From Bacteriovorax sp. MedPE-SWde (lineage in GTDB: Bacteria > Bdellovibrionota > Bacteriovoracia > Bacteriovoracales > Bacteriovoracaceae), in contig MPCU01000002.1 in the NCBI GenBank assembly GCA_001874305.1, positions 186,001-250,000 on the forward strand: DNA of 64,000 bases, read 5' to 3'. The position numbers were made by a program, and so were the translations under genes. The notes beneath the pieces are model-generated. The model was given only the letters and a program-made list of their open reading frames with translations. It did no database searches and had not been told where the DNA came from. Numbering within the stretch: position 1 is the stretch's first letter; the number at the start of each line of letters is the position of its first letter. Below are positions 1-64,000 of this stretch, in pieces.

Positions 1-623
1 CTTTCAATAATAACTCTCCAAATAAAGTTATTACCGAGAGTGGGTTTAATTATATAGCGCTCATTTGATGAATCTAATAGCTTTTTAGAAACTAATAAAT
101 TCTCAACTCGAGTTCGTTGAAAGTATCCATAAGTCATATAGAAACAAAAGTAGGTCCAACCAAGTATTGAGAATATTCTTTTCTTATACTTAAAACCTAA
201 GCAAAGAAGTATCAACAATGGAGCTGTTACCAAAGGATCTATTACCGAAACACAACCCCAAGCTTCTCTCTTTGTTGAAAATGGCCACCACAACTGCGTG
301 CCATAACTTGTAAAAGCATCCAAGAAACCATGTGTTCCATATCCCAGGAGTGTATAAGGATAACTCTTCTTAATTGGTACTTTAAATAGCTTCAAAAATA
401 ATGAAACAATCAAAGCTCCGATTGGAATAAAAATGAGAGAATGTGAAAATTGTCTATGATATTGAATATTCAGTAGAGGGTCTGATGAAGACTTGATTAA
501 AATATCAAGGTCTGCTGCCATTCCTGCGATTGCACCCCAAATAGATATTTTGAGTAAATCTTTCTTAGAATATTTTAACTGAGCACCCATAGCACCCAGA
601 GTTGCCTGCGATAACGGGTCCAT
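1..623 (-). CDS. YdjM-type inner-membrane metal-dependent hydrolase, 3' end cut by window edge
   Basis: I read this frame directly: it starts at an ATG at 623 and stays open to the left edge, so about 207 residues are visible and the C-terminus is missing. The protein opens with MDPLSQATLGA, the usual first residues of the DUF457/YdjM (LexA-regulated, membrane-bound metal-dependent hydrolase) family. Family metal-ligand motifs follow: a D-x-D pair in AADLDI near residue 40, H-x3-FSHS near residue 60, and GYGTHGFLDAFTSYGTQ near residue 105. Hydrophobic segments lie between them, consistent with a multi-pass inner-membrane enzyme. A purine-rich AAAGGA lies just upstream of the ATG. The substrate is unknown for the family. 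It is divergent from the sirtuin gene, with 46 bases between the starts. Confidence 0.85.
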   Translation of the reverse strand, partial: MDPLSQATLGAMGAQLKYSKKDLLKISIWGAIAGMAADLDILIKSSSDPLLNIQYHRQFSHSLIFIPIGALIVSLFLKLFKVPIKKSYPYTLLGYGTHGFLDAFTSYGTQLWWPFSTKREAWGCVSVIDPLVTAPLLILLCLGFKYKKRIFSILGWTYFCFYMTYGYFQRTRVENLLVSKKLLDSSNERYIIKPTLGNNFIWRVIIE

Positions 624-669
624 CTCTCATCCTTTTGCTGTAATTCATTATATTTGTTAATATGTATAT

Positions 670-1392
670 GTGAACATAAATTTTTCGCCAAAACACATTG
701 TTATACTCACCGGAGCAGGAATATCAGCAGAATCCGGTATAAAGACCTTTAGAGATGCGAATGGTCTTTGGGAAGAGCATGATATTATGGATGTTGCCTC
801 CCCACAGGGTTTTCAAAGAGATCCTAAGCTTGTTCATCGCTTTTACAACCTGAGAAGGCAGCAACTCCTCAGCGATGAAGTTCATCCAAACCAGGCGCAT
901 ATTGCCCTGGCCGAATTAGAAGAGAAATTTCAAGGAAAGATTACTATTGTAACTCAAAACGTTGATAATCTTCATGAGAGTGCAGGCTCAAAGAATATCC
1001 TTCATATGCATGGAGAGCTATTAAAGATGAAGTGTATTGATACTGGAAAGTCTCTTTCTAATAAGAGAGACATTACAATAGATAGTCCTTGTCCATGTTG
1101 TTTAAAGAAAGGAAATCTGAGACCAGACATCGTATGGTTTGGTGAATATCCAATGCACATGGACCAGATAACGAAAGAACTTGAAGAATGTGACCTCTTT
1201 GTCTCTATTGGAACATCGGGTGTCGTCTATCCTGCTGCGATGTTTGTTGAAATTGCAAAATCATTTAATACTTTCTGCGTAGAAATAAATATGGAAGAAA
1301 CACAAGTTTCTGATAATTTCGACATGCATATCCAAGGTCCTGCAACAGAAACCGTAACCAACTTTGTTCAACTTCTCATTGATAAAGAATAA
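670..1392 (+). CDS. cobB: NAD-dependent protein deacylase (class III sirtuin)
   Basis: 240 residues, normal for CobB. It removes acyl groups from lysines using NAD. Visible motifs: GAGISAESGI (15-24) and TQNVDNLH (95-102) of the NAD pocket, catalytic His114 in HMHGE, and zinc cysteines C122 and C141-x-C143-C144 in the same pattern as E. coli CobB. Tyr59-x-x-Arg62 (FYNLRR) is the pair that in CobB and SIRT5 recognises succinyl-lysine, so desuccinylation is likely as well as deacetylation. The start is GTG at 670: the ATG two bases upstream runs straight into a stop. No convincing Shine-Dalgarno precedes it, so the exact start is the least certain part. It is convergent with the CBS protein, five bases from its stop. 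Confidence 0.95.
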   Translation: MNINFSPKHIVILTGAGISAESGIKTFRDANGLWEEHDIMDVASPQGFQRDPKLVHRFYNLRRQQLLSDEVHPNQAHIALAELEEKFQGKITIVTQNVDNLHESAGSKNILHMHGELLKMKCIDTGKSLSNKRDITIDSPCPCCLKKGNLRPDIVWFGEYPMHMDQITKELEECDLFVSIGTSGVVYPAAMFVEIAKSFNTFCVEINMEETQVSDNFDMHIQGPATETVTNFVQLLIDKE

Positions 1393-1397
1393 TTACC

Positions 1398-2345
1398 TTA
1401 AAAGAATTTTAAAACGTTTCTAAGCCCAAGTTCATTTGATAAGAACATTAGTAATTCTAGAAGACTGATATTTCCAACTGGATAACCTTCTTGGTTAACA
1501 ATTGGAATATTACGATAGCCGTATTGGAACATATTGGAGAGAGCATTTCCGAATTGATGGTTTTGCGAAAGAACATGCGGATTCTTAGTCATTATATGAG
1601 ATATGGGTAAGTTCAAATCTATATTATCAGCAAAGACTTTATAGAGAATATCTCTCTCAGTTATCACCCCTACTAACTCTGTTTCAAAATCCATGACTAG
1701 AGCGAGGGCTTCTTTCTTCTTATGTAGAGTAAGAATAGCTTCCTTAATTTTAACTGATGGATCTAGCCTCGTTATATTCTTATTAACAATTCTCTTTAAA
1801 GGAATATCAAAAACATCTTCAGACAATGTTCCCTTTTCTTTATGAAAGTCATAGAGGATTGCCTGCTCTTGAAGATTAACTCCACTCTTAGTCCAATCAC
1901 TAACAGGCTCATATATCGACATATGCTCTTCAAAAAGTCCTGTTACAAACTTAAGAACATCTTTGATAGAAATCATTTTTGAAACAGTAGAATCATCTTT
2001 AACGAGAGGGAGATGCCTAAATTCTTTAGATGACATTATAGACATAGTGTCACTAAGAAGACCTTTCTCATTTAATGTTAGAGGATTAGGAGTCATCAAC
2101 TCCTTTAGGCAAATCATTGGGTTTTCAATTACAGCAGGGGCCTTACTAAGAACATCCCTTTCCGTAAATATTCCTTCAACCAGACCATTCTCCCCTAGAG
2201 TAAGGGAACCAATGCGATTTTCTTTCATCATTTTCGCGGCCTCTAAAAAAGGCAGCGACGATGAAATATTAATAATTTCTGGTAATGGAAGTTGATCAAG
2301 AGAGACTTCAAAGCTCTCAAGACCAACCTTAATTTTATCTTTCAT
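1398..2345 (-). CDS. CBS-domain protein with two Bateman modules
   Basis: 315 residues made of four CBS repeats and no obvious catalytic domain. Two lie in residues 25-140 (repeated phrases of the type GIFTERDVLSK, LMTPNP, HLPLV) and two in residues 185-310 (GVITERDILYK, IMTKNP, NIPIV). CBS pairs usually bind adenine nucleotides (AMP, ATP, NAD) and act as energy sensors or allosteric domains. A short linker of about 45 residues joins the modules. The ATG overlaps the thiolase stop as TAATG, so translation is probably coupled and the protein may modulate fatty-acid or acyl-CoA metabolism. That role is inference; no partner is identified in the sequence. Confidence 0.85.
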   Translation of the reverse strand: MKDKIKVGLESFEVSLDQLPLPEIINISSSLPFLEAAKMMKENRIGSLTLGENGLVEGIFTERDVLSKAPAVIENPMICLKELMTPNPLTLNEKGLLSDTMSIMSSKEFRHLPLVKDDSTVSKMISIKDVLKFVTGLFEEHMSIYEPVSDWTKSGVNLQEQAILYDFHKEKGTLSEDVFDIPLKRIVNKNITRLDPSVKIKEAILTLHKKKEALALVMDFETELVGVITERDILYKVFADNIDLNLPISHIMTKNPHVLSQNHQFGNALSNMFQYGYRNIPIVNQEGYPVGNISLLELLMFLSNELGLRNVLKFF

Positions 2346-3619
2346 TATTTTTCAATGATCGCAGTAACGCCCATTCCACCTGCAGTACAGATTGAGATAA
2401 GACCCTTCCCACTTCCTTTTTCATCTAGCATCTTTGCTAGTGTAGAAACTATTCTAGCACCTGTTGCAGCGAATGGATGTCCAAGAGCTAACGAGCCACC
2501 TTTCACATTAAGTTTAGTTCTATCTATTTCACCAAGAGCTGAATCAAGTCCTAATTTATTTTTACAAAAATCTTCTGATTCCCAAGCTTTCATTGTGCAT
2601 AGAACTTGTGCAGCAAATGCCTCATGAATTTCATAGAAATCAAAATCTTGTAGTGTCATACCAGCTCTCTTTAAAAGTTTTGGAACTGCATAAGCTGGTG
2701 CCATAAGAAGTCCTTCTTCAGAGACATAGTTTACAGCGGCAGACTGAGATAGAGTAAAGTATGCTTTTATATTTAAACCATTTTCTTTTGCATATTCTTC
2801 AGAGCAAAGAAATACACAAGCAGCTCCATCAGATAGTGGTGTAGAGTTAGCAGCAGTTAGTGTTCCCTTTCCAGACTTTCTGTCAAAGCAAGGCTTAAGT
2901 TTTGCCATCTTCTCCATTGTTGTGTCACCACGAACGATTCCATCTTTAGCTAAACCATCAAACTTATAAACAAGATCATTAAAGAAACCTTCTTCATAAG
3001 CAGCAGCTGCCTTCTTATGTGAGCTAAGAGCAAGCTCATCTTGCTCTTCTCTTGTCACTCCCCAATCCTTGGCCATAACTTCACAACTCTCCCCCATTGA
3101 AAGTCCTGTGCGCGGCTCTTTTACGGCAGGAAATATTGGAGCAAGATCTTTTGGTCTAAGAGAGGCCAGTGCCTTTAATTTATCTCCAGTAGATCTTGAA
3201 TAATTTACTTTTGACATTGCATCTGAAAATTTTTGATTAAACTCAACAGGTATATCACTATTTGTATCAACACCTCCAGCTATACCGGAGTCAATTTGAC
3301 CTAGAGCAATCTTATTAGCAACAGTTATGACTGCTTCAAGTGAAGTTCCACAAGCTTTTTGGAGATCTGTTGCGGGTGTGTGATATGAAAGACCTGAGTC
3401 CACCGTACATTCTCTAGCTAAGGAGAAGTCCGCAGCATGCTTGCTAACAGCTCCAAGAGATACCTCTCCTAATTCCTTACCTTCTAGGCCAAGCTTCTTT
3501 ACAAGCTCCTTAAGGGCCGCAGTCATTAGCACCTTATTAGACTTCTTCATGTATGCTGTACCAGATCTACTAAATGGGATTCTCGCACCATCTACGATAC
3601 AAACTTTACGAATTGTCAT
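2345..3619 (-). CDS. Acetyl-CoA acyltransferase / thiolase
   Basis: 424 residues, a full-length thiolase (the family is usually 390-440). It cleaves 3-ketoacyl-CoA to acyl-CoA and acetyl-CoA in beta-oxidation, or runs in reverse. Catalytic residues are all present: nucleophile Cys90 in QKACGTS, His332 in HEAFAAQ, His381 in GHPFAATGAR and Cys411 in CTAGGMG. The length, together with MGESCEVMAKDWG and the long insert after the nucleophile, resembles FadI-type more than FadA-type enzymes. It is first gene of a two-gene operon with the CBS protein, and a GGAG-type Shine-Dalgarno (complement of tctcctt) lies before the ATG. No FadJ-like hydratase/dehydrogenase partner is in the window. Confidence 0.92.
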   Translation of the reverse strand: MTIRKVCIVDGARIPFSRSGTAYMKKSNKVLMTAALKELVKKLGLEGKELGEVSLGAVSKHAADFSLARECTVDSGLSYHTPATDLQKACGTSLEAVITVANKIALGQIDSGIAGGVDTNSDIPVEFNQKFSDAMSKVNYSRSTGDKLKALASLRPKDLAPIFPAVKEPRTGLSMGESCEVMAKDWGVTREEQDELALSSHKKAAAAYEEGFFNDLVYKFDGLAKDGIVRGDTTMEKMAKLKPCFDRKSGKGTLTAANSTPLSDGAACVFLCSEEYAKENGLNIKAYFTLSQSAAVNYVSEEGLLMAPAYAVPKLLKRAGMTLQDFDFYEIHEAFAAQVLCTMKAWESEDFCKNKLGLDSALGEIDRTKLNVKGGSLALGHPFAATGARIVSTLAKMLDEKGSGKGLISICTAGGMGVTAIIEK

Positions 3620-3845
3620 ATATTCTCCTTATAAAAAATGCCATGTAAGAAAATGTCTGTACAAGACAAGTAGTTTTAATGATTTAATATATATGAGTTT
3701 AACGCAAAACTGCTGTCTTGGACAAGAAAGCAATTTTATCAAATATATAAAACAACTGATTAGTGTCATAGAAATACTTATTCCAAATTATCGAACACTA
3801 CCAAGATCTCTTGATAGTATAGAATAAAGACAAGGAGGAGAATTA

Positions 3846-4115
3846 ATGAAATGTACAATCACTTTTAGAAACCTCGATCACACAGAAGCTCTAGACAACA
3901 AAATCAAAACCAAATCTGAGAAGTTAACTAAATTCTTAGGCCCAGAAGCGACCATAAAATGGGTTTGTTGGGTAGAAAAGAAGAAGCAATATGCTGAAGC
4001 AATAGTTGCACACAAGTCCAATAGCTTCATTGCTAAAGCAGAATCAGAAGACCTCTACAAAACTATGGATATCGTTTTAGATAAAATAAGTGGCCAAATA
4101 GAGCACGCTAGATAA
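3846..4115 (+). CDS. hpf: Short ribosome hibernation promoting factor (HPF/RaiA family)
   Basis: 89 residues, the short HPF type without the C-terminal dimerisation domain of long HPF. The fold-typical pattern is visible: beta strand ITFRNL, helix HTEALDNKIKTKSEKLTKFL, strands with alternating hydrophobics (ATIKWVCWVEK, YAEAIVAHK), a conserved basic/serine stretch, and helix EDLYKTMDIVLDKISGQI. Such proteins bind the 30S A/P sites and silence ribosomes in stationary phase. AAGGAGGAG stands 6-8 bases before the ATG, a strong ribosome binding site. The gene is monocistronic, closed by an intrinsic terminator at 4127-4154. It is not next to rpoN or a PTS gene as in enterobacteria. Confidence 0.88.
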   Translation: MKCTITFRNLDHTEALDNKIKTKSEKLTKFLGPEATIKWVCWVEKKKQYAEAIVAHKSNSFIAKAESEDLYKTMDIVLDKISGQIEHAR

Positions 4116-4126
4116 AACAAATACTT

Positions 4127-4154
4127 AGGCACCCTGCTCTGGGTGCCTTTTTTT
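4127..4154 (+). terminator. Intrinsic terminator after hpf
   Basis: The GGCACCC / GGGTGCC stem (4128-4134 with 4141-4147), six-base loop, is followed directly by seven T residues. It is a textbook rho-independent terminator 12 bases after the hpf stop and separates it from the ArsR operon. Confidence 0.93.
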
Positions 4155-4155
4155 A

Positions 4156-4187
4156 TTGCACTTCACATTAATATATTATAATATGTT
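4156..4187 (+). promoter_or_regulatory. Promoter with overlapping palindromic operator for the ArsR-YeeE/YedE operon
   Basis: TTGCAC (4156-4161) and TATAAT (4177-4182) are spaced by 15 bases, slightly short. The -10 sits inside a near-perfect palindrome (core ATATTATAATAT, 4173-4184, extendable to 4170-4187 with one mismatched pair). An AT-rich dyad on the -10 box is where an autoregulating ArsR-type repressor would bind. Transcription would start within a few bases of the ATG at 4191 and no Shine-Dalgarno is visible, so the message may be leaderless. Confidence 0.55.
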
Positions 4188-4190
4188 TAT

Positions 4191-4481
4191 ATGAACTCAG
4201 AGATACTTGAAAAGGCCCCCATTGTTGCAAATATTTTAAAAACTCTCTCCCACGAAGGAAGACTAAAGATTCTTTGCTTTCTTATTGATGGTGAAAAGTC
4301 TGTATCAGAGCTTGAAACTCTAACTCAATTATCTCAATCCCAACTATCGCAATACTTAAAGAAATTTGAATCCATGGACTTTGTAAAAGTTAGAAAAGAA
4401 GGAAAGTGGAGTCTTTATTCAATCAAATCTAAACAGTTAATAGATCTTATGAAGTCTCTTCAAAGAATCTACTGTTCTTAA
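4191..4481 (+). CDS. ArsR-family repressor, BigR/SqrR (persulfide-sensor) type
   Basis: 96 residues, a minimal winged helix-turn-helix repressor. The recognition region is VSELETLTQLSQSQLSQYLKK (about 38-58), typical of ArsR proteins. There is no metal-binding ELCVCDL motif. Instead there are only two cysteines, Cys29 in ILCFL and Cys95 in the last helix (IYCS). Their 66-residue separation equals that of the sulfide/persulfide sensors BigR (C42/C108) and SqrR (C41/C107), which form a tetrasulfide link when they sense reactive sulfur. Downstream YeeE/YedE sulfur-transport genes agree with this. The start at 4191 has no clear ribosome binding site. The sensing chemistry is inferred from spacing and neighbourhood. 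Confidence 0.82.
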   Translation: MNSEILEKAPIVANILKTLSHEGRLKILCFLIDGEKSVSELETLTQLSQSQLSQYLKKFESMDFVKVRKEGKWSLYSIKSKQLIDLMKSLQRIYCS

Positions 4482-4494
4482 TTATGGAGTAAAT

Positions 4495-4917
4495 ATGGAA
4501 ATAGTAAATTTCACACCTATCCCCTCTCTACTAGGTGGTATGTTAATTGGATTATCAGCGACACTACTTCTTCTACTTAATGGAAGAATAGCTGGTATTA
4601 GCGGTATCTGTAAGGGTGTCTTACAAAAGCAAAGTGCATCTGACTTTTCTTGGAGGTTCCTTTTTATAATAGGAATGATTATTGGTGGCTTAATATATGC
4701 CTACACTCACAACCTAAGTCTTACCGCTAACTCAATGAATGTAGATTTAACTAAACTTATTATCGCTGCAGTCTTAGTAGGTGTTGGAACTTCTTTTGGA
4801 AATGGATGCACAAGCGGTCATGGAATATGCGGCCTTTCAAGACGATCAAAGCGCAGCTTAATAGCAACTTTGGTTTTCATGCTATTTGGAATGTTAACAG
4901 TTTTAATCATAGGATAA
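4495..4917 (+). CDS. YeeE/YedE-family membrane protein, first half (PmpA-like sulfur transporter subunit)
   Basis: 140 residues with about four hydrophobic helices. The C-terminal part carries the family signature around GNGCTSGHGICGLSRRSKRS, whose Cys is the conserved transport/relay residue of thiosulfate and sulfur-compound carriers of the YeeE/YedE (TsuA/PmpA) family. GGAGTAAAT precedes the ATG. It starts 13 bases after the ArsR stop and is followed two bases later by its sister half-transporter. The gene pair corresponds to two halves that are fused in the longer YeeE proteins. The inferred job is uptake or export of a sulfane-sulfur compound under ArsR control. Confidence 0.87.
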   Translation: MEIVNFTPIPSLLGGMLIGLSATLLLLLNGRIAGISGICKGVLQKQSASDFSWRFLFIIGMIIGGLIYAYTHNLSLTANSMNVDLTKLIIAAVLVGVGTSFGNGCTSGHGICGLSRRSKRSLIATLVFMLFGMLTVLIIG

Positions 4918-4919
4918 AT

Positions 4920-5330
4920 ATGAAGAATATATCAGCTTTAATAAGTGGCCTTGTCTTTGGATTAGGTCTTGGAATTTCTGGAATGATGAGTCCAGCAAAG
5001 GTTAAAGGTTTCTTAGATGTTACAAGACAGTGGGACCCTTCACTTGCCTTAGTTATGGGAGGAGCACTACTTGTTACCTTTATAACTTTTCCATTTGTAA
5101 CAAAGAAGGTTAAACCTGTACTCGATGAATGTTTCTATTTGCCAACTAAGAAACATTTTGAGAAGGAATTGATAATTGGACCCGCTCTATTTGGAATTGG
5201 ATGGGGACTCGTAGGACTATGCCCAGGCCCAGCAATCGCAAATCTTGCGGTTCTAACACCTCAAATAGGAATCTTCGTTGTTGTGATGGTTCTTTCTATG
5301 AAAATTACAGATTTTTTAAAAAATAAGTAA
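4920..5330 (+). CDS. YeeE/YedE-family membrane protein, second half (PmpB-like)
   Basis: 136 residues from the ATG at 4920, two bases after the stop of the first half. The same frame is open upstream into the first-half gene, but that extension (from 4806) is out-of-frame overlap with conserved coding sequence and was not used. It shows four hydrophobic segments and the second-half signature GWGLVGLCPGPAIANL, whose Cys is the counterpart of the Cys in GCTSGHG of the first half. Together they would form one sulfur-compound channel. It is last in the operon, ending at the hairpin at 5341-5368. Confidence 0.86.
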   Translation: MKNISALISGLVFGLGLGISGMMSPAKVKGFLDVTRQWDPSLALVMGGALLVTFITFPFVTKKVKPVLDECFYLPTKKHFEKELIIGPALFGIGWGLVGLCPGPAIANLAVLTPQIGIFVVVMVLSMKITDFLKNK

Positions 5331-5340
5331 AACAATACTC

Positions 5341-5368
5341 ATGAGCTAAGGTGAACTCCTTAGCTCAT
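5341..5368. terminator. Bidirectional hairpin between convergent genes
   Basis: An 11-bp perfect stem ATGAGCTAAGG / CCTTAGCTCAT (5341-5351 with 5358-5368), six-base loop. It overlaps the stop codon of the HD-domain gene and lies 10 bases after the YeeE/YedE stop. Only short T runs flank it, so termination strength is uncertain. Confidence 0.6.
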
Positions 5369-6721
5369 TGATACATTTCTCAAATGCTCGATAATTTTGA
5401 TATAACTTGGCAGACGATAATCTTCCTCCATCCCTTTTAATATCTCTTTCAAGTTTAGTTTTTCTCTATTTTCTAACTTTTCTAAAATTCTAGTTACAAA
5501 ATCTTCTAAAACAATAAAAGCTATCGCCATAGGAGAAATACTTGTTGTGTAATTATTAGGAAGGCCCATTCCATTAGTACTTCCATGGTGCTGGCGAATA
5601 ATAACATCTATACCGGCAGGACATTGTGGAACACCTTGAACAACAGTAGATGCTTTATTGGCATGCTCATTAATAAGAACAATTTCCTCATCTGTTAAAT
5701 CACTTTCATCCATTTGCTTCTTAGTCATTATTTTTAAGAGTTTCTCATCCCTTAAAAAAGCGTCATGAAAGAAGGAGATAAACGTTACCTTCTCAAGGTT
5801 CTGTTGAAGTTGATCACCTCTACCCCAACCTAAGTTAGGCAAAACTTGATAAAAGAAAAGAGAAACTAAATAACTTCTTTTAAATGAGTATGATGTTTCA
5901 TTTTGAATAATATCTTTTAGCAGTGAGCTCATTGTTGTACTCGATGAGATAGTCTTCATCATGGACTTGATGGACATCTTTGCAACCATTACAGTTTGAG
6001 CACTTATCCCAATTTCATCTAATACATTTTGTGAAATTTCAAAAGTATCAGAGCTTACCTCCATTATACTTTCACCTTTCTTATGCGCGTCGACTAGTTT
6101 TTTTACAGACTGAGTTAGAATTTGTGCCATCAGCTCATCATATGAATCCTTTGGGATAAAGAACTCCTCAAGGTTCATAGACTGATATTTCTTGATACTT
6201 TCTTTATCAATATCGTCACCTTGATTTATTCTCTTCACAAATTGATCTCCACTCTTCTTAGAGATACGAATGAAGATATCACAGCATGGCTCATTTAACT
6301 GATAGAAGTTTTCAATCGGTACTGATATGTAATCAGGTTTTTTTATATATGCTATTTCTTCCCTGGTTACTCCTAGGATATTAATTACCTCTCTCGCAAG
6401 AAAATCTAATTTAAACCCAGGAGCGATCTTGTGAAGATTACCGAATACGACATCAAGGTCACCTAAAACTACAAAGTTCGTTTCAAGATCATTATCTATG
6501 ACAGTATTCAAAAGAGCTTTTGCGGCCTCTATAGATCTTCCTTCAGCATCAGTAATTCGTTCGAATGATATAATAAGATCATAACATTCAGCAGAGATAT
6601 TCTCTTTAGCAGCTTCAAGATCAGTAAAGATATCAGAATCAAAAGTATATTCTACTTTTAGATAGTCTCTAATTAATTTGTTAACTTTTTCATCTTCTGA
6701 AAAAATAAGTAGCTTTCTCAA
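5360..6721 (-). CDS. Receiver-like / degenerate HD-GYP regulatory protein
   Basis: 453 residues. Residues 1-120 look like a receiver fold that has lost the phosphoacceptor (DLIISFE where a DxxMP loop would be). Residues about 133-200 form a small domain with the phrase DIFIRI, QFVKRINQGDD and EEFFIPKDSYDEL. A helical linker follows, then an HD domain: H319-D320, His353 and H378-H379, with GMGLP (384-388) in place of the GYP loop and Gly380 instead of the usual Glu of HHE. A cyclic-di-GMP phosphodiesterase ancestry is likely; whether it is still active is doubtful. It is last in a four-gene operon with the ABC exporter. The protein at 52084-53427 has the same domain order. Confidence 0.72.
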   Translation of the reverse strand: MRKLLIFSEDEKVNKLIRDYLKVEYTFDSDIFTDLEAAKENISAECYDLIISFERITDAEGRSIEAAKALLNTVIDNDLETNFVVLGDLDVVFGNLHKIAPGFKLDFLAREVINILGVTREEIAYIKKPDYISVPIENFYQLNEPCCDIFIRISKKSGDQFVKRINQGDDIDKESIKKYQSMNLEEFFIPKDSYDELMAQILTQSVKKLVDAHKKGESIMEVSSDTFEISQNVLDEIGISAQTVMVAKMSIKSMMKTISSSTTMSSLLKDIIQNETSYSFKRSYLVSLFFYQVLPNLGWGRGDQLQQNLEKVTFISFFHDAFLRDEKLLKIMTKKQMDESDLTDEEIVLINEHANKASTVVQGVPQCPAGIDVIIRQHHGSTNGMGLPNNYTTSISPMAIAFIVLEDFVTRILEKLENREKLNLKEILKGMEEDYRLPSYIKIIEHLRNVSMS

Positions 6722-7513
6722 TTAAACTTCTCTCTTATCAAATAATGTCTTCATAATGAATAACCATACGCCTGTTGTAGCAGTGAAGTGAACAACGGCC
6801 ATTATAATTTGAGAAATATCGAAGACCTTTCCGGCCATATAGCTTTCAGAGATATAAGACATTTCACCAAGTCGAGGTGTACAATAATACATAAATAAAT
6901 TGACCATCTTCCCTAAAGAAAATGACTCATATTCAAATAGCTTTTGCGTATAAGACTTTGAAAGAATGTAGACGACTATAGTTATAATGAAAGACATCAG
7001 TCTATTTCCATAAAAAGAAATAAATGCTCCTAGTAGAATAACACCCAGTAGCTCAATAGACATAAATGCAAATGAGCCAACAATTGATAGAAAATCAATT
7101 TGAATACTTTCAGACGTCATAAGAATAGTCATTCCAAAAATCAATGAGAAAAGAAAGTATGCGACAGAAAGAAGCCAGGCACCAGTAATTCGACTAACGA
7201 TATAACTCAACCTCGAAATAGGAAAAGAAAGAATCTGAGGTAAAACACGAGATGAAATATCACTCCTAAAAATAGTTGATGCCAAAATGATGGCAACAAA
7301 GTTTGCACAGAACGATATGAAGTAAATAATCACGGTCTGCGAGGAGTTTGATATTATCGTATTCATATTAGATTCATTTAAACTCATTTTTATCGTAACG
7401 GCCGCCTTATGCCCTACAAGAATAAAGAGGATAGTGAATATGAATAAGAATATGACACCCTTATTACGAATTTCTTTTTGTATTGTATTAATCAATAGTG
7501 TTTTATTAATCAT
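6722..7513 (-). CDS. ABC-2 type transporter permease
   Basis: 263 residues with about six transmembrane helices and the general look of ABC-2 permeases of the NatB/CcmB-like class (an extracellular loop after helix 1, paired helices toward the C-terminus). No nucleotide-binding motif is present. It overlaps the ATPase stop by one base (TAATG) and the next gene starts directly after its stop, so the three are one transcript. Substrate is unknown; such two-component exporters often move lipids, ions or small peptides. Confidence 0.83.
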   Translation of the reverse strand: MINKTLLINTIQKEIRNKGVIFLFIFTILFILVGHKAAVTIKMSLNESNMNTIISNSSQTVIIYFISFCANFVAIILASTIFRSDISSRVLPQILSFPISRLSYIVSRITGAWLLSVAYFLFSLIFGMTILMTSESIQIDFLSIVGSFAFMSIELLGVILLGAFISFYGNRLMSFIITIVVYILSKSYTQKLFEYESFSLGKMVNLFMYYCTPRLGEMSYISESYMAGKVFDISQIIMAVVHFTATTGVWLFIMKTLFDKREV

Positions 7514-8232
7514 TATTCACTCTCACCTTTTACAATTCTATAGAATCTCTCTTCAAGACTTAAACCGTTTGAAACTTCTTCTACGGTACCAACTGCTCTT
7601 ATCTGGCCTTTATTCATAATTACGACCTTATCTGCAAGTCTTTCCATTTCAGATAGTATATGAGAGTTAACAAGAATCGTTCTTCCTTGCTCTTTAAGTT
7701 TTATACAAAGATCTTTAACATCTTTAATACCGATGGGATCTAATCCAGAAAAAGGCTCATCCCAAATAATAAACTCCTGGTCTCCTACAATAGAACAAGC
7801 TAGTCCTACTCTTTGAAGTTGCCCTTTAGACAAATCAGATATTTTTCTACCTTTTAGTTCTAAGATACCTAGTTCTCTTAAAGCATTATCAATTTTGTCG
7901 GCCTGTAGGGTCTTCTCCACTTCGTACATCGATGCATAAAAGCGCAGAGTACTTTCAACTGTATAATAAGAATAGAAAGTAAACTTCTCAGGAAGATATG
8001 ATAACTTCTTTTTGACTTCTGGCCTGTTGATATCAGTTTCAAATAGTGATAGCTCTCCTGAGCTTATTCTTAATAATCCTAGAAGAGATTTTACAAATGT
8101 CGTCTTTCCTGCACCGTTAGGGCCTAAGAGAGCAACAATCTCACCCTTTTCAAGAGAGAGAGAGAAGTCACTTAAAGCAATAGTATTGCCATATTTCTTA
8201 AGTACTGATTTTGCTTCAAATATATTACTCAT
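7513..8232 (-). CDS. ABC transporter ATP-binding subunit
   Basis: 239 residues, the usual size for an ABC-2 exporter ATPase. Walker A is GPNGAGKTT (about 36-44), Q-loop region LPEKFTFY, signature LSKGQLQRV (about 133-141), Walker B FIIWDEPFSGLD (about 155-166) and H-loop NSHILSEME. The signature has Lys instead of the common Gly (LSKGQ), which is frequent in this exporter class. It pairs with the permease immediately downstream and lies nine bases after the thioesterase stop. Confidence 0.93.
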   Translation of the reverse strand: MSNIFEAKSVLKKYGNTIALSDFSLSLEKGEIVALLGPNGAGKTTFVKSLLGLLRISSGELSLFETDINRPEVKKKLSYLPEKFTFYSYYTVESTLRFYASMYEVEKTLQADKIDNALRELGILELKGRKISDLSKGQLQRVGLACSIVGDQEFIIWDEPFSGLDPIGIKDVKDLCIKLKEQGRTILVNSHILSEMERLADKVVIMNKGQIRAVGTVEEVSNGLSLEERFYRIVKGESE

Positions 8233-8241
8233 ATAAGCTTC

Positions 8242-8652
8242 CTACTTTGTATCAAATGAATTAATTGAGCGCGGACGTCTATCTTCATCAACGGCTACAT
8301 ATGTAAAAGTACCTTCAGTAACCTTTACTCTTCTTGTATCAAATCTTCTTATTACCCAAGCTTCAATTTTCATTTTTAAAGAAGAGTTTCCTTCCTTTAT
8401 AGTGCTACAGTAGCAACAAAGAACATCTCCAACCATAACTGGCTTATGAAATGTCATCGTTTCAACAGAAACTGTAACAGTTCGACCATGACATCTCTTG
8501 CCAGAGTAAATACCGCCAGCAATATCCATTTGAGAAAGTACCCAACCTCCAAAAATATCTCCATTTGGATTTGTATCGCCTGGCATAGCAAGTGTTCTCA
8601 CACAAAGCTCTCCAAGAATTTCAACTTCCTCTTGATCTTTATTTTTTCCCAC
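8242..8652 (-). CDS. YciA-type hot-dog acyl-CoA thioesterase
   Basis: 136 residues, close to the length of YciA. The motif MPGDTNPNGDIFGGWVLSQM (about 24-43) holds the conserved N-x-x-G-D-I-F-G-G and catalytic Asp of hexameric hot-dog thioesterases; FHKPVMVGDVL follows. It hydrolyses acyl-CoA to free acid and CoA in the cytoplasm. The start is GTG at 8652, ten bases after AAGGAG. It is first of the operon thioesterase-ATPase-permease-HD protein, and its upstream region holds an 18-bp perfect palindrome shared with the divergent channel gene. Confidence 0.9.
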   Translation of the reverse strand: MGKNKDQEEVEILGELCVRTLAMPGDTNPNGDIFGGWVLSQMDIAGGIYSGKRCHGRTVTVSVETMTFHKPVMVGDVLCCYCSTIKEGNSSLKMKIEAWVIRRFDTRRVKVTEGTFTYVAVDEDRRPRSINSFDTK

Positions 8653-8672
8653 TTTTATATCTCCTTAAAATC

Positions 8673-8690
8673 ATTACAATTAATTGTAAT
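8673..8690. promoter_or_regulatory. 18-bp perfect palindrome in a divergent promoter region
   Basis: ATTACAATTAATTGTAAT reads identically on both strands. It lies 21 bases upstream of the thioesterase GTG (minus) and 44 bases upstream of the channel-subunit ATG (plus), the usual place for an operator shared by divergent promoters. The binding protein is unknown. The half-site TTACAATT does not match a regulator I can name. Confidence 0.6.
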
Positions 8691-8733
8691 AAGAAAAAAC
8701 AAAGAAAACAAACTAAGTTAGTTAGGAAAAATC

Positions 8734-9489
8734 ATGCTCGATAAGAAAGACCTTGCCATTTTTACCAAAGCATTTGCCTCTAGTACGGCATTTTCGCTAG
8801 TGTTAAATATAACTTTTCAGATGATAGAGGGAAAAGGTCTAGAAATAGCCGAGAGATTACTTCTACTATTTGGTGGTAACTTCATTTCTGGTGGATATAT
8901 ACAGTGGATTACATACTTTGCCTTTGTATGGGCCATTCTCGATATGAAAAAGCTAAAAAAGAAGGTAGTTGCAGAGAGTTCATACTTTAAGGCCAATCTC
9001 TTACCTACCAATGAAAAGCATATGCTTATGGCAAATGATGTTTACGATATTCATCAGAAAATAAGAGAATTTGAAAAAAAACATGCAAAGACTCTGCTTA
9101 CACAACTTATAAAGAATGCCTGCGCTAAATTTAGAAGTACTAAGAATATTTCAGAGGTATTAGACGTAATTAACATAATGACAGATCTTCATCGTGATAC
9201 TTCAGAAATGGACCAAACAAATATTAGATATCTTCTCTGGGCAATTCCGTCTCTAGGTTTTATTGGAACAGTCTTAGGTATTTCTCAGGCATTAATGATC
9301 GCAAATGGTAAAGATATGAAGGCGATTACGGCAACCCTAGGTGTAGCATTTGATACAACTCTAGTGGCGCTTATCCTAAGTATTATTCTCATGTGGCTCT
9401 TTCATGATTTACAAAGAATAACAGATGGATTCCACGTAAAAACAAAAGAATATGTTATTGAAAACTTCATTAACAAAATTGAGATTTAA
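8734..9489 (+). CDS. MotA/TolQ/ExbB-family proton-channel subunit
   Basis: 251 residues. Hydrophobic segments at about 15-30 and 57-70 are followed by a charged cytoplasmic helical region (71-160) and then the family core: YLLWAIPSLGFIGTVLGISQ (third helix, G-x-x-G-T-V-x-G-I) and AITATLGVAFDTTLVALILS (fourth helix). The last two match the pore-lining helices of TolQ/ExbB. In known members five such chains surround two stalk helices and use proton flow to move them. The next gene, two bases away, is the matching stalk with a vWA domain. AGGA lies seven bases before the ATG. Confidence 0.87.
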   Translation: MLDKKDLAIFTKAFASSTAFSLVLNITFQMIEGKGLEIAERLLLLFGGNFISGGYIQWITYFAFVWAILDMKKLKKKVVAESSYFKANLLPTNEKHMLMANDVYDIHQKIREFEKKHAKTLLTQLIKNACAKFRSTKNISEVLDVINIMTDLHRDTSEMDQTNIRYLLWAIPSLGFIGTVLGISQALMIANGKDMKAITATLGVAFDTTLVALILSIILMWLFHDLQRITDGFHVKTKEYVIENFINKIEI

Positions 9490-9491
9490 TA

Positions 9492-10361
9492 ATGCGTAGA
9501 AAGAAACAAATCGACGTATTTAATATTTCATTTCTCGATCTTCTGTCTGGTGCTCTGGGGGCCGTAATTATATTATTTATCTCTGTTCCTAAGAATGAGG
9601 CGCCAGAGAGTTCTGAAAAGGTTGTTAAAGCGCTTTGTACAAAAGAAAATAAATTAATCAACAAATGTCTAGATCACATTAAGAAAAAAGACACCGAGAT
9701 ATCAGAAGGTAAACTAGCACAAAAGCAATTAAAAGAAGAAATTGCAAAACTTCAACAGGCACTTGCTAAAGCTAAACCTACCCCATCAAAAACAGAATCT
9801 AAAAAGAGTGGTACTGCAGACGTTGGCTTTGATTTTAAAGGTAAGAATGTAGTCTTTCTCATAGATGTTTCAGGGAGTATGGCCGGTGAAAAGCTCGGTC
9901 AAGTTAAGGCGGGACTAAAAATGTTGATAGCCTCAATGGGCGAAGACTACAAAGTAGACATTGTCTACTTCCCTCACTCTCCCACTCAGGACTACTATGC
10001 ACTTTGGGGTCAAATTCAATCGATGAGCTCAATGACTGTAAAAAATGAAGTCTATGATTTTCTAGCTCGACTTCGCCCAAGAGGGAGCACACCTACAAGA
10101 TCCGCACTAATTTATACGTTACAACAATACCCAGAGTTAACAGATGTCGTACTCTTAAGTGATGGAACACCTACAGTTAGTGGAAGTAGAAAAAGGGATA
10201 ACTACAAAGGTCTTATCGAAGATATAAATCAGCGTAACTCCAGAGATATTCAAATAAATACAATCGGTGTAGGACAAAGTAGATTTAGCTCTGGAAGTAG
10301 CTTATATAAATTCCTAAGAGGACTATCAGAGAAGTCTAAAGGGTTCTATTATGGTTTTTAA
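9492..10361 (+). CDS. ExbD-like stalk protein with coiled coil and von Willebrand A domain
   Basis: 289 residues in four parts: a short basic N-terminus; one membrane helix (about 13-31) of the form FLDLLSGALGAVIILF, whose Asp16 aligns by pattern with the proton-carrying Asp of ExbD and MotB; a coiled coil (about 60-95, rich in Lys/Glu/Gln/Leu); and a vWA domain (about 115-289). The MIDAS metal site is complete: D125-x-S127-x-S129 (DVSGS), Thr200 in RGSTPT and Asp224 in LLSDG. There is no OmpA or TonB-binding domain, so the usual cargo of MotB/ExbD is replaced by a metal-dependent adhesion domain on the periplasmic side. It overlaps the convergent transglutaminase gene by 26 bases. Confidence 0.85.
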   Translation: MRRKKQIDVFNISFLDLLSGALGAVIILFISVPKNEAPESSEKVVKALCTKENKLINKCLDHIKKKDTEISEGKLAQKQLKEEIAKLQQALAKAKPTPSKTESKKSGTADVGFDFKGKNVVFLIDVSGSMAGEKLGQVKAGLKMLIASMGEDYKVDIVYFPHSPTQDYYALWGQIQSMSSMTVKNEVYDFLARLRPRGSTPTRSALIYTLQQYPELTDVVLLSDGTPTVSGSRKRDNYKGLIEDINQRNSRDIQINTIGVGQSRFSSGSSLYKFLRGLSEKSKGFYYGF

Positions 10362-12246
10362 CTTCTCTAAGAATCATTCTCTTTAGCTCACGGTATTCTT
10401 TTGATGTATTCTTTGAGTTACTATAATTACTTCTATTAAATTCATTTTCAAATGAATCAAGTAGCTCTTTTGAAATACCTACCTTATCAAGCTCTAATCT
10501 AACATTTGATATTCCGTTGAACTTTCTAAGATTTAACATATCTATTAATCTCTCTAGAAAATACTTGTCTTCTAATAGAAACCTTCTTCTCATCAAGATA
10601 CTTAAGAATAAGAGAATAGTAAGTCCAATAAAAGGAAATATCCACTGAGATTCTTTTATCGTACTTCTTATAGAGAATGTCTTTAACTCATTTTGAAATG
10701 TAACTAATAAAGAGATTTGTTTTTCAATATCAAACTCAAAGAATTTCATATTAGAGTATAGGTAGAGTCCCTCAATTTGATCAAAGAATTTAGAAATGAT
10801 GCCCTCGTTTAGCAAATTTTGGTCAATCTCATTAGAAGATCTGCTCAAGAGATCATTTCGAGGCAATTGAGAGGAAGGAACGATCTCACTGACAGGGTCA
10901 AATTCAACCCAGTTACTACCATTCCAATACTCTATCCATGCGTGTGCATTACCACCCTTTACTAGAATATATTTTTCGGCCCTATTTAACTCACCACCAA
11001 AGAAGCCACCAATGACATTAGCAGGAATCCCCATAACTCTAAGACCCAGTGCAAATGCTCCAGCAAAGTGAATACAATAACCTTGTTTATAATCAAAGAG
11101 AAACTTACTTGGATCACTTGATTCATCAATTTGAGTCTTTGTAGAATATGACAGGTTAAGCTTTTTGAATTTACTGAGTAGAACCTCTACAGCTTCGTTA
11201 GTATTAATTGAGTTTTCGTTTTTATCATTAATTGGCGCTCCTATAAAGTCGAGGAAACGCTTTGACATATTTTTTTTAGGATACTGAAGTGCAGCTTTAT
11301 CAAATGATCTTAAAGTGGCCTGTTTTGTTTTATGAAGTTCGTATCTACGTATTTGACCTCTTTGTGAAGTAGTATCAAAGAATTTATTCTCATATACATT
11401 GAGACTTCCATTCAAGCCCCCTAAAGAATGTCCTTGTAGCTTAAATACTGGTACTTTTTGATTACTAAGTACATTTACCTCAAGATCAGGATTAGCGACC
11501 TCATCTACTATTCTCTCTTTTACTTTAACATTTCTTTGAACCCATTTTCGGCCATTCGTATAATTATAAGTCATCCCACGCCAATAGCCTGTCTCTGGAA
11601 GATTACGATATTTAGAAAAGAAGAAAATACTATCATCAGTTACAACTTCATTATAACTTCCAGGGCTAATGGATGTAGAAAATCCACTTACAGCCTTTCT
11701 ATTTCCCATATACTTAAAAATATTTCCAACCTTAACCTGTGGAACAAGAAAGAAGATAAATACTGAAAATATTAAACTTGGTATCAATAGCTTCACAAGA
11801 TGTATTCGACGATATTTAATACCACTGATCTCGCCAAGTTTATAGAATATGTAAATGATGGATACTAGCGATACAATCAAATATGCGATTTGATCACTTA
11901 GTAGAACTGATCCAGAAATAAAGACGATCAATAATGTATAAAAAGAAAGCCTATCTCTAATACTTGAGATTTCAGTGTACTTTAAGAGTGCTAGGACAGA
12001 GATTGTACATACGGCCGGCTCAATTTGCTTTATCGCTCCATAAAGTAAACAAAACAAAGGGAAGGATATAATAGCTATAACTTGCTTAACTCTCTTCCAA
12101 GTAGAACTACCATTTAGAAAATAAAACGCAAATAAAGTAATACCTAGGATTGCATACGTCCAAATAGATAGTTCAGCGATATTAAATACGCAGAGAATGA
12201 GAAGAATATAGAGATCAGACCTTTGCTGATGAAGTTTAGTTCTCAC
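10336..12246 (-). CDS. TgpA-like membrane transglutaminase (DUF3488-transglutaminase core)
   Basis: 636 residues. The N-terminus (about 10-170) has six or seven membrane helices of the DUF3488 type. A large periplasmic part carries the transglutaminase-like triad Cys391 (GYCIHFAGA), His435 (NAHAWIEYW) and Asp450 (WVEFDP). One further membrane helix (about 544-560) precedes a cytoplasmic tail. In other bacteria this protein sits with MoxR and DUF58 proteins, as here. Substrate is unknown for the family. The start overlaps the DUF58 stop by 11 bases, indicating coupled translation. The TAG stop lies inside the convergent vWA gene. Confidence 0.9.
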   Translation of the reverse strand: MRTKLHQQRSDLYILLILCVFNIAELSIWTYAILGITLFAFYFLNGSSTWKRVKQVIAIISFPLFCLLYGAIKQIEPAVCTISVLALLKYTEISSIRDRLSFYTLLIVFISGSVLLSDQIAYLIVSLVSIIYIFYKLGEISGIKYRRIHLVKLLIPSLIFSVFIFFLVPQVKVGNIFKYMGNRKAVSGFSTSISPGSYNEVVTDDSIFFFSKYRNLPETGYWRGMTYNYTNGRKWVQRNVKVKERIVDEVANPDLEVNVLSNQKVPVFKLQGHSLGGLNGSLNVYENKFFDTTSQRGQIRRYELHKTKQATLRSFDKAALQYPKKNMSKRFLDFIGAPINDKNENSINTNEAVEVLLSKFKKLNLSYSTKTQIDESSDPSKFLFDYKQGYCIHFAGAFALGLRVMGIPANVIGGFFGGELNRAEKYILVKGGNAHAWIEYWNGSNWVEFDPVSEIVPSSQLPRNDLLSRSSNEIDQNLLNEGIISKFFDQIEGLYLYSNMKFFEFDIEKQISLLVTFQNELKTFSIRSTIKESQWIFPFIGLTILLFLSILMRRRFLLEDKYFLERLIDMLNLRKFNGISNVRLELDKVGISKELLDSFENEFNRSNYSNSKNTSKEYRELKRMILREVKNHNRTL

Positions 12247-13138
12247 TAATTAACCTCTTTGCAATATTAAGCATATTCTTTCGATGAGAGACAATTTTTA
12301 ACCTTCCATCCTTTGACTTATATGCAAAACTCTTGCCTGACTTGATATGATTATGAATTGAATGACAAAGAACACCTACTCCATTTTCAATGGATTCATT
12401 TTGTAGTATAGCTTCATCAAGAATATTGATTTCACTATCTCCACCAACATCTTGCTTTATATAGTACTTCCCTGTGCTGGAAACCTTCTTCCAATATATT
12501 CGAGAAAGAGGATCTCCCTTGTGGTATTCGTCTATTTCAATGTCACTAAATTCCTGTAGGTTTTTATCAATTAGCTTATTCATTTCTGTTTGATCGACAC
12601 TTGGATAAACATAAACCCTGTCTTCGAGATTAATATACTTCCAGGTATAAAATAGAAAGTATGGATAACTTGAACTTAGCTTTACTCTAATACTGTCTTT
12701 AACACCCCATTTTGAAAATGAGCTATGAACAGATATATGCGCTTCACTTCTATCCTCAAATATATCTACAGGTTGGCCTTTATCGTGTTGAACTTGGCAA
12801 TTGATTATATCCTGTCCAGGTCCAGAGATATTTAAACGTAGAGAAAAGTCTTTTGATTCTTGAACCAAACTATCTTGATTAAATGAAGATACGTTAAGGT
12901 TTGAGACATAAGAGTTTGCCCAAAATGCGGAGATAATGAATATAACAAAGAGTAGCGACGTGAAGAAGTAAGAAAAAGGATGTCCGAAACTAACTGAGAT
13001 AATGATACTCAAAAAAAGAATCATCAAATAAAAGAGACCAAAACGACTAGGTATAATATAGGTTTTCTTACCCTTAATTTCTAATCGGCGCTTCAATTTG
13101 AGAAAGAATGGATTTAATTTTGTTAATCCCAAGTTCAA
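12236..13138 (-). CDS. DUF58 protein, MoxR partner
   Basis: 300 residues: two adjacent membrane helices (about 34-70) then a periplasm/cytoplasm-exposed beta-rich region and the DUF58 hallmark near residues 200-215, DEYHKGDPLSRIYWKKVSST (the R-x-Y-x-x-G-D-x-x-R-x-I-x-W type motif). Such proteins resemble vWA folds lacking a full MIDAS and work with MoxR ATPases. The ATG at 13138 gives a 65-base overlap with moxR; a TTG inside that overlap could be the real start, about 13 codons later. It is the middle gene of the MoxR-DUF58-transglutaminase set. Confidence 0.87.
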   Translation of the reverse strand: MNLGLTKLNPFFLKLKRRLEIKGKKTYIIPSRFGLFYLMILFLSIIISVSFGHPFSYFFTSLLFVIFIISAFWANSYVSNLNVSSFNQDSLVQESKDFSLRLNISGPGQDIINCQVQHDKGQPVDIFEDRSEAHISVHSSFSKWGVKDSIRVKLSSSYPYFLFYTWKYINLEDRVYVYPSVDQTEMNKLIDKNLQEFSDIEIDEYHKGDPLSRIYWKKVSSTGKYYIKQDVGGDSEINILDEAILQNESIENGVGVLCHSIHNHIKSGKSFAYKSKDGRLKIVSHRKNMLNIAKRLISEN

Positions 13139-13997
13139 TATCTTCTCCAGAACTTACTCTATGTCCAAGAACAAATGGAGCAAAGAATAGAATATCATCA
13201 GGTGTTATAAAGTCTCTTCCATCTACTATCGCCTTAGCACGCGAAAGCTTCTTAATATCGTGTCCGGCCCTTATAGAAATATGATGGCCAAGTTTCTCTC
13301 TTACTGTTGTTAGTATATCAAGAATAAACTCAAAACAATTATCAGAGACTTGGCACTGACTAATGTCTTTTTTAATACTATTAAATTGATCATTATTTAA
13401 TAATGCTGTTATTTTCTTTGCAGTAGATCGAACTTCATTAAGAAGTATCTTTCTCTCATCTTCTCTTGTATTTCCACCCATAGAGAATGAAACAGAAAAC
13501 CTATCAACTTGAGACTCCGGTAAAGGATGAGTTCCTACTTGGTCCTCAGGGTTTTGAGTAGCGATTACAACAAAGTTTTCATTTAGTTTGAAGTCTTCAC
13601 CTTCAATTGAGATTTCCCTCTCTTCCATCGCCTGTAAGAATGCACTTTGACTCTTAGGTGATGCCCTATTTATCTCATCGGCCAAAAGAATATTAGTAAA
13701 TATTGGTCCCTTACTAAAAGTAAATTTACCACTTTCCTGATCAAGGTATTTGAAACCTAGAATATCAGCAGGCATAAGATCTGAAGTAAATTGAATACGG
13801 TTATATTCTAGACCAAAGAGACTTGATATAGTGTGGGCCAAAGTCGTTTTCCCCATTCCGGGAACATCTTCAATGAGAATATGGCCTCCAGATAGTATCG
13901 CCGCAATAGTGATAATTATCTGCTTATTCTTTCCTATAACTATCTCGTCACTATAATCTACGAGCTCTTTCAATAATTTTTGAGATTCTAAATTCAT
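13074..13997 (-). CDS. MoxR-family AAA+ ATPase
   Basis: 307 residues, normal for MoxR. Walker A DVPGMGKTT (44-52), Walker B ILLADEINRA (about 108-117), the MoxR-typical QSAFLQAMEER, sensor region VIATQNPEDQVGTHPLPESQ and C-terminal lid with RAGHDIKKLSRAKA. MoxR ATPases act as chaperone-like remodelers for vWA-domain proteins. Here the DUF58 and transglutaminase genes follow it, while a true vWA protein is encoded on the opposite strand at the far end of the same block. It is first gene of its operon, in a 253-base divergent gap with the lytic transglycosylase. Confidence 0.94.
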   Translation of the reverse strand: MNLESQKLLKELVDYSDEIVIGKNKQIIITIAAILSGGHILIEDVPGMGKTTLAHTISSLFGLEYNRIQFTSDLMPADILGFKYLDQESGKFTFSKGPIFTNILLADEINRASPKSQSAFLQAMEEREISIEGEDFKLNENFVVIATQNPEDQVGTHPLPESQVDRFSVSFSMGGNTREDERKILLNEVRSTAKKITALLNNDQFNSIKKDISQCQVSDNCFEFILDILTTVREKLGHHISIRAGHDIKKLSRAKAIVDGRDFITPDDILFFAPFVLGHRVSSGEDIELGINKIKSILSQIEAPIRN

Positions 13998-14280
13998 AAC
14001 TTAAATTATAGGCCATAAGTCATGAGAAATGCAGATTATTAGCACCAAGCAAATTATACTGACTTATAAATCAGGCAATATTTAAGAAAAAAACAAAAGA
14101 TTGGAAAAGCTATAAAAAGACTATTCTCCTATGTTATTCCCAAGACCTGGAAGTATATTATTAAGATCTTTCACTAATCCTATCAATTAAGACCAGTTTC
14201 TCTATAATTTATAAAAATACGCTATCACTCACAAGTCGCACGTCAGTTCAGTGAGTAGAAATAACAAACTGGGGACTTTA

Positions 14281-15393
14281 GTGAAAGCGACTTTATTACT
14301 AATCCATTTTTTAGGAATCTCTCTTTTAGCAAGTTCTTGTGCTGGACCAATGAATCCTTTTGGAAGTGATACAGCAAATATATTCGACAGGGCGAATGAA
14401 GCACCTCTTTGGAAAAGCAAAAGGGTACCTGCAGAGTTTTCAAATGTAGATATTAGCTTTTTTCCTAAGAGACAAAATTGGCACAGCTCACATGACTTCT
14501 ACATTATTCTTCAATCAAAAACAGAGAAACTTACAATCAATAACGTAAAACTCTACTGGAACCATAAAGATATATCTAAGAGTTTATTTTCTGCGAAGGA
14601 AATTGTTTTTGAAAATGAAGAAAGCCTTATCATCAAAGTAAAATCTCTGCGATTAATGGCCAACAGTGAAAATGATATCAATGCTTACTATGTATCGGCA
14701 TTGAATAAGAAAGTCTATGGTCAAGAATACAAAAGACCAAGGTGTGAGTTTAGAGAAGAGATGAAGGTCACACACACAACCCCATTTAAAGTAAAGCCTT
14801 CTTTTATAAAACTTGTTTCTAACGAATCAAAGAATCATAAAATAAACCCTTCTTTAATGACAGCACTTATTGCGCAAGAATCAGGCTTTAATCCAAACTC
14901 GGTAAGTTATGCTAAAGCAATAGGTTTAACACAGGTAACAAACCTGGCCAGTCACCACGTTCTAAAGAAGTTTAGAAGCTGGAAATCAGATAGAAGAATT
15001 AAGAAACTTCCCGCCCCTCTTGTAAGAGCAATGATTAAGCTTGGAAAAATAAATAGAAATCATGACTGGAGATTAGATAAGAGAAAATCTGTTAAAGGTG
15101 GTATCGCCTACCTTGAGTACCTTGATCGCTATTGGAGAGGAAATATAGAGCTAATAGAAAGAGTTTACGGAACTAACTATGATAGAGAGCAAATTTATAC
15201 TGACCTTATTCTTGCCAGCTATAACTCTGGTCCCTACAGAATCAAGATGAGACTCATAAGAGAAGGTAGGAAGTGGTATAAATCAAACTTAATAAAAGAA
15301 GCAAGAAAATATATGGGTAAAATTAAGAGTTATTGTTATCACTTTAACCAAAAGAAAGGAGGGGGTTATGAAAAGCAAGCCTCTAATTTTTAA
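14281..15393 (+). CDS. Lytic transglycosylase lipoprotein (SLT / GH23 fold)
   Basis: 370 residues from a GTG at 14281, chosen because GGGGA lies five bases upstream and it gives a compact lipoprotein signal (MKATLLLIHF...LLASSC). A second GTG at 14251 is in frame and possible. The N-terminal 170 residues are unrecognised. The C-terminal SLT domain shows catalytic Glu200 in IAQESGFNPNSVS, then AKAIGLTQV and ASYNSGP, all typical of GH23 enzymes that cut peptidoglycan to anhydromuropeptides. In a predator it could act on its own wall or on prey wall; the sequence does not decide. The end overlaps the PilZ gene by 26 bases. Confidence 0.88.
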   Translation: MKATLLLIHFLGISLLASSCAGPMNPFGSDTANIFDRANEAPLWKSKRVPAEFSNVDISFFPKRQNWHSSHDFYIILQSKTEKLTINNVKLYWNHKDISKSLFSAKEIVFENEESLIIKVKSLRLMANSENDINAYYVSALNKKVYGQEYKRPRCEFREEMKVTHTTPFKVKPSFIKLVSNESKNHKINPSLMTALIAQESGFNPNSVSYAKAIGLTQVTNLASHHVLKKFRSWKSDRRIKKLPAPLVRAMIKLGKINRNHDWRLDKRKSVKGGIAYLEYLDRYWRGNIELIERVYGTNYDREQIYTDLILASYNSGPYRIKMRLIREGRKWYKSNLIKEARKYMGKIKSYCYHFNQKKGGGYEKQASNF

Positions 15394-16093
15394 CATTTAT
15401 GCATTACTATTTTTGGCGATAGCCATCAGTATTCCATTACAAATCTCTATGATTTATGGACATACGGCCCAAGAGTTAGGCTCGATTTATAACAAGATGA
15501 CCATCTTTAATATTATGGTTATAGGTGTTTCACTTTATAATTTCTATTACTGCTTTACGGCCTCTGATAATGTTAAATGGAGCTTTCCACTGGCCATAGG
15601 TGTGATTAGTTTTAACAACTCTATCGTACTTGTCTACGGTAATGATTTTGAAAGCTATACAGTTATTTTGGCAACACTTCTTTTTATGGTCATGAGCGCA
15701 TACTTTCTTCTGACTCATGACACGGATGTTATTAATCACCCAGATAGTCAATGGTGGAGAATTCCAAGAAGGTTTTCTTTAAAAGAGAGAGTTACACTTC
15801 ATATTGGTGAAAAAGATATTGATATGGGAGATACATTTGATATCTCAACAAGTGGAGCATTTATTCCTTACCAGCTTAATGATGAGCTAAACCTATTTAA
15901 AGGAAATGAAATAATCGACTTTTCAATTGGTGTAGACTCACCTGTTCACTGCCGTGCAAAGATAGTTAGAAAATCTTGTGCGACAGGAGTCTATCCAGAT
16001 GGGATTGGAATCCAATTTGTTGATATGGAACAGACAGATCGAATCAAGCTACAACAAAAACTATTTTCGTCAAGGATGGCCGCTATAATGTAG
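15368..16093 (+). CDS. Membrane-anchored PilZ-domain protein
   Basis: 241 residues. About four hydrophobic helices (10-120) are followed by a cytoplasmic PilZ domain with the cyclic-di-GMP motifs RRFSLKER (about 137-144; an R-x3-R type motif) and DISTSGAF (about 158-165; D-x-S-x-x-G). Such proteins turn c-di-GMP level into a local change of a partner. The ATG follows GGAGGGGG inside the end of the transglycosylase gene, so the two are translationally linked, which suggests c-di-GMP control over cell-wall remodelling. That link is inference. Confidence 0.85.
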   Translation: MKSKPLIFNIYALLFLAIAISIPLQISMIYGHTAQELGSIYNKMTIFNIMVIGVSLYNFYYCFTASDNVKWSFPLAIGVISFNNSIVLVYGNDFESYTVILATLLFMVMSAYFLLTHDTDVINHPDSQWWRIPRRFSLKERVTLHIGEKDIDMGDTFDISTSGAFIPYQLNDELNLFKGNEIIDFSIGVDSPVHCRAKIVRKSCATGVYPDGIGIQFVDMEQTDRIKLQQKLFSSRMAAIM

Positions 16094-16102
16094 CCAAATA
16101 TC

Positions 16103-16142
16103 GGAGATGGATTAGTGCCCCACGCTCATCCATCTCCTTTAT
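16103..16142 (+). terminator. Intrinsic terminator after the PilZ gene
   Basis: A 10-bp stem GGAGATGGAT / ATCCATCTCC (16103-16112 with 16128-16137), 15-base loop, followed by TTTATT. It lies ten bases after the PilZ stop. Confidence 0.8.
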
Positions 16143-16222
16143 TATCAGAGACTTACAATTAACTCTCAATTTCATTATCTGTATATATTACTTAGATTCA
16201 CAAATGCCTTCTTAATTTTGCT

Positions 16223-17260
16223 ATGAATTATTCTATGAATAGATATCTTACAATTACGGCATTGCTCTTACTTGCTTCATGCTCACCAAAAGGCCAACAA
16301 GACTTACCAGATATAGCAAATCAAGATGCTAACTCTCAAAATACAAGTCACTCAAATAACAGATCAAATTCTTACGGGTCACAGAATAAACTCCTTAATG
16401 TTGACGTTTCAAAGTATGCAGCAAACCCTGCTCTCTACTATGGAATGGACCTCAATAATCCAGTAAAGTCACTAACTGAAAAAGAGGTACTCAGTCATTT
16501 AGAGAGAGTATTAAACCTTGCTCACATACAAGGATCAAATGATGAAGCAGATAAAATTTCAGATAAATGCTCTCCCGAGCAAAACTGCTATAAGCACAGA
16601 GTTTACCGATACAGACAAGCGAGAAAATATCTATTCGGGCTTTTACATCTTGAAAAGCTAAGTGGAAAAGATGCCGTACAGGATATCTACTGTGGAGATA
16701 TTTATTTGGACGGAGATAAAGTTTCAGGCCAAAGGATTAATCTTGGAGTAGATACTATTCCAACAGCAAATGTAATAAACACAGAGCACTCATGGCCAAA
16801 AGCAAGGTTTGATAATCTTCATGGAAGAACTCAAACAAGAGAGCATACCTATGATGCAAAGTTAACAGACTTACATCATCTCTATCCAACAGATTCAGAA
16901 GTAAATAGAGAAAGAGCAACTTATCACTTTGCAGAAGTTAGTAAAATAACTAAGCCTCTTAAATGTGCAAATGTTAAGCTTGGTACAGTTGATGGATTAA
17001 AAGGAAAGTACAAATCATATGTTTATTTTGAACCTCCTACTCCATACAAAGGAAATATAGCAAGAGGCCTCATGTATATGTCTGTTAAATATGAAATGCC
17101 AATCAATGACATAGAAGAAAAGTTTTTAAGAAAGTGGCATAACGAAGACCCTGTAGACTCTGATGAGATTATTAGAAATAACAGAATTCACCAAGTTCAG
17201 GGAGTGAGAAACCCTTTTATTGATTTCCCAAGTCTAGAATCTCAAATATCAAATTTCTAA
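16223..17260 (+). CDS. Endonuclease I-type secreted nuclease, lipoprotein (paralogue 1)
   Basis: 345 residues. The leader MNYSMNRYLTITALLLLASC ends in a lipobox (LLASC), so the nuclease is probably attached to a membrane after export. A Ser/Asn/Gln-rich linker (25-60) follows. The His-Me finger nuclease core has NTEHSWPKARFD and DLHHLYPTDSEVNRERA, corresponding to the EHxWPxS and NLxP-type motifs of Vibrio Dns/EndA. Cys residues likely form disulfides. It degrades DNA non-specifically outside the cytoplasm. No clear Shine-Dalgarno is seen; a second ATG four codons later is an alternative start. A related enzyme is encoded at 30796-31656. Confidence 0.9.
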   Translation: MNYSMNRYLTITALLLLASCSPKGQQDLPDIANQDANSQNTSHSNNRSNSYGSQNKLLNVDVSKYAANPALYYGMDLNNPVKSLTEKEVLSHLERVLNLAHIQGSNDEADKISDKCSPEQNCYKHRVYRYRQARKYLFGLLHLEKLSGKDAVQDIYCGDIYLDGDKVSGQRINLGVDTIPTANVINTEHSWPKARFDNLHGRTQTREHTYDAKLTDLHHLYPTDSEVNRERATYHFAEVSKITKPLKCANVKLGTVDGLKGKYKSYVYFEPPTPYKGNIARGLMYMSVKYEMPINDIEEKFLRKWHNEDPVDSDEIIRNNRIHQVQGVRNPFIDFPSLESQISNF

Positions 17261-17324
17261 AAATGTTTATAGGGAAGTGCCCGACCCATCGCGAGGTCGG
17301 ACACTAGGAAGACAACGTACAAAC

Positions 17325-17359
17325 TCTAGGGATATTATTCTTCGATTACCCTAGATTTT
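17325..17359. terminator. Hairpin between convergent endonuclease and DsbA-like genes
   Basis: TCTAGGG / CCCTAGA (17325-17331 with 17349-17355), 17-base loop, followed on the plus strand by TTTTC and on the minus strand by GTTTG. It overlaps the stop of the DsbA-like gene. A second hairpin just before it (GTGCCCGACC / GGTCGGACAC, 17277-17304, one mismatch) has no T run. Confidence 0.5.
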
Positions 17360-18139
17360 CTTAGCTAGTTTTAACTTTTGAATAATCTTATCGAAATGAG
17401 CAAGTGGGTACGCCCCTCTAACAGGTACTCCCTGAACAAGAAAGCCAGGTGTTCCACTAAAGCCGTTCTTAGCAGCTTCTTTTTCGTCCTCATTAATTCT
17501 TAGTTTTACTTTTTCAGATTGAGCAACTTTTGCAATTCTTTTAACATCAAGACCTAAGTCTTTAACAACTTTATCAAAGTACTTTCTACCGTGACGAATC
17601 TTCGCCTGTTCAGTTAAGATTTGATCATGAAATAAGAAAGCTTTCTTGCCTGCCACTATTCTAATTGCTTCATAATACTGTGAAGCTAAACGGGCCTTAG
17701 GGTGTAGGTTATCAATTGGTAAGTGCTTATAAACGAAAGAGACTTCACCATCATATTTTTTAAGGATTTCTTTTACTGTCTGCATCCCTCTCGAACAAAA
17801 TGGACATTGAAAGTCAGAGTATTCAACAATGGTGATTTTCCCATTTAAAGAACCACGGATTAGCTCATCATTTCGAATGTTAAACTTCATTGGGCTCTTT
17901 ATGTATTCGTTTATTTCTTTTTCTACATTCTGCTCTTGAGCAAGAGCGGCCTTCTTTCTAGCATTCTGTGCCATATCTCTTAGAGCAGTCATGAACTTTT
18001 GAGGATTCTTTTCAATTGTCTTTGTTATGATTTCGGGATTTTCAGAGAGTGTTTTCTCTAGCTGCGCTTTAAAGTCCCTATCAGAGGTACAAGAGTTTAG
18101 TCCAACTATTGCTAAGGGTAAAAATAATAATTTCTTCAT
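17351..18139 (-). CDS. DsbA-family thiol-disulfide lipoprotein
   Basis: 262 residues from the ATG at 18139, which has GGAG six bases upstream and begins a lipoprotein signal (MKKLLFLPLAIVGLNSC); a longer frame to 18211 lacks these. After a helical region (25-90) comes a thioredoxin/DsbA domain with active site CPFC in YSDFQCPFCSRG and the cis-proline loop SGTPGF. The order resembles the Com1/BdbD-like DsbA subfamily. It oxidises or isomerises disulfides of exported proteins. Several Cys-rich exported proteins are encoded in the window and could be clients, but that is inference. Confidence 0.9.
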   Translation of the reverse strand: MKKLLFLPLAIVGLNSCTSDRDFKAQLEKTLSENPEIITKTIEKNPQKFMTALRDMAQNARKKAALAQEQNVEKEINEYIKSPMKFNIRNDELIRGSLNGKITIVEYSDFQCPFCSRGMQTVKEILKKYDGEVSFVYKHLPIDNLHPKARLASQYYEAIRIVAGKKAFLFHDQILTEQAKIRHGRKYFDKVVKDLGLDVKRIAKVAQSEKVKLRINEDEKEAAKNGFSGTPGFLVQGVPVRGAYPLAHFDKIIQKLKLAKKI

Positions 18140-18250
18140 ACAGGCTCCATTTTTGTTTTTTTGTATCAACACCAATCCCTTCGGTATAATACTGCCAAAA
18201 ATTTCGCCCATATGTGTAAAGCTTATGTCAGTTCTTCGTCAAATTACTAT

Positions 18251-18925
18251 CTATGCTTTTAATTTGTACCCAATCCCTCTAATCGTTTCAATTAAACCCT
18301 CATCAAGCTTTTGTCTTAATTGAAGAACATGTGTATCAACCGTTCTTGTCGAAGGATAGCAATCATAGCCCCATACTTTATTTAAAATCTCATCACGAGA
18401 AAGTGCGCGATTAGGGTTTTCAGCAAGAAGCTTTAAGAAATCAAACTCCATTTTAGTTAAATCAACTTGTTCATCTTTCCAAAATGCTTCACGTGTATCA
18501 AGGTTAAGCTTAAGCTTATTTATTTCAACAAGTCCTTTAACTGAAACCCCTACAGGTCCTGAGCTTTCTTTTTGACGTACTTGAACTCTTATTCGGGCTA
18601 GTAGTTCACGTGGCTCAAAAGGCTTTGTTATATAATCATTTGCCCCACTTTCAAGACCTACAACCTTATCAATGAGATCTGTCTTAGCTGTTAGCATTAC
18701 GATAGGTATTTGATTCCCGGCCCCTCGTAATTCTTTTAAGAAATCAATTCCCTGACCATCTGGAAGCATCCAGTCTTGAATAATCATCGTAGTCTTAGAG
18801 ATATCTTGCTCTTTAGCTTCAGCTAAACTCTTTGCCCAAGTAACTTCAAACCCCTCCATTTTAAGGAAGTCGTGAATACTTTGTCCTAAGTTTTGATCAT
18901 CTTCTACTAGTAAAATTTTTTCCAT
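18251..18925 (-). CDS. OmpR/PhoB-family response regulator
   Basis: 224 residues: receiver domain (1-118) with acidic pair E8-D9-D10, phosphoacceptor Asp51 (IIQDWMLPDG) and Lys in YITKPFEP, then a winged-helix DNA-binding domain (about 128-224) with VDTHVLQLRQKL and a final GIGYKL. The Gln-Asp before the phosphoacceptor loop is unremarkable. The gene begins two bases after the stop of the histidine kinase, so they are a cognate pair. Confidence 0.95.
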   Translation of the reverse strand: MEKILLVEDDQNLGQSIHDFLKMEGFEVTWAKSLAEAKEQDISKTTMIIQDWMLPDGQGIDFLKELRGAGNQIPIVMLTAKTDLIDKVVGLESGANDYITKPFEPRELLARIRVQVRQKESSGPVGVSVKGLVEINKLKLNLDTREAFWKDEQVDLTKMEFDFLKLLAENPNRALSRDEILNKVWGYDCYPSTRTVDTHVLQLRQKLDEGLIETIRGIGYKLKA

Positions 18926-18927
18926 GA

Positions 18928-20499
18928 TTATTCCTTATTTGGTAAGCGAAGAGTAAAGGATGTTGGATTATTTTTAAAGATCATCACCCCACCCCATTCT
19001 TTAACTACTTTATTTACAATACTAAGTCCGAGACCAGAGCCTGAACTCTTATTCCCCTTAGAGAATTCTTCGGTTAATTCTTCAAAAGACATTTCCGTTT
19101 TTCCACCATCAGAAATTTTCACAAAGAGGTTATTCTTCTCTCTCCAAAGATTAAGAGACACTGGAGACTGTCCATGAACAAATGCATTCTCTACAAGATT
19201 TTTTAAAATTATTTGAAACCAGTATACATCTAATGAAAAGCTCTCTACTTTGTTATCAATTGTAACAGTGATATCTTGCTCGTAACGTTCACTAACAGGA
19301 ATAGTGACATCATAGACAAGATCCTCAACTGACTCGACTTTTTCAAATTGAAAGTTAACAAGACCCTTGTTGGCAGCACCTTGAAGATAGTGTTTACTCT
19401 TTTCGGTAAGTCTTTGTAGTCTATAAATCTCGGCAGACATTCTTAAGAAGTCATCTTGAGTTTTTTCATCAAAGGACGATATCTTTCTATTTATATTATC
19501 CATTGTAAGAAGTAGTGAAGCAACAGGCGTTCTAAACTCGTGGGTTAAAACCTGTAAGGCCATCTTCCTTCTCTTATCTTCTAGCTTATCCTGTTTTATT
19601 TTAGAAAAGAGTAACCAAAGAATAAGTGCGAAAATAAATACAACACCACCAAAAGATATAACTGTAGAGAAGTTAATCATCTGAAAGAGATGACGGACAT
19701 TGTATCTCCAACAGATTGGACCATCTTGATAGAGGCAACGCTTCCCTCTATAGTAGCGAGATATTTGATAAGGAGATTTCTCTAAAAACTGCGTAAGGTC
19801 ATCTCTTAAGTAGAATCGATACTCCATAATATCAAAATTCTTAGGATAACTAATTTTTGCAAGGAGGAAGTCCTTTGTGAGGATCGTACCTTCCCTATTA
19901 ATTAAATCAACAAGACTCTTTTCATTAAGGCCTGCGAGTATTCCATAAATTCCACCAAGCGCACCTTGCTCTTTTTGAATCTCATGAATTTCTTTTAAAT
20001 GAAAATATCCCAGGTTATCTCTGATCCACTTCATTGATGGAGTTTTATGTCTTTGGATATCTCTACGGTATAAGAGATAAGCGTAACTGCTTCCCGATGG
20101 ATGCATAAAAGGGGGCTTCTTTACAAACCAAAAAGGAATCTCAAGTCTCTTTCCGCAACGTAATTGATCCCATATGAGATTCTTTGAGAAGTTCTTTAAT
20201 GGTGACTGAACAAGGTTCTTTAAATCACAATCGGATTTACTCGTAATAACGTTATTATCAAAGTGATTGATTGCAATCGACGGATTTAATAACTGCATCT
20301 GCTCTTTGGAGTAATAGAGTGAACTAAAGTTTACGATCGCATAGGGAGTGACATTCTTTTGAAAAGATAGCTTAACTTTTGCAATCTCATAGAGATCTGA
20401 ATTTGATGCAGCTCCAGGCCCCTGGAACTTCAAAATATATCGTCCTGAGTAAAAGGCCAATAGCAAAGCGGTGAATATAAGGACAATATATGGTCTCAT
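18928..20499 (-). CDS. Membrane sensor histidine kinase, partner of the OmpR-type regulator
   Basis: 523 residues: N-terminal membrane helix (about 3-20), a large extracytoplasmic domain of about 250 residues with several cysteines and no recognisable fold, a second membrane helix (about 275-297, VISFGGVVFIFALILWLLF), HisKA with LTHEFRTPVASL (phosphoacceptor His), N-box ILKNLVENAF, and a G-box GSGLGLSIV. The D-box (KISDGG) is short. The stimulus is unknown. No HAMP domain is obvious between the second helix and HisKA. Confidence 0.93.
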   Translation of the reverse strand: MRPYIVLIFTALLLAFYSGRYILKFQGPGAASNSDLYEIAKVKLSFQKNVTPYAIVNFSSLYYSKEQMQLLNPSIAINHFDNNVITSKSDCDLKNLVQSPLKNFSKNLIWDQLRCGKRLEIPFWFVKKPPFMHPSGSSYAYLLYRRDIQRHKTPSMKWIRDNLGYFHLKEIHEIQKEQGALGGIYGILAGLNEKSLVDLINREGTILTKDFLLAKISYPKNFDIMEYRFYLRDDLTQFLEKSPYQISRYYRGKRCLYQDGPICWRYNVRHLFQMINFSTVISFGGVVFIFALILWLLFSKIKQDKLEDKRRKMALQVLTHEFRTPVASLLLTMDNINRKISSFDEKTQDDFLRMSAEIYRLQRLTEKSKHYLQGAANKGLVNFQFEKVESVEDLVYDVTIPVSERYEQDITVTIDNKVESFSLDVYWFQIILKNLVENAFVHGQSPVSLNLWREKNNLFVKISDGGKTEMSFEELTEEFSKGNKSSGSGLGLSIVNKVVKEWGGVMIFKNNPTSFTLRLPNKE

Positions 20500-20661
20500 C
20501 TAGTGATATCCTACATTTTCTATGGAGTTAGAGTGTTTTACCATTGTCCTTTTTATGTCAAAACCTTGTCAATTTTAACCGAACAACGCCAAGCAACATC
20601 GTTTACAATTCTTACAATCAAGGCTATATTGCAGTGAATATTAAATAACTTAGGATTGAAT

Positions 20662-21432
20662 ATGCTTATTCTTGGAATAGATCTAGAAGGTATGAGTGAA
20701 GACCTTGTTGGAAATGGTGTAAACCTTAATTTAGACCGTGTAACAGAAATTGGTGCCGTACTTTGGGATACAAGAATTGACGCTCCTATACAAATCTTTA
20801 GTGAGCTTACTAAAGAAAGAGATATGCTACCTCTATCAGAGGAAGTTATCGAACTTACAGGAATAGACGAACAACTACTGGTAGACCATGGCCTTAAAGG
20901 CGATGAAATTAGAGATGCTCTTGAGAAACTTTCTCTTCTTATGAAGAGAGCTGATTTTCTTATGGCCCACAATGGTGAAAAATACGATAAGCCAATGTTA
21001 GGTGCAATGTATAAGAGATTTGGCCTTGTAATGCCTGAGAAAACCTGGATTGATACTCAAGAAGATATTGAATACCCAAGAAAAATTAGTCACAAGAGTA
21101 TGGCGGCACTTGAGCACGCTCATGGCTTTATTAATCCATTCCCACATCGAGCAGTAACAGATGTTCTCTCAATGTTAAAAATTGCTTCTCACTACGATTA
21201 TAAGAGAATGGCGAGACTAGCTTCTTCTCCAAAGGTAAAAATTGTAGCAAACCTTAGAGCTCCAAATTGGAAAGACAAAGGCCAAGTTGAAAAATTCAAT
21301 AAGGTTAAGAATAAGGTAAGTAGAGCGAGATTTAGATGGGATGCCTCATCTAAAGAATGGTATAAAATTGTTCACAGACTTCATATCGACGAAGGTGTTC
21401 TCACTTTTGATTTTGACTGGAGCATTTCTTAG
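20662..21432 (+). CDS. DEDDh-type 3'-5' exonuclease
   Basis: 256 residues from ATG 20662, which has AGGA six bases upstream; a TTG two codons earlier was rejected as it would abut that sequence. The N-terminal exonuclease fold shows GIDLEGM (first D and E), AEIGAVLWD-like EIGAVLW, the second Asp in AHNGEKYDKPML and the HRAVTDVLSML box (His...Asp). These match DnaQ/RNase T-type DEDDh nucleases. The extra C-terminal 70 residues, with basic and aromatic residues, are not recognised. It may trim DNA or RNA; substrate cannot be told. The stop overlaps the next start as TAGTG. Confidence 0.82.
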   Translation: MLILGIDLEGMSEDLVGNGVNLNLDRVTEIGAVLWDTRIDAPIQIFSELTKERDMLPLSEEVIELTGIDEQLLVDHGLKGDEIRDALEKLSLLMKRADFLMAHNGEKYDKPMLGAMYKRFGLVMPEKTWIDTQEDIEYPRKISHKSMAALEHAHGFINPFPHRAVTDVLSMLKIASHYDYKRMARLASSPKVKIVANLRAPNWKDKGQVEKFNKVKNKVSRARFRWDASSKEWYKIVHRLHIDEGVLTFDFDWSIS

Positions 21433-21932
21433 TGAGCGAAATCAAACGCTTCTGCCCGCAAAGAGAGTTTCCGGAGTATGCTTTTACTCCGGGTCAAAAT
21501 GCTCACCCCCTTAAAGAAGGTGGGCATATGTTTGAATCAGGTGAGCCTGAATGTCCTCAGCTATTTAGTTCAAGCTTTAGAGATCATGAGGACTTCCTCT
21601 ATGCAGTTGATCTCATCAATTACGAATACTACTGGGAATCCCATGCTTATCTCGAAGCAATCTGGAATGCTTCAGGAAGAACGAGCCAAGAGGCACTTCT
21701 TTGCAAAGCACTTATCAAAGTTGCTGCAGCTGGAGTCAAAGTAAGAATGTCTCAAGTTGAGCCCGCAAAGAACCATATGATGAGATGTCTTGAAATCTTA
21801 GAAGATCTCGAAATGATTTGCTGTGGATTAAAAGTGGAAGTACTCAGAAAAGATTCTTCAGCCTTGGTTTCTCATATGTTCAGCAAATCTCCTGAAGGCC
21901 TGCCAAAGATAGTGATCAAACTCAGCATCTAA
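21432..21932 (+). CDS. DUF309-domain protein
   Basis: 166 residues from a GTG that overlaps the exonuclease stop (TAGTG). The middle shows the DUF309 pattern INYEYYWESHAYLEAIWNA (about 71-89) followed by LLCKALIKVAAAGVKVRM: a helical hairpin with E-x-H-E-like acidic/His positions. The function of DUF309 is unknown. The C-terminal 25 codons overlap by 75 bases the end of the haemoglobin gene on the opposite strand. Confidence 0.75.
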   Translation: MSEIKRFCPQREFPEYAFTPGQNAHPLKEGGHMFESGEPECPQLFSSSFRDHEDFLYAVDLINYEYYWESHAYLEAIWNASGRTSQEALLCKALIKVAAAGVKVRMSQVEPAKNHMMRCLEILEDLEMICCGLKVEVLRKDSSALVSHMFSKSPEGLPKIVIKLSI

Positions 21933-22316
21933 ATTCATATCGTTCATTGCATCTCTCATACATAAAAGCCATTCATCTCGTTGTCTCTCTCCGATAGCAA
22001 ACGGAAAGTGTCTTTTTCTCATTCTAGGATGTCCATATTTTTCAATATAGAGAGATGGTCCACCAAGCCAACCAGAGAGAAACATCTCTAATTTCATGGC
22101 GGCGGATTCAAGACTTTTCCCGTGAAGATCTCGACAACTCTTTGCACTCGGATTGGTATCCATATGATGATAGAAGCGGCCAACTAACTTTTGGACACCT
22201 TCTTTACCACCTAATTTAAAGTATGGGAGATCTTGCTCTAAAGGTTTTGTAGGCTCCTTCGAAATAGAGGCCCTAAGTTTGTCTGAGATTTTCTTAAACA
22301 TGGTATTTTCTAGCAT
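21858..22316 (-). CDS. Truncated haemoglobin, group II
   Basis: 152 residues. The globin signature is clear: FKLGGKEGVQKLVGRFYHHM (helices A-B-E region), YGHPRMRKRHFPFAIG with the proximal His (F8) and the group II Trp at G8 in RDEWLLCM. These proteins bind O2, NO or peroxide at haem in the cytoplasm. The first ATG at 22316 is not preceded by a good ribosome binding site; the ATG at 22301 is an alternative. Its 3' end overlaps the DUF309 gene by 75 bases. Confidence 0.9.
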   Translation of the reverse strand: MLENTMFKKISDKLRASISKEPTKPLEQDLPYFKLGGKEGVQKLVGRFYHHMDTNPSAKSCRDLHGKSLESAAMKLEMFLSGWLGGPSLYIEKYGHPRMRKRHFPFAIGERQRDEWLLCMRDAMNDMNLDAEFDHYLWQAFRRFAEHMRNQG

Positions 22317-22317
22317 A

Positions 22318-22352
22318 TAAAAATAAAAAGAGGGACTAAAAAGTCCCCCTCT
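22318..22352 (-). terminator. Intrinsic terminator of the subtilisin gene
   Basis: On the minus strand GGGACT / AGTCCC (22342-22347 with 22332-22337) with flanking GAG/CTC pairs is followed by CTTTTTATTTTTAT. It sits 30-60 bases after the protease stop and before the haemoglobin start. Confidence 0.8.
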
Positions 22353-22381
22353 CTATATTCAAAAAATGTATTTAAATGAAA

Positions 22382-23659
22382 TTAGTTTCTTTCACCATTT
22401 AGCATTCTGAATGCATCAACTCTTCCCTCAATTGAGTATTCACCAAGAGTTGTATTTCTAACAGTAGACTCCATAAGTCTCTTCTTAGCTTGAGCAAAAT
22501 CAATACCTGGCTCATTAGCTAGTAGAAGTCCAAGAACTCCTGAAACAAGTGGTGTGGCCATAGATGTACCAGACATTTTTTGGTAACCACCATTCTTAGT
22601 CGTAGAGTAAATATTTACACCTGGTGCGAAAACATGAACAGTTTCCTTACCATAGTTAGAGAAACTTGCTTTCTTCCCTTTACCGTCCATTGCACCAACA
22701 GTGATTACATTTTCAACTTGGTAGTTAGCTGGGTAAGTTGGGTTTCTATCGTTATTTCCTCTCGAGTTACCTGCAGCAGCAACAAAAAGAATTCCTGCAT
22801 CTTTAGCAGCGATGATAGCTTCTTTAAGAGCTTCAGATTTTTCTCCACCACCCCAAGAGTTAGACATAATGTCAGCACCATTTTTAATTGCATACTCTAT
22901 AGAAGAAATTGCATCAATTGTTTCACCTGAACCTGAATCTGTAAGAAACTTAATTCCCATAAGTTTTACATCACTCATTACACCCATAACTCCTGCTCCG
23001 TTATGTGAAGCACCGATATTTCCAGCACAGTGAGTTCCGTGAGAATGACCATCCATTGGGTCACCATCTTTATTAGCAAAATCATATCCGTAGATATCAT
23101 CTACGTATCCATTTCCATCATCATCAACACCAGCAGTTCCATTTAGCTCTGCTTCATTTGTCCACATATTATCTTTTAAATCAGGGTGAGTATGATCAAC
23201 ACCTGTATCGATAACAGCAACAACGATCTCTTTGTCACCTTTAGTGATGTCCCATGCTCTTTCAGCATTTACATCTTCTCCGGCCTTACCACTAGAGAAC
23301 CAACCACCACTGTTACGTCCAGTGTTCTTTAGACCCCATTGCTTAGCAAAACCGCTATCTAGACTCTTCTCTGTTTCTTGTGGATGAACTACTGTATCAA
23401 GAGTAACAATCCAGTTCTTTTCTATATATTCAACATTTGGAGATGACTTTAGAAATCCAAGTGACTTATTGTCTAAGTTTTGACCTTCGATAACTGCAAA
23501 GTTACCAAAGCTAGTGTTAACAGACTTTACCTCACCTAATGACTTCATCATTGGAAGAGACTCAGCTCCGTTTTTTAATTTTACAATGTATCCATTGAAG
23601 TTTTGTGCAGCTACTGATGCTGAAGCGATCATCGCCAGCGTTAAGAACATCTTTTTCAT
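22382..23659 (-). CDS. Secreted subtilisin-like serine protease (S8)
   Basis: 425 residues from the ATG at 23659; an ATG three codons upstream overlaps the AAGGA ribosome binding site and was rejected. Signal peptide MKKMFLTLAMIASASVAAQ, an I9-like propeptide (about 20-85), then the S8 domain with the full catalytic set: Asp151 (VIDTGVDHTHPD), His207 (HGTHCAG), oxyanion Asn298 (AAAGNSRG) and Ser366 (GTSMATP). It resembles subtilisin/thermitase-type exported proteases that digest protein outside the cell. No C-terminal secretion domain is present. For a predator it is a candidate prey-degrading enzyme. Confidence 0.96.
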   Translation of the reverse strand: MKKMFLTLAMIASASVAAQNFNGYIVKLKNGAESLPMMKSLGEVKSVNTSFGNFAVIEGQNLDNKSLGFLKSSPNVEYIEKNWIVTLDTVVHPQETEKSLDSGFAKQWGLKNTGRNSGGWFSSGKAGEDVNAERAWDITKGDKEIVVAVIDTGVDHTHPDLKDNMWTNEAELNGTAGVDDDGNGYVDDIYGYDFANKDGDPMDGHSHGTHCAGNIGASHNGAGVMGVMSDVKLMGIKFLTDSGSGETIDAISSIEYAIKNGADIMSNSWGGGEKSEALKEAIIAAKDAGILFVAAAGNSRGNNDRNPTYPANYQVENVITVGAMDGKGKKASFSNYGKETVHVFAPGVNIYSTTKNGGYQKMSGTSMATPLVSGVLGLLLANEPGIDFAQAKKRLMESTVRNTTLGEYSIEGRVDAFRMLNGERN

Positions 23660-23767
23660 AATAATCATCCTTGATTAATTTATAACGTGATTTTTAATTT
23701 TAAAAATTGTCTCTTAGTGAAAATGAATCGTAAATTACTAATTTAAGGTGTAAGTTTTTATAATTCC

Positions 23768-23788
23768 AACCGAGCGTCATGCTCGGTT
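23768..23788. terminator. Hairpin after the TonB-receptor gene
   Basis: A perfect 8-bp stem AACCGAGC / GCTCGGTT (23768-23775 with 23781-23788) with a five-base loop, immediately beyond the receptor stop. There is no T run on the minus strand, so it may be a weak or factor-assisted terminator. Confidence 0.5.
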
Positions 23789-23791
23789 ATA

Positions 23792-25765
23792 TTAATACTT
23801 GAATTTATAAGAGCCGAAGACACCAAGTCCTGCTTCTTTATGTCCGTTCTGTCTTGAAGCATTGTATGGTGAGAAATTTTCACGATCTAGAATATTCTTA
23901 ATATCTAAAGAAATAAGGTGTGATCCTCCTAACTCTTTAATTGAATAATCAACATGAAGCCCCAAATCAAAAAATCGTGACATCTTGTAAACTTCAAACT
24001 TACTTCTAGGATTTGCATAAGCACTACTATGGTAATTAAATAAGTGCTTCGCATTCAAACTAAAGAACCACTTCTTATACTCTTTACCCAATGACCAGTT
24101 CACTATGGTCTTAGGTGCTGTTTCAGCATCTCTTGTCATTAAATAAGTAGATGAAAAGTCATAGATCCATGCATTTGCACTATAGCGATACTCAAATTCA
24201 ACACCAGAACTCTTACCATCTCTTGTATTTACACCTTTAGAGTAAGGAGCTGTTTGACCGAGTGTTTGAATTTCGTCTTTTAACTTATTTGAAAATAGAG
24301 AAAAGAAAACTCTCAAATTTCTTTTCTTATAAAGAGCAATTGCTTCATAAGCTCGCATTTTCTCGGCCTTCAACTTATCAGCAGGAAGTACAAAGAATGG
24401 AGCTGAACCGGCCTTGACACCAAGATCAGGGGCCCTGTAAGAGTCACTATATAGAAGTTTGAAAGTTAGGTCTTCGCTCTGATGATAAACAAGTGCCGCT
24501 CTTGGACTGTAGTGAGTTCCATCATCAGTATACTTATCAACTCTCCCTCCAATATGAATATTTAATTTTTCTTTAAGTATGGGATAGTCGATATTTCCAA
24601 CAAGAGAAAGCTGGTATCTCTTTCCATTTTCATTCATTTCATTGAGTTCAGTAGCAACATCTCCAAGAGCTCCCTCCCTAAGAGGAACTCTATTTCCTGT
24701 ATATTCTGTAGCAACAAACCAATTAAAGTCATCTCTTACTTTAGGAGATAGGTGTAATTTAGCGCCAAAGCCATTTTCTCGCGCTTTGTTTATACTTGCC
24801 AGCTCACCTGCTCCAGGAAGTCCATCTCCTGTAGCATTAGAAGTAAGACTAGCATTTCCCTGCATTGCATTTAGTGCGGCCTTTAACTTAAGACCACTAA
24901 AGGTATAACTATCTTCAATTTTAATCATAGTGAAGTCATTAGGATCTCTTGAGAAAGCTCTTGGATCATAGTTATTTGATAATTCAAAACTTGGGAAATC
25001 AAAATAGCGATACTCAGAATATATAAGTGAAAAGTTAAAATCATTCTTAGTAATCTTTAAGAGTGCCGCCTTCTTTGACCAGGCCCTCTTCGTTGTTCCT
25101 TTCTTACTTACTCCTGATTGTATAAAATCTTGAGTTACCTTTTCGTTATCAATATCTCTTTGAGTTACACCAATTGTTAGGCGGTAATCATTAAATATTT
25201 TTTTACTAGCTCTAGCACCAAAGTTATCGTATCCAAAACTTCCGATTGAAATATTACCTTCGTAGCTATCAACTTTCGGGCTCCAAGTAGACATTGACAC
25301 TGCACCTAACATCGCATTACTACCGTAGATATTAGAGATAGGTCCCTTAGCAACTTCAATTTTTTCTAATAAATAGAGATCTAGAATATTACCAAGACCA
25401 CTTTGACCACTTCCGTTTGAATAGCGATTAACAGAAACCCCATCAAGGACATAGGCAACTTTTCTAAATGCATTTGTTGAATTAAAACCTCGAACACCAA
25501 TGATATAGTTTCCAAAGAAGCTTGAAGTTGTAAGCCCTGTTATACGATCTAGAACATGACTTCCCCTATGGGCACCGAAGCGCTCCCACTCTTTTTCTGT
25601 AATGACAGAAACAGCAGCAGGAATATCCCTTTCCTCTTCGGCCGTAAGAGTGGCCACTTCGACTTTAACAGAAAGGATATCCTCTAAAGACATATCAAAG
25701 GGGTCTACATCAGCTAAGGCCGATGAAGTAAATAACATCGCTGCAAGAAGTGTGTTCTTATTCAT
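23792..25765 (-). CDS. TonB-dependent outer-membrane receptor
   Basis: 657 residues. Signal peptide (MNKNTLLAAMLFTSSALA), then a plug domain (about 30-155) with PAAVSVITEKEW and GVRGFNSTNAFRKVAYVLDG, typical of colicin I receptor/vitamin B12-like receptors. The remainder is an aromatic-rich beta barrel ending in an aromatic residue (YKFKY). It imports a siderophore, haem, cobalamin or carbohydrate; the ligand cannot be told. The short N-terminal SLEDILSVKVEVAT stretch, common in this subclass, replaces a recognisable TonB box. No dedicated TonB or periplasmic partner lies beside it. Confidence 0.93.
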   Translation of the reverse strand: MNKNTLLAAMLFTSSALADVDPFDMSLEDILSVKVEVATLTAEEERDIPAAVSVITEKEWERFGAHRGSHVLDRITGLTTSSFFGNYIIGVRGFNSTNAFRKVAYVLDGVSVNRYSNGSGQSGLGNILDLYLLEKIEVAKGPISNIYGSNAMLGAVSMSTWSPKVDSYEGNISIGSFGYDNFGARASKKIFNDYRLTIGVTQRDIDNEKVTQDFIQSGVSKKGTTKRAWSKKAALLKITKNDFNFSLIYSEYRYFDFPSFELSNNYDPRAFSRDPNDFTMIKIEDSYTFSGLKLKAALNAMQGNASLTSNATGDGLPGAGELASINKARENGFGAKLHLSPKVRDDFNWFVATEYTGNRVPLREGALGDVATELNEMNENGKRYQLSLVGNIDYPILKEKLNIHIGGRVDKYTDDGTHYSPRAALVYHQSEDLTFKLLYSDSYRAPDLGVKAGSAPFFVLPADKLKAEKMRAYEAIALYKKRNLRVFFSLFSNKLKDEIQTLGQTAPYSKGVNTRDGKSSGVEFEYRYSANAWIYDFSSTYLMTRDAETAPKTIVNWSLGKEYKKWFFSLNAKHLFNYHSSAYANPRSKFEVYKMSRFFDLGLHVDYSIKELGGSHLISLDIKNILDRENFSPYNASRQNGHKEAGLGVFGSYKFKY

Positions 25766-25896
25766 TCATTCCTCAATAATTTTTTCTTTTATTATAGATG
25801 AAATAAATTCTCTTTAACAATAGTATTAAATACCTGACTATAAAGGTGCGCCATATACCTTTTGACATTTCTAGAGCTGCAATTGAATATCTAAAA

Positions 25897-26577
25897 ATGG
25901 AAAAAAAGAAAAATGAAAATGGTTTTTTAAATCTCATTATAAATGTTGTTATCCCAAGCCTTATATTAGTAAAGTTAAGTGCTGATGACAGGCTCGGACA
26001 AGTCTACTCATTGATTCTCGCACTCGCTTTCCCTATTGGGTACGGTGTTTATGACTATATAAAGTCGAAGAAACTAAACTTTATCTCGGCCCTAGGTCTT
26101 ATAAGTGTTCTCCTAACAGGAGGAATTGGTCTCTTTAAACTTAATAAGGACTGGATGGTTGTAAAAGAAACGGCAATCCCACTAATCATTGGTATAGCAG
26201 TACTTATCTCTCAAAGAACAAAGTATCCTCTCGTTAGAACAATTTTAAATCAAGTATTTGATTTAGAGAAAATTGATGAAGAGTTTAAAAAATCAGGTCA
26301 TGACGAACTATTTGAAAAGAATATTAAGACTTCTGGGGTCTGGCTTGGACTCACATTCTTTATATCTGCTGCCTTAAACTATATTCTCGCAGTTATGATT
26401 CTAAAAGGCGAGCCAGGATCTGTTGAGTTCAATGAAAGTCTAGGGAAAATGACGGCCCTTAGCTTTCCAGTTATATCTGTGCCAATGCTTATTATGGTCG
26501 GAGTCATCATCTTTGTTTTGGTGAACTCTATAAAGAAGTATACGTCTCTTGAACTTGAAGACATTGTTAAACAATAG
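25897..26577 (+). CDS. Multi-pass membrane protein, VC0807 family
   Basis: 226 residues from the ATG at 25897 with at least six hydrophobic helices and a short cytoplasmic loop (DLEKIDEEFKKSGHDELFEKN) between helices 4 and 5. The N-terminal NLIINVVIPSLILVKLS and the repeated glycine/proline-containing helices resemble the VC0807 family, whose function is unknown. A GTG at 25846 would add 17 residues; neither start has a clear ribosome binding site. It lies eight bases before the aldo-keto reductase and is probably co-transcribed. Confidence 0.7.
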   Translation: MEKKKNENGFLNLIINVVIPSLILVKLSADDRLGQVYSLILALAFPIGYGVYDYIKSKKLNFISALGLISVLLTGGIGLFKLNKDWMVVKETAIPLIIGIAVLISQRTKYPLVRTILNQVFDLEKIDEEFKKSGHDELFEKNIKTSGVWLGLTFFISAALNYILAVMILKGEPGSVEFNESLGKMTALSFPVISVPMLIMVGVIIFVLVNSIKKYTSLELEDIVKQ

Positions 26578-26585
26578 GACTCGCC

Positions 26586-27626
26586 ATGAAATTTAGAAAG
26601 CTAGGAAATACAGATCTAGATGTTAGTGTCATTTGCCTTGGGACAATGACCTGGGGTGTTCAAAATACTGAAGCACAGGCCCATGAGCAACTAGACTTCG
26701 CGCTAGACAGTGGAGTTAATTTCTTTGATACGGCGGAAATGTACCCAGTACCTCCAACTGCCGATACATATACAAAAACAGAACAGTATATTGGAAGATG
26801 GGATAAATTAAAAACAGACAGAGACAAGATCATACTTGCAACTAAAGTCGCTGGTCCATCAGAGTTTATGTCCTATATTCGTCATGGAAAGAATAGGCTT
26901 GATTCTCAAAATATAAAGCAAGCTTGTGAAGATAGTCTTAAGAGACTTCAAGTTGATTATATCGATCTCTACCAAATCCACTGGCCAAATAGACAAACAA
27001 ACTTCTTTGGAAACCTAGGTTTTGAATATAATGAAAATGAGGACTTTCTTCCTATAGAAGAAACACTTCGCGCGTTAGAAGAGCTTAAGAAAGAAGGAAA
27101 AATTAGAAATATAGGTCTTTCAAATGAAACTCCGTGGGGCCTAATGAAATACCTTGAACTTGCAAAGAGTGAAGGGCTGTCTCAAGTTGTAAGTGTTCAA
27201 AACCCTTACAGCTTATTAAACCGTACTTATGAAATAGGTATGTCAGAGATTTCAATTAGAGAAAAAGTAGGTCTACTTGCCTACTCTCCTCTAGGGTTTG
27301 GTGTTCTGTCTGGTAAGTACCTAGATGGTAAAAAGCCTGAAAATGCTCGACTAACTCTATTTGATAGATTTGTAAGGTACTCAACTCCAAAGGCACAACG
27401 AGCAACTGAGCTATATTGTAATACTGCAAAAGATTTTGGTTTAAGTCCTGTCCAAATGGCACTAGCGTTTGTTAATTCAAGAGAGTTTTTAACTAGTAAT
27501 ATCATTGGTGCAACTACAATGGAGCAACTTAAAGAAAATATTAGCTCTATAGACATTAGCCTTTCAGCAGAGAATCTTAAGGCCATTGAAGACATACACC
27601 AAGAAATAACCAACCCTTGCCCTTAG
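26586..27626 (+). CDS. Tas-like NADP(H)-dependent aldo-keto reductase
   Basis: 346 residues, the length of Tas. Motifs: NTDLDVSVICLGTMTWGVQN at the N-terminus, catalytic Asp and Tyr in FFDTAEMYPVPP, Lys in LATKVAG, His in YQIHWPNR. The insertion before QYIGRW is typical of Tas rather than of smaller AKRs. It reduces aldehydes or ketones with NADPH; the natural substrate is unknown. Confidence 0.92.
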   Translation: MKFRKLGNTDLDVSVICLGTMTWGVQNTEAQAHEQLDFALDSGVNFFDTAEMYPVPPTADTYTKTEQYIGRWDKLKTDRDKIILATKVAGPSEFMSYIRHGKNRLDSQNIKQACEDSLKRLQVDYIDLYQIHWPNRQTNFFGNLGFEYNENEDFLPIEETLRALEELKKEGKIRNIGLSNETPWGLMKYLELAKSEGLSQVVSVQNPYSLLNRTYEIGMSEISIREKVGLLAYSPLGFGVLSGKYLDGKKPENARLTLFDRFVRYSTPKAQRATELYCNTAKDFGLSPVQMALAFVNSREFLTSNIIGATTMEQLKENISSIDISLSAENLKAIEDIHQEITNPCP

Positions 27627-27649
27627 TCGGCACTTATTGCCGACTCTTT
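27625..27649 (+). terminator. Terminator hairpin after the aldo-keto reductase
   Basis: An 8-bp stem AGTCGGCA / TGCCGACT (27625-27632 with 27638-27645) with a five-base loop, overlapping the stop codon, followed by CTTTG. The T run is short. Confidence 0.65.
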
Positions 27650-27717
27650 GTCCCAACGCATCTAAATAGCAATTTTTTGATAAAATCATAACTGTATTGC
27701 CTTAGGAGGGCCTAGTT

Positions 27718-28323
27718 ATGATGGACAAGTTTTTAAAGAATAAAAACGAACCCCAAGTTAACCCACTTTCAAAAGTCTTCTACGACCTCGAAAGTATTGA
27801 CGAGTCACCATTTAGAATGGCGATGGCGTCTTATAATGCTCTCAAACAAGAAGCAAAAAGTAGTGAGGAACTCTTCTACTACCTTATAGAGGATGCAATG
27901 TTTACTTCTCTCTATGCGACTTTCTATGAACAACTCTTAGTAACGATAGGACAGAACCCAGATTTTACTTTAGATCTCATTGAAAAATTTTCAGATGATG
28001 GTGACGAAAGAGAGAGACTCATAGCTGGTCAAGCTCAGGATCACTTATCATTCATTGAAAACTTTGGAATGTGTGATGGTTGTAAGTGTTGCGAGAATCA
28101 TACTGATGTCGCAGAGCTTATCGCTCCTTTTCAAAAAGGCGATATTGATTTTTTTACAGAGCTCTATATTGGTATGCAGACAATACAATTTTCTATGGAG
28201 TATCTAATTTTTGAAGTAATTCCTAATGATGTAGAAATAGCGAAGTCTTTTAGTCCTAAGAATATTATGGACTGGAGACAAACAATCTATAGCTATGCTC
28301 AACTAAAAGCGAGCGAGGTTTAG
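27718..28323 (+). CDS. Unrecognised helical protein with a Cys cluster
   Basis: 201 residues from an ATG with AGGAGGG seven bases upstream, so translation is well supported. It is acidic and mostly helical, without signal peptide or membrane helix. The only striking feature is Cys119-x2-Cys122-x-Cys124-Cys125 followed by His128 (CDGCKCCENH), which could hold a metal or a redox pair. Overall helical organisation with a long hydrophobic middle recalls TorD-like chaperones, but I find no family motif and do not assign one. It is monocistronic. Confidence 0.7.
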   Translation: MMDKFLKNKNEPQVNPLSKVFYDLESIDESPFRMAMASYNALKQEAKSSEELFYYLIEDAMFTSLYATFYEQLLVTIGQNPDFTLDLIEKFSDDGDERERLIAGQAQDHLSFIENFGMCDGCKCCENHTDVAELIAPFQKGDIDFFTELYIGMQTIQFSMEYLIFEVIPNDVEIAKSFSPKNIMDWRQTIYSYAQLKASEV

Positions 28324-28359
28324 ACCTCACTATTCATTTCTAATTAAAACTGTCATCTC

Positions 28360-28414
28360 TTGAGTCCCACAGGTTTCCCGCATAAAATAGATTATATTTT
28401 ACAAAAGGAAACCT
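28360..28414 (+). promoter_or_regulatory. Promoter with inverted repeat reaching the ribosome binding site
   Basis: TTGAGT (28360-28365) and TAAAAT (28383-28388) are spaced by 17 bases. An 8-bp inverted repeat AGGTTTCC (28371-28378) and GGAAACCT (28407-28414) brackets the -10. The right half contains the Shine-Dalgarno GGAAA just before the ATG at 28415. If transcription began upstream the two arms could pair and hide the start site; from the predicted start only the right arm is in the message. Confidence 0.45.
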
Positions 28415-28981
28415 ATGAAGACATTAATTCTTAAATCTTTAATTGCAATTACTTTAATGACATCTCAAGCAATGGGCTCAGGTCTAGCTGGTGGTGAAAC
28501 ATATAAAGCAAACTACCTTTCAGGAGATATCTCTGTTAGATGTAACTCTGGTAGAGAAACTAATTACGTTAACTATAGATGTAGAGGATCATACCTATCT
28601 CCAGAATCTCGTTCAAAGTTTGTTGATGATTCTCAATCTGGTGCAGACAAAGTAACTCTTACTTTTAGAGATCACAGAAATAAGAAGAGAACTAAGAAAT
28701 CTTCTTTTAATTCAGTAAAGGGTGAAAGTAAGAAGTCTTTTAATCTATGGATTAGAACTCTTACACAAAGACCATTATTAAATTCTGGAAACAATGAAAT
28801 TTCATACTCACTTACTAAGAATGGATCAGAAGTTTCTAATGGTGTCTTCTCTGTTCTAGTAGAAGATCAACCAGTAAGATATTGTCGCTACAGATCGTAT
28901 CACTCATCAAATATGAATGATTGTAGAAATCCTTCTTTTGTATGTAATCAATATTTTAGAGAGCAAAACGGTTGTAAGTAG
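28415..28981 (+). CDS. Secreted protein of unknown function
   Basis: 188 residues with a clear signal peptide (MKTLILKSLIAITLMTSQAMG). The mature protein is basic and rich in Ser, Arg, Asn and Tyr, with six cysteines, four of them in the last 45 residues (YCRYRSYHSSNMNDCRN...CNQYF...GCK), suggesting disulfides. No family is recognised. A ribosome binding site (AAAGGAAA) precedes the ATG, and a strong terminator follows. It looks like a small periplasmic or extracellular protein. Confidence 0.75.
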   Translation: MKTLILKSLIAITLMTSQAMGSGLAGGETYKANYLSGDISVRCNSGRETNYVNYRCRGSYLSPESRSKFVDDSQSGADKVTLTFRDHRNKKRTKKSSFNSVKGESKKSFNLWIRTLTQRPLLNSGNNEISYSLTKNGSEVSNGVFSVLVEDQPVRYCRYRSYHSSNMNDCRNPSFVCNQYFREQNGCK

Positions 28982-28986
28982 ATAAG

Positions 28987-29020
28987 AAAAAGCCCCTTTA
29001 TTTAAGGGGCTTTTTTTTTT
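28987..29020. terminator. Strong bidirectional terminator
   Basis: AGCCCCTT / AAGGGGCT with extra A/T pairs (stem 28987-28998 with 29004-29015) and ten T on the plus strand, five-plus T on the minus strand. It serves both the secreted-protein gene and the convergent cold-shock gene. Confidence 0.93.
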
Positions 29021-29435
29021 ATAGAATTAATTTAACGTGTATTGCGCAAGCTCCATTCGGCCCTTGACCTACTTCAAACTCAACTTCATCACCATCATTT
29101 ACTTCTTCGCCAACAACGGCACTTGTATGAAAGAATAGGTCATCCATCTTATTATTAGGTTTAATAAACCCGAACCCCTTAATAGGATCGAAGAACTTTA
29201 CTTCTCCGTCATATGTATGTCTTTTCTTTATTTCATCATGTCTTACAACTTCATCAATTTGATCTTCATCCCAAACTATTTCGTGTATAGTTACAAGCTT
29301 CTCACCCTTGTGAATTTTTTCTAGCTGTAGAATTACATCTGCTTCAGTTTTCCCATCAACAAGCATATTCTTTCTTTTACGATTCTTAGTTTTATCCATA
29401 TCGTATTTAACTAGTTCTACTCTAATTTTCTTCAT
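29019..29435 (-). CDS. Cold-shock-domain protein with N-terminal extension
   Basis: 138 residues. Residues about 76-138 form a cold-shock domain with RNP1 KGFGFIKP and RNP2 DLFFHTSAV, which binds single-stranded nucleic acid. The preceding 75 residues are charged and contain a Lys/Arg-rich stretch (DKTKNRKRKNML) with no family match. Most CspA proteins are about 70 residues, so this is a fused, longer variant. GAGG lies nine bases before the ATG. Confidence 0.88.
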   Translation of the reverse strand: MKKIRVELVKYDMDKTKNRKRKNMLVDGKTEADVILQLEKIHKGEKLVTIHEIVWDEDQIDEVVRHDEIKKRHTYDGEVKFFDPIKGFGFIKPNNKMDDLFFHTSAVVGEEVNDGDEVEFEVGQGPNGACAIHVKLIL

Positions 29436-29548
29436 ATATATTCCTCATTTTATTTAATGATATCTATATATAGCTCTTATTGTGATTTGTAAGATATTTT
29501 GTCTGAATTTATAGATTTTATATTGTTTTTAGGTATTTAGATGAATAA

Positions 29549-29569
29549 ACGCCCCAATGAATGGGGCGT
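29549..29569 (-). terminator. Terminator of fabH
   Basis: An 8-bp stem ACGCCCCA / TGGGGCGT (29549-29556 with 29562-29569) and, on the minus strand, TTTATTC after it. It lies 19 bases beyond the fabH stop. Confidence 0.75.
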
Positions 29570-29587
29570 AGATGTATTTAGTCTTAA

Positions 29588-30604
29588 TTAGAATCGATAA
29601 AGAGACGATGCCCAAGTAAACCCAGATCCAAAGGCAGCAGAAGCAACCAACATTCCGGGTTTAAGCTTTCCTTCCTTAACAGCATCATGCATTCCAAGTG
29701 GAATCGTCGCCGCAGTAGTATTTCCATATTTCTGAATTGTATTAAATACCTTTTCTTCAGGAATTCCCATCATCTCAGCAAGTTTAGAATTAATTCTTAA
29801 ATTTGCTTGATGAAATAAGAATAGATCAATATCTTCAAACTTCACTTCGCTTTCTTTACATAAGTTTATTAGAGATTGTGACATTTTCTTTACTGCATTA
29901 ACAAAGACAACCTTCCCATTCATCTGTGGAAAATGTAGTCCCTCATCTAGCATCTTTTGATCACATCTATTTTCACTATTAAAACCAGTTCCAGGTCCAG
30001 GTAACCATAGCTCCTTTGCATATGATCCATCACAGTGTAGATGACAATTGATAATATGACTGTCGGCCTTATCATCTTTGACATCAGTTGCACTCATGAC
30101 AATTGCTCCTGCACCATCACCAAAGAGCACTCCAACATTTCTTCCCTCAGGAGATCTATCCAGACCTTTAGAGTGAATTTCAGCTCCTATTACAAGGATA
30201 TTCTTATTTGAACCACTTTTAATAAATTTATCTGCAATACTCATTGCATAGAGAAAACCAGTACATTGCTGGCGAATATCTAAAGTAGGTATGCCTGGCA
30301 CTCCAAGCTTATCTTGTAGGAAACAACCTGCACCTGGAAAATCATGATCAGGTGATAGTGTAGCAAAAATAATCATATCAAGATCGTTCTTATCTATTCC
30401 AGCGTTCTCTATTGCCTCAACAGAGGCCTTTAGCGCAAGATCAGAAGTAGATGTATTAGCATCAACCCATCTTCTTTCAACGATACCAGTTCTTTGCTGA
30501 ATCCACTCATCCGAAGTATTCATCATTTTTTCTAAATCATGATTCGTAACAACTCTTTCTGGTACAAATGAACCAACACCAGTTATTTTGCTTGATAATG
30601 CCAT
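29588..30604 (-). CDS. fabH: Beta-ketoacyl-ACP synthase III (FabH-type)
   Basis: 338 residues. Catalytic triad residues are visible: Cys114 (RQQCTGFLYAMS), His in LFLFHQANLRI and Asn in KYGNTTAATIP. It condenses acetyl-CoA (or a branched/other acyl-CoA) with malonyl-ACP to begin fatty-acid synthesis. The gene stands alone rather than in a plsX-fabH-fabD operon, so it could be a paralogue used for a special product; other FabH-fold enzymes such as PqsD or BacF are alternatives. GGGTG precedes the ATG. Confidence 0.88.
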   Translation of the reverse strand: MALSSKITGVGSFVPERVVTNHDLEKMMNTSDEWIQQRTGIVERRWVDANTSTSDLALKASVEAIENAGIDKNDLDMIIFATLSPDHDFPGAGCFLQDKLGVPGIPTLDIRQQCTGFLYAMSIADKFIKSGSNKNILVIGAEIHSKGLDRSPEGRNVGVLFGDGAGAIVMSATDVKDDKADSHIINCHLHCDGSYAKELWLPGPGTGFNSENRCDQKMLDEGLHFPQMNGKVVFVNAVKKMSQSLINLCKESEVKFEDIDLFLFHQANLRINSKLAEMMGIPEEKVFNTIQKYGNTTAATIPLGMHDAVKEGKLKPGMLVASAAFGSGFTWASSLYRF

Positions 30605-30795
30605 TTCACACCCTTTTTTTTATTTTTAAATTAAACTTAAGCTTATCACTAAACATCCCTATTGAAAGGACAGTCCATCTTTTCCGCCCCTACGGATGAC
30701 AAAAAAACTCCGCTAAGCCATTAATTTTCTTCATTTTTTATTGCCATATGATTTTTTCTTGCTAGACTTTATATATTCCAAGGAAGGAATTAAAA

Positions 30796-31656
30796 ATGTC
30801 TAAGCTTAGACACCTTATGGTGGCCAATACATTTATCTTATCCCAGTTAGTCTTCGCATCTCTTGAAGACAATAACTACTACCCTCAGTACTTAACAGAG
30901 AATATTCAGACCTATTCTAAAGACGATGTTCTTAAAAAGAAGCTACGTGAAGTAATTTCATTTTATCATGAAGTAAAAGATGGTCAAAAAGACTGGATCC
31001 ATGCAGCAGCTTGTCCAACAGGCGCCAGCTGTATAAGACAAAGAAGTGACATCAATTACAAAGAAGCAAGACGCCATCTCTTTGGTGACATTCATCTTGA
31101 GCAAGATGAACGTGGAAACTATTTTGTAAAAGATAAATACTGCGAGATAGAATTTAATAAGACTCATAAAGTTGGCCCTAAGAGAATACCAAATTCTAAA
31201 TACATTAACTGTGAGCACACGTGGCCTCAGAGTAGATTCAATACGGGTTATTCAAAGAGTCTACAAAAGAATGATCTTCACCACCTCTACCCAGTAAAGT
31301 CGAATGCTAATTCCGTTAGAAGTAATATTATCTTCGGAGAAGTAATTGGTAAGGACCTTGGACCTAATTGTACAGTTTCTCGAAGAGGAGTTATGGATTA
31401 TCCAGGTTCAAAAGCTAAAGCATTTGAGCCGCCAAAGAATCACAGAGGTGACGTTGCTAGGGCAATTTTTTACTTCTCTGTGAGATATGACTCTCCTGTA
31501 ACTGAATCTGAAGAGTTCTACCTTAGAAGATGGCACAAAGAAGATCCAATCTCTCAAGAAGAAAGAATTCGTAACGATAAAATCTTTGCTATTCAAAAAA
31601 ACAGAAACCCATTTGTCGACGATGAAACTCTTGTTGACCAAATAAAAGACTTCTAA
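30796..31656 (+). CDS. Endonuclease I-type secreted nuclease (paralogue 2)
   Basis: 286 residues with a Sec signal peptide (MSKLRHLMVANTFILSQLVFA) and no lipobox, so it is probably fully exported. His-Me finger core: INCEHTWPQSRFNTGY and KNDLHHLYPVKSNANSVRS. The C-terminal part (FEPPKNHRGDVARAIFYFSV, RRWHKEDP, NPFVD) matches the other endonuclease I at 16223-17260. Cys residues at the N-terminal CPTGASC probably form a disulfide. AAGGAAGG lies seven bases before the ATG. Its stop overlaps the start of the lipoprotein gene (TAATG). Confidence 0.93.
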   Translation: MSKLRHLMVANTFILSQLVFASLEDNNYYPQYLTENIQTYSKDDVLKKKLREVISFYHEVKDGQKDWIHAAACPTGASCIRQRSDINYKEARRHLFGDIHLEQDERGNYFVKDKYCEIEFNKTHKVGPKRIPNSKYINCEHTWPQSRFNTGYSKSLQKNDLHHLYPVKSNANSVRSNIIFGEVIGKDLGPNCTVSRRGVMDYPGSKAKAFEPPKNHRGDVARAIFYFSVRYDSPVTESEEFYLRRWHKEDPISQEERIRNDKIFAIQKNRNPFVDDETLVDQIKDF

Positions 31657-32063
31657 TGAAACACCAACTACTCATTCTTGGACTTATTCTTGTACTAACA
31701 TCCTGTGCAACAACGTCTCCTAAGCCTGTTAAGAGAAAGCTAACTGAACGAGAAAGGATTCTTGAGTACTATAGACTACTTCGAAAAAAGAAAAGTTCTA
31801 GATCAAGCGTTCGCAACAAGAGAGTAACTGTCAGACCTAAAAAAGTTAAAAAATATAAAATTAAAATGGTCGATATATCAGAACAAAAAGTTGAAATAGA
31901 ACAACGACTAGTATTCTTTTGTATGGAAAATAGAAAGAGCAAAAGGTTTAGCGCAGACAAGAGCTGTGAGGAATATACGAAAAATATTTTAATGAAGTGT
32001 AACGGTAGTTTTATTTCTGGAGATACGAGACTCACACGATGTGTGAAGTCCCGTCTTAAATAA
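31656..32063 (+). CDS. Small basic lipoprotein of unknown function
   Basis: 135 residues. The leader MKHQLLILGLILVLTSC ends in a lipobox (LTSC). The mature part starts with a long basic region (RKLTERERILEYYRLLRKKK, then many Arg/Lys/Ser) and ends in a region with four cysteines likely to pair. Coupled to the endonuclease by a one-base TAATG overlap. A basic lipoprotein could hold DNA or cell-wall polymer for the nuclease, but that is inference. Confidence 0.72.
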   Translation: MKHQLLILGLILVLTSCATTSPKPVKRKLTERERILEYYRLLRKKKSSRSSVRNKRVTVRPKKVKKYKIKMVDISEQKVEIEQRLVFFCMENRKSKRFSADKSCEEYTKNILMKCNGSFISGDTRLTRCVKSRLK

Positions 32064-32069
32064 TTTTAG

Positions 32070-32225
32070 CTATTTAATTTTTACTTTCTCTTCTTCTTTA
32101 CATTTTGGCGCTAGTTTATCACAAACTACACCTTGATCATCTTCACCTTTAAATGGGAATGATCTTTTTAGACTGAGATTTTCAAGTTCTTTCTCTTCAA
32201 GTCTAAATCTTTCACGTAAACTCAT
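32070..32225 (-). CDS. Small protein (51 residues) with a strong ribosome binding site
   Basis: The frame is open to 32300, but AAGGAGG lies five bases before the ATG at 32225, which defines a 51-residue product. It is very charged (RERFRLEEKELENLSLKR) and has one Cys pair (CDKLAPKC). No signal peptide and no family recognised. It is convergent with the lipoprotein gene, six bases between stops. Confidence 0.6.
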   Translation of the reverse strand: MSLRERFRLEEKELENLSLKRSFPFKGEDDQGVVCDKLAPKCKEEEKVKIK

Positions 32226-32360
32226 CCTTACCTCCTTATAAGCAGTTGATCTTATTGTGAGTAACATCAATAATACACATTTACACACAATTGACCGCAA
32301 GTCAAGAAATGTAAGTTATTGTCACAAACTTACATGAAATCTTTATGATAGAATTTAGAT

Positions 32361-32804
32361 ATGAAGAGAATTTTGATCAAAACAAAAGTAAGAGGAACAC
32401 CTAAAGAGATCATAAATTCTTTTAACAAAGACCTCTTATTAAAAGTTACTCCACCTCTGATAAACGTAGAAATCACACAATATGATGGACATAGCATTGG
32501 TGACGAAATCCATATCATTAGCTCTCTCTTTGGAAATTATCAGTCTTGGGTAAATACGGTTATAGACGCCCACGAAACAGAGAATTTAATATACTTCACT
32601 GACAAAGCAAAAGAGATGCCCTTTCCTATTACAAGCTGGGAGCATACACATAAAATACAAAAACTTGATGAAACATTCTGCTATATCATCGATGATATAA
32701 AGTATGACACTGGAAGCTCCTTTAGCAATGCATTCATTTACCCATTGCTCTATGCATGTCTCTACTATAGAAAGCCAATATATATGGATACATTCAACGG
32801 GTAG
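32361..32804 (+). CDS. SRPBCC-like ligand-binding protein
   Basis: 147 residues. Pattern: an N-terminal strand, the TPKEIINSFNKDLLLKVTPP helix, GDEIHIISS, NWVN-like SWVNTVIDAHETENLIYFTD, WEHTHKIQK and a C-terminal helix. This is consistent with START/SRPBCC cup-shaped folds that bind hydrophobic ligands. The evidence is fold-level only. It begins upstream of the DTW gene with a five-base gap between them, so the two are probably one transcript. Confidence 0.6.
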   Translation: MKRILIKTKVRGTPKEIINSFNKDLLLKVTPPLINVEITQYDGHSIGDEIHIISSLFGNYQSWVNTVIDAHETENLIYFTDKAKEMPFPITSWEHTHKIQKLDETFCYIIDDIKYDTGSSFSNAFIYPLLYACLYYRKPIYMDTFNG

Positions 32805-32809
32805 AAAAA

Positions 32810-33400
32810 ATGGCCAAGAGAGAAGTATGTAATAAGTGTTTAAGACCCTTAAAGGTATGTTACTGCCGTTCCATAAATTTATTCAGACCTAACTCTAAGA
32901 TCCTAATACTCAGGGATCATAAAGAAAAATTACACCCCTTTAATACTGCACGTATTGCAGAACTATCTCTAGACTCATGCACGGTACTCGATACAGACTC
33001 CAAAGATTTCTCATCTAAGCTTGAAGAGTTTATAAATGAATATAGTCCATGTTTAATTTTTAAGAAGGAGGATTCAAAACCTCTTGAAGAAAATTTATCC
33101 AAACTAGATAGTAAGAATTTTATACTTCTTGATGGAACATGGTCTAAGGCCAAGAAGATTCTATTCACTAACCCTTCTCTACAAAGTCTTACTACCTATC
33201 ACTTAAACCCTAGGCATCAGACTGTTTACAAGTCACTACGAAAAGCATGTGGCGAGGAATTTGTTAGTACATTTGAAGCCGTATTAGAAACTCTAGAACT
33301 TATAGATGATTTAACTGAAGAGCAAAGAGAGAAAGTTATTACTCCACTAAAGTATGTTGTTAAACAACAGGAAGAAATAAAAAAAGGGCCTAATAAATAG
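32810..33400 (+). CDS. DTW-domain tRNA 3-(3-amino-3-carboxypropyl)uridine synthase-like protein
   Basis: 196 residues. N-terminal zinc-like cysteines C8-x2-C11-x5-C17-x-C19 (CNKCLRPLKVCYC), then the SPOUT-like DTW core with the eponymous motif in the form LLDGTWSKAKK, and LNPRHQTVYKSLRKACGEE. In E. coli the DTW protein TapT adds the acp3U modification to tRNA using S-adenosylmethionine. The motif here is DGTW rather than D-T-W in sequence, as in many homologues. Located in the cytoplasm. Confidence 0.85.
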   Translation: MAKREVCNKCLRPLKVCYCRSINLFRPNSKILILRDHKEKLHPFNTARIAELSLDSCTVLDTDSKDFSSKLEEFINEYSPCLIFKKEDSKPLEENLSKLDSKNFILLDGTWSKAKKILFTNPSLQSLTTYHLNPRHQTVYKSLRKACGEEFVSTFEAVLETLELIDDLTEEQREKVITPLKYVVKQQEEIKKGPNK

Positions 33401-33417
33401 ACCCTAATTTTATCATT

Positions 33418-33735
33418 TTACATTTTCTTCCAAGACTTACACCAACCACATGCTGATACATACTTGTTTGCCATCATTGGACAAGGAGCATAACCCCCAG
33501 TCTCTTTTTTCTTCTTGTACCACTTACAGTTTAGACAAGTAGAGTTTGGCTTATACTTCTTATGACCTTTTGCATCTACTGCATTAAGAACATAATCTAA
33601 TCTTGATTTATTTTTAGCTACTCTTTTACCAGCTGGAGCTGCACCAACTTTACAAGCAGCTGCGAACGCTTCTCTTCCTGCTACGAAAGTAGCAAGACTC
33701 ATTAAACTTGTTTTAAAGAAATCTCTTCTTTTCAT
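33418..33735 (-). CDS. High-potential iron-sulfur protein (HiPIP), Tat-exported
   Basis: 105 residues. Twin-arginine leader (MKRRDFFKTSLMSLATFVAG), then a 65-residue domain with the HiPIP cluster cysteines: C68-x2-C71 (CLNCKWY), one in APCPMM and the last in GWCKSW. This is the pattern that binds a 4Fe-4S cluster at high potential. One extra Cys in SACGWC is unusual. Such proteins carry electrons in the periplasm to cytochrome-type or photosynthetic partners; the partner is not in the window. A GGAG box lies before the ATG. Confidence 0.88.
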   Translation of the reverse strand: MKRRDFFKTSLMSLATFVAGREAFAAACKVGAAPAGKRVAKNKSRLDYVLNAVDAKGHKKYKPNSTCLNCKWYKKKKETGGYAPCPMMANKYVSACGWCKSWKKM

Positions 33736-33841
33736 ATATACTCCTATTTAATTTGTTCCATTATTAAGGAATATAGCACAAGAAAAGCTCATCGTATATT
33801 GACCTAAGTCATGAAATACTAAGTTTTTTAGCTACTTAGAT

Positions 33842-33857
33842 ACGAACAATTGTTCGT
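33842..33857. promoter_or_regulatory. Perfect 16-bp palindrome resembling a Gram-positive-type LexA box
   Basis: ACGAACAATTGTTCGT is identical on both strands and contains CGAAC-N4-GTTCG, the core of LexA/DinR boxes of Gram-positive bacteria. It lies 35 bases upstream of the bpt ATG, at the position of the -35 region. A TATAAT (33880-33885) downstream would start transcription at about the ATG. Which protein binds is not known. Confidence 0.5.
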
Positions 33858-33891
33858 GCAATCAAACATCCTAAAATGCTATAATAACAAT

Positions 33892-34599
33892 ATGAAATTA
33901 CTTACTGTTCCAAGAGTTTCACCAGAAGATAAATGCCCTTATTTAGATAATCTAAATGAGTGCCATGAATTCTTCTTTGCTGAACAAATAAAAAAAGAAG
34001 AAATGGACTTCTTGTTAGCAAAGGGCTGGAGAAAGTTTGGGCAATTTTTATTTAGACCACGTTGTCCTAGCTGTAGTAAGTGTATCCCTCTTCGTATTAT
34101 CACTAATGAGTTCAGTCTTACTAAATCATTTAGAAGAGTCTCTAATCGCAATAAAGATGTCATTGTAGAATTTGGTCCACTTCAATATAGTGAAGAACAT
34201 TTTCGAATATATAGAAAGCACTCAAAAGTGAGATTCGACGATAAACAAATAGAAAAAGAAGAAGATTTTAAACAAACTTTTTACTCTTATACTGGCACAC
34301 AGATAATGAGTGAATTCTTTCTTGACGGAAAATTAATCGCATTTGGAATCCTTGATAGAGGTACTAACTCTTTAAGTAGTGTCTACTTTGTTTATGATCC
34401 AGCTCTATCAAAAAGAAGCCTAGGCAACTTTGGTGTAATTAAAGAAATAGAATATGCAAGAGCGAGAAAAATGGATTTCTATTATCTAGGATATTGGATC
34501 TCTGAAAATAAATCGATGAAGTATAAAGCATCCTTTCGTCCATATGAAACTTATAGCTGGATTAAAAAGACTTGGGAAAGAGGTCCCGATGGATCTTAG
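33892..34599 (+). CDS. bpt: Aspartate/glutamate leucyltransferase (N-degron pathway)
   Basis: 235 residues from the ATG at 33892; a TTG 14 codons upstream is open but lies within the palindrome. Family motifs: CPYLDNL near the start, FRPRCPSCSKCIPLRI (zinc-like Cys pair) and YLGYWIS (NTE-C domain). The enzyme adds Leu from Leu-tRNA to N-terminal Asp/Glu, marking proteins for ClpS-ClpAP. The predicted -10 at 33880-33885 is so close to the ATG that the message may be leaderless. It is convergent with alkB. Confidence 0.9.
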   Translation: MKLLTVPRVSPEDKCPYLDNLNECHEFFFAEQIKKEEMDFLLAKGWRKFGQFLFRPRCPSCSKCIPLRIITNEFSLTKSFRRVSNRNKDVIVEFGPLQYSEEHFRIYRKHSKVRFDDKQIEKEEDFKQTFYSYTGTQIMSEFFLDGKLIAFGILDRGTNSLSSVYFVYDPALSKRSLGNFGVIKEIEYARARKMDFYYLGYWISENKSMKYKASFRPYETYSWIKKTWERGPDGS

Positions 34600-34605
34600 T
34601 AAAAA

Positions 34606-35205
34606 TTATTTTACTAATCTGAATGTAAGATTAATTCTTTGATCTACTCTCTTAGCTGTTTTATTTAACTGATGCTTCCAAAAGTGTTGAATTCTTCCCT
34701 CCATTATTAACAGACTCTTACTTGTCAGATTCTGCTCAATCTTTTCAATACTCTTATCCGTTCTATGTTTAAATACAATCTTTCTCTCTTGTCCAAAACT
34801 TACTGAAGCAATAACGGGGTCATTACCTAACTCAGGCTCATCATCAGAGTGCCATGAAGCATAATCTGAACCGTCACGATAAAGATTACATAAGCATGAA
34901 TTAAACTCAAGGCCGAGTTCACCTTCTATAAACTTCTTAATCTCTAATAGCTCTGGTATCCACTTCTCAGTTTTAAGTTCTACACCAGAATAGCTGTAGC
35001 TTACACCATCGTCACCATACCATGCCTGAAGGCGCGGTATATTATGGGTTTTACCATATAGAGTTATCTCATCCTGCTTCCAGTTAATTGCTGCATTTAA
35101 TTTATCAAAGTAGTTTTCTGAGAAAAATTCAGGATAGAAAGTTGCAAGACCATCTTGATTTAAGATGACTTGCTTTTCTTGATTTCCAAACATATCAAAT
35201 TGCAT
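34606..35205 (-). CDS. AlkB-family 2-oxoglutarate/Fe(II) dioxygenase (DNA repair)
   Basis: 199 residues, typical of short AlkB proteins. Iron ligands His119-x-Asp121 (SWHSDDEP) and His178 (HFWKHQ), and the 2-oxoglutarate-binding Arg pair in RVDQRINLTFR (about 186-196). It removes methyl or etheno lesions from bases. ATG 35205 lies two bases after the aapP stop, so it is probably the last gene of an aapJQMP-alkB transcript. No ada or other repair gene is adjacent. Confidence 0.92.
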   Translation of the reverse strand: MQFDMFGNQEKQVILNQDGLATFYPEFFSENYFDKLNAAINWKQDEITLYGKTHNIPRLQAWYGDDGVSYSYSGVELKTEKWIPELLEIKKFIEGELGLEFNSCLCNLYRDGSDYASWHSDDEPELGNDPVIASVSFGQERKIVFKHRTDKSIEKIEQNLTSKSLLIMEGRIQHFWKHQLNKTAKRVDQRINLTFRLVK

Positions 35206-35207
35206 GA

Positions 35208-35945
35208 CTAGTTGATTATCTGAGAAAGAAACTCTTTTGTTCTTTCGTTTTGAGGATTATCAAAGAATTCATGAGGAGTATTCTCTTCAAGGATCTGTCC
35301 AGCGTCCATAAAGATAACTCTATCAGCTACTTCTCTAGCAAATCCCATTTCATGAGTTACACAAATCATAGTAATTCCCTCTTTTGCAAGATCAACCATA
35401 ACCTCAAGAACTTCTTTTACCATCTCTGGATCAAGTGCTGAAGTTGGCTCATCAAAGAGTAGAATCTTAGGCTTCATACACAGACTTCTTGCAATGGCGA
35501 CACGTTGTTTTTGTCCACCAGAAAGTTGACCTGGAAACTTATGGGCCTGATCTGCGATCTTAACCATTTCAAGATACTGCATGGCCATATCTGTTGCATC
35601 TTTCTTTGGCATTTTTCTCACACGCATCGGAGCAAGAATAAGGTTATCTATAATTGAAAGATGTGGAAATAGATTAAAGTGTTGAAAGACCATTCCAACT
35701 TCTTTTCTAATTTGCTCAATATTTTTAAGGTCACTATTTAAAGGAATACCTTCAACATGAAGAGAGCCTTTTTGAAATTCTTCGAGACGATTTATACATC
35801 TAATCATCGTTGATTTTCCTGAACCAGAAGGCCCACAAACAACGATTTTTTCGCCTTTTCTTACAGAAAGATTAATATCTTTAAGCACGTGAAAATCATC
35901 ATACCACTTATTTAAATCATTTATTTCAATCATATTTTCAGACAT
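35208..35945 (-). CDS. aapP: Polar amino-acid ABC transporter ATPase
   Basis: 245 residues. Walker [10 protein letters not shown] (about 36-44), Q-loop [10 protein letters not shown], signature [13 protein letters not shown], Walker [13 protein letters not shown] and H-loop CVTHEMG. It matches the GlnQ/AapP subfamily of amino-acid importers. It follows both permeases with short gaps and its gene is next to alkB. Confidence 0.95.
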
Positions 35946-35949
35946 AGAA

Positions 35950-37020
35950 TTACCTTTCCTTCATCCCAAATTCTCTTTCAAGACGTTGAGAGTACTTAGA
36001 CATAGAAAAACAAAAAACAAAGTAGATTAAACCAACAAAGACATAGGCCTCAAGAGAGAAACCTAACCACTCAGGATCTCTTAAAGAAGTCTTAGTTGTA
36101 TTTAATAAATCAAAGAGTGCAATAATCAGAACTAAAGACGTATCCTTAAACATACCGATTGCAGTATTCACAGTTGGAGGTATTACTATCCTTATCGCTT
36201 GAGGAATTATTATACTTCTCATCGTATCAAAGTAACTTAAACCAAGTGTATGTGCCGCCTCATACTGCCCCTTAGGAATTGATGAAAGACCACCACGAAT
36301 AACTTCGGCCATATAAGCAGAGACAAAGAGAATAATTGCAATTTGTGCTCTTAAAAGTTTATCGAAGTTTACCCCTTCAGGTAAGAAGAGAGGAAACATT
36401 ACCGAACTCATAAAGAGAACAGAAATAAGTGGTACTCCTCTTATAATCTCAATGTAGACAACACTAATTGATTTAAGGACCTTTAGCTTTGATCTTCTCA
36501 TCAAAGCGAGAACTATTCCAAGAGGATAAGAACATACAATACCAATTGTAGCTAAAAGAAGAGTCAGAGGAAGTCCTCCCCACTTATCATTAGTTACTTC
36601 AGTTAATCCAAGGCCTCCTCCCATTAACCAAAAGATAAAGAATGTTGAAATTGACCAAAGGTAGGCTAACTTCTTATTCCAACGGTTAGGTTCCTTAGAG
36701 TAAAATAATGTTCCAATGAGAATTAGCATTGCACATGTCGGTCTCCAAAGCTGGCCATCAGGATAGAATCCAAAAATAATAAAGCGAGTTTTTTCAAATA
36801 GAAATGGAAAACAGAATCCGCCAGCTTCACGGCAAACACTTGCGCCACCTGACCACACCCCTTTTATAAAGATCCACGTAAATAGTCCTTCAATACCCTT
36901 CCAAATGAAGGCCAAGAGGAAAATTGAGATTACAGAGTTTGTTGGTGTATTAAATAGATTCTTCTTAAGCCATATAGCAAATCTTTCAAAGAATGGTTTT
37001 TTAGATATTAATTCTGTCAT
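35950..37020 (-). CDS. aapM: General L-amino-acid ABC transporter permease (AapM-like)
   Basis: 356 residues. About eight hydrophobic segments; the C-terminal half has the binding-protein-dependent permease EAA loop [20 protein letters not shown] (about 245-264). The long N-terminal part with two extra membrane segments and the Cys-containing loop is characteristic of AapM, which with AapQ makes an asymmetric pore. Two bases separate it from the aapQ stop. Confidence 0.9.
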
Positions 37021-37022
37021 CG

Positions 37023-38174
37023 CTATCTCTCCACTATCGCAAATCTCTTATTAAACCAATTCATAAAGAGAGAAGTTAATAAAGAGAAAGTGAGATAAAC
37101 AATCATTATCAAAAATACACATTCAACTGCCTGACCTGTTTGATTCATCGTTGTATTCGTAATAGCTACAAAGTCAGGAAAGCCAATTGCCACAGCTAAT
37201 GAACTGTTTTTCGTAAGGTTTAAAACTTGTGATGTAAGAGGTGGAACAATTACTCTTAGAGATTGAGGTAGAATAATTCTCTTGATCGTATCTACCTTAC
37301 TAAGCCCTAAGGAATGTGAAGCTTCCCACTGTCCCTTGGGAATAGATTGAATTCCAGCTCTTGTAATCTCTGCATTAAAGGCCGCTGTATATATAACAAG
37401 ACCAAATAAAAGGGCCGCAAATTCAGGAGTAAGATTATATCCTCCAGTGAAGTTGAAACCTTGAAGTTTTGGAACGGAGAACTCTGTAGAAGCTCCCATT
37501 AGCGCCCAAGTAATAATAGGAAGTAGGAATACTAAGAAGTTTAACTTTTCCCATAGAGGTGATTCTACTCCCGTTTCATTAACTAACTGATCCCTCTTAC
37601 TATCAAGTAGAAAATATCCTATTACAGAAAAGATCAAAACTATAAGTGATACGCTAAAACTAGTAATATCAACTGGCGAAGGAATATTAAGTCCTCTATT
37701 CGATAGAAATACTGATGGCAATATTTCGATTGCTTCTTTAACAGCAGGTAGTCCCTCTGTTAATAATGCATACCAAAGAAATAACTGAAGAAGCAGAGGT
37801 ATATTTCTAACTGTTTCTATATAAACTCTGCATATTTTCTTAAGCATCCAATTATCAGATAAATGACCTAGACCAATTAAAACACCCAATACCACTGCTA
37901 AGATATTTCCAATAATAGCGACTTTAAGAGTATTTAATATCCCTACTCCCAAAGCCTTGAGGTATGTATCGTCTGACCAATACTCAATTAAAGACTCTCC
38001 AATATCAAAGCCGGCCTCCAGTTCAAAGAAACCAAAGCCAGTTGCGATATTAAGTTTTGCCAAATTCATTTGGGTATTGTGAAAGAGGTAGCCTATAAAG
38101 GCAAAGACACTAAAAAGGCCCAAAACTTGAATAAGTAGGGCCCTTTTCTTTTCATCTCGAAAGTTTTTTAACAT
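37023..38174 (-). CDS. aapQ: General L-amino-acid ABC transporter permease (AapQ-like)
   Basis: 383 residues, with a long N-terminal extension and a C-terminal permease core carrying the EAA motif WEASHSLGLSKVDTIKRIIL (about 292-311) and PPLTSQVLNLTKNSSLA. It pairs with AapM to pass amino acids from the binding protein. Its start lies eleven bases after the binding-protein stop. Confidence 0.9.
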   Translation of the reverse strand: MLKNFRDEKKRALLIQVLGLFSVFAFIGYLFHNTQMNLAKLNIATGFGFFELEAGFDIGESLIEYWSDDTYLKALGVGILNTLKVAIIGNILAVVLGVLIGLGHLSDNWMLKKICRVYIETVRNIPLLLQLFLWYALLTEGLPAVKEAIEILPSVFLSNRGLNIPSPVDITSFSVSLIVLIFSVIGYFLLDSKRDQLVNETGVESPLWEKLNFLVFLLPIITWALMGASTEFSVPKLQGFNFTGGYNLTPEFAALLFGLVIYTAAFNAEITRAGIQSIPKGQWEASHSLGLSKVDTIKRIILPQSLRVIVPPLTSQVLNLTKNSSLAVAIGFPDFVAITNTTMNQTGQAVECVFLIMIVYLTFSLLTSLFMNWFNKRFAIVER

Positions 38175-38185
38175 TAATAAAAACC

Positions 38186-39184
38186 TTATCTAAATGGAGG
38201 AGAATACATTAGACCACCATTAGTCCAAAGAGAGTTAAGTCCTCTCTTAAGTTTCAGCGGGCTATTCATCCCAATATTAGCTTCATAGATTTCACCGTAG
38301 TTACCAAGTTTTTTTACAACATTGTAAGCCCACTTCTCATCTAGATTAATTGATTTTCCAACACCTGGTGTTCTTCCTAAGAATCTTTTAATTCTTGGAT
38401 CTTTTGATTTTTTGAAAGTATCAACATTCTTAGAATTCAGACCAAGCTCTTCTGCTTGAATAAGAGCGAACATAGTCCACTTTACAATATCAAACCACTC
38501 ATCATCACCTTGTCTTACGGCCGGAGCAAGAGGTTCTTTAGAAATAATTTCAGGAAGGATTACAAAGTCTTCAGGCTTTTTGAACTTACTTCTTTCTGCT
38601 GCAAGTCCAGATGCATCTGTCGTAAATGCATCACAACGACCTTTAACAAATGATTGAACAACTTCGTCATTGCTTTCAAAAACAACTGGTCTAAGCTTCA
38701 TTCTATTTGCTCTGAAGTAATCAGACATATTTAACTCAGTCGTCGTCCCCTGTTGAGTACAAACACTAGCGCCATTAAGTTGCTTTGCACTTGTGATTCC
38801 AGACTTCTTTCTCACCATAAAAGCTTGTCCATCATAGTAAAGTGGAGTCGTAAAATTTAGCCCCGTAGAAGTATCTCTTGAAAGTGTATTTGTTGTATTT
38901 CTTGAAAGTACATCAATCTCACCAGACTGAAGTGCTGTAAATCTTTGTTGAGCATTTAGTGAAACATACTTTACTCGTGAACCGTTACCAAAAATAGCAA
39001 TTGATAAGGCCTTACAGAAATCAACATCAATTCCAACCCAGTTTCCTTTACTATCAGGATATGAGAACCCAGGAAGTCCTGTTGAAACACCACACTTTAA
39101 ACTTCCACGTTTCTTAATAGCGTCGAGAGTTTTTCCAGCAAAAATACTTGTACTGAGCAATGCCAGTATTAACAACTTCTTCAT
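38186..39184 (-). CDS. aapJ: Amino-acid ABC transporter substrate-binding protein (AapJ-like)
   Basis: 332 residues. Sec signal MKKLLILALLSTSIFA, then a type II periplasmic binding fold with KCGVSTGLPGFSYPDSKG, GIDVDFCKALSIAIFG and FTALQSGEIDVLSRNTTNTL, all AapJ/BztA hallmarks. Cys residues in KCGV, ASVCTQQ and GRCDAF probably form disulfides. It captures L-amino acids in the periplasm and delivers them to AapQM. It is first in its operon, 222 bases from the divergent repeat protein. Confidence 0.94.
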   Translation of the reverse strand: MKKLLILALLSTSIFAGKTLDAIKKRGSLKCGVSTGLPGFSYPDSKGNWVGIDVDFCKALSIAIFGNGSRVKYVSLNAQQRFTALQSGEIDVLSRNTTNTLSRDTSTGLNFTTPLYYDGQAFMVRKKSGITSAKQLNGASVCTQQGTTTELNMSDYFRANRMKLRPVVFESNDEVVQSFVKGRCDAFTTDASGLAAERSKFKKPEDFVILPEIISKEPLAPAVRQGDDEWFDIVKWTMFALIQAEELGLNSKNVDTFKKSKDPRIKRFLGRTPGVGKSINLDEKWAYNVVKKLGNYGEIYEANIGMNSPLKLKRGLNSLWTNGGLMYSPPFR

Positions 39185-39406
39185 TAAAGATACCCCTTAA
39201 ATAAATATTAGAACCCTACTATTTTAAACTAATAATATTCGATACTTAAAGAAGATTATACCTGAGTATGCCACTATGTTATGGCAGCAATTTTCACCCC
39301 CAAAACTATGTAAACATCTGATTTTTAAAGAATAGCACTTCATATAGTAGGAGAATATGCCGATAAAAACTAAAATATATATATAAATAATTGAGGAGTT
39401 GCTTCT

Positions 39407-41539
39407 ATGAAGGCAATAAATGTAATCAGAAAATTTATAACAGTACTTACTTGCTCGATGCTTGTCGTAACTCAAGTTACATTGGCTTCACCTCCTGACA
39501 CAGCTGGACTTCCATCTGTTTCTAAAGCACATGATGATGCAACAGAGGCCTTTGCAAAAGCGGCGGCTGATGAAGCTCTTGCAAAAGCTGAAGCAAAGGA
39601 TGCAGCTGATAAAGCTCTTGAACAAACAAAGGCAAAGAAGGCTGCGGATGATGCTCTAGCACAAACAAAGGCAAAGAAAGCTGCGGACGATGCTCTAGCA
39701 CAAACAAAGGCAAAGAAAGCTGCGGACGATGCTCTAGCACAAACAAAGGCAAAGAAAGAAGCTGATTTCAACACACCAGGGATGCCATCAAAAGAGCTGG
39801 CCGGCGAAACTTCAAACGAAGCGAATTACTGTTTAGAAGACCCTGCACAAAAACCAAAGATCGATAGTTGCAAAGAAAAGCGTATGCAGTTTAACTGTCA
39901 CCTACAACGTTGTGTCGCTCCAGATGATAATGAACTTTATAATGATGAATATAATGACTGTAATAAAACGACAGTAGAAGCTGACAAAGCTTCATGTAAA
40001 GAAAACTTAAAGACAGTTGCAAACTCTATTGATGGCCATGACGCTAATATGGCAGATAACACAAAGTTTGCAAAAGATAATAAGAGTCATTCAATGATGA
40101 GTAATGCAGGAGTAGCTGTTGATGCAGGTATGACTATTTATCTAGGAATGATTGCCTTAGGTCCTTTAACTCTTCCTGATTGTATTTCAGGAGGTATCTC
40201 TCTAGGTGTTTCTGCACTATCTCTTATGTATAAGATGTCTACTAGAGATAAGTATAAGCAAAAATTTAAGGCCGCGATCAGTATGATGAATAATATTGAT
40301 AAGAAAGATAAAAAGGGCTGGAACCACAATACACAAATAGCAACATTAGATATGGAGATTAAAGCTCTAGAGCTTATAAAAGAAGCAGCTGAAGAAAAGA
40401 TGAAGTATCACAAAACACTTAAGACTATGAGTTCAGTAGTTTTAGGTATTGCAACCACTGAAGCTATTGTTTGTTCATTAGTTTATTCTGGTTGTCCACA
40501 AAATGTAGCTTGTGCTGTAAGAACAGCTGTATTTTCTGCCGCAGGACTTGCCCTAGAAATACAAGCTTATAATGGCGTGAAGGAAAAGAGAAATGATGCA
40601 AATACTGCATTGACTCAAGCAAAAGAGATAAGAGTAAAACTACAAGGTCTATACAATGTAGACTCAGACTCAATGTCATTTTCAAATCCTCAACTAGCAA
40701 TGGGAGCTAATGGACAGCTACAGATGGCACAAGTTAATACTAATAATGGCGATCAAAACGAAGTTGATGGTTCTCAAGTAGGATCGGGAAGTTGTTTAGC
40801 TGAAGATGGAGCTATCGGTTCATGTCCTTGTGAGGGAGACTCATGTCAAACTTTTGATTTTAATCTTCCTGGAAATAGTGGCCTAGAAGCATCTGTTGCA
40901 AAGAGAATGAATTATGCAGGATATGAGAAAGGAATGAATTCAGCTGCAAGCGGGAATATAAATGATTTAGACTTTGCTTCTAGTGACAAGAACTTTGCCC
41001 TATCGAGTAAAGTAAATAATAGACTATTGAAAAAAGCATTAGGAACAAAGTCACTTACTCCAAAACAAAAAGCATCTTTTCAAAAGATTAAAGATGGATT
41101 TGAATCTCGAGGGGAAATTGCAAAAACAGTAGGTTTTGGATCTCCTATGAGACTGGCACTTTTATCAAATAAGTTTAGTGGTGCCAATGAAGGACTTGAT
41201 CCAATAGGTAAAGCTAGCTCATCTGCAGTTTTATCAGATAAATCAAAGAAGAAGTCTAAAGCGATTTATTCAAAAGGTGGAGCAGGTTTAACAGCTCTTC
41301 AAAAGAGACTACAAGCTCTAAAAGATAGTCTTAATATGGATGAAAATGGTATAAAGGTTGGTAGTAACGGGAACGTTTTTGGAGAAGAGAAAGGCCTTCT
41401 TGATAAAGGGCTTGGTGCTGAAAATCTTCAGACAGAGGCAGATATAGACTCAGTTCATCCTGATGAGAAGATCTCAATTTTTAAGATTATTTCAAATAGA
41501 TATAATGTTCTTAGAGTAAGAAAGAGGTTTGCTAAGTAG
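39407..41539 (+). CDS. Large secreted/membrane repeat protein of unknown function
   Basis: 710 residues. Signal peptide-like start with MLVVTQVTLA. Residues 40-120 are an Ala/Lys/Asp-rich helical region with three 13-residue repeats of the type QTKAKKAADDALA and a partial fourth. A Cys-rich stretch follows (about 140-205, eight cysteines). Two hydrophobic segments (about 245-275 and 343-385) suggest membrane insertion or a hydrophobic core. The rest is helical and rich in Asn, Gly, Ser and Lys. No family is recognised. GAGGAG precedes the ATG by about eight bases, and a terminator lies just beyond at 41571-41596. Confidence 0.78.
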   Translation: MKAINVIRKFITVLTCSMLVVTQVTLASPPDTAGLPSVSKAHDDATEAFAKAAADEALAKAEAKDAADKALEQTKAKKAADDALAQTKAKKAADDALAQTKAKKAADDALAQTKAKKEADFNTPGMPSKELAGETSNEANYCLEDPAQKPKIDSCKEKRMQFNCHLQRCVAPDDNELYNDEYNDCNKTTVEADKASCKENLKTVANSIDGHDANMADNTKFAKDNKSHSMMSNAGVAVDAGMTIYLGMIALGPLTLPDCISGGISLGVSALSLMYKMSTRDKYKQKFKAAISMMNNIDKKDKKGWNHNTQIATLDMEIKALELIKEAAEEKMKYHKTLKTMSSVVLGIATTEAIVCSLVYSGCPQNVACAVRTAVFSAAGLALEIQAYNGVKEKRNDANTALTQAKEIRVKLQGLYNVDSDSMSFSNPQLAMGANGQLQMAQVNTNNGDQNEVDGSQVGSGSCLAEDGAIGSCPCEGDSCQTFDFNLPGNSGLEASVAKRMNYAGYEKGMNSAASGNINDLDFASSDKNFALSSKVNNRLLKKALGTKSLTPKQKASFQKIKDGFESRGEIAKTVGFGSPMRLALLSNKFSGANEGLDPIGKASSSAVLSDKSKKKSKAIYSKGGAGLTALQKRLQALKDSLNMDENGIKVGSNGNVFGEEKGLLDKGLGAENLQTEADIDSVHPDEKISIFKIISNRYNVLRVRKRFAK
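39623..39763 (+). repeat. Tandem 39-bp in-frame repeats
   Basis: Three full units of 39 bp begin at 39623, 39662 and 39701, with a partial one from 39740. Units two and three are identical and unit one differs at two sites. They encode QTKAKKAADDALA. Near-identity at DNA level points to recent duplication or slippage, so copy number may vary between strains. Confidence 0.9.
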
Positions 41540-41541
41540 TA

Positions 41542-42603
41542 CTAGCAACAACCTTCAGAATTATCACAAGGAGCTTCAGTTTGAAGCTCTTTTTTTATGT
41601 CTGTAAGAACCTTATTTAAGATATGCTTAAAGCGTAGCTCTTCAAATGCTACTGCCCTACCCCTAACGCTATTCTTATCAAACTCTTCAAGTTTTTGAAT
41701 TTCATTGAAAATACTAGAAGGTGCTTCATAGAAACCTTCTCCAAATTCAACAAAGCTATTTCCTGGAGAAAAAACAGGTCTCGCGCTTGCCATAGTCTTA
41801 AGTGACCATACTGGTAGATCACTCTCTTCTAGATCAATAAGGTAGAGACAACCACTAATAAGAGGGGCCATTTCTCCACCACAACGATTTCCATAGAAGT
41901 GCTGTTCATGAGCAGTTTTTAACTCCTCTAAGTGATCGTCTTTACCAATGAACTTAAACTTAATTTTAGAACTCTCCAGTGAATCAATAATCACCTTTGC
42001 CTTTTCTAAATCAAGAGGTTCAGAGTTAACGAGAATATAATCTCTTTGGAAGAGAGCATCTGGAAGTATTTTATAGTCCCCTAGTTTAACAGGAGGTCTC
42101 ACAAGTTTTGCTTTTTCATGAAATGAAGCAGGAATGAGATCAAGTCTACTTGTCCATAGTTCATCTGCCTGCCTAAGACCTTTCTTTTGAAAGCTCTTAA
42201 CAAGTGTAGAGAAAACAAATTCTTTAAAAGACTTCTTTCTAGGCTTCTTATTAATGTCTTCAACAATGAAGCTTAGCATCTTTGTCTCATCACATTTCTT
42301 AATACCATGTGAAAAGCCACGTGAAATATTGATAATGAGATCAACAGAACATGGAATGAAGAGGTTCTTACTCGCAGACGGAATAAGGTAGCTATTCTTA
42401 ATTAATGTATCCCACGACTTTGTAAAATTACTTAGAAAAGTTGATTTGATCTGCCTCATTTCAACGGGGCCGACAACAGAATTTTGAGCGTGAACAATTG
42501 TATAGAGATCACAATTATCTCCAACCATATCAAGAACTGCTTCTACAGCTTCAAGGTAATAATCTCTATCTACAATGGCATCACAGCTAACAACTATCTT
42601 CAC
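41542..42603 (-). CDS. Glycosyltransferase-like protein (WbaZ/GT4-like)
   Basis: 353 residues. The N-terminal VVSCDAIVDRDYYLEAVEAV and the region with SFIVEDINKK resemble lipopolysaccharide mannosyl/glycosyltransferases of the GT4 group, and C-terminal FEFG-like SFVEFGEGFYEAP fits the sugar-nucleotide contact. The conserved E-x7-E is not certain. It ends in CDNSEGCC. It lies downstream of the UDP-sugar decarboxylase gene with 19 bases between, consistent with surface-polysaccharide synthesis. Confidence 0.65.
   Translation of the reverse strand: MKIVVSCDAIVDRDYYLEAVEAVLDMVGDNCDLYTIVHAQNSVVGPVEMRQIKSTFLSNFTKSWDTLIKNSYLIPSASKNLFIPCSVDLIINISRGFSHGIKKCDETKMLSFIVEDINKKPRKKSFKEFVFSTLVKSFQKKGLRQADELWTSRLDLIPASFHEKAKLVRPPVKLGDYKILPDALFQRDYILVNSEPLDLEKAKVIIDSLESSKIKFKFIGKDDHLEELKTAHEQHFYGNRCGGEMAPLISGCLYLIDLEESDLPVWSLKTMASARPVFSPGNSFVEFGEGFYEAPSSIFNEIQKLEEFDKNSVRGRAVAFEELRFKHILNKVLTDIKKELQTEAPCDNSEGCC
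41571..41596 (+). terminator. Terminator of the repeat-protein gene, inside the convergent glycosyltransferase gene
   Basis: GAGCTTCA / TGAAGCTC (41571-41578 with 41582-41589), three-base loop, followed by seven T. It lies in the last 55 bases of the opposite-strand coding region, so this sequence serves both as protein code and as terminator. Confidence 0.85.
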
Positions 42604-42622
42604 TTCAACTTTCCTAATCTTC

Positions 42623-43585
42623 TTACATCAATGATTTAAAATATTCAGAAGTAGCAACAAGCCCTTCTGCAAAAGTAACTTTTGGTAGGTATCCAAGTTT
42701 CATAACTCTTGAGATATCTGGACGTCTTCTCTTTGGATCATCTTTTGGAAGTTCACTGAAAGAAAGCTCAGATTTTCCACCTAGTGAATCTAGAATTAGA
42801 GCGGCACAATCTTTAATCGTATACTCGTCTGGGTTACCGATATTATATGGCATATGATCACCAAGCATAAGAACATGGTCAATCGCATTAACTAAATCTG
42901 AAACATAGCAGAATGATCTCGTCTGAGAACCATCACCGTAAATTGTAATATCATCACCCTTTAAAACTTGGTTAACGAAGTTAGGAATAACTCTTCCATC
43001 GTCTGGTCTCATACGAGGGCCATAAGTATTAAAAATTCTGATGATACGTGTATCAACATTATACTTTGTTTTATATGTCATTGTTATAGCTTCAGCATAT
43101 CGCTTAGCTTCGTCATAACAACTTCTTGGTCCAATTGGGTTTACATGACCAACATATGATTCAACCTGAGGATGAATCTCAGGGTCTCCATATACTTCAG
43201 AAGTAGAAGCTTCTAAAAACCTTGCTCCATGATCTTTTGCAAGTTCAAGTAGCTTCATTGTTCCTTCTGAATTAACTCTCATTATTTCTAAAGGTATGAT
43301 CTTGAAATCTATTGGCGATGCTGGTGAAGCAAGTGAAAGGATGTAGTCAAATTTTACATCTTTAAAGTCTGGAAGACCTTCATATATATTACATTCAGTG
43401 AATGTGAAATTCTCATACTTACTTAGTAATTCAATATTAGACTTTGATCCTGTAATAAAGTTATCAAGACCGTGAACTTTGGCACCTTTCTTTAAGTAAA
43501 GTTCTGCCATATGTGAAGGAACAAATCCCGCACTACCTGCGATTAAAACAGTTTTACCTTCCATAGATTCTGGTAATTTCATCAT
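42623..43585 (-). CDS. UDP-glucuronate decarboxylase-like SDR (UXS family)
   Basis: 320 residues. Rossmann motif GSAGFVPSHMAELYL (about 17-31), a Ser/Thr in SLASPASP, and the catalytic Y-x3-K in SCYDEAKRYAEA (about 156-167). RIFNTYGPRMRPDDGRVIPN and the IYGDGSQTRSFCYVSDLV region match UXS enzymes that turn UDP-glucuronate into UDP-xylose, and the related dTDP-glucose dehydratases. It is upstream of the glycosyltransferase in the same operon. Confidence 0.87.
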   Translation of the reverse strand: MMKLPESMEGKTVLIAGSAGFVPSHMAELYLKKGAKVHGLDNFITGSKSNIELLSKYENFTFTECNIYEGLPDFKDVKFDYILSLASPASPIDFKIIPLEIMRVNSEGTMKLLELAKDHGARFLEASTSEVYGDPEIHPQVESYVGHVNPIGPRSCYDEAKRYAEAITMTYKTKYNVDTRIIRIFNTYGPRMRPDDGRVIPNFVNQVLKGDDITIYGDGSQTRSFCYVSDLVNAIDHVLMLGDHMPYNIGNPDEYTIKDCAALILDSLGGKSELSFSELPKDDPKRRRPDISRVMKLGYLPKVTFAEGLVATSEYFKSLM

Positions 43586-43597
43586 TGTGAATACTCC

Positions 43598-44497
43598 TTA
43601 GTAGTGGCGCAATTGTATCACGGTTGAACTCATAAGCAAAAGAGCTGCACCTGATATTTGCAGCATAGAGAGGTCTTTTCCGAGGAAAACCCAGTTAACA
43701 ATGACTGCTAAAAATGGGAAGAACATTTCTGCCAACGTGCACAAATGAGCAGGTATCTCTTTTAAGCCTCTATAATAGAGATACATTCCTAAAGCTCCAC
43801 TCATTCCTGCGAGTATAACTATCTTTGCCCAAAAGCTTCCATCAAGTGGGACTGAAATATTAAAGCTCAATAAAAAAGGCAGAAGACAAATAAGTCCCAT
43901 TAAGAACCTACCTCCCATTATTTCTTTTTCATCATAGCCCTTCTTCCCAAGAAGTTTTCCAAATACCGTTGCGGCACCCCAACTAACTACTGCGACAAGA
44001 GCTAGTCCATAACCTGTAAAAGCTTGCGAGCTCAGGTCTAATTTCCCATCCATTATAAGTTTTATGGCCGGAGCGAGATCTTGATAAGAGATCATGACTC
44101 CACCAATAAGAGCAAGTACCGCCCAACCAAAAAACGCCGGCTTCATTCTCTCTTTTAAAACTATATAGGCCAAAACAATCGCCACAATAGGCTGTAGTTT
44201 TTGTAAAAGAATTACAAGTGATGGATTAACAATGAAGAATGCTTTTGTAAAAGCAAGGGTTCCAATAGCTGATCCAAGGCCACCAATGATAAAGAAGTAC
44301 AAAACGTGAGAGACTTTGGCCTGAGAAAACTTTTTAAAAGACTTCCAAAGTACTGGCACAAATAAAAGACACAAGAGTAAGTGCTCAGCAAATACTATTA
44401 GCTCAGCGCTCTTTCCACTAAAAAGAAGAGGATACCTAATAAGCGTATCAAGCGCCCACATTAAGCATGCAAGAATGACAAAGATAATTCCTTTCAT
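43598..44497 (-). CDS. EamA/DMT-family transporter
   Basis: 299 residues, two five-helix EamA repeats (about 1-140 and 160-295), ten membrane helices in all. Substrates of the family are diverse (amino acids, sugars, metabolites). It overlaps the trmFO stop by one base (TAATG), so the two are translationally coupled. No feature indicates a specific substrate. Confidence 0.88.
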   Translation of the reverse strand: MKGIIFVILACLMWALDTLIRYPLLFSGKSAELIVFAEHLLLCLLFVPVLWKSFKKFSQAKVSHVLYFFIIGGLGSAIGTLAFTKAFFIVNPSLVILLQKLQPIVAIVLAYIVLKERMKPAFFGWAVLALIGGVMISYQDLAPAIKLIMDGKLDLSSQAFTGYGLALVAVVSWGAATVFGKLLGKKGYDEKEIMGGRFLMGLICLLPFLLSFNISVPLDGSFWAKIVILAGMSGALGMYLYYRGLKEIPAHLCTLAEMFFPFLAVIVNWVFLGKDLSMLQISGAALLLMSSTVIQLRHY

Positions 44498-45855
44498 TAC
44501 TTAAAGTATTCCTCTGAAAAGCTTTCAAAACTTGCCTTTGCTCTTTGAGCGGCAAGAGTCTTTTTAACTTTCTTTCTATTTCTTCTATCTCTTCTTTGCT
44601 CTTTTGTAAGAGGCACAGGAGGAAGAAGTCCAAAATTGATATTTGATGGCCTAGGCTTAGGAGCTGTCATGACATAATTTACTAAACAACCAATCCCTGT
44701 CTCCACAGGCCACTCTAGAACTTCTTCACCTTGAAGTTTCTTATATAATTGTGCTGCGACATATAGTCCCATTGCAGCACTTTCCGTATACCCTTCTACA
44801 CCTGTAATTTGTCCAGCGAAGTAGATATTATCAAACTTCTTAGAAGAGAAATCAAAGTTTAGAAGCGTTCTTGAATTTAGAAATGAGTTTCTATGAACAG
44901 AACCTAAGTGAAGAAAAGATGCGTCTTCAAATCCTGGAATCATTTTAAAAACTCTAATTTGTTCACCGTAAGTTAAGCGTGTTTGAAAACCAACGAGATT
45001 AAAAGCGCTTCCAAGGAAGTTTTCTTTTCTTAATTGCACACAGGCATGAGGAAGAGTTCCATCAGGAAGCTCAAGGCCTATTGGCTTCATACATGAGAAT
45101 CGGGCCGTTTCCGGTCCCCTCTCGGCCATGATATCTACAGGAAGACAGCTTTCGAAGAATTTATAATCTTCAAAGTTTTGAGCTGGAACTTTCTTAGCGT
45201 CCACTAGTTCTTTAATGAAGGCATTATATTGCTCTTCATTCATAGGAGCGTTGAGATAATCGGCCTCAACGCCTTCCTCTTCACTAGGAACTTTATGGCG
45301 GTCTTTATAATATAGTTTTGTGTAGTCTAGTGTATCAGCATCAACAACTGGTGCAATTGCATCATAGAAATAGAAATCATCATTTGAGATTTCTTCTAAT
45401 ATCCAATTGGAAAGCCCTTCAGATGTTAGCGGTCCAGATGCCACAATACATGCCGAGGCTTCATACTTCTTTATCAACTCATTTGGGTTAACTGCATGGT
45501 CTTCAACGATAGTAATATTTTCGTGTGAGCTTAATCTCTTTGTTACCTCAGCAGAGAAGTCTTCTCTATTAACTGCAAGGGCATCACCAGCTGGAACAGA
45601 ATGTTGTCTACCTGCGTCTAAAATGAGAGACCCAAGCTTATCCATCTCAACTTTTAAAAGTCCGTGTCCAGAGTCTTCCCTTGTGGATTTAAGAGAGTTC
45701 GTACAAACTAGCTCTGCATAATCAGTAATTTTCTGTGCAGGATTGAGTTTAACTTTCTTTCCTTCAATAAGAATGACCTGAATATTACGGTTGGCCAAAT
45801 AATTTGCTGCTTCACTACCAGCAAGACCAGCTCCAATGACGATAACTTTTGTCAT
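44497..45855 (-). CDS. trmFO: Folate/FAD-dependent tRNA (m5U54) methyltransferase
   Basis: 452 residues, standard TrmFO length. FAD-binding VIGAGLAGSEAANYLA at the N-terminus, the TrmFO-specific CTNSLKSTREDSGHGLLKVEMD (about 52-73), CLPVDIMAERGPETARFSCM (about 247-266) holding the cysteines involved in catalysis, and a C-terminal basic tail. It methylates U54 in tRNA using methylenetetrahydrofolate. The extra tail after GLLPPVPLTKEQRRDRRNRK is Lys/Arg-rich. Confidence 0.96.
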   Translation of the reverse strand: MTKVIVIGAGLAGSEAANYLANRNIQVILIEGKKVKLNPAQKITDYAELVCTNSLKSTREDSGHGLLKVEMDKLGSLILDAGRQHSVPAGDALAVNREDFSAEVTKRLSSHENITIVEDHAVNPNELIKKYEASACIVASGPLTSEGLSNWILEEISNDDFYFYDAIAPVVDADTLDYTKLYYKDRHKVPSEEEGVEADYLNAPMNEEQYNAFIKELVDAKKVPAQNFEDYKFFESCLPVDIMAERGPETARFSCMKPIGLELPDGTLPHACVQLRKENFLGSAFNLVGFQTRLTYGEQIRVFKMIPGFEDASFLHLGSVHRNSFLNSRTLLNFDFSSKKFDNIYFAGQITGVEGYTESAAMGLYVAAQLYKKLQGEEVLEWPVETGIGCLVNYVMTAPKPRPSNINFGLLPPVPLTKEQRRDRRNRKKVKKTLAAQRAKASFESFSEEYFK

Positions 45856-45925
45856 ATTTACCCTTTTTTAGTATTAGACTAGAATTAATTATATTGTAAT
45901 ATTATCTACCCTCTAGGGGACGTTC

Positions 45926-47659
45926 ATGCAAATATACATACACCAAACACACCACACTATCGCCGACTTTGATGAAATATTTTCATATTTAGAGAAGCTC
46001 TCCAAGTCCAGTGACTTTGAAGGCAATATTCATATATTTCCAGAGCTATTTCTAACTGGATATCCTTTACAGGATCTTTGCCTACAGCGAGATTTCATCA
46101 ATAAATATCATATTCTATTCACAAGAATTAAAGACTGGTGGAAAGACCTCAATATTAGCTCAGACACTGCACTGTTAATTGGTGGACTAGATTATGAATT
46201 TGAAAATGATCTTCCTAAATCAATAGAGAATGTAGTCTTTGAACTCTCCAATAAGGAGAATCTCAAAAAGGTTTATACGAAGCAGCTTCTCCCTAATTAC
46301 GATATTTTTGATGAAATGAAGTACTTTAAGCCAGGTAGCGAATCTAAAATTTGGGAGTTTGCAGGTAAGAAGTTTGGGCTACTCATCTGTGAAGACATGT
46401 GGCACTCTGCACAATACCCAGTGGACCCGGTAAAAGAGCTACAAGAGCTAGCAAATGGCCAAGAACTGAATGGAATATTCAACTTTTCTGCGAGTCCATA
46501 TAACTTAGGTAAAGAGCAAACTCGCCTGAATCGAATAGCAGAGATCTCAAAATGTCTTAATCTTCCGTTCTACTATGTAAATAGAGTTGGAAGTGAAGAT
46601 GAAATAGTCTTTGATGGTGGTAGTTTAGTTCACTCTCAAGGAGAAATTAAGCAAAAGGCACTAAGTTTTACACAAGATATCATTTCTTCACCCGTAGAAG
46701 AAGCGTCTACTGTTTCAAATTGTGAAATACCAATTATAGAAGCTCACTCTTGGGAGTCACTCTTTGCTCCAAGACTAGAAACTCGCAAAGAAGGTACCAG
46801 ACTAAAGGAACTAACAGACAAGGACTGTGAAGAGATCCTTCATGCCCTCAATATTGGTATCCAAGATTATACAAGAAAATGTGGAATGAATAACTTCCTT
46901 GTCGCACTTTCCGGAGGAATGGACTCAGCTCTAGTCATTGCACTACTTAGACTCTTTCTAAAGGAAGGCCAAACGATAGAAGCAGTTTACATGCCTGGAC
47001 AATTTTCAGCGACTCTCAGTTGGGAGATTAGCATGAAGATATGTAAAACTCTCGGGATTAAACTAACAACGCTTCCAATTAAGTTCTTACATAGCTCTGT
47101 AAAAAATGAGTTTAATCAAAATTTTGAAGCTATGGAAGGTCTCGCGGACGAAAATATCCAAAGTCGACTAAGAGGTGCCTTGATTTATGCTCGAAGTAAC
47201 CAATCGGGAGCAATGGTTTTAAATACATCTAATAAGTCTGAATTAAGTGTTGGATATTCAACTCTCTACGGGGATTCTGTTGGCGCGATTAGTGTTCTAG
47301 GAGATCTCTACAAGAGTGAAGTCTATACATTAGCGAGATATATTAACAAAAAGTATAATGACATAATTCCTGAAGAGGTTATCACAAGACCGGCCAGTGC
47401 AGAACTTCGAGAAAACCAAGAAGATCAGCACTCACTTCCTCCTTATGAAATTCTCGATACAATATTAGAAGGACACCTTTCATATAGATATAGTAAAGAA
47501 GATCTTATAGAGATGAAACTTCCACAAGAAGATGTAGCGAAAACACTAAGACTGTGCAATATATCTGAATACAAAAGGAAGCAGTTCTGCCCTATTATCA
47601 AATTAAAGGCAAAAAGCTTTGGTTTTGGGCGTAGAATGCCGATATGTAAAAAGAATTAG
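45926..47659 (+). CDS. nadE: Glutamine-dependent NAD+ synthetase
   Basis: 577 residues. The N-terminal amidase (nitrilase fold) has the Glu/Lys/Cys triad in FPELFLTGYP, KQLLPNYDIFDE and LLICEDMWHS. The C-terminal synthetase has the PP-loop SGGMDSAL (about 330-337), STLYGDSVGAISVLGDLYK and RPASAELRENQEDQ. It converts nicotinate adenine dinucleotide to NAD with glutamine as nitrogen source. It is a single gene, divergent from trmFO by 70 bases. Confidence 0.96.
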   Translation: MQIYIHQTHHTIADFDEIFSYLEKLSKSSDFEGNIHIFPELFLTGYPLQDLCLQRDFINKYHILFTRIKDWWKDLNISSDTALLIGGLDYEFENDLPKSIENVVFELSNKENLKKVYTKQLLPNYDIFDEMKYFKPGSESKIWEFAGKKFGLLICEDMWHSAQYPVDPVKELQELANGQELNGIFNFSASPYNLGKEQTRLNRIAEISKCLNLPFYYVNRVGSEDEIVFDGGSLVHSQGEIKQKALSFTQDIISSPVEEASTVSNCEIPIIEAHSWESLFAPRLETRKEGTRLKELTDKDCEEILHALNIGIQDYTRKCGMNNFLVALSGGMDSALVIALLRLFLKEGQTIEAVYMPGQFSATLSWEISMKICKTLGIKLTTLPIKFLHSSVKNEFNQNFEAMEGLADENIQSRLRGALIYARSNQSGAMVLNTSNKSELSVGYSTLYGDSVGAISVLGDLYKSEVYTLARYINKKYNDIIPEEVITRPASAELRENQEDQHSLPPYEILDTILEGHLSYRYSKEDLIEMKLPQEDVAKTLRLCNISEYKRKQFCPIIKLKAKSFGFGRRMPICKKN

Positions 47660-47695
47660 AAGATAAGAATTAATCTATAAATCTGAGGAGAGACC

Positions 47696-48340
47696 ATGAA
47701 CAAGAATGTTGAAAAACTATTGAAGTCATTTAAAGAGGTAAAAGAACAAGTTGAGTCTGTTGTTCAAACAAATTCACTTAAAGATGTTCAAAAAACTGTT
47801 AAGCATATTGTTAAAAATGCTGAAAAAGAAGTTAAGACTGTTCTCGATAAAGACCTTAAAAAAGTTGTTGGGAAAATCCAAAAAGAAAAAGATGCAGTTG
47901 AAAAGCTAATCGATAAAACTATTCAAGACGAAGTTAAAAAAGCTAAGAAGTTTTTAGATGAGCAGGTAAAAGAGCTTAATAAACTACAAAAAAATCTTGA
48001 AAAGCATGTAAAAGAAGAAATTAAGAAAGCTAAGAAAGTTGCTAAAGTTACAGCTTCAAGAACTAAAGATGCTGCAAAAGCTAAAACAACAACTTCTTCT
48101 ACTAAGAAAAAGGCCGCAACTTCTTCTGCTAAGAAGAAAGCACCTGCGAAGAAGAAAGTAGCAAAGAAAACTGCTAAGAAGAAGGCAACGAAGAAAGTAG
48201 CAACAAAGAAGAAAGCTACGGCCAAGAAAACGACGAAGAAGGCCACAACAGCCAAGAAGACAACTAAGAAAGCAGCACCAAAGAAGAAGGTTGCGTCAAC
48301 TAAGACAGCAGCAAAGAAAGCACCAGCAAAGAAGAAGTAA
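47696..48340 (+). CDS. Histone H1-like Lys/Ala-rich protein with coiled-coil N-terminus
   Basis: 214 residues. Residues 1-115 are a heptad-rich helical region (KEVKEQVESVV, KLIDKTIQDEVKKAKKFLDE). Residues 118-214 are almost only Lys, Ala and Thr in AAKK/TTKK-type repeats like the H1 tail of AlgP/Hc1 proteins, which bind DNA. This order also resembles PHA phasins such as PhaF (phasin plus histone-like tail), so nucleoid compaction or granule segregation are both possible. GAGGAG precedes the ATG, and a terminator follows. Confidence 0.78.
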   Translation: MNKNVEKLLKSFKEVKEQVESVVQTNSLKDVQKTVKHIVKNAEKEVKTVLDKDLKKVVGKIQKEKDAVEKLIDKTIQDEVKKAKKFLDEQVKELNKLQKNLEKHVKEEIKKAKKVAKVTASRTKDAAKAKTTTSSTKKKAATSSAKKKAPAKKKVAKKTAKKKATKKVATKKKATAKKTTKKATTAKKTTKKAAPKKKVASTKTAAKKAPAKKK

Positions 48341-48354
48341 TATACTCAAGTTCA

Positions 48355-48384
48355 AAGGGCGAAGCTCTCTTCGCCCTTCTTTAT
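48355..48384 (+). terminator. Terminator of the H1-like gene
   Basis: A 10-bp stem AAGGGCGAAG / CTTCGCCCTT (48355-48364 with 48369-48378) with a four-base loop, then CTTTATC. It lies 15 bases after the stop. Confidence 0.85.
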
Positions 48385-48556
48385 CATCTTTTTAATTAAT
48401 AATTTCAAATAGTTAAATTAAGTATTGCTCGAGATTTAGCACCGTGTTACCATTGTATGAAGTTAATTTTTACTTAATTTTCCTTAAACTATACAAAATA
48501 TTGTTTAGTTAGGTTATTATTATCTAGAAACAAATAATTAAAAAGAACGTGATATT

Positions 48557-48937
48557 ATGAAAAAAATTCTAATTGTAGACGATGAAAAGTCTGTTCAATT
48601 TCTATATGAAAAAGTCTTTAAAAAAGAAGTCAAAGACGGTGAATTTGAGTTAATTTTCTCAATTTCTGGTGAAGACGCTTTAGAAAAGATCAAAAATGAA
48701 GATGAAAACGCTTTTCAGCTAATTATATCTGATATCAATATGCCAGGACTGTCAGGATTTGAACTTCTTAAAGAAGTAAAAGGAATAAGACCAGAGCTCT
48801 CGGTATTTATGTCATCGGCATATACAGATACAGAAAGACAGTCTCTAGCTAAAGAGCTAGGTGCAGATGATTATATTACAAAGCCAGTTGACTTTGTTGC
48901 TCTTAAAGAAAAAATGCTAAGCGTAATAGCTGCTTAG
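48557..48937 (+). CDS. Single-domain response regulator (CheY-like)
   Basis: 126 residues, one receiver domain: D8-D9, phosphoacceptor Asp59 (IISDINMPGLSG), conserved Ser/Thr in VFMSSAYT and Lys109 in ITKPVD. There is no output domain, so it relays phosphate or acts by protein contact. It lies convergent to the Hpt-receiver gene with 16 bases between stops, at the edge of the phosphorelay block. The upstream 216-base intergenic region shows no clear promoter. Confidence 0.93.
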   Translation: MKKILIVDDEKSVQFLYEKVFKKEVKDGEFELIFSISGEDALEKIKNEDENAFQLIISDINMPGLSGFELLKEVKGIRPELSVFMSSAYTDTERQSLAKELGADDYITKPVDFVALKEKMLSVIAA

Positions 48938-48953
48938 CATTTCCAAACTTTAA

Positions 48954-50126
48954 TTACCCCATATTAAATGATCTTTTATTTTGCTTGAATAGACCAATTA
49001 CATCCTTGGCCATTGCTTTTGGTGTAAAAGGCTTTGAAAGTGCTCCAATTATAAACGGAACTTCTGAAAGTAAGTCTGACTTAAGTTTACCTTTGAGACT
49101 AGTGAGAACGATGACTGGAACATCAAAATGAGAGTCCATCTCCTTAATCTTCTTTATGACCTCTACACCACTTTCTTGCTCAAGAATTAAATCAAGAAGT
49201 ACAAGGTCAGGCTTTACAGCCCTATACTTCTCTATAAATTCCTTTCCTGTTGAAGCGGCCTTATATTCAATATTATGCGAAGAAAATGAAATCTTCAGTA
49301 GATCATGAATATTTGTATCATCATCTAAACTTAAAATTTTAATCTTCTTCTCACTTTCGTTCTCAGGTAACTCCGTTAGAAACTTAGTAATACTATTTTC
49401 TATTTCTTTTAAAATATTTTCATTCTTTGAAATGAAGTAATCAGGCATTGATAAAGAAGGAAGTAAATCAAAGTAACTTACACTAAGCATGATAGTACTG
49501 ATTTCCTTGTTAACACCATTTGATACTCTCGTTGCAGCAATAAGAGATGGACCATCAAGCTTTCCAACATGTAAGTCTGTAATTAGAAGATCAAATTTTT
49601 CATTTAGAAGCCTGTTAAAAGCTTCTACTCCCGTTGAGACAATCGAGAAGCTAATTTCTTTCTTATCAAATATAGATTTAAAATGCCCTATTAACTTTTC
49701 ATCATTCTCAACAACTAAGACTCTCTTCTTTTGATCTTTAGTTCTTACAAGACTATCAAGTTCTATGAAGTGACCTTCATCTGATTCTTGATAGTTTTGA
49801 ATAAAGTTTGTTAGTAAATTAAAAATTTTATTAGTTAATCCAACATCAATATAGTCGTCATCACTTAGGTCATAAATATAAGATGTATGGTCAAGAATAT
49901 TTCTACAGGCACTGACTATGAAGTCTACACCATACGATCCAGCAACAGATTTAATATTATGTAATTCTCTTACAAGATTGGAAAGGATCTCTATCTTGGC
50001 CTCTGATTTTTTAAGTCCATGTACTTGACTCAGAGATTTTGAAAGTTCTCCAATTAGCTCTGGAAGCTTAGCTATAAAGTCTGATTTGGCCTTCGCAATT
50101 TCTTGATTTATATTTTCTTCAGTCAT
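48954..50126 (-). CDS. Hpt - receiver - receiver phosphorelay protein
   Basis: 390 residues. N-terminal Hpt domain (1-115) with phosphoacceptor His56 in LVRELHNIKSVAGSYG, then two receivers. Receiver 1 (about 133-250) has a likely Asp in LLITDLHVGKLDG but lacks the usual Lys-Pro. Receiver 2 (about 262-380) has DDDTN, LVLLDLILEQESG and LSKPF and looks complete. Hpt with two receivers in one chain allows several phosphate steps. It is last in the three-gene operon kinase-receiver-this protein. Confidence 0.85.
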   Translation of the reverse strand: MTEENINQEIAKAKSDFIAKLPELIGELSKSLSQVHGLKKSEAKIEILSNLVRELHNIKSVAGSYGVDFIVSACRNILDHTSYIYDLSDDDYIDVGLTNKIFNLLTNFIQNYQESDEGHFIELDSLVRTKDQKKRVLVVENDEKLIGHFKSIFDKKEISFSIVSTGVEAFNRLLNEKFDLLITDLHVGKLDGPSLIAATRVSNGVNKEISTIMLSVSYFDLLPSLSMPDYFISKNENILKEIENSITKFLTELPENESEKKIKILSLDDDTNIHDLLKISFSSHNIEYKAASTGKEFIEKYRAVKPDLVLLDLILEQESGVEVIKKIKEMDSHFDVPVIVLTSLKGKLKSDLLSEVPFIIGALSKPFTPKAMAKDVIGLFKQNKRSFNMG

Positions 50127-50129
50127 AAG

Positions 50130-50483
50130 TTATTCCGCCTCAATAATTCTGATCAGGTCTTTTTTAAGAATTGGTTTCTTTAAGTAATTTTTAAAATCGC
50201 TTTCTTCGATTTTTGAGATCGTATCTTGATCACTAAATCCAGTTAGAGCAAATACATTAGTGTGAATATTATTATCTCGTAACGTCTTTAAAACATCAAA
50301 GCCTGAAAGCTCAGGCATTTGTATATCAAGAAAAATCATATCAAACTTGTTATTTAGAGCTGTCTCTATACCTTTATGAGGAGTATTACAAAGCTCCACT
50401 TCAAGATTATCATTTTTCTTAAAATATATTTTATATAAGTTTAAGTTATCGTCACTGTCATCAATGAAGAGAATTCTTTTCAC
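50130..50483 (-). CDS. Single-domain response regulator
   Basis: 117 residues, one receiver with D8-D9, the phosphoacceptor Asp in MIFLDIQMPELSG (about 53) and the Lys in LKKPILKK. The start is GTG at 50483, overlapping the kinase stop by four bases (GTGA). It has no output domain. It is probably an intermediate carrier or a competing sink in the relay. Confidence 0.9.
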   Translation of the reverse strand: MKRILFIDDSDDNLNLYKIYFKKNDNLEVELCNTPHKGIETALNNKFDMIFLDIQMPELSGFDVLKTLRDNNIHTNVFALTGFSDQDTISKIEESDFKNYLKKPILKKDLIRIIEAE

Positions 50484-51958
50484 GCTTTCACCATATTAAA
50501 TGAGAACTTAACAGTTGTTCCCTTTCCTTCTCTGCTTGTTAATTCAATTTCACCAGAGTGCTTATCTACAATCTCTTTAACAATACTCATTCCAAGGCCA
50601 ACACTCTTTTCACCTTCGAGTCCTTCTCTACCAGCGCCAGATAATTGATCAAAGATATGTTCTTTAAATTTATCAGGAATTCCAATTCCTGTATCTGAAA
50701 TGGACAGTGTTACCTTTCCATCCTTTGATTCCATTAGTCCTCTAATTTGCCCACTCTCTCCAGTGAACTTATAAGAGTTTGTAATAATATTGTTAAATGC
50801 CCTTGTTAGCATTCCTCTATTTCCCATAATAAAAACATCTTCAGGTCCGTAACACTTAAAGGACATTGCAATATGCTTAGTATTGAATGAGCTAATTTTT
50901 CGGATACAATTCTTTAGTATCTCACCTATATTAACTTTTTCTAGTTCAACGTCATTTTTCTTAAGCTGTAATTCACCAAAGTCTAGTAGCTCATTAACCA
51001 TAGAGAGAAGGTCTGTTGCTGAATTATCAATAACTGAAACCTGCTCCTTTATCTCTTTAACATCATCTTCTTCAGTAAGGATATTATTTGAAAGTCCTAA
51101 GATTGTATTTAGCGGTGTTCTTAAATCATGAGAACAGACAGCTATAAACTGATCCTTTAATCTATTAAGCTTTTCTAGCTCATCAACCTGTGCCTTTAAG
51201 ATATCTGATTTAATTCTTATTTCTAAAAGCTGGTTTACTTTAACAAAGAGCTCTTCTTTAATAAGGGGCTTTGCAATATAGTCATTACCACCAACTTTAT
51301 AAAACTCCAGAATTTCAACTTTATCTTGAACAGAACTTATAAATATAATAGGAACATTCTTTAATCCAATTTCATTTCTTATCTTCTTAACGAAAGCTAT
51401 ACCAGTGAGATTCGGCATAATATGATCTGTTAGAATTAAATCAACTTGCGGATTCTCTTTAATATATTCAAACGCAGAAATCCCATCTAGGAAGTGATGA
51501 ACCTTTGCGCCTTTGGATTTAATTACATGTGAAATAAATTTTGCGGAAATTTTATCATCTTCAACTAATATCGTATTTAGTCCCTGCCAAAGAAGATCTG
51601 GCCTTAGGAAAGAATTAATCTTTAAGTGAATTGATTTGATATCAAACTTATCAACAAATTCATCTGCGCCAGAATTAAAAGCATTTAATCTTTCTTCAAA
51701 GTCATCTGAATCACTAACAAAGAGAAGTGGAATATTCTTCTTTCCTCGCTTCTTTTCCCAATCTAAAATACTTTTCATTACATCAATATCATTGGATTTT
51801 GAAAACTCATTATCAATTACAATTAGAGATGATTTTTCTAACAAAGGTATTAACTCATCATCTAAATTGGTCGAAATTAATTCATAATCCCCCTGAAGAA
51901 GTTCACCTTCCAAGGAATTGAAAAAACTTGAATTTTCGCCAATATATAGAACCTTCAT
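50480..51958 (-). CDS. Soluble receiver-receiver-histidine kinase
   Basis: 492 residues from the ATG at 51958, preceded by an AGGCGG ribosome binding site; an upstream frame to 52012 was not used. Receiver 1 (about 1-115) is degenerate (LIVIDNEF replaces the DxxMP loop). Receiver 2 (about 128-245) is complete (LVEDD, LTDHIMPNLTG, AKPL). HisKA has VCSHDLRTPLNTI, then HATPase with NNIITNSYKF and DTGIGIPD. No membrane segment is seen, so the input is either cytoplasmic or by phosphate from another kinase. It begins the operon. Confidence 0.9.
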   Translation of the reverse strand: MKVLYIGENSSFFNSLEGELLQGDYELISTNLDDELIPLLEKSSLIVIDNEFSKSNDIDVMKSILDWEKKRGKKNIPLLFVSDSDDFEERLNAFNSGADEFVDKFDIKSIHLKINSFLRPDLLWQGLNTILVEDDKISAKFISHVIKSKGAKVHHFLDGISAFEYIKENPQVDLILTDHIMPNLTGIAFVKKIRNEIGLKNVPIIFISSVQDKVEILEFYKVGGNDYIAKPLIKEELFVKVNQLLEIRIKSDILKAQVDELEKLNRLKDQFIAVCSHDLRTPLNTILGLSNNILTEEDDVKEIKEQVSVIDNSATDLLSMVNELLDFGELQLKKNDVELEKVNIGEILKNCIRKISSFNTKHIAMSFKCYGPEDVFIMGNRGMLTRAFNNIITNSYKFTGESGQIRGLMESKDGKVTLSISDTGIGIPDKFKEHIFDQLSGAGREGLEGEKSVGLGMSIVKEIVDKHSGEIELTSREGKGTTVKFSFNMVKA

Positions 51959-52035
51959 AATACCGCCTGCAATAAGGCTTATTTTATCACTTTTCGGCCT
52001 GAATTGATTCATAAGGCAAAAAATTAGCGTAAATT

Positions 52036-52062
52036 TAAGGTCTTAGCTAAACCTGTCGATAA
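52036..52062 (+). promoter_or_regulatory. FliA (sigma-28)-like promoter before the receiver-HD gene
   Basis: TAAGGTCT (52036-52043) and GTCGATAA (52055-52062), 11 bases apart, resemble the flagellar consensus TAAAGTTT-N11-GCCGATAA (six and seven of eight matches). It ends 21 bases before the ATG. A similar pair precedes the Hpt gene at 61804. Confidence 0.4.
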
Positions 52063-52083
52063 GTTTTCTTGAAGAGGGCAAAA

Positions 52084-53427
52084 ATGAAGATCTTACTTGT
52101 TGATGATGACACAACAATCCTAGAATTGTTGGCAATAATTCTTGAGAACACATTTTCTCCAGAATTAGTCGAGCGTTGTACTCGGCCAGATCATGCTATT
52201 GAAGCTATTAAAAAGCAAGATTTTGACCTGATTATCTGTGACTATGAGATGCCACCACATGGCCGTGGAGACGAAGTATTTAACTTTGTTATAGACGGAG
52301 ATGTTAAATCAAAATTTGTTCTCTTTAGTAGTGAAGATAAAAAGAACCTGACAATACTAAAAGACGAAAATTTCGTAGCACCTCAGTTCTTCTATCTTTC
52401 AAAGCCATCTAGACCAAAGGACTTTAAAGAGTTTATACGAGAAGTATTAGATGATGCTCCTACAATTACAAGTACATCTGCCTTTAACCCTATTCGTATA
52501 CATAACTTCCTAAGATTCTCAGGAACACAATGTCCTATCTATATAAAGCTATCAACTAATAAATATGTCAAAATTATAAACGCGGGTGCAGAATATGACC
52601 TTGAGTTTATCGATAAATATATAAGCAAAGGCATCAAGCAACTCTATATTGAGAGAAATGATTATGATGATTTCCTTGTGAGGTTTGGGAAAACAAGTTT
52701 CTTAACTTCAAAGGAGACGTCTTCCCAGGATTTTCTAAAAGAGGCACAGAAGTCCCATAGGTATCTCTCAACACTAATGAGTGAAATAGGTATTTCTGAG
52801 TATGTTCTTGATATAGCAAATCAAATCAGCACTGAAGTAATTGAAAAGGCCACTGAAGAAAAGTCCCTAAAGAAATTATTAGCAAAGCTTATTGCTTCAA
52901 AAGACTATGCCTATGATCATACTTATCTCATAACATGTATTTGTTCTCACTTATGTAAAGAGCTAGGTCTAAGTAATAGTGTTCTCGAAAGACTTTCATT
53001 TGCGTCTCTAGTTCATGATATTGGAATTACAGATTCTCACTCGTGTTACATACACGATATAGAACCTAAGAATATCTCAAATCAAGACAAAGAAAAGCTC
53101 GATATGATTCAAGACCATCACTTTATCCTCGAAGAGTATAAGAATCTTCCAGATATAACAGACGATTTAACAAATATAATGAATCACCATCACCTCTTTG
53201 AAGAGAGCTACCCTTTCAATCAAAAACTTCAACTCGAAAGGGTTAATAACGTTGTGGCGATATTTCTCGTGGCACACTGTTTTGCTAATCAGCTTTATAC
53301 TTATGAATTTGACTCTTCAAAACTCAGAGATGCTCTGACAGTTGTAAAGCACAACTTCTCTACACCCAACTTTGCAAAAATATTAAGGGCGCTTGAGATC
53401 GTATATATTAAGAATCAGCCTAAGTAA
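52084..53427 (+). CDS. Receiver - unknown - degenerate HD-GYP response regulator
   Basis: 447 residues from the ATG at 52084, with AGAGGG five bases before it; a TTG five codons upstream is less likely. Receiver 1 (about 1-120) has DDDTT and IICDYEMPPHG. The middle (about 145-200) has IYIKLSTNKYVKIINAGAEYD followed by LYIERNDYDDF. The HD domain has VHDIGI, EDHHF-like DHHFILEE and NHHHLFEESYPF; Tyr-Pro remains but the family Gly is lost. Domain order equals that of the 5360-6721 protein. It heads a run of relay genes. Confidence 0.78.
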   Translation: MKILLVDDDTTILELLAIILENTFSPELVERCTRPDHAIEAIKKQDFDLIICDYEMPPHGRGDEVFNFVIDGDVKSKFVLFSSEDKKNLTILKDENFVAPQFFYLSKPSRPKDFKEFIREVLDDAPTITSTSAFNPIRIHNFLRFSGTQCPIYIKLSTNKYVKIINAGAEYDLEFIDKYISKGIKQLYIERNDYDDFLVRFGKTSFLTSKETSSQDFLKEAQKSHRYLSTLMSEIGISEYVLDIANQISTEVIEKATEEKSLKKLLAKLIASKDYAYDHTYLITCICSHLCKELGLSNSVLERLSFASLVHDIGITDSHSCYIHDIEPKNISNQDKEKLDMIQDHHFILEEYKNLPDITDDLTNIMNHHHLFEESYPFNQKLQLERVNNVVAIFLVAHCFANQLYTYEFDSSKLRDALTVVKHNFSTPNFAKILRALEIVYIKNQPK

Positions 53428-53513
53428 CCGATATCTCGAACTAATTAGTTCATGAACTTGTTTGGAATGGGTTATAATAAATAAGATTTAAATTTGAATA
53501 CTGGAGTAAAACT

Positions 53514-53807
53514 ATGGCAAAAGTTGAAGTCGATGAGGAACTAAAGGATATACTTCCAAGTTTTCTAGAAAACAGAAACAAAGATATTCTCACACTCAAA
53601 GAGGCACTCGCCAATAATGATAATTCAACATTAGAAAAAGTTGGGCACAAAGTATCAGGAAGTGCCGGCGGCTATGGTTTTGAAGACCTCGGAGTAATAG
53701 CAAAGGATATTGAACTGGCATCAAAGGCCGGTGAAATGGACAAGGTAAAATCACTAATAGATTCCTTTGAAATTTATGTAAACGAAATTGAAGTAGTCTT
53801 TGTATAG
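53514..53807 (+). CDS. Hpt domain phosphotransfer protein
   Basis: 97 residues, a single Hpt domain with phosphoacceptor His45 in EKVGHKVSGSAGGYGF. The family pattern is H-x-x-K-G-x-[AS]; here KVSG fits. It starts after GGAG and sits between a receiver-HD and two receiver genes, so it is the likely shuttle for this cluster. No kinase motif is present. Confidence 0.85.
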   Translation: MAKVEVDEELKDILPSFLENRNKDILTLKEALANNDNSTLEKVGHKVSGSAGGYGFEDLGVIAKDIELASKAGEMDKVKSLIDSFEIYVNEIEVVFV

Positions 53808-53819
53808 ACTTAGGTAGAA

Positions 53820-54503
53820 ATGGCCAAGAAGAATAAAGTTATACTAATAATTGATGATGATCCCGATATGAGATCTTACCTCAGGAAACTTCTTGAGGGA
53901 ATGGGCCATGAAGTTCACGAAGCAGGAAACTCAAGAACTGGTATTAAAATTATCGATGAAGTAACCCCTCACCTCATTCTCCTAGATATTAATCTTGATG
54001 ATGAAAGTGGTTTCAACGTAATTGGAAAAATTCGCCAACTCGATCCATTTCAGAGAATGAAAATTCTTATGATTAGTTCTCTTTCAAGTAAGAAGGCAAT
54101 TGATCTGTCTAAGAAACTTGGAACTGATGGATTTCTTATTAAGCCTATTAATAATCAGACTCTATCAACTACGATGAAAAAGATGCTACCGGAATTGAAC
54201 TTTCCAGTAGCAAAGAATATAGATAAAGAGTTCTCTAACCTTATGGGTAAGTTTCATGGACAAATTGTCAAAATTAGTGAGACTTCGGTTATCTTACAAT
54301 CTAAAGTCAAATTCTTTGAAAAGAGAAAGTTACAGATTGATAGCATCTTCTTAAATAGAAATGACCTTAATAAGACTCAGCTAATTATCCAAGAAGCTAG
54401 TAAAGACGTTAGTACAGGAACTTATAACACAAAGATTCAACTGATTGGTCTGACAGATAATAACCTAAAACAAATCAGAAAGCTCAACACCAAAAAGGCA
54501 TAG
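53820..54503 (+). CDS. Receiver with unassigned C-terminal domain
   Basis: 227 residues. Receiver (1-120) with D13-D14-D15, phosphoacceptor Asp in LILLDINLDDESG and Lys in LIKPIN. The C-terminal 100 residues show a beta-rich pattern (FHGQIVKISETSVILQSKV, KLQIDSIFLN) reminiscent of PilZ-type barrels, but the PilZ arginine and D-x-S-x-x-G motifs are not present. Function is unknown; probably an output module. It is 12 bases after the Hpt gene. Confidence 0.75.
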   Translation: MAKKNKVILIIDDDPDMRSYLRKLLEGMGHEVHEAGNSRTGIKIIDEVTPHLILLDINLDDESGFNVIGKIRQLDPFQRMKILMISSLSSKKAIDLSKKLGTDGFLIKPINNQTLSTTMKKMLPELNFPVAKNIDKEFSNLMGKFHGQIVKISETSVILQSKVKFFEKRKLQIDSIFLNRNDLNKTQLIIQEASKDVSTGTYNTKIQLIGLTDNNLKQIRKLNTKKA

Positions 54504-54505
54504 AC

Positions 54506-55195
54506 TTGAAAGATAAGAGAATACTTACCATTGACGATGATGAGGATATCAACCAACTCGTAAAGATAATTCTTAATAAGAATGGTTATGAAGTTGAGAC
54601 CGCATGTGAAATCGAAGACTTCTTTAGAAAGGTCGTTGAATTTAAGCCCCACCTCTGCATAGTTGACCTCAATCTTGGTGACCATGAGGGATTTGGATAC
54701 AATATTATTGAGTTGATGCGTAAAAAAATTGGCAAAGAGATTATCATAATAATCATGTCCAGACGTAATTCAGCTGAAGATATCACAAGAGCACTCGAGT
54801 GTGGTGCTAACGACTATATTCAAAAGCCAATCGACGAACAGATAATCATTTCAAAGCTAGATGTCTTCCTAGGAAACGAAGAATCAACACTGAATCTACC
54901 TTTCTACGCAGTTGCGACGGGGGACAGAGAATGTTACTTCCAATTTCCATTAAACATCTATTCAATGACTGAAGAAACTATTACAATTTATAGTAATAAC
55001 TATATTGCTAAGGGAAGTCTTATAGAACTAAATAATAGTTTCTTAGACTCTAGAAGTTTTACAGTCAGTAATGTGATTCTTGATCGTGAAAAAGGTGGAT
55101 ATTTTATTGAAGTCAGCATTGACGCAATAGACCATGAAGACCTCTTGCCTACAGTCAGAAAAATAATGATGAAGAGCTCCCCCATAGCAGAATAA
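54506..55195 (+). CDS. Receiver with unassigned C-terminal domain (second)
   Basis: 229 residues. Start is TTG at 54506, two bases after the previous stop and about eight bases after AAGG. Receiver domain with TIDDDED, phosphoacceptor in LCIVDLNLGDHEGFG and Lys in IQKPID. The C-terminal 100 residues (FPLNIYSMTEETITIYSNNY, KGSLIELNN) are beta-rich and look related in layout to those of the preceding receiver protein. No DNA-binding or enzymatic motif is visible. It is followed 21 bases later by an APC permease. Confidence 0.75.
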   Translation: MKDKRILTIDDDEDINQLVKIILNKNGYEVETACEIEDFFRKVVEFKPHLCIVDLNLGDHEGFGYNIIELMRKKIGKEIIIIIMSRRNSAEDITRALECGANDYIQKPIDEQIIISKLDVFLGNEESTLNLPFYAVATGDRECYFQFPLNIYSMTEETITIYSNNYIAKGSLIELNNSFLDSRSFTVSNVILDREKGGYFIEVSIDAIDHEDLLPTVRKIMMKSSPIAE

Positions 55196-55216
55196 TTTAA
55201 AATAAATTTAGGAGTC

Positions 55217-57379
55217 ATGTTGAAAAAGCTCGAAAGAAGTTTGGGGTTAACTGCGGTTGTTGCTATAAGTATTGGTTCAATGCTTGGTTCAGGTATTTTT
55301 GTTCTTCCTGGTCTTGCCTTTGAATTGACTGGTCCAAGTGTTTGGCTTGGTTACTTCTTCGCTGCTGTTTGTGTTCTTCCCGCTGCAATGAGTAAGTCGG
55401 AACTGGCCACGGCAATGCCCACGTCAGGTGGAACTTATGTCTACCTTGAAAGGACTTTTGGACCTCTAGCTGGAACAATTGCTGGGCTTGGTCTTTGGTT
55501 GTCCCTTTTACTAAAAGCTGCCTTCGCACTTGTGGGATTTGGTGCATACTTAAGTGTACTAACTGACTACGACCTTAATACATTGGCACTTTCTCTGACT
55601 CTCATCATTACAATTTTAAATATAATTGGTGTTGGTAAGGTTAGTAGCTTTCTGATATTTATTGTGGCCTGTTCACTTGGTTGTCTTCTCTTGCTAGATA
55701 TAACCATTCTGCTCAACCCAATTAAAGTGAATATTGATGACTGGTTCCCTCAAGGTGGAGCGGGATTCCTAAAGGCCGCGGGTCTTGTCTTTGTCTCCTA
55801 TGCTGGTGTGACTAAGGTGGCCGCAATTGCTGAAGAGATCAAAAACCCTGAAAAGAACTTACCTCGCGGAATTATGATTTCTCTTTTCACTGTGGCATTT
55901 GTTTATTGTTTCACAACATATGCACTTGCTAAATTTGTTCCCCTAGCGGAGCTAAAAGGAAACCTAAAGCCTATTTATACAATGGCAACATCATATGGTG
56001 GCCATACTTTTGGATCATTCATTGCCATCCTCGCAATACTAACAATGACTTCAATGGCAAACGCTGGGGTTTTGGCCTCAAGTCGATTTCCCTTTGCCAT
56101 GGGTAGAGATAACCTTATTCCTGGTCAATTTGGACAGCTACACAAGAAGTTCCTAACTCCTGTATGGAGTATCCTTATTTCAGGTACACTTGTTGCACTA
56201 GTGATTTCTTTTCTGGATGTACCAAAAATTGCGAAGCTCGCGTCATCTTTTATCCTTATTATTTATCTCTTTGAAAATGTCGCCGTAATCGTTCTAAGAG
56301 AAACAAGAGTTCAGTGGTACAAGCCAGAATATAAGAGTAAATTCTATCCTCTAACTCAAATCCTTGGGATCATAAGTAGTTTGGTTCTACTTTCGGAAAT
56401 GGGACAACTAGCAGTTGTTGGTATGTTATCAATTTCAATTCCAGGTTTCTTCATCTTCTTCTTCTATGGAAGAAAGAGAACAAATAGAAGAGGTGTTATT
56501 GGAATCAGAGGAAAAAGGGCCGATCTTGTTGAAGAAAAGGTTTTTGGACCAGCGCTAATTGAAACAATGGACTTAAGTCGTGATGCTTCAGTAGTTGTTG
56601 GACTTCTTGGAAAAGAGCGCTCTCCAGAGATGTTAATAGAAATGGGTGCTTCACTTGTTGGAGATGGGACATTAGAAGTTGCCCACGTTACAGAGGCACC
56701 TGAACAAACAGACCTTAGTGACTTTATTGATGAGCCAGGCGAGTTAAGATCACTTAGAAGAAGAGTCATTGCCATGGCAATAGAGAAAGGTGTACCAATC
56801 ACTTTTGACCCTGTTGTATCCCATGATATTTCTAAAACTATTTACGATATAAGTCAGAGGATGCATTGTCAGTGGCTCATGATTGAGTGGGCCGGAAAAA
56901 GTAGAGGCCAATTAACACTAAGTACTCCTGTTGACTGGTTAAAGTCTCATCTACAATGTAACTTGGCCATCTTTAGAGATACTGGTGTTAGGTACATAAG
57001 AAAGATACTAGTAGTATTAAATCATCACCCTATTGATAATACAGTTATTGAAACGGCAGATCACTTTGCCAATGTTAATAAGGCAGATATCACTTTTGCT
57101 ATTTTTGTACCAGAAGGTATGAATGAAGAGATGACGACAAATCAAGAAAACTATATTAAGACTGCTACGGCCCATATCTCGACAAGAAAGACTACGATGT
57201 TAATTACGGGTAGTGAAAAAATCGAGGCAATTAAGTCAGCATCAGTTGAATTTGATCTACTAGTTATTGGTTCAACAACAAAGTATCACTGGAAAAATAA
57301 GTTTGGGACTGAGGAAGATAAAATCATCGCAAGCGCGGCATGTTCTGTAATTAGCTTAAATACGCCAAAAGGAAAATAA
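55217..57379 (+). CDS. APC-family amino-acid permease fused to a universal-stress-protein-like tail
   Basis: 720 residues. Residues 1-430 form a 12-helix APC permease, with the first-helix motif SIGSMLGSGIFVLPG and GGTYVYLERTFGPLAG. Residues about 450-715 carry two UspA-like folds (ASVVVGLLGKERSPEMLIEM; KILVVLNHHPIDNTVIETAD). Similar permease-USP fusions are known in many bacteria and may let nucleotide binding gate transport. TTAGGAG precedes the ATG. The substrate cannot be told from the sequence. Confidence 0.87.
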   Translation: MLKKLERSLGLTAVVAISIGSMLGSGIFVLPGLAFELTGPSVWLGYFFAAVCVLPAAMSKSELATAMPTSGGTYVYLERTFGPLAGTIAGLGLWLSLLLKAAFALVGFGAYLSVLTDYDLNTLALSLTLIITILNIIGVGKVSSFLIFIVACSLGCLLLLDITILLNPIKVNIDDWFPQGGAGFLKAAGLVFVSYAGVTKVAAIAEEIKNPEKNLPRGIMISLFTVAFVYCFTTYALAKFVPLAELKGNLKPIYTMATSYGGHTFGSFIAILAILTMTSMANAGVLASSRFPFAMGRDNLIPGQFGQLHKKFLTPVWSILISGTLVALVISFLDVPKIAKLASSFILIIYLFENVAVIVLRETRVQWYKPEYKSKFYPLTQILGIISSLVLLSEMGQLAVVGMLSISIPGFFIFFFYGRKRTNRRGVIGIRGKRADLVEEKVFGPALIETMDLSRDASVVVGLLGKERSPEMLIEMGASLVGDGTLEVAHVTEAPEQTDLSDFIDEPGELRSLRRRVIAMAIEKGVPITFDPVVSHDISKTIYDISQRMHCQWLMIEWAGKSRGQLTLSTPVDWLKSHLQCNLAIFRDTGVRYIRKILVVLNHHPIDNTVIETADHFANVNKADITFAIFVPEGMNEEMTTNQENYIKTATAHISTRKTTMLITGSEKIEAIKSASVEFDLLVIGSTTKYHWKNKFGTEEDKIIASAACSVISLNTPKGK

Positions 57380-57380
57380 C

Positions 57381-57409
57381 TTGAGGTACGAGAATTATTC
57401 GTACCTCAA
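57381..57409. terminator. Bidirectional hairpin between the permease and tyrS
   Basis: A perfect 11-bp stem TTGAGGTACGA / TCGTACCTCAA (57381-57391 with 57399-57409) with a seven-base loop, between convergent stops. T runs are modest on both strands. Confidence 0.7.
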
Positions 57410-57415
57410 ACTTCT

Positions 57416-58687
57416 TTATAAAAATTTAATTACACAGTAATTCTTCTTCCCTTTCTTAATAATAAGGGAAGTTTCACTCGCTAAATCAGCGGCAGACATT
57501 TTCTTTTCGAGGTCCGCACACTTTACATTATTTATAGCAACACCATTTTGTTGAACGCTTCTTCTCGCTTCACCTTTTGATTTAAAAAGAGGTGTTTGAG
57601 CTAGCATTTCTAAATAGTCGCCACCGTCTAAGAATGACTTTTCTAGTGTTACAGATGGTACATCTTCAAAGATTGATGATAATTGAGAATCAGTTACATT
57701 CTCAATCTTTTGTCCAAAGAAGAAGCTCGTTGCTCTAAGTGCGGCCTCTACACCTTCTTCACCATGAACAAGTTTAACAACTTCTTCAGCTAATGTTTTC
57801 TGAGCTTGTCTCATATGAGGTTCACTTTCAGTCTTTTTCGCGAGTTCAGAAATCTCATCAAGACTTAAGAATGTATAATACTTTAAAAGAGCATCAACAA
57901 TTGAGTCGTCTTGATTTAAAAGAAATTGATACATCTTATAAGGAGATGTCATCGATCCATCAAGAAAGACGGCATTCCCTTCTGACTTACCAAACTTCTT
58001 TCCATTCTGATCAGTAACTAGAGGCATAGTCATACAGTAAGCTTGGTTCTGATTCATCTTACGAGTTAAATCAGTTCCAGCCGTCATATTCCCCCATTGG
58101 TCAGATCCACCAATTTGAAGAGATACACTATGATTCTTATTAAGTGTTACAAAGTCATATGCCTGAAGAACCTGGTATGAAAACTCTGTTAAAGAGATAC
58201 CTGCATCACTCGTAATTCGAGATTTTACAGAGTCTTTATTAAGCATTTCATTTACTCTAAATCTCTTTCCAATAGTTCTTAAGAACTCAAGGAAACCAAG
58301 ACCAGACCACCAGTCCGCATTATTAACCATTACAGCAGAATTATCGCCACAATCAAAGTCAACAAATTGACCTAGTTGGTTTCTAATGGCCTCAATATTT
58401 TCATTAAGAGTATCCATATCAAGAAGATTTCTCTCCTCGCTCTTCCCACTTGGATCCCCTATCATTCCAGTAGCACCACCAACTAGCATAAACGGCTTGT
58501 GACCTGCTTTTTGAAAACGCATACATGTAACAATAGTAAATAGGTTACCTAGTTGTAGAGATTTTGCCGTTGGATCATATCCACAATAGAAAGAAACTCC
58601 ACCTTCGTTAAATTTCTTTTCAAGCTCTTCCTCATGCGAAAGTTGCTCTATTATTCCTCTTGCTTTTAAGTCATCGTAAAAATTCAT
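57416..58687 (-). CDS. tyrS: Tyrosyl-tRNA synthetase
   Basis: 423 residues, normal for bacterial TyrS. HIGH-type signature in TAKSLQLGNLFTI, tyrosine-binding FSYQVLQAYDFV and GGSDQWGNMTAGTDL, KMSKS-type signature KFGKSEGN and a C-terminal S4-like domain with KSKGEARRSVQQNGVAINN. It begins one base after the gltX stop, so the two synthetases are one operon. This is an uncommon arrangement. Confidence 0.97.
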   Translation of the reverse strand: MNFYDDLKARGIIEQLSHEEELEKKFNEGGVSFYCGYDPTAKSLQLGNLFTIVTCMRFQKAGHKPFMLVGGATGMIGDPSGKSEERNLLDMDTLNENIEAIRNQLGQFVDFDCGDNSAVMVNNADWWSGLGFLEFLRTIGKRFRVNEMLNKDSVKSRITSDAGISLTEFSYQVLQAYDFVTLNKNHSVSLQIGGSDQWGNMTAGTDLTRKMNQNQAYCMTMPLVTDQNGKKFGKSEGNAVFLDGSMTSPYKMYQFLLNQDDSIVDALLKYYTFLSLDEISELAKKTESEPHMRQAQKTLAEEVVKLVHGEEGVEAALRATSFFFGQKIENVTDSQLSSIFEDVPSVTLEKSFLDGGDYLEMLAQTPLFKSKGEARRSVQQNGVAINNVKCADLEKKMSAADLASETSLIIKKGKKNYCVIKFL

Positions 58688-58688
58688 T

Positions 58689-60116
58689 CTAGCTCAACCT
58701 TTCTTTAACAATTGAAATTGGAGTAAGGGCCACAACCGTTTTTAAATCTGGTCCATGTGCTCTTCCCGTTAGACAAACTCTCATTCCCATAAAGAGAGGC
58801 TTACCTTTGATTTTAAGCTCTTTCTTTAAGTAATTCATCCACTCACCAACTTGCTCTTCTGTGATAAACTCAGTTGTAAGCTCATTCACTTGAGAAGCTA
58901 GGTATTCTTTAACTTGAGGAGTTGTCTCCCAAGAGATTGCTTCTTTATATTGTTCATCTTCGTCAGCAGCTGAATTAAAGAAGACTGCCATATGTTCTTT
59001 AATATCAGAAAAGAGTTGAACCTTTTCTTTCATTAGTGCTGAGAATTTCTGTTTCCAAGAATCATCTTGTTTTGCAAATTCACTATCACTACCAAGAGCA
59101 CCTTCAAATCCTTTTGCGATTTCTTCATCACTTAGTTTTCTCAGCCATTGCTCATTAAAGAAGTTTAATTTCTTAATATCGTACATTGCAGAAGATTTAG
59201 AAAACCTTGTGTAATCAAAAACATCACCAAGGTCTAGAACATCAAAAATATCTTGTTCGTCTGGATGTGACCAACCTAGAAGTGTTAAGTAATTTGTAAC
59301 AGCTCCTGGAAGATATCCCATCTCTTTATATTGAGTAACAGAAGTAGCACCGTGACGCTTTGAAAGCTTTTGTCTGTCTTCTCCAACAAGTAAAGAAACG
59401 TGTGCAAACTCTGGTGGTGTTGCATTTAATGCTTCATAAATTTGAAGCTGGCGACATGTATTATTTAAATGCTCTTCAGCTCTAAATACATGAGTCATCC
59501 CCATTTTATGATCATCTACAACACAGCAAAAGTTATAAACCGGCATACCGTTTGATCTAATAATAACAAAATCACCAACCATATCTTCAGGAAAAGTAAC
59601 CTCTCCTCTTACAAGATCAGTGAATGTCCACTTCTTACCAGGATTTTTAAATCTAATAACATGTTCTTCACCTGCATCGACTCTCTTCTTAGCTTCTGCA
59701 GAATCAAGATCTCTATATTTACCATGATAAGCGTGTGGTGCTTTCTTTTCTTCGTTTGCTTTTTCAGTTAAAGTCTCTAGCTCTTCACTTGTTAAGAAAC
59801 AAGGGTATGCTAAGCCTCTTTCAACAAAATCCCAAGCAATGTCTTTATACATTTGCATTCTTTCAGACTGTCTATATGGCCCAAATTCTCCGCCCTTATC
59901 TGGTCCTTCATCGTGTTCGATTCCAAGCCAAAGAAGGTCACCAATTTGAGCATCTTCAAATTCTCTCTTTGATCTTTCTAAGTCTGTGTCTTCAACTCTT
60001 AAGATATATTGTCCACCCTTCGCCTTAGCAAAGAGGTAACTATAAAGTGCCGTTCTAGCTCCACCGATGTGAAGGTATCCCGTTGGCGATGGCGCGAATC
60101 TTACTCTTACAGTCAT
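58689..60116 (-). CDS. gltX: Glutamyl-tRNA synthetase
   Basis: 475 residues. HIGH region RFAPSPTGYLHIGGART at the N-terminus and KMSKS region KLSKRHGATS. The mid-domain NFCCVVDDHKMGMTHVFRAE is typical. It attaches Glu to tRNA-Glu; whether it also charges tRNA-Gln cannot be told here, and no gatCAB genes are in the window. It is first in the operon with tyrS. Confidence 0.97.
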   Translation of the reverse strand: MTVRVRFAPSPTGYLHIGGARTALYSYLFAKAKGGQYILRVEDTDLERSKREFEDAQIGDLLWLGIEHDEGPDKGGEFGPYRQSERMQMYKDIAWDFVERGLAYPCFLTSEELETLTEKANEEKKAPHAYHGKYRDLDSAEAKKRVDAGEEHVIRFKNPGKKWTFTDLVRGEVTFPEDMVGDFVIIRSNGMPVYNFCCVVDDHKMGMTHVFRAEEHLNNTCRQLQIYEALNATPPEFAHVSLLVGEDRQKLSKRHGATSVTQYKEMGYLPGAVTNYLTLLGWSHPDEQDIFDVLDLGDVFDYTRFSKSSAMYDIKKLNFFNEQWLRKLSDEEIAKGFEGALGSDSEFAKQDDSWKQKFSALMKEKVQLFSDIKEHMAVFFNSAADEDEQYKEAISWETTPQVKEYLASQVNELTTEFITEEQVGEWMNYLKKELKIKGKPLFMGMRVCLTGRAHGPDLKTVVALTPISIVKERLS

Positions 60117-60189
60117 ATTAGTCCCTTTTTTAATTATTCAAGGCCTATTATGCCCTATTTAGAAGGGTTTGAACATTTGTTTTAGGAGC

Positions 60190-60235
60190 AAAAAACTAAA
60201 AAGACCCACGGCAGCAATAGCAAACCATGGGTCTT
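60190..60235 (-). terminator. Terminator of the Cys-rich protein gene
   Basis: AAGACCCA / TGGGTCTT (60228-60235 with 60201-60208 on the minus strand) with a 19-base loop, followed by TTTAGTTTTTTG. It ends the minus-strand gene at 60257 before gltX. Confidence 0.8.
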
Positions 60236-60256
60236 AGTTACTTAAAAAGCAATATC

Positions 60257-61480
60257 TTACTTGTTCTTATAAACTTTAATTTTAAAGCTATGCGTCTTTT
60301 CTCTATTAAGATTGAGATCTGCAAATGTTGCAAGCTTAATCCTAACATCAACTTTTAATTTAATACCTGTTCCAAATGTACTCTTAAGTCTTTTGAAACC
60401 TTTTGAACCTAGATTCATCGCAAGCTTCATCTTACCATTTGCAACTTTCTTCTTAGCGAATTCAGTTATATTGAATAGTCTCTTGTAATGGCTCTTTCCA
60501 CTATCTCTTCTAACATGAACTTCAATTAGAATATCTTCATTAATTTCAAAGTTATCTAAAGTTATTTCAAACTTACCACCTTTATTCATCCATAATCCAT
60601 GTGACTTTGCCACAACAGGACGAAGAGCTTTTGTCTTATCAAAGAAATCAACAGCGATATTTGTAATGAAGCTGTACTTATCCGATCCACTTACTGTATC
60701 AACTGTTGATGAGATCAGTAGGTCATCTTCATTTAGGTTTGTAGTCTTTAAATCAAGTGTATTATCATCCTTAAAAGTAGCTAGAAACTGTGCTTCAGCG
60801 ATATCAAGGTCACCTTTGTAAGAAACAAAGATTTGATTTGAAACTTTCTTTTCTACTTTATATGGAACCTTTACTGTTACCTTACATGCATAGTCTTCAC
60901 TTCTATACTTTGTTACATCACGACAAATATACTCTTGGTAAGGAACTTGCTCACAAACATTACGTCCAGGAACCCAATCACATTTTCTTACCGTTCTATT
61001 TGAACAAACATAGTCTTGATAAGGAACACGTCTACATGTCTCTCTTCCAGGAACATCGCGACATACTCTTCTTGGTTGTGTTGTATGACATCTTTGCTGA
61101 CCATCACGTCCAGTACGACAAGTTGTCTTTCCTGGCTTCATTGTACACTGACTACGACTTGGCCCACGAGTACACTCTCTGCGATATCTCGTTTCATAAC
61201 GACAGTCTCTTTGTGTATCGTTATAACAGTTATTATATCCAGCTTGCCAAGAGCACTCTTGTCTATAATTAGTCTCATAACCACAAACGTTTTCAGTATA
61301 TGGAATTTGCCTTGTACATGTTCCATCCCTTACTTCGTCTTTAAAAAGTGTAATTTGTCTGATCTCTTCAATCAGAACTTCATCATTCGACTGACCGTTA
61401 AAACTAAAGCTTGCTGACTGTTCAGCATAAGAGCTGAAGCAAACCAGTAGTGTCAAAACTATCCCAAAAATTGTTTTCAT
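60257..61480 (-). CDS. Secreted protein with a periodic cysteine array
   Basis: 407 residues. Signal peptide MKTIFGIVLTLLVCFSSYA. Residues 50-200 contain 16 cysteines at 55, 66, 76, 85, 93, 103, 112, 121, 131, 140, 149, 159, 167, 176, 186 and 199, one every 8-13 residues. The region includes imperfect repeats of the form CRDVPGRETCRRVPYQDYVC and CDWVPGRNVCEQVPYQEYIC. The remaining 200 residues look beta-rich and contain no Cys. I do not recognise the family. AGAGGG precedes the ATG. It stands alone with its own terminator. Confidence 0.8.
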   Translation of the reverse strand: MKTIFGIVLTLLVCFSSYAEQSASFSFNGQSNDEVLIEEIRQITLFKDEVRDGTCTRQIPYTENVCGYETNYRQECSWQAGYNNCYNDTQRDCRYETRYRRECTRGPSRSQCTMKPGKTTCRTGRDGQQRCHTTQPRRVCRDVPGRETCRRVPYQDYVCSNRTVRKCDWVPGRNVCEQVPYQEYICRDVTKYRSEDYACKVTVKVPYKVEKKVSNQIFVSYKGDLDIAEAQFLATFKDDNTLDLKTTNLNEDDLLISSTVDTVSGSDKYSFITNIAVDFFDKTKALRPVVAKSHGLWMNKGGKFEITLDNFEINEDILIEVHVRRDSGKSHYKRLFNITEFAKKKVANGKMKLAMNLGSKGFKRLKSTFGTGIKLKVDVRIKLATFADLNLNREKTHSFKIKVYKNK

Positions 61481-61803
61481 TAATCCCTCTTCTCATATGT
61501 GTGTATAGTGCTTGTTAAAATAGCAACTTAGATGCCAAAAAGAAAATGGTATAGCAGTGCATCTTGTACTTAATATTACTGATGTCACCTTTTATTGAAG
61601 CTGGTGTCAGTCTGCTACTAGGGCCATTGTGACAAGGAATTATTACACTATTTAGAAATGACTAAACTACTGAAAGTAAAGGTTTCTTGACCCTTAAGGC
61701 GCTAAGTATAGGCAATCATGTAAATAATATTTTTAGTTAAAATTTCCTCAGTTATGTCGATAAGTATCAAGTAAAATTTCTTTAGTATTAAATAGAGGGA
61801 CAT
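61481..61803. other. 323-base divergent intergenic region
   Basis: It separates the Cys-rich protein gene (minus) from the Hpt-receiver gene (plus). It is AT-rich. I see no ORF of interest, no tRNA and no strong terminator. Noted are an imperfect hairpin (61579-61610, CTGA/TCAG and CACC/GGTG with a three-base bulge) and the FliA-like promoter at 61738-61763. Confidence 0.6.
61738..61763 (+). promoter_or_regulatory. FliA (sigma-28)-like promoter before the Hpt-receiver gene
   Basis: TAAAATTT (61738-61745) and GTCGATAA (61756-61763) are ten bases apart, compared with TAAAGTTT-N11-GCCGATAA. It ends 40 bases before the ATG at 61804. The same GTCGATAA occurs upstream of 52084. Confidence 0.4.
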
Positions 61804-62610
61804 ATGGAAGAACTTGAATTTGAATTGAAGCAGGCAACTCTAAACGAACTAGAAGATCATCTCGGTGAACTAGGAGAAATCCTAAATAATCAGAGCTATT
61901 CAGACTTAAATCAAGATGATTTCGAAAAGATATTTAGAATTGTTCATTCGATCAAAGGAAATACTAGAGCTTCAGGGTTTAGTGAAATTGCAGAAGTCTC
62001 CCATCTCTATGAATCAAAAATGATTGGCGTAAAGGCCGGCGACACTGATTACTCCAAACCGCTTCATGAAATGAGCTTAATGTTTCTCGATAAACTTGGG
62101 GACTCGCTAGAGGTTTTAAAAACAGATATGGATGCTGCACTCGATCTGAATGGACTGCTCACGCATATTGAGAATCTCGATAACCTAACAGAAGAGAAAA
62201 AGAGTACCAAAACAGATGATGAGATGTCATTTATGATCGTAGACGATGATTATGATGTTCAAGAAATTGTAAAATCATATATATCAGATGCTATTCCATC
62301 AAAGTTTCAATTAGAGATGAACGGAAAGGATGCCCTAGAAAAGACAGCAGGCCATAAATTTGACGTTATCATTTGTGACTATAAAATGCCTGTACTTGAT
62401 GGAAAGAAGTTTATTGAACAATTAAGATCAACACAAGGTCCAAATCAATATACACCGATAATTTTTCTAAGTGGATATAAGCCTAACTTAGAGGCCAATG
62501 CAAATACATGGGAGAATGTATTCTTCATCGAAAAGCCATTTACAGATCATAAGCTTATTTATTATGTGAAATGTTCAATAGAACTTCTGAAGAACTTAGA
62601 AGCGGCTTAG
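61804..62610 (+). CDS. Hpt - receiver protein
   Basis: 268 residues. N-terminal Hpt domain (about 1-110) with His48 in RIVHSIKGNTRASGF, then a receiver (about 142-262) with DDDYD, phosphoacceptor in VIICDYKMPVLDG and Lys in IEKPF. A GAGGG ribosome binding site precedes the ATG. It is convergent with the hybrid kinase, one base apart, and is probably its phosphotransfer partner. Confidence 0.87.
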   Translation: MEELEFELKQATLNELEDHLGELGEILNNQSYSDLNQDDFEKIFRIVHSIKGNTRASGFSEIAEVSHLYESKMIGVKAGDTDYSKPLHEMSLMFLDKLGDSLEVLKTDMDAALDLNGLLTHIENLDNLTEEKKSTKTDDEMSFMIVDDDYDVQEIVKSYISDAIPSKFQLEMNGKDALEKTAGHKFDVIICDYKMPVLDGKKFIEQLRSTQGPNQYTPIIFLSGYKPNLEANANTWENVFFIEKPFTDHKLIYYVKCSIELLKNLEAA

Positions 62611-62611
62611 T

Positions 62612-64000
62612 TTAAGCCTCTTCTATTTTTTTAATCACTCTTACAATATCAATTCTCTTAACCGGTTTAGATAAATACTCATTCATACCGGCCTCAAAAC
62701 AACTCTTCTTATCATCTTCAAATGCATTTGCTGTAAGTGCAATAATTTGACAAGGTGATAGTTCTTTACTCTTTTCATATAAGCGAATTTCTTTAGTTGC
62801 TGTTAGTCCATCCATTACAGGCATCTGCATATCCATAAGAATATATTCAGGTCGATATTCCTTAAAATACTCAACAGCGGCCTTACCATTTTCAACAACT
62901 TCAAAGTCTAAAGCTAGCTTGCCAAGAATTTTAGAGACAACTTTTTGGTTTATCTTATTATCTTCCGCAACCAGTATCGATATCTTTCTATCAAGTAATA
63001 GTTCTTCATTCTTTAACACTTCTTTAAGATCACTTTCTTTTATAAAGCTAAGCGCCTTAATTGTAATATCGAAACTTGTTCCTTTACCGACTTCACTTTT
63101 AACTTGTATAGTACCATTCATGAGCTCTACGAGAGACTTAGTTATCGAGAGACCAAGACCTGTTCCTCCATACTTCCTTGTTATTGATGCATCAGCTTGC
63201 TGAAAAGGTCTAAAGATATTCTTTAACTGATCCTTATTCATCCCAATTCCTGTATCCTTGACAGAGATATTGAGATAGTTGTCTTCAACCTTAATCTCAA
63301 GAGTAACAACTCCCCCTTCTGTAAACTTGATAGCATTGCTTAAGAGGTTATTAAGAATTTGCTTTATTCTAAATTCATCAGAATTAAGATAGGTATCATT
63401 ATGAATATTGTTAACTACGATCAGGTTAGAGTTTTTCTCTTTTGCCTTCACATTAAATGTTAATACTGTTTCATCAAGAATCCTCTTTAATGAGAAGTCT
63501 CTATTTTCTATTTGTATCTTATTAGCTTCTATCTTTGAAAAGTCTAGAATTTCATTAATAAGATAGAGCAGAGTTTCTCCACTACTTTCAAGAAGCTCTA
63601 CTAATTCGCTCTGTTCCTTATCGAGAGAGCTTTGTTTTAAAAGATCTGTCATTCCTAGAACACCATTAATAGGAGTTCTTATTTCATGTGACATATTAGC
63701 TAGGAATGCTGTTTTGAGCTCAGCGGCCTTTCTAATATCATCAATGGCCTTCTTACTAATACTTTCGGCCTTCTTTATTACCGTAATATCATCTATAATT
63801 GCAAAGAAACCTTTAAGGTCATTCTCTTCATTAAAAATTGCCGACATACTTAATGTAATAGGAAGATCAGAGAGGTCTTTTTTAAGGAGTGTCCACTCTC
63901 TATCTTCGACATCACCCTTTCTTGCATTAAATGCAAGAACTTCAAAACCTGCATCAAAGTAAAGTTCATGTATCTTTCCTAACTCACTTGCCCTATCTTC
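62612..64000 (-). CDS. PAS-containing hybrid histidine kinase with C-terminal receiver, 5' end beyond window
   Basis: The ATG at 63847 is internal: the frame stays open to the right edge and the residues upstream (EWTLLKKDLSDLPITLS...) continue a PAS domain, so 462 residues are visible and the N-terminus is missing. HisKA has ANMSHEIRTPINGVLG, HATPase has NLLSNAIKFT, DTGIGM and GTGLGLSI. The C-terminal receiver has VAEDNKIN, ILMDMQMPVMDG and LSKPV. It is a typical multistep-relay kinase; phosphate would pass from His to receiver and then to an Hpt protein such as the one at 61804. Confidence 0.93.
   Translation of the reverse strand, partial: EDRASELGKIHELYFDAGFEVLAFNARKGDVEDREWTLLKKDLSDLPITLSMSAIFNEENDLKGFFAIIDDITVIKKAESISKKAIDDIRKAAELKTAFLANMSHEIRTPINGVLGMTDLLKQSSLDKEQSELVELLESSGETLLYLINEILDFSKIEANKIQIENRDFSLKRILDETVLTFNVKAKEKNSNLIVVNNIHNDTYLNSDEFRIKQILNNLLSNAIKFTEGGVVTLEIKVEDNYLNISVKDTGIGMNKDQLKNIFRPFQQADASITRKYGGTGLGLSITKSLVELMNGTIQVKSEVGKGTSFDITIKALSFIKESDLKEVLKNEELLLDRKISILVAEDNKINQKVVSKILGKLALDFEVVENGKAAVEYFKEYRPEYILMDMQMPVMDGLTATKEIRLYEKSKELSPCQIIALTANAFEDDKKSCFEAGMNEYLSKPVKRIDIVRVIKKIEEA

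Follow-up and report, generated by a model that had tools for sequence, protein, structure and literature searches.

The 64,000-nucleotide stretch of Bacteriovorax sp. MedPE-SWde DNA analyzed here (the window) contains a 6.6-kb block of eight genes that together encode nine receivers, two Hpt domains, and one kinase, as judged from Pfam and alignment (Table 1). All eight open reading frames (ORFs) of the initial annotation were found where it had placed them, with domains assigned by Pfam. The packing is as tight as it had described: intergenic gaps within units are 3, 12, and 2 bases, the convergent genes lie 16 bases apart, 86 bases precede the Hpt gene, and the one overlap, between REC2 and the kinase, is 4 bases long (50480-50483). 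The block is the densest receiver cluster of its genome, with 8 of 105 receiver hits starting inside 6.6 kb, compared with five in the runner-up place. When receivers were placed uniformly at random in 2,000 runs, the maximum was five per 6.6 kb, a lenient control because receivers within one protein are not independent. In view of this density and the conservation of the block in related loci, an artefact or a chance cluster was rejected. Pfam recognized no DNA-binding domain in the eight window proteins, and a transcriptional output for the block was discarded on this ground, although an OmpR-type regulator adjoins the locus in L052 and L164.

Table 1. Genes of the block, with window coordinates and supporting observations
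Feature	Position	Strand	Basis and occurrence
REC1: lone receiver, canonical residues	48557..48937	+	Pfam REC; in 8/11 related loci
Hpt-REC-REC	48954..50126	-	Pfam; accessory, in 5/11 related loci
REC2: lone receiver, canonical	50130..50483	-	Pfam REC; in 11/11 related loci
Kinase, REC-REC-HisKA-HATPase	50480..51958	-	Pfam; in 11/11 related loci
REC-HD: receiver plus Bd1817-like region with degenerate HD-GYP	52069..53427	+	Accessory, in 6/11 related loci
Free Hpt, motif GHKVSGSAGGYGF	53514..53807	+	Pfam, above cut-off
RX1: receiver plus PilZ-like C-terminal domain (~54195-54503)	53820..54503	+	Without c-di-GMP motifs
RX2: receiver plus PilZ-like C-terminal domain (~54878-55195)	54506..55195	+	Without c-di-GMP motifs

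Kinase, receivers, and Hpt domains

The HisKA and HATPase_c domains of the kinase both score above their Pfam cut-offs. Besides the two N-terminal receivers, Pfam recognized no further input domain in this protein, and no C-terminal receiver. Its ORF reaches 52012, yet most aligned relatives start at Met 51958. The second receiver is canonical; the first is degenerate, as had been noted earlier for one of the two, and in none of the 12 aligned kinases, that of the window among them, is its acidic pair complete. Across the block, seven of the nine receivers are canonical at the acidic pair, Asp, Ser/Thr, and Lys when the alignment is judged by eye. A receiver of Hpt-REC-REC had been said to lack its Lys, but the aligned Lys is present (FISK; LSK), and in the first receiver it is kept in the window and in four of the five related loci that have the gene, L043 being the exception. 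That first receiver has no proper acidic pair and no Pro after the Lys, and the second is canonical.

Where three possible phosphate shuttles had been proposed, Pfam detects two Hpt domains. One is the free Hpt, whose His45 is invariant in 24/24 aligned sequences and which is weakly similar to the NCBIfam ArcB, TorS, LuxU, and LetS models; in the NCBIfam scan no model reached its cut-off among the matches listed (best 25 per protein). The other, in the accessory Hpt-REC-REC protein, carries the motif ELHNIKSVAGSYG and scores 0.1 bit below the Pfam cut-off, and its His is gone in L043.

A conserved five-gene core

The bacterium has marine predators of other bacteria among its kin, and the nearest named relatives belong to Bacteriovorax/Halobacteriovorax. 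Eleven related loci were selected via RX1, and every one of them contains the kinase, REC2, Hpt, and RX2 in addition to RX1, which is present by selection; the remaining three genes come and go (Table 1). The kinase and the Hpt-RX1-RX2 cassette are divergent neighbors in all 11, and in six of these the REC-HD gene lies in the interval. The block thus comprises a five-gene core (kinase, REC2, Hpt, RX1, and RX2) and an accessory rest. The original view of it as a His-Asp relay block is well backed, both by the domains it contains and by a gene order that is conserved.

The tandem pair has a wider distribution. An RX1-type C-terminal domain adjoins 38 of the 39 places with an RX2-type C-terminal domain (E <= 1e-14), and RX1 is always upstream, in a count to which many of the loci that built both profiles contributed. 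Among 30 of 46 loci, the gene order is Hpt-RX1-RX2 in 19 and RX1-RX2-REC-Hpt in two. Over the phylum, the C-domain profiles match 104 (RX1-type) and 76 (RX2-type) of 240 genomes, where weak matches may include other PilZ-like domains; the fold proposed below for the output domain would have that reach. The same-genus relative G012 retains only a weak Hpt-like gene at the place, and the module is therefore dispensable.

Several distant relatives place RX genes beside hybrid kinases. In six loci of another family (L146-L150 and L158, five of them of one genus), a receiver ORF of 831-841 aa lies directly upstream of a single RX gene, and the one such ORF that was scanned, in L147, reads PAS-HisKA-HATPase-REC-Hpt. 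The order in L154 is a CHASE3-GAF hybrid kinase, an Hpt-like ORF, RX1, and RX2, and in L155 RX1 and RX2 come after a kinase whose C-terminal Hpt is weak. In L161-L163 a single RX gene stands beside a small receiver ORF and not beside a receiver-bearing kinase ORF, as judged with profiles that did not cover kinase domains. A hybrid kinase, in some cases with the Hpt fused to it, precedes the RX genes in several of these relatives, which makes a route from kinase to Asp to Hpt to RX1/RX2 likely.

C-terminal domains of RX1, RX2, and REC-HD

The C-terminal domains of RX1 and RX2, initially described as similar in layout, prove to be homologs, with an hhalign probability of 97.1 and an E of 5.5e-11. 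They had also been left unassigned. That held insofar as neither window protein matches Pfam PilZ (PF07238), but profile alignment finds them PilZ-like. A joint C-domain profile aligned to 26 PilZ domains scores 28.0, collinear over PilZ positions 21-101/102, with an hhalign probability of 58%, whereas no control (unrelated profiles, the same profile reversed, or any of 20 shuffles) exceeds 14.4. Taken singly, RX2 and RX1 reach hhalign probabilities of 28% and 5%. A distant homologue (L161:6611-7321) exceeds the Pfam PilZ cut-off (25.1 vs 22.5), and there are weak Pfam PilZ matches in 3 of 32 RX2 C-domains (best E 0.028). With whole proteins, PilZ appears once in 26 RX2 (E 0.17) and in none of 26 RX1, and Response_reg is the sole Pfam family that matches all 26 of each. 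Searched alone against PDB sequence profiles, the C-domains returned few and weak matches, all unrelated. In the full-length RX2 model, strands lie within 150-204, and 211-223 form a helix at the C-terminus. Foldseek and VIA-align searches with this full model gave only receiver-containing chains among the matches listed; since receiver matches filled these, the absence of PilZ from them is uninformative. The C-terminal domains of RX1 and RX2 are most likely divergent PilZ domains, an assignment that the profile comparisons support rather than establish.

These domains have lost the c-di-GMP motifs. RxxxR occurs in 1/34 RX1 and 0/32 RX2 domains, against 21/26 PilZ controls (drawn from 26 of 30 loci), and [DN]xSxxG in 2/34 RX1, elsewhere in the domain, and 0/32 RX2, against 24/26 controls. 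A C-domain Glu, by comparison, is conserved in 34/34 RX1 and 30/32 RX2. For these counts identical sequences were removed (RX1 from 51 to 34, RX2 from 48 to 32), and paralogues from the window's own genome were included (L059 and L061 in the RX1 set, L059 in the RX2 set).

The REC-HD protein, for which several relatives point to a start at ATG 52084, has an HD domain 1.4 bits below the Pfam cut-off. It resembles Bd1817 of Bdellovibrio bacteriovorus, an unconventional HD-GYP protein (PDB 3tm8, 3tmb, 3tmc, 3tmd), both by profile (positions 135-407, E 7.7e-9) and by fold (Foldseek E 1.8e-7 over 325 columns, 14% identity, rmsd 6.6). A match of the block's extra C-terminal domains to a known family was thus found in part: REC-HD matches Bd1817, and the RX domains are PilZ-like. 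REC-HD keeps H316, D317, H350, H374, and H375. Its GYP is degenerate but still has Tyr-Pro, the motif reading HHLFEESYP compared with the HHExxDGxGYP of active HD-GYP phosphodiesterases. However, His403 replaces the last ligand Asp, and Ile320 occupies the Lys position three residues past the HD Asp, where Lys is found in 0/18 sequences. This position was matched by spacing only to K225 of PmGH, which the available sections of PMC4159591 rank equal in importance to the metal ligands. Because both the Lys and the last ligand Asp are missing, a normal active phosphodiesterase was rejected, and REC-HD is probably an inactive, Bd1817-like HD-GYP fused to a receiver.

A candidate relay and its alternatives

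The block looks like an unusual version of a well-known type of bacterial signaling system. On the domain and gene-order evidence, we think it probable, though well short of assured, that it encodes a multistep phosphorelay running from a kinase with no recognized sensor through an Asp and an Hpt to RX1 and RX2, with PilZ-like outputs that do not use c-di-GMP. The kinase, lacking a recognized sensor domain, would be governed by its own N-terminal receivers. After autophosphorylation it would pass phosphate to an intermediate Asp, in its second receiver or in REC2, from which the phosphate would move to the Hpt His and on to the Asp of RX1 and of RX2. The choice of intermediate Asp is a guess because the kinase has no C-terminal receiver, and direct transfer from the kinase to RX1/RX2 is possible. 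RX1 and RX2 would end in a divergent PilZ barrel without a c-di-GMP site that probably works through protein contact, and the output would therefore be post-translational, acting plausibly on motility, on polarity, or on the switch to predation. REC1, Hpt-REC-REC, and the REC-HD protein would serve as accessory inputs or branches. We infer the direction of phosphate flow, the position of RX1/RX2 as end points, and the physiological output.

The same genes could instead form two or three independent pathways side by side, in which a hybrid kinase elsewhere in the genome loads Hpt-RX1-RX2 and the kinase-REC2 pair is separate, sharing only the intergenic region. In other genera the cassette is indeed found unaccompanied by this kinase, the directions of the genes call for no fewer than three transcription units, and the genome's many receiver hits fit such an arrangement. 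We nevertheless regard independent pathways as unlikely, given that kinase and cassette stay divergent neighbors throughout the 11 related loci, the six with REC-HD in between included, and that a hybrid kinase sits directly upstream of RX genes in several distant relatives.

Receivers that act as phosphate sinks have been described for chemotaxis, and some receivers here might be sinks or buffers, with RX1 or RX2 draining Hpt and carrying no signal. Several receivers do compete for the two Hpt domains, but a pure sink would not need a C-domain with so conserved a Glu, which makes this very unlikely. Least probable of the readings weighed is a c-di-GMP module in which phosphorylation would control both RX1/RX2, as PilZ c-di-GMP receptors, and REC-HD, as a phosphodiesterase for c-di-GMP. 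Its appeal lies in the PilZ-like profile of the RX domains, the HD-GYP kinship of REC-HD, and the residues that REC-HD retains; in the available sections of PMC4159591, moreover, replacing GYP residues of PmGH by alanine is reported to cost little activity. Against it stand the missing RxxxR and [DN]xSxxG motifs, the substitutions at the Lys and last-ligand positions of REC-HD, and, in those same sections, the reported inactivity of the relative Bd1817.

Returning to the phosphorelay, a broader version, which we hold tentatively and at less than even weight, is that in Bdellovibrionota a PilZ barrel without a c-di-GMP site has been recast as a phosphorylation-gated output, in many lineages as a near-obligate RX1-RX2 tandem next to a dedicated Hpt. 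Within the lineage of the window, the local kinase would be sensorless, and the module would therefore integrate phosphate from other kinases and sense no ligand of its own. If so, PilZ would be usable as a phosphorylation output independent of c-di-GMP, and predatory bacteria would have a candidate post-translational relay whose kinase lacks a classical sensor. The reduction of the eight-gene block to a five-gene core makes such a relay testable.

HisKA kinase, receivers, Hpt, and response regulators are common to this block and to the multistep phosphorelays of ArcB, TorS, and BarA, with their LuxU-type Hpt counterparts; no paper on a phosphorelay in Bacteriovorax was found in the open-access literature. 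Compared with the ArcB, TorS, and BarA relays, the window kinase has neither a recognized sensor nor a C-terminal receiver but two N-terminal receivers, one degenerate, and the outputs are tandem and without a DNA-binding domain. PixA of Myxococcus xanthus likewise joins a receiver and a PilZ-type domain in a single protein; according to the available sections of its description (PMC8316039), PilZ comes first, the c-di-GMP motifs are kept, and c-di-GMP is bound, whereas in the window RX proteins the PilZ-like domain comes last, both motifs are missing, and the proteins form a tandem pair with an Hpt. REC-HD differs from Bd1817 in that a receiver, canonical at its phosphorylation residues, precedes the Bd1817-like region in one fused protein, and in that it keeps the Tyr of a degenerate GYP (SYP, in a loop two residues shorter), a Tyr that Bd1817 lacks according to PMC4159591. 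The six loci L146-L150 and L158, of the same phylum, share with the window a homologous receiver-C-domain protein directly downstream of a kinase-size ORF (kinase domains were scanned in L147), but theirs is one fused kinase with one RX, whereas the window's system is split into kinase, REC2, Hpt, and two RX proteins.

Gene content and conservation of the probable phosphorelay block

The eight open reading frames that the initial annotation had placed in this block were all found at those positions, and the block is real and conserved, a probable phosphorelay whose core is five genes (kinase, REC2, Hpt, RX1 and RX2) and which resembles known multistep phosphorelays. By Pfam, one gene encodes a REC-REC-HisKA-HATPase kinase, one an Hpt-REC-REC protein and one a free Hpt; two encode stand-alone receivers, one a REC-HD protein and the last two REC-X proteins (RX1 and RX2). 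Judged by gene direction, they form at least three transcription units. The 3.76-Mb genome has 105 receiver matches and 14 Hpt matches; eight of the receiver matches lie within the 6.6 kb of the block, against five at the second-densest place and a maximum of five per 6.6 kb in 2,000 rounds of random uniform placement. A ninth receiver, the first of the kinase, is absent from the 105 listed matches. One kinase receiver had been called degenerate, and this one indeed has no full acidic pair in any of the 12 aligned kinases, the window's included. The alignment does contain the Lys thought to be missing from a receiver of the Hpt-REC-REC protein; that receiver deviates at the acidic pair and at the Pro after the Lys instead.

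Block genes and other features in the window
Feature	Position	Strand	Transcription unit
Lys/Ala-rich protein	47696-48340	+	
REC1	48557-48937	+	1
Hpt-REC-REC	48954-50126	-	2
REC2	50130-50483	-	2
Kinase	50480-51958	-	2
REC-HD	52069-53427	+	3
Hpt	53514-53807	+	3
RX1	53820-54503	+	3
RX2	54506-55195	+	3
PilZ-domain protein	15368-16093	+	
Histidine kinase, DUF3404 match	18928-20499	-	
Hpt-REC protein	61804-62610	+	
Receiver match (G000:C8:248633-248977)	~62633-62977	-	

The nearest named loci belong to Bacteriovorax sp. DB6_IX, Halobacteriovorax and Bacteriovoracaceae MAGs; this affinity suggests marine predatory Bdellovibrionota. In 11 related loci (L039-L049), kinase, REC2, Hpt and RX2 are present throughout, as is RX1 by construction, because the loci were retrieved through it; REC1 occurs in eight, REC-HD in six and Hpt-REC-REC in five. 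In L043, the Hpt-REC-REC alignment shows both the Hpt His and the first-receiver Asp gone. These loci are mostly bordered by TrmFO-NadE-histone-like genes on one side, with an amino acid permease gene at the opposite end. A 99% complete genome of the same genus (G012) has the same flanking genes and, between NadE/histone-like and permease, just an 89-aa Hpt-like ORF (L167:7669-7938) that keeps the His while much of the motif is gone; this ORF has no Pfam Hpt match at E 0.05, and profiles of the RX1 and RX2 C-terminal domains have zero matches across that genome. The Lys/Ala-rich, histone-H1-like protein adjoins NadE in the window and in related genomes alike. In some relatives, additional receiver genes lie between RX2 and the permease (L045:4476-5675 and the same place in L046-L048); the one scanned with Pfam, from L045, combines a receiver with ankyrin repeats.

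The RX1-RX2 pair and its C-terminal domains

Gene order was read in 30 of 46 loci found, several from the same genomes as the 11-locus set. It is Hpt-RX1-RX2 in 19 (L084, with a split RX2 frame, among them), RX1-RX2-REC-Hpt in two and neither in nine, including L083, which stops just past Hpt. A search of 240 genomes sampled from the phylum gave matches in 76 with the RX2-type C-domain profile and in 104 with the RX1-type one. At E <=1e-14, 38 of 39 RX2-type places are adjoined by an RX1-type place, always upstream (the sole exception is G206:C238), in a count over two profile match lists where many of the counted loci also built the profiles. The window's own genome has a second tandem RX1-RX2-like pair (L059:9938-11321, C13), next to which the BLAST scan showed no matching Hpt.

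Comparison by hhalign shows the two C-terminal domains to be homologous (probability 97.1, E 5.5e-11), and they are most likely divergent PilZ domains. PilZ was the sole Pfam family to match more than one of 32 RX2 domains (three members, best E 0.028). The PilZ comparison set consisted of 26 domains, taken from the window's genome, four genomes of the same genus and two of the same phylum. Against this set the joint C-domain profile scored 28.0 over PilZ positions 21-101 of 102, at an hhalign probability of only 58%; RX2 alone scored 24.2 (28%) and RX1 alone 18.5 (5%). Neither the unrelated profiles nor the reversed profile nor any of 20 shuffles exceeded 14.4, whereas 200.9 was reached by a receiver-receiver positive control. 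The PilZ reading draws on these scores above controls, on a distant RX homologue in L161 that exceeds the Pfam PilZ cut-off (those in L162 and L163 fall below it in similar register), and on the RX2 AlphaFold2 model (mean pLDDT 86.6, pTM 0.53), whose C-domain contains beta strands and ends in a helix. The window's own RX1 and RX2 domains fall below that cut-off; the separate PilZ-domain protein in the window is above it.

REC-PilZ regulators such as PixA (PMC8316039) resemble this arrangement. RX1 and RX2 differ from the c-di-GMP receptor class, for which the motif test was negative: RxxxR occurs in 1/34 RX1 and 0/32 RX2 versus 21/26 PilZ controls, and [DN]xSxxG in 2/34 RX1 (elsewhere in the domain) and 0/32 RX2 versus 24/26. 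Glu stands in place of these motifs in 34/34 RX1 and 30/32 RX2. The module's output domain is most likely a c-di-GMP-independent PilZ.

Predicted phosphate flow from kinase to RX proteins

On balance, the fusions and operons of relatives support a predicted route in which phosphate would pass from the kinase via Hpt to RX proteins. In the six loci retrieved from another family (L146-L150, L158), the RX gene is single and lies immediately downstream of a receiver-bearing ORF of 831-841 aa; the L147 ORF, the one scanned, has the domain order PAS-HisKA-HATPase-REC-Hpt, and its CHASE3 match is slightly below cut-off. In L154, a CHASE3-GAF hybrid kinase precedes an Hpt-like ORF (21 bits with a custom Hpt profile), RX1 and RX2. 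In L155, RX1 and RX2 come after a kinase of 1145 aa that has two receivers and a weak Hpt (17.8, Pfam cut-off 24.6; 59 bits with the custom profile), and in L053 a GAF/PAS hybrid kinase lies upstream of RX1. Counting against kinase coupling, the single RX genes of L161-L163 sit beside a small receiver ORF, with no adjoining large receiver-bearing ORF found. The window's kinase lacks both a recognised sensor and a C-terminal receiver, so the Asp feeding Hpt can be named only by inference. An OmpR-type DNA-binding response regulator is divergent to Hpt in other genera (L052:8242-8943, L164:8936-9625), so a transcriptional branch is possible in some versions.

The REC-HD protein and neighbouring signalling genes

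The REC-HD protein is a receiver fused to a probably inactive HD-GYP domain. Its positions 135-407 match Bd1817 at profile level (E 7.7e-9), and Bd1817 ranks ahead of receivers in Foldseek matches of its model (mean pLDDT 83.0; E 1.8e-7, 325 columns, 14% identity, rmsd 6.6). H316, D317, H350, H374 and H375 are retained. HHLFEESYP replaces HHExxDGxGYP, keeping Tyr-Pro in a loop two residues shorter; His403 occupies the last ligand Asp position, and Ile320 the Lys position three residues past the HD Asp, where Lys occurs in 0/18 sequences. PMC4159591 reports that GYP changes scarcely lowered PmGH activity, that PmGH K225 is as important as the metal ligands and that Bd1817 is catalytically inactive. 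Probable inactivity thus follows from replacement of the Lys and last Asp, read with the K225 and Bd1817 accounts.

Elsewhere in the window, the Hpt-REC protein is convergent with a long receiver-bearing frame, whose receiver match faces it; together they are a possible second relay, 6.6 kb from the block. Another gene of the window encodes a histidine kinase that matches DUF3404.
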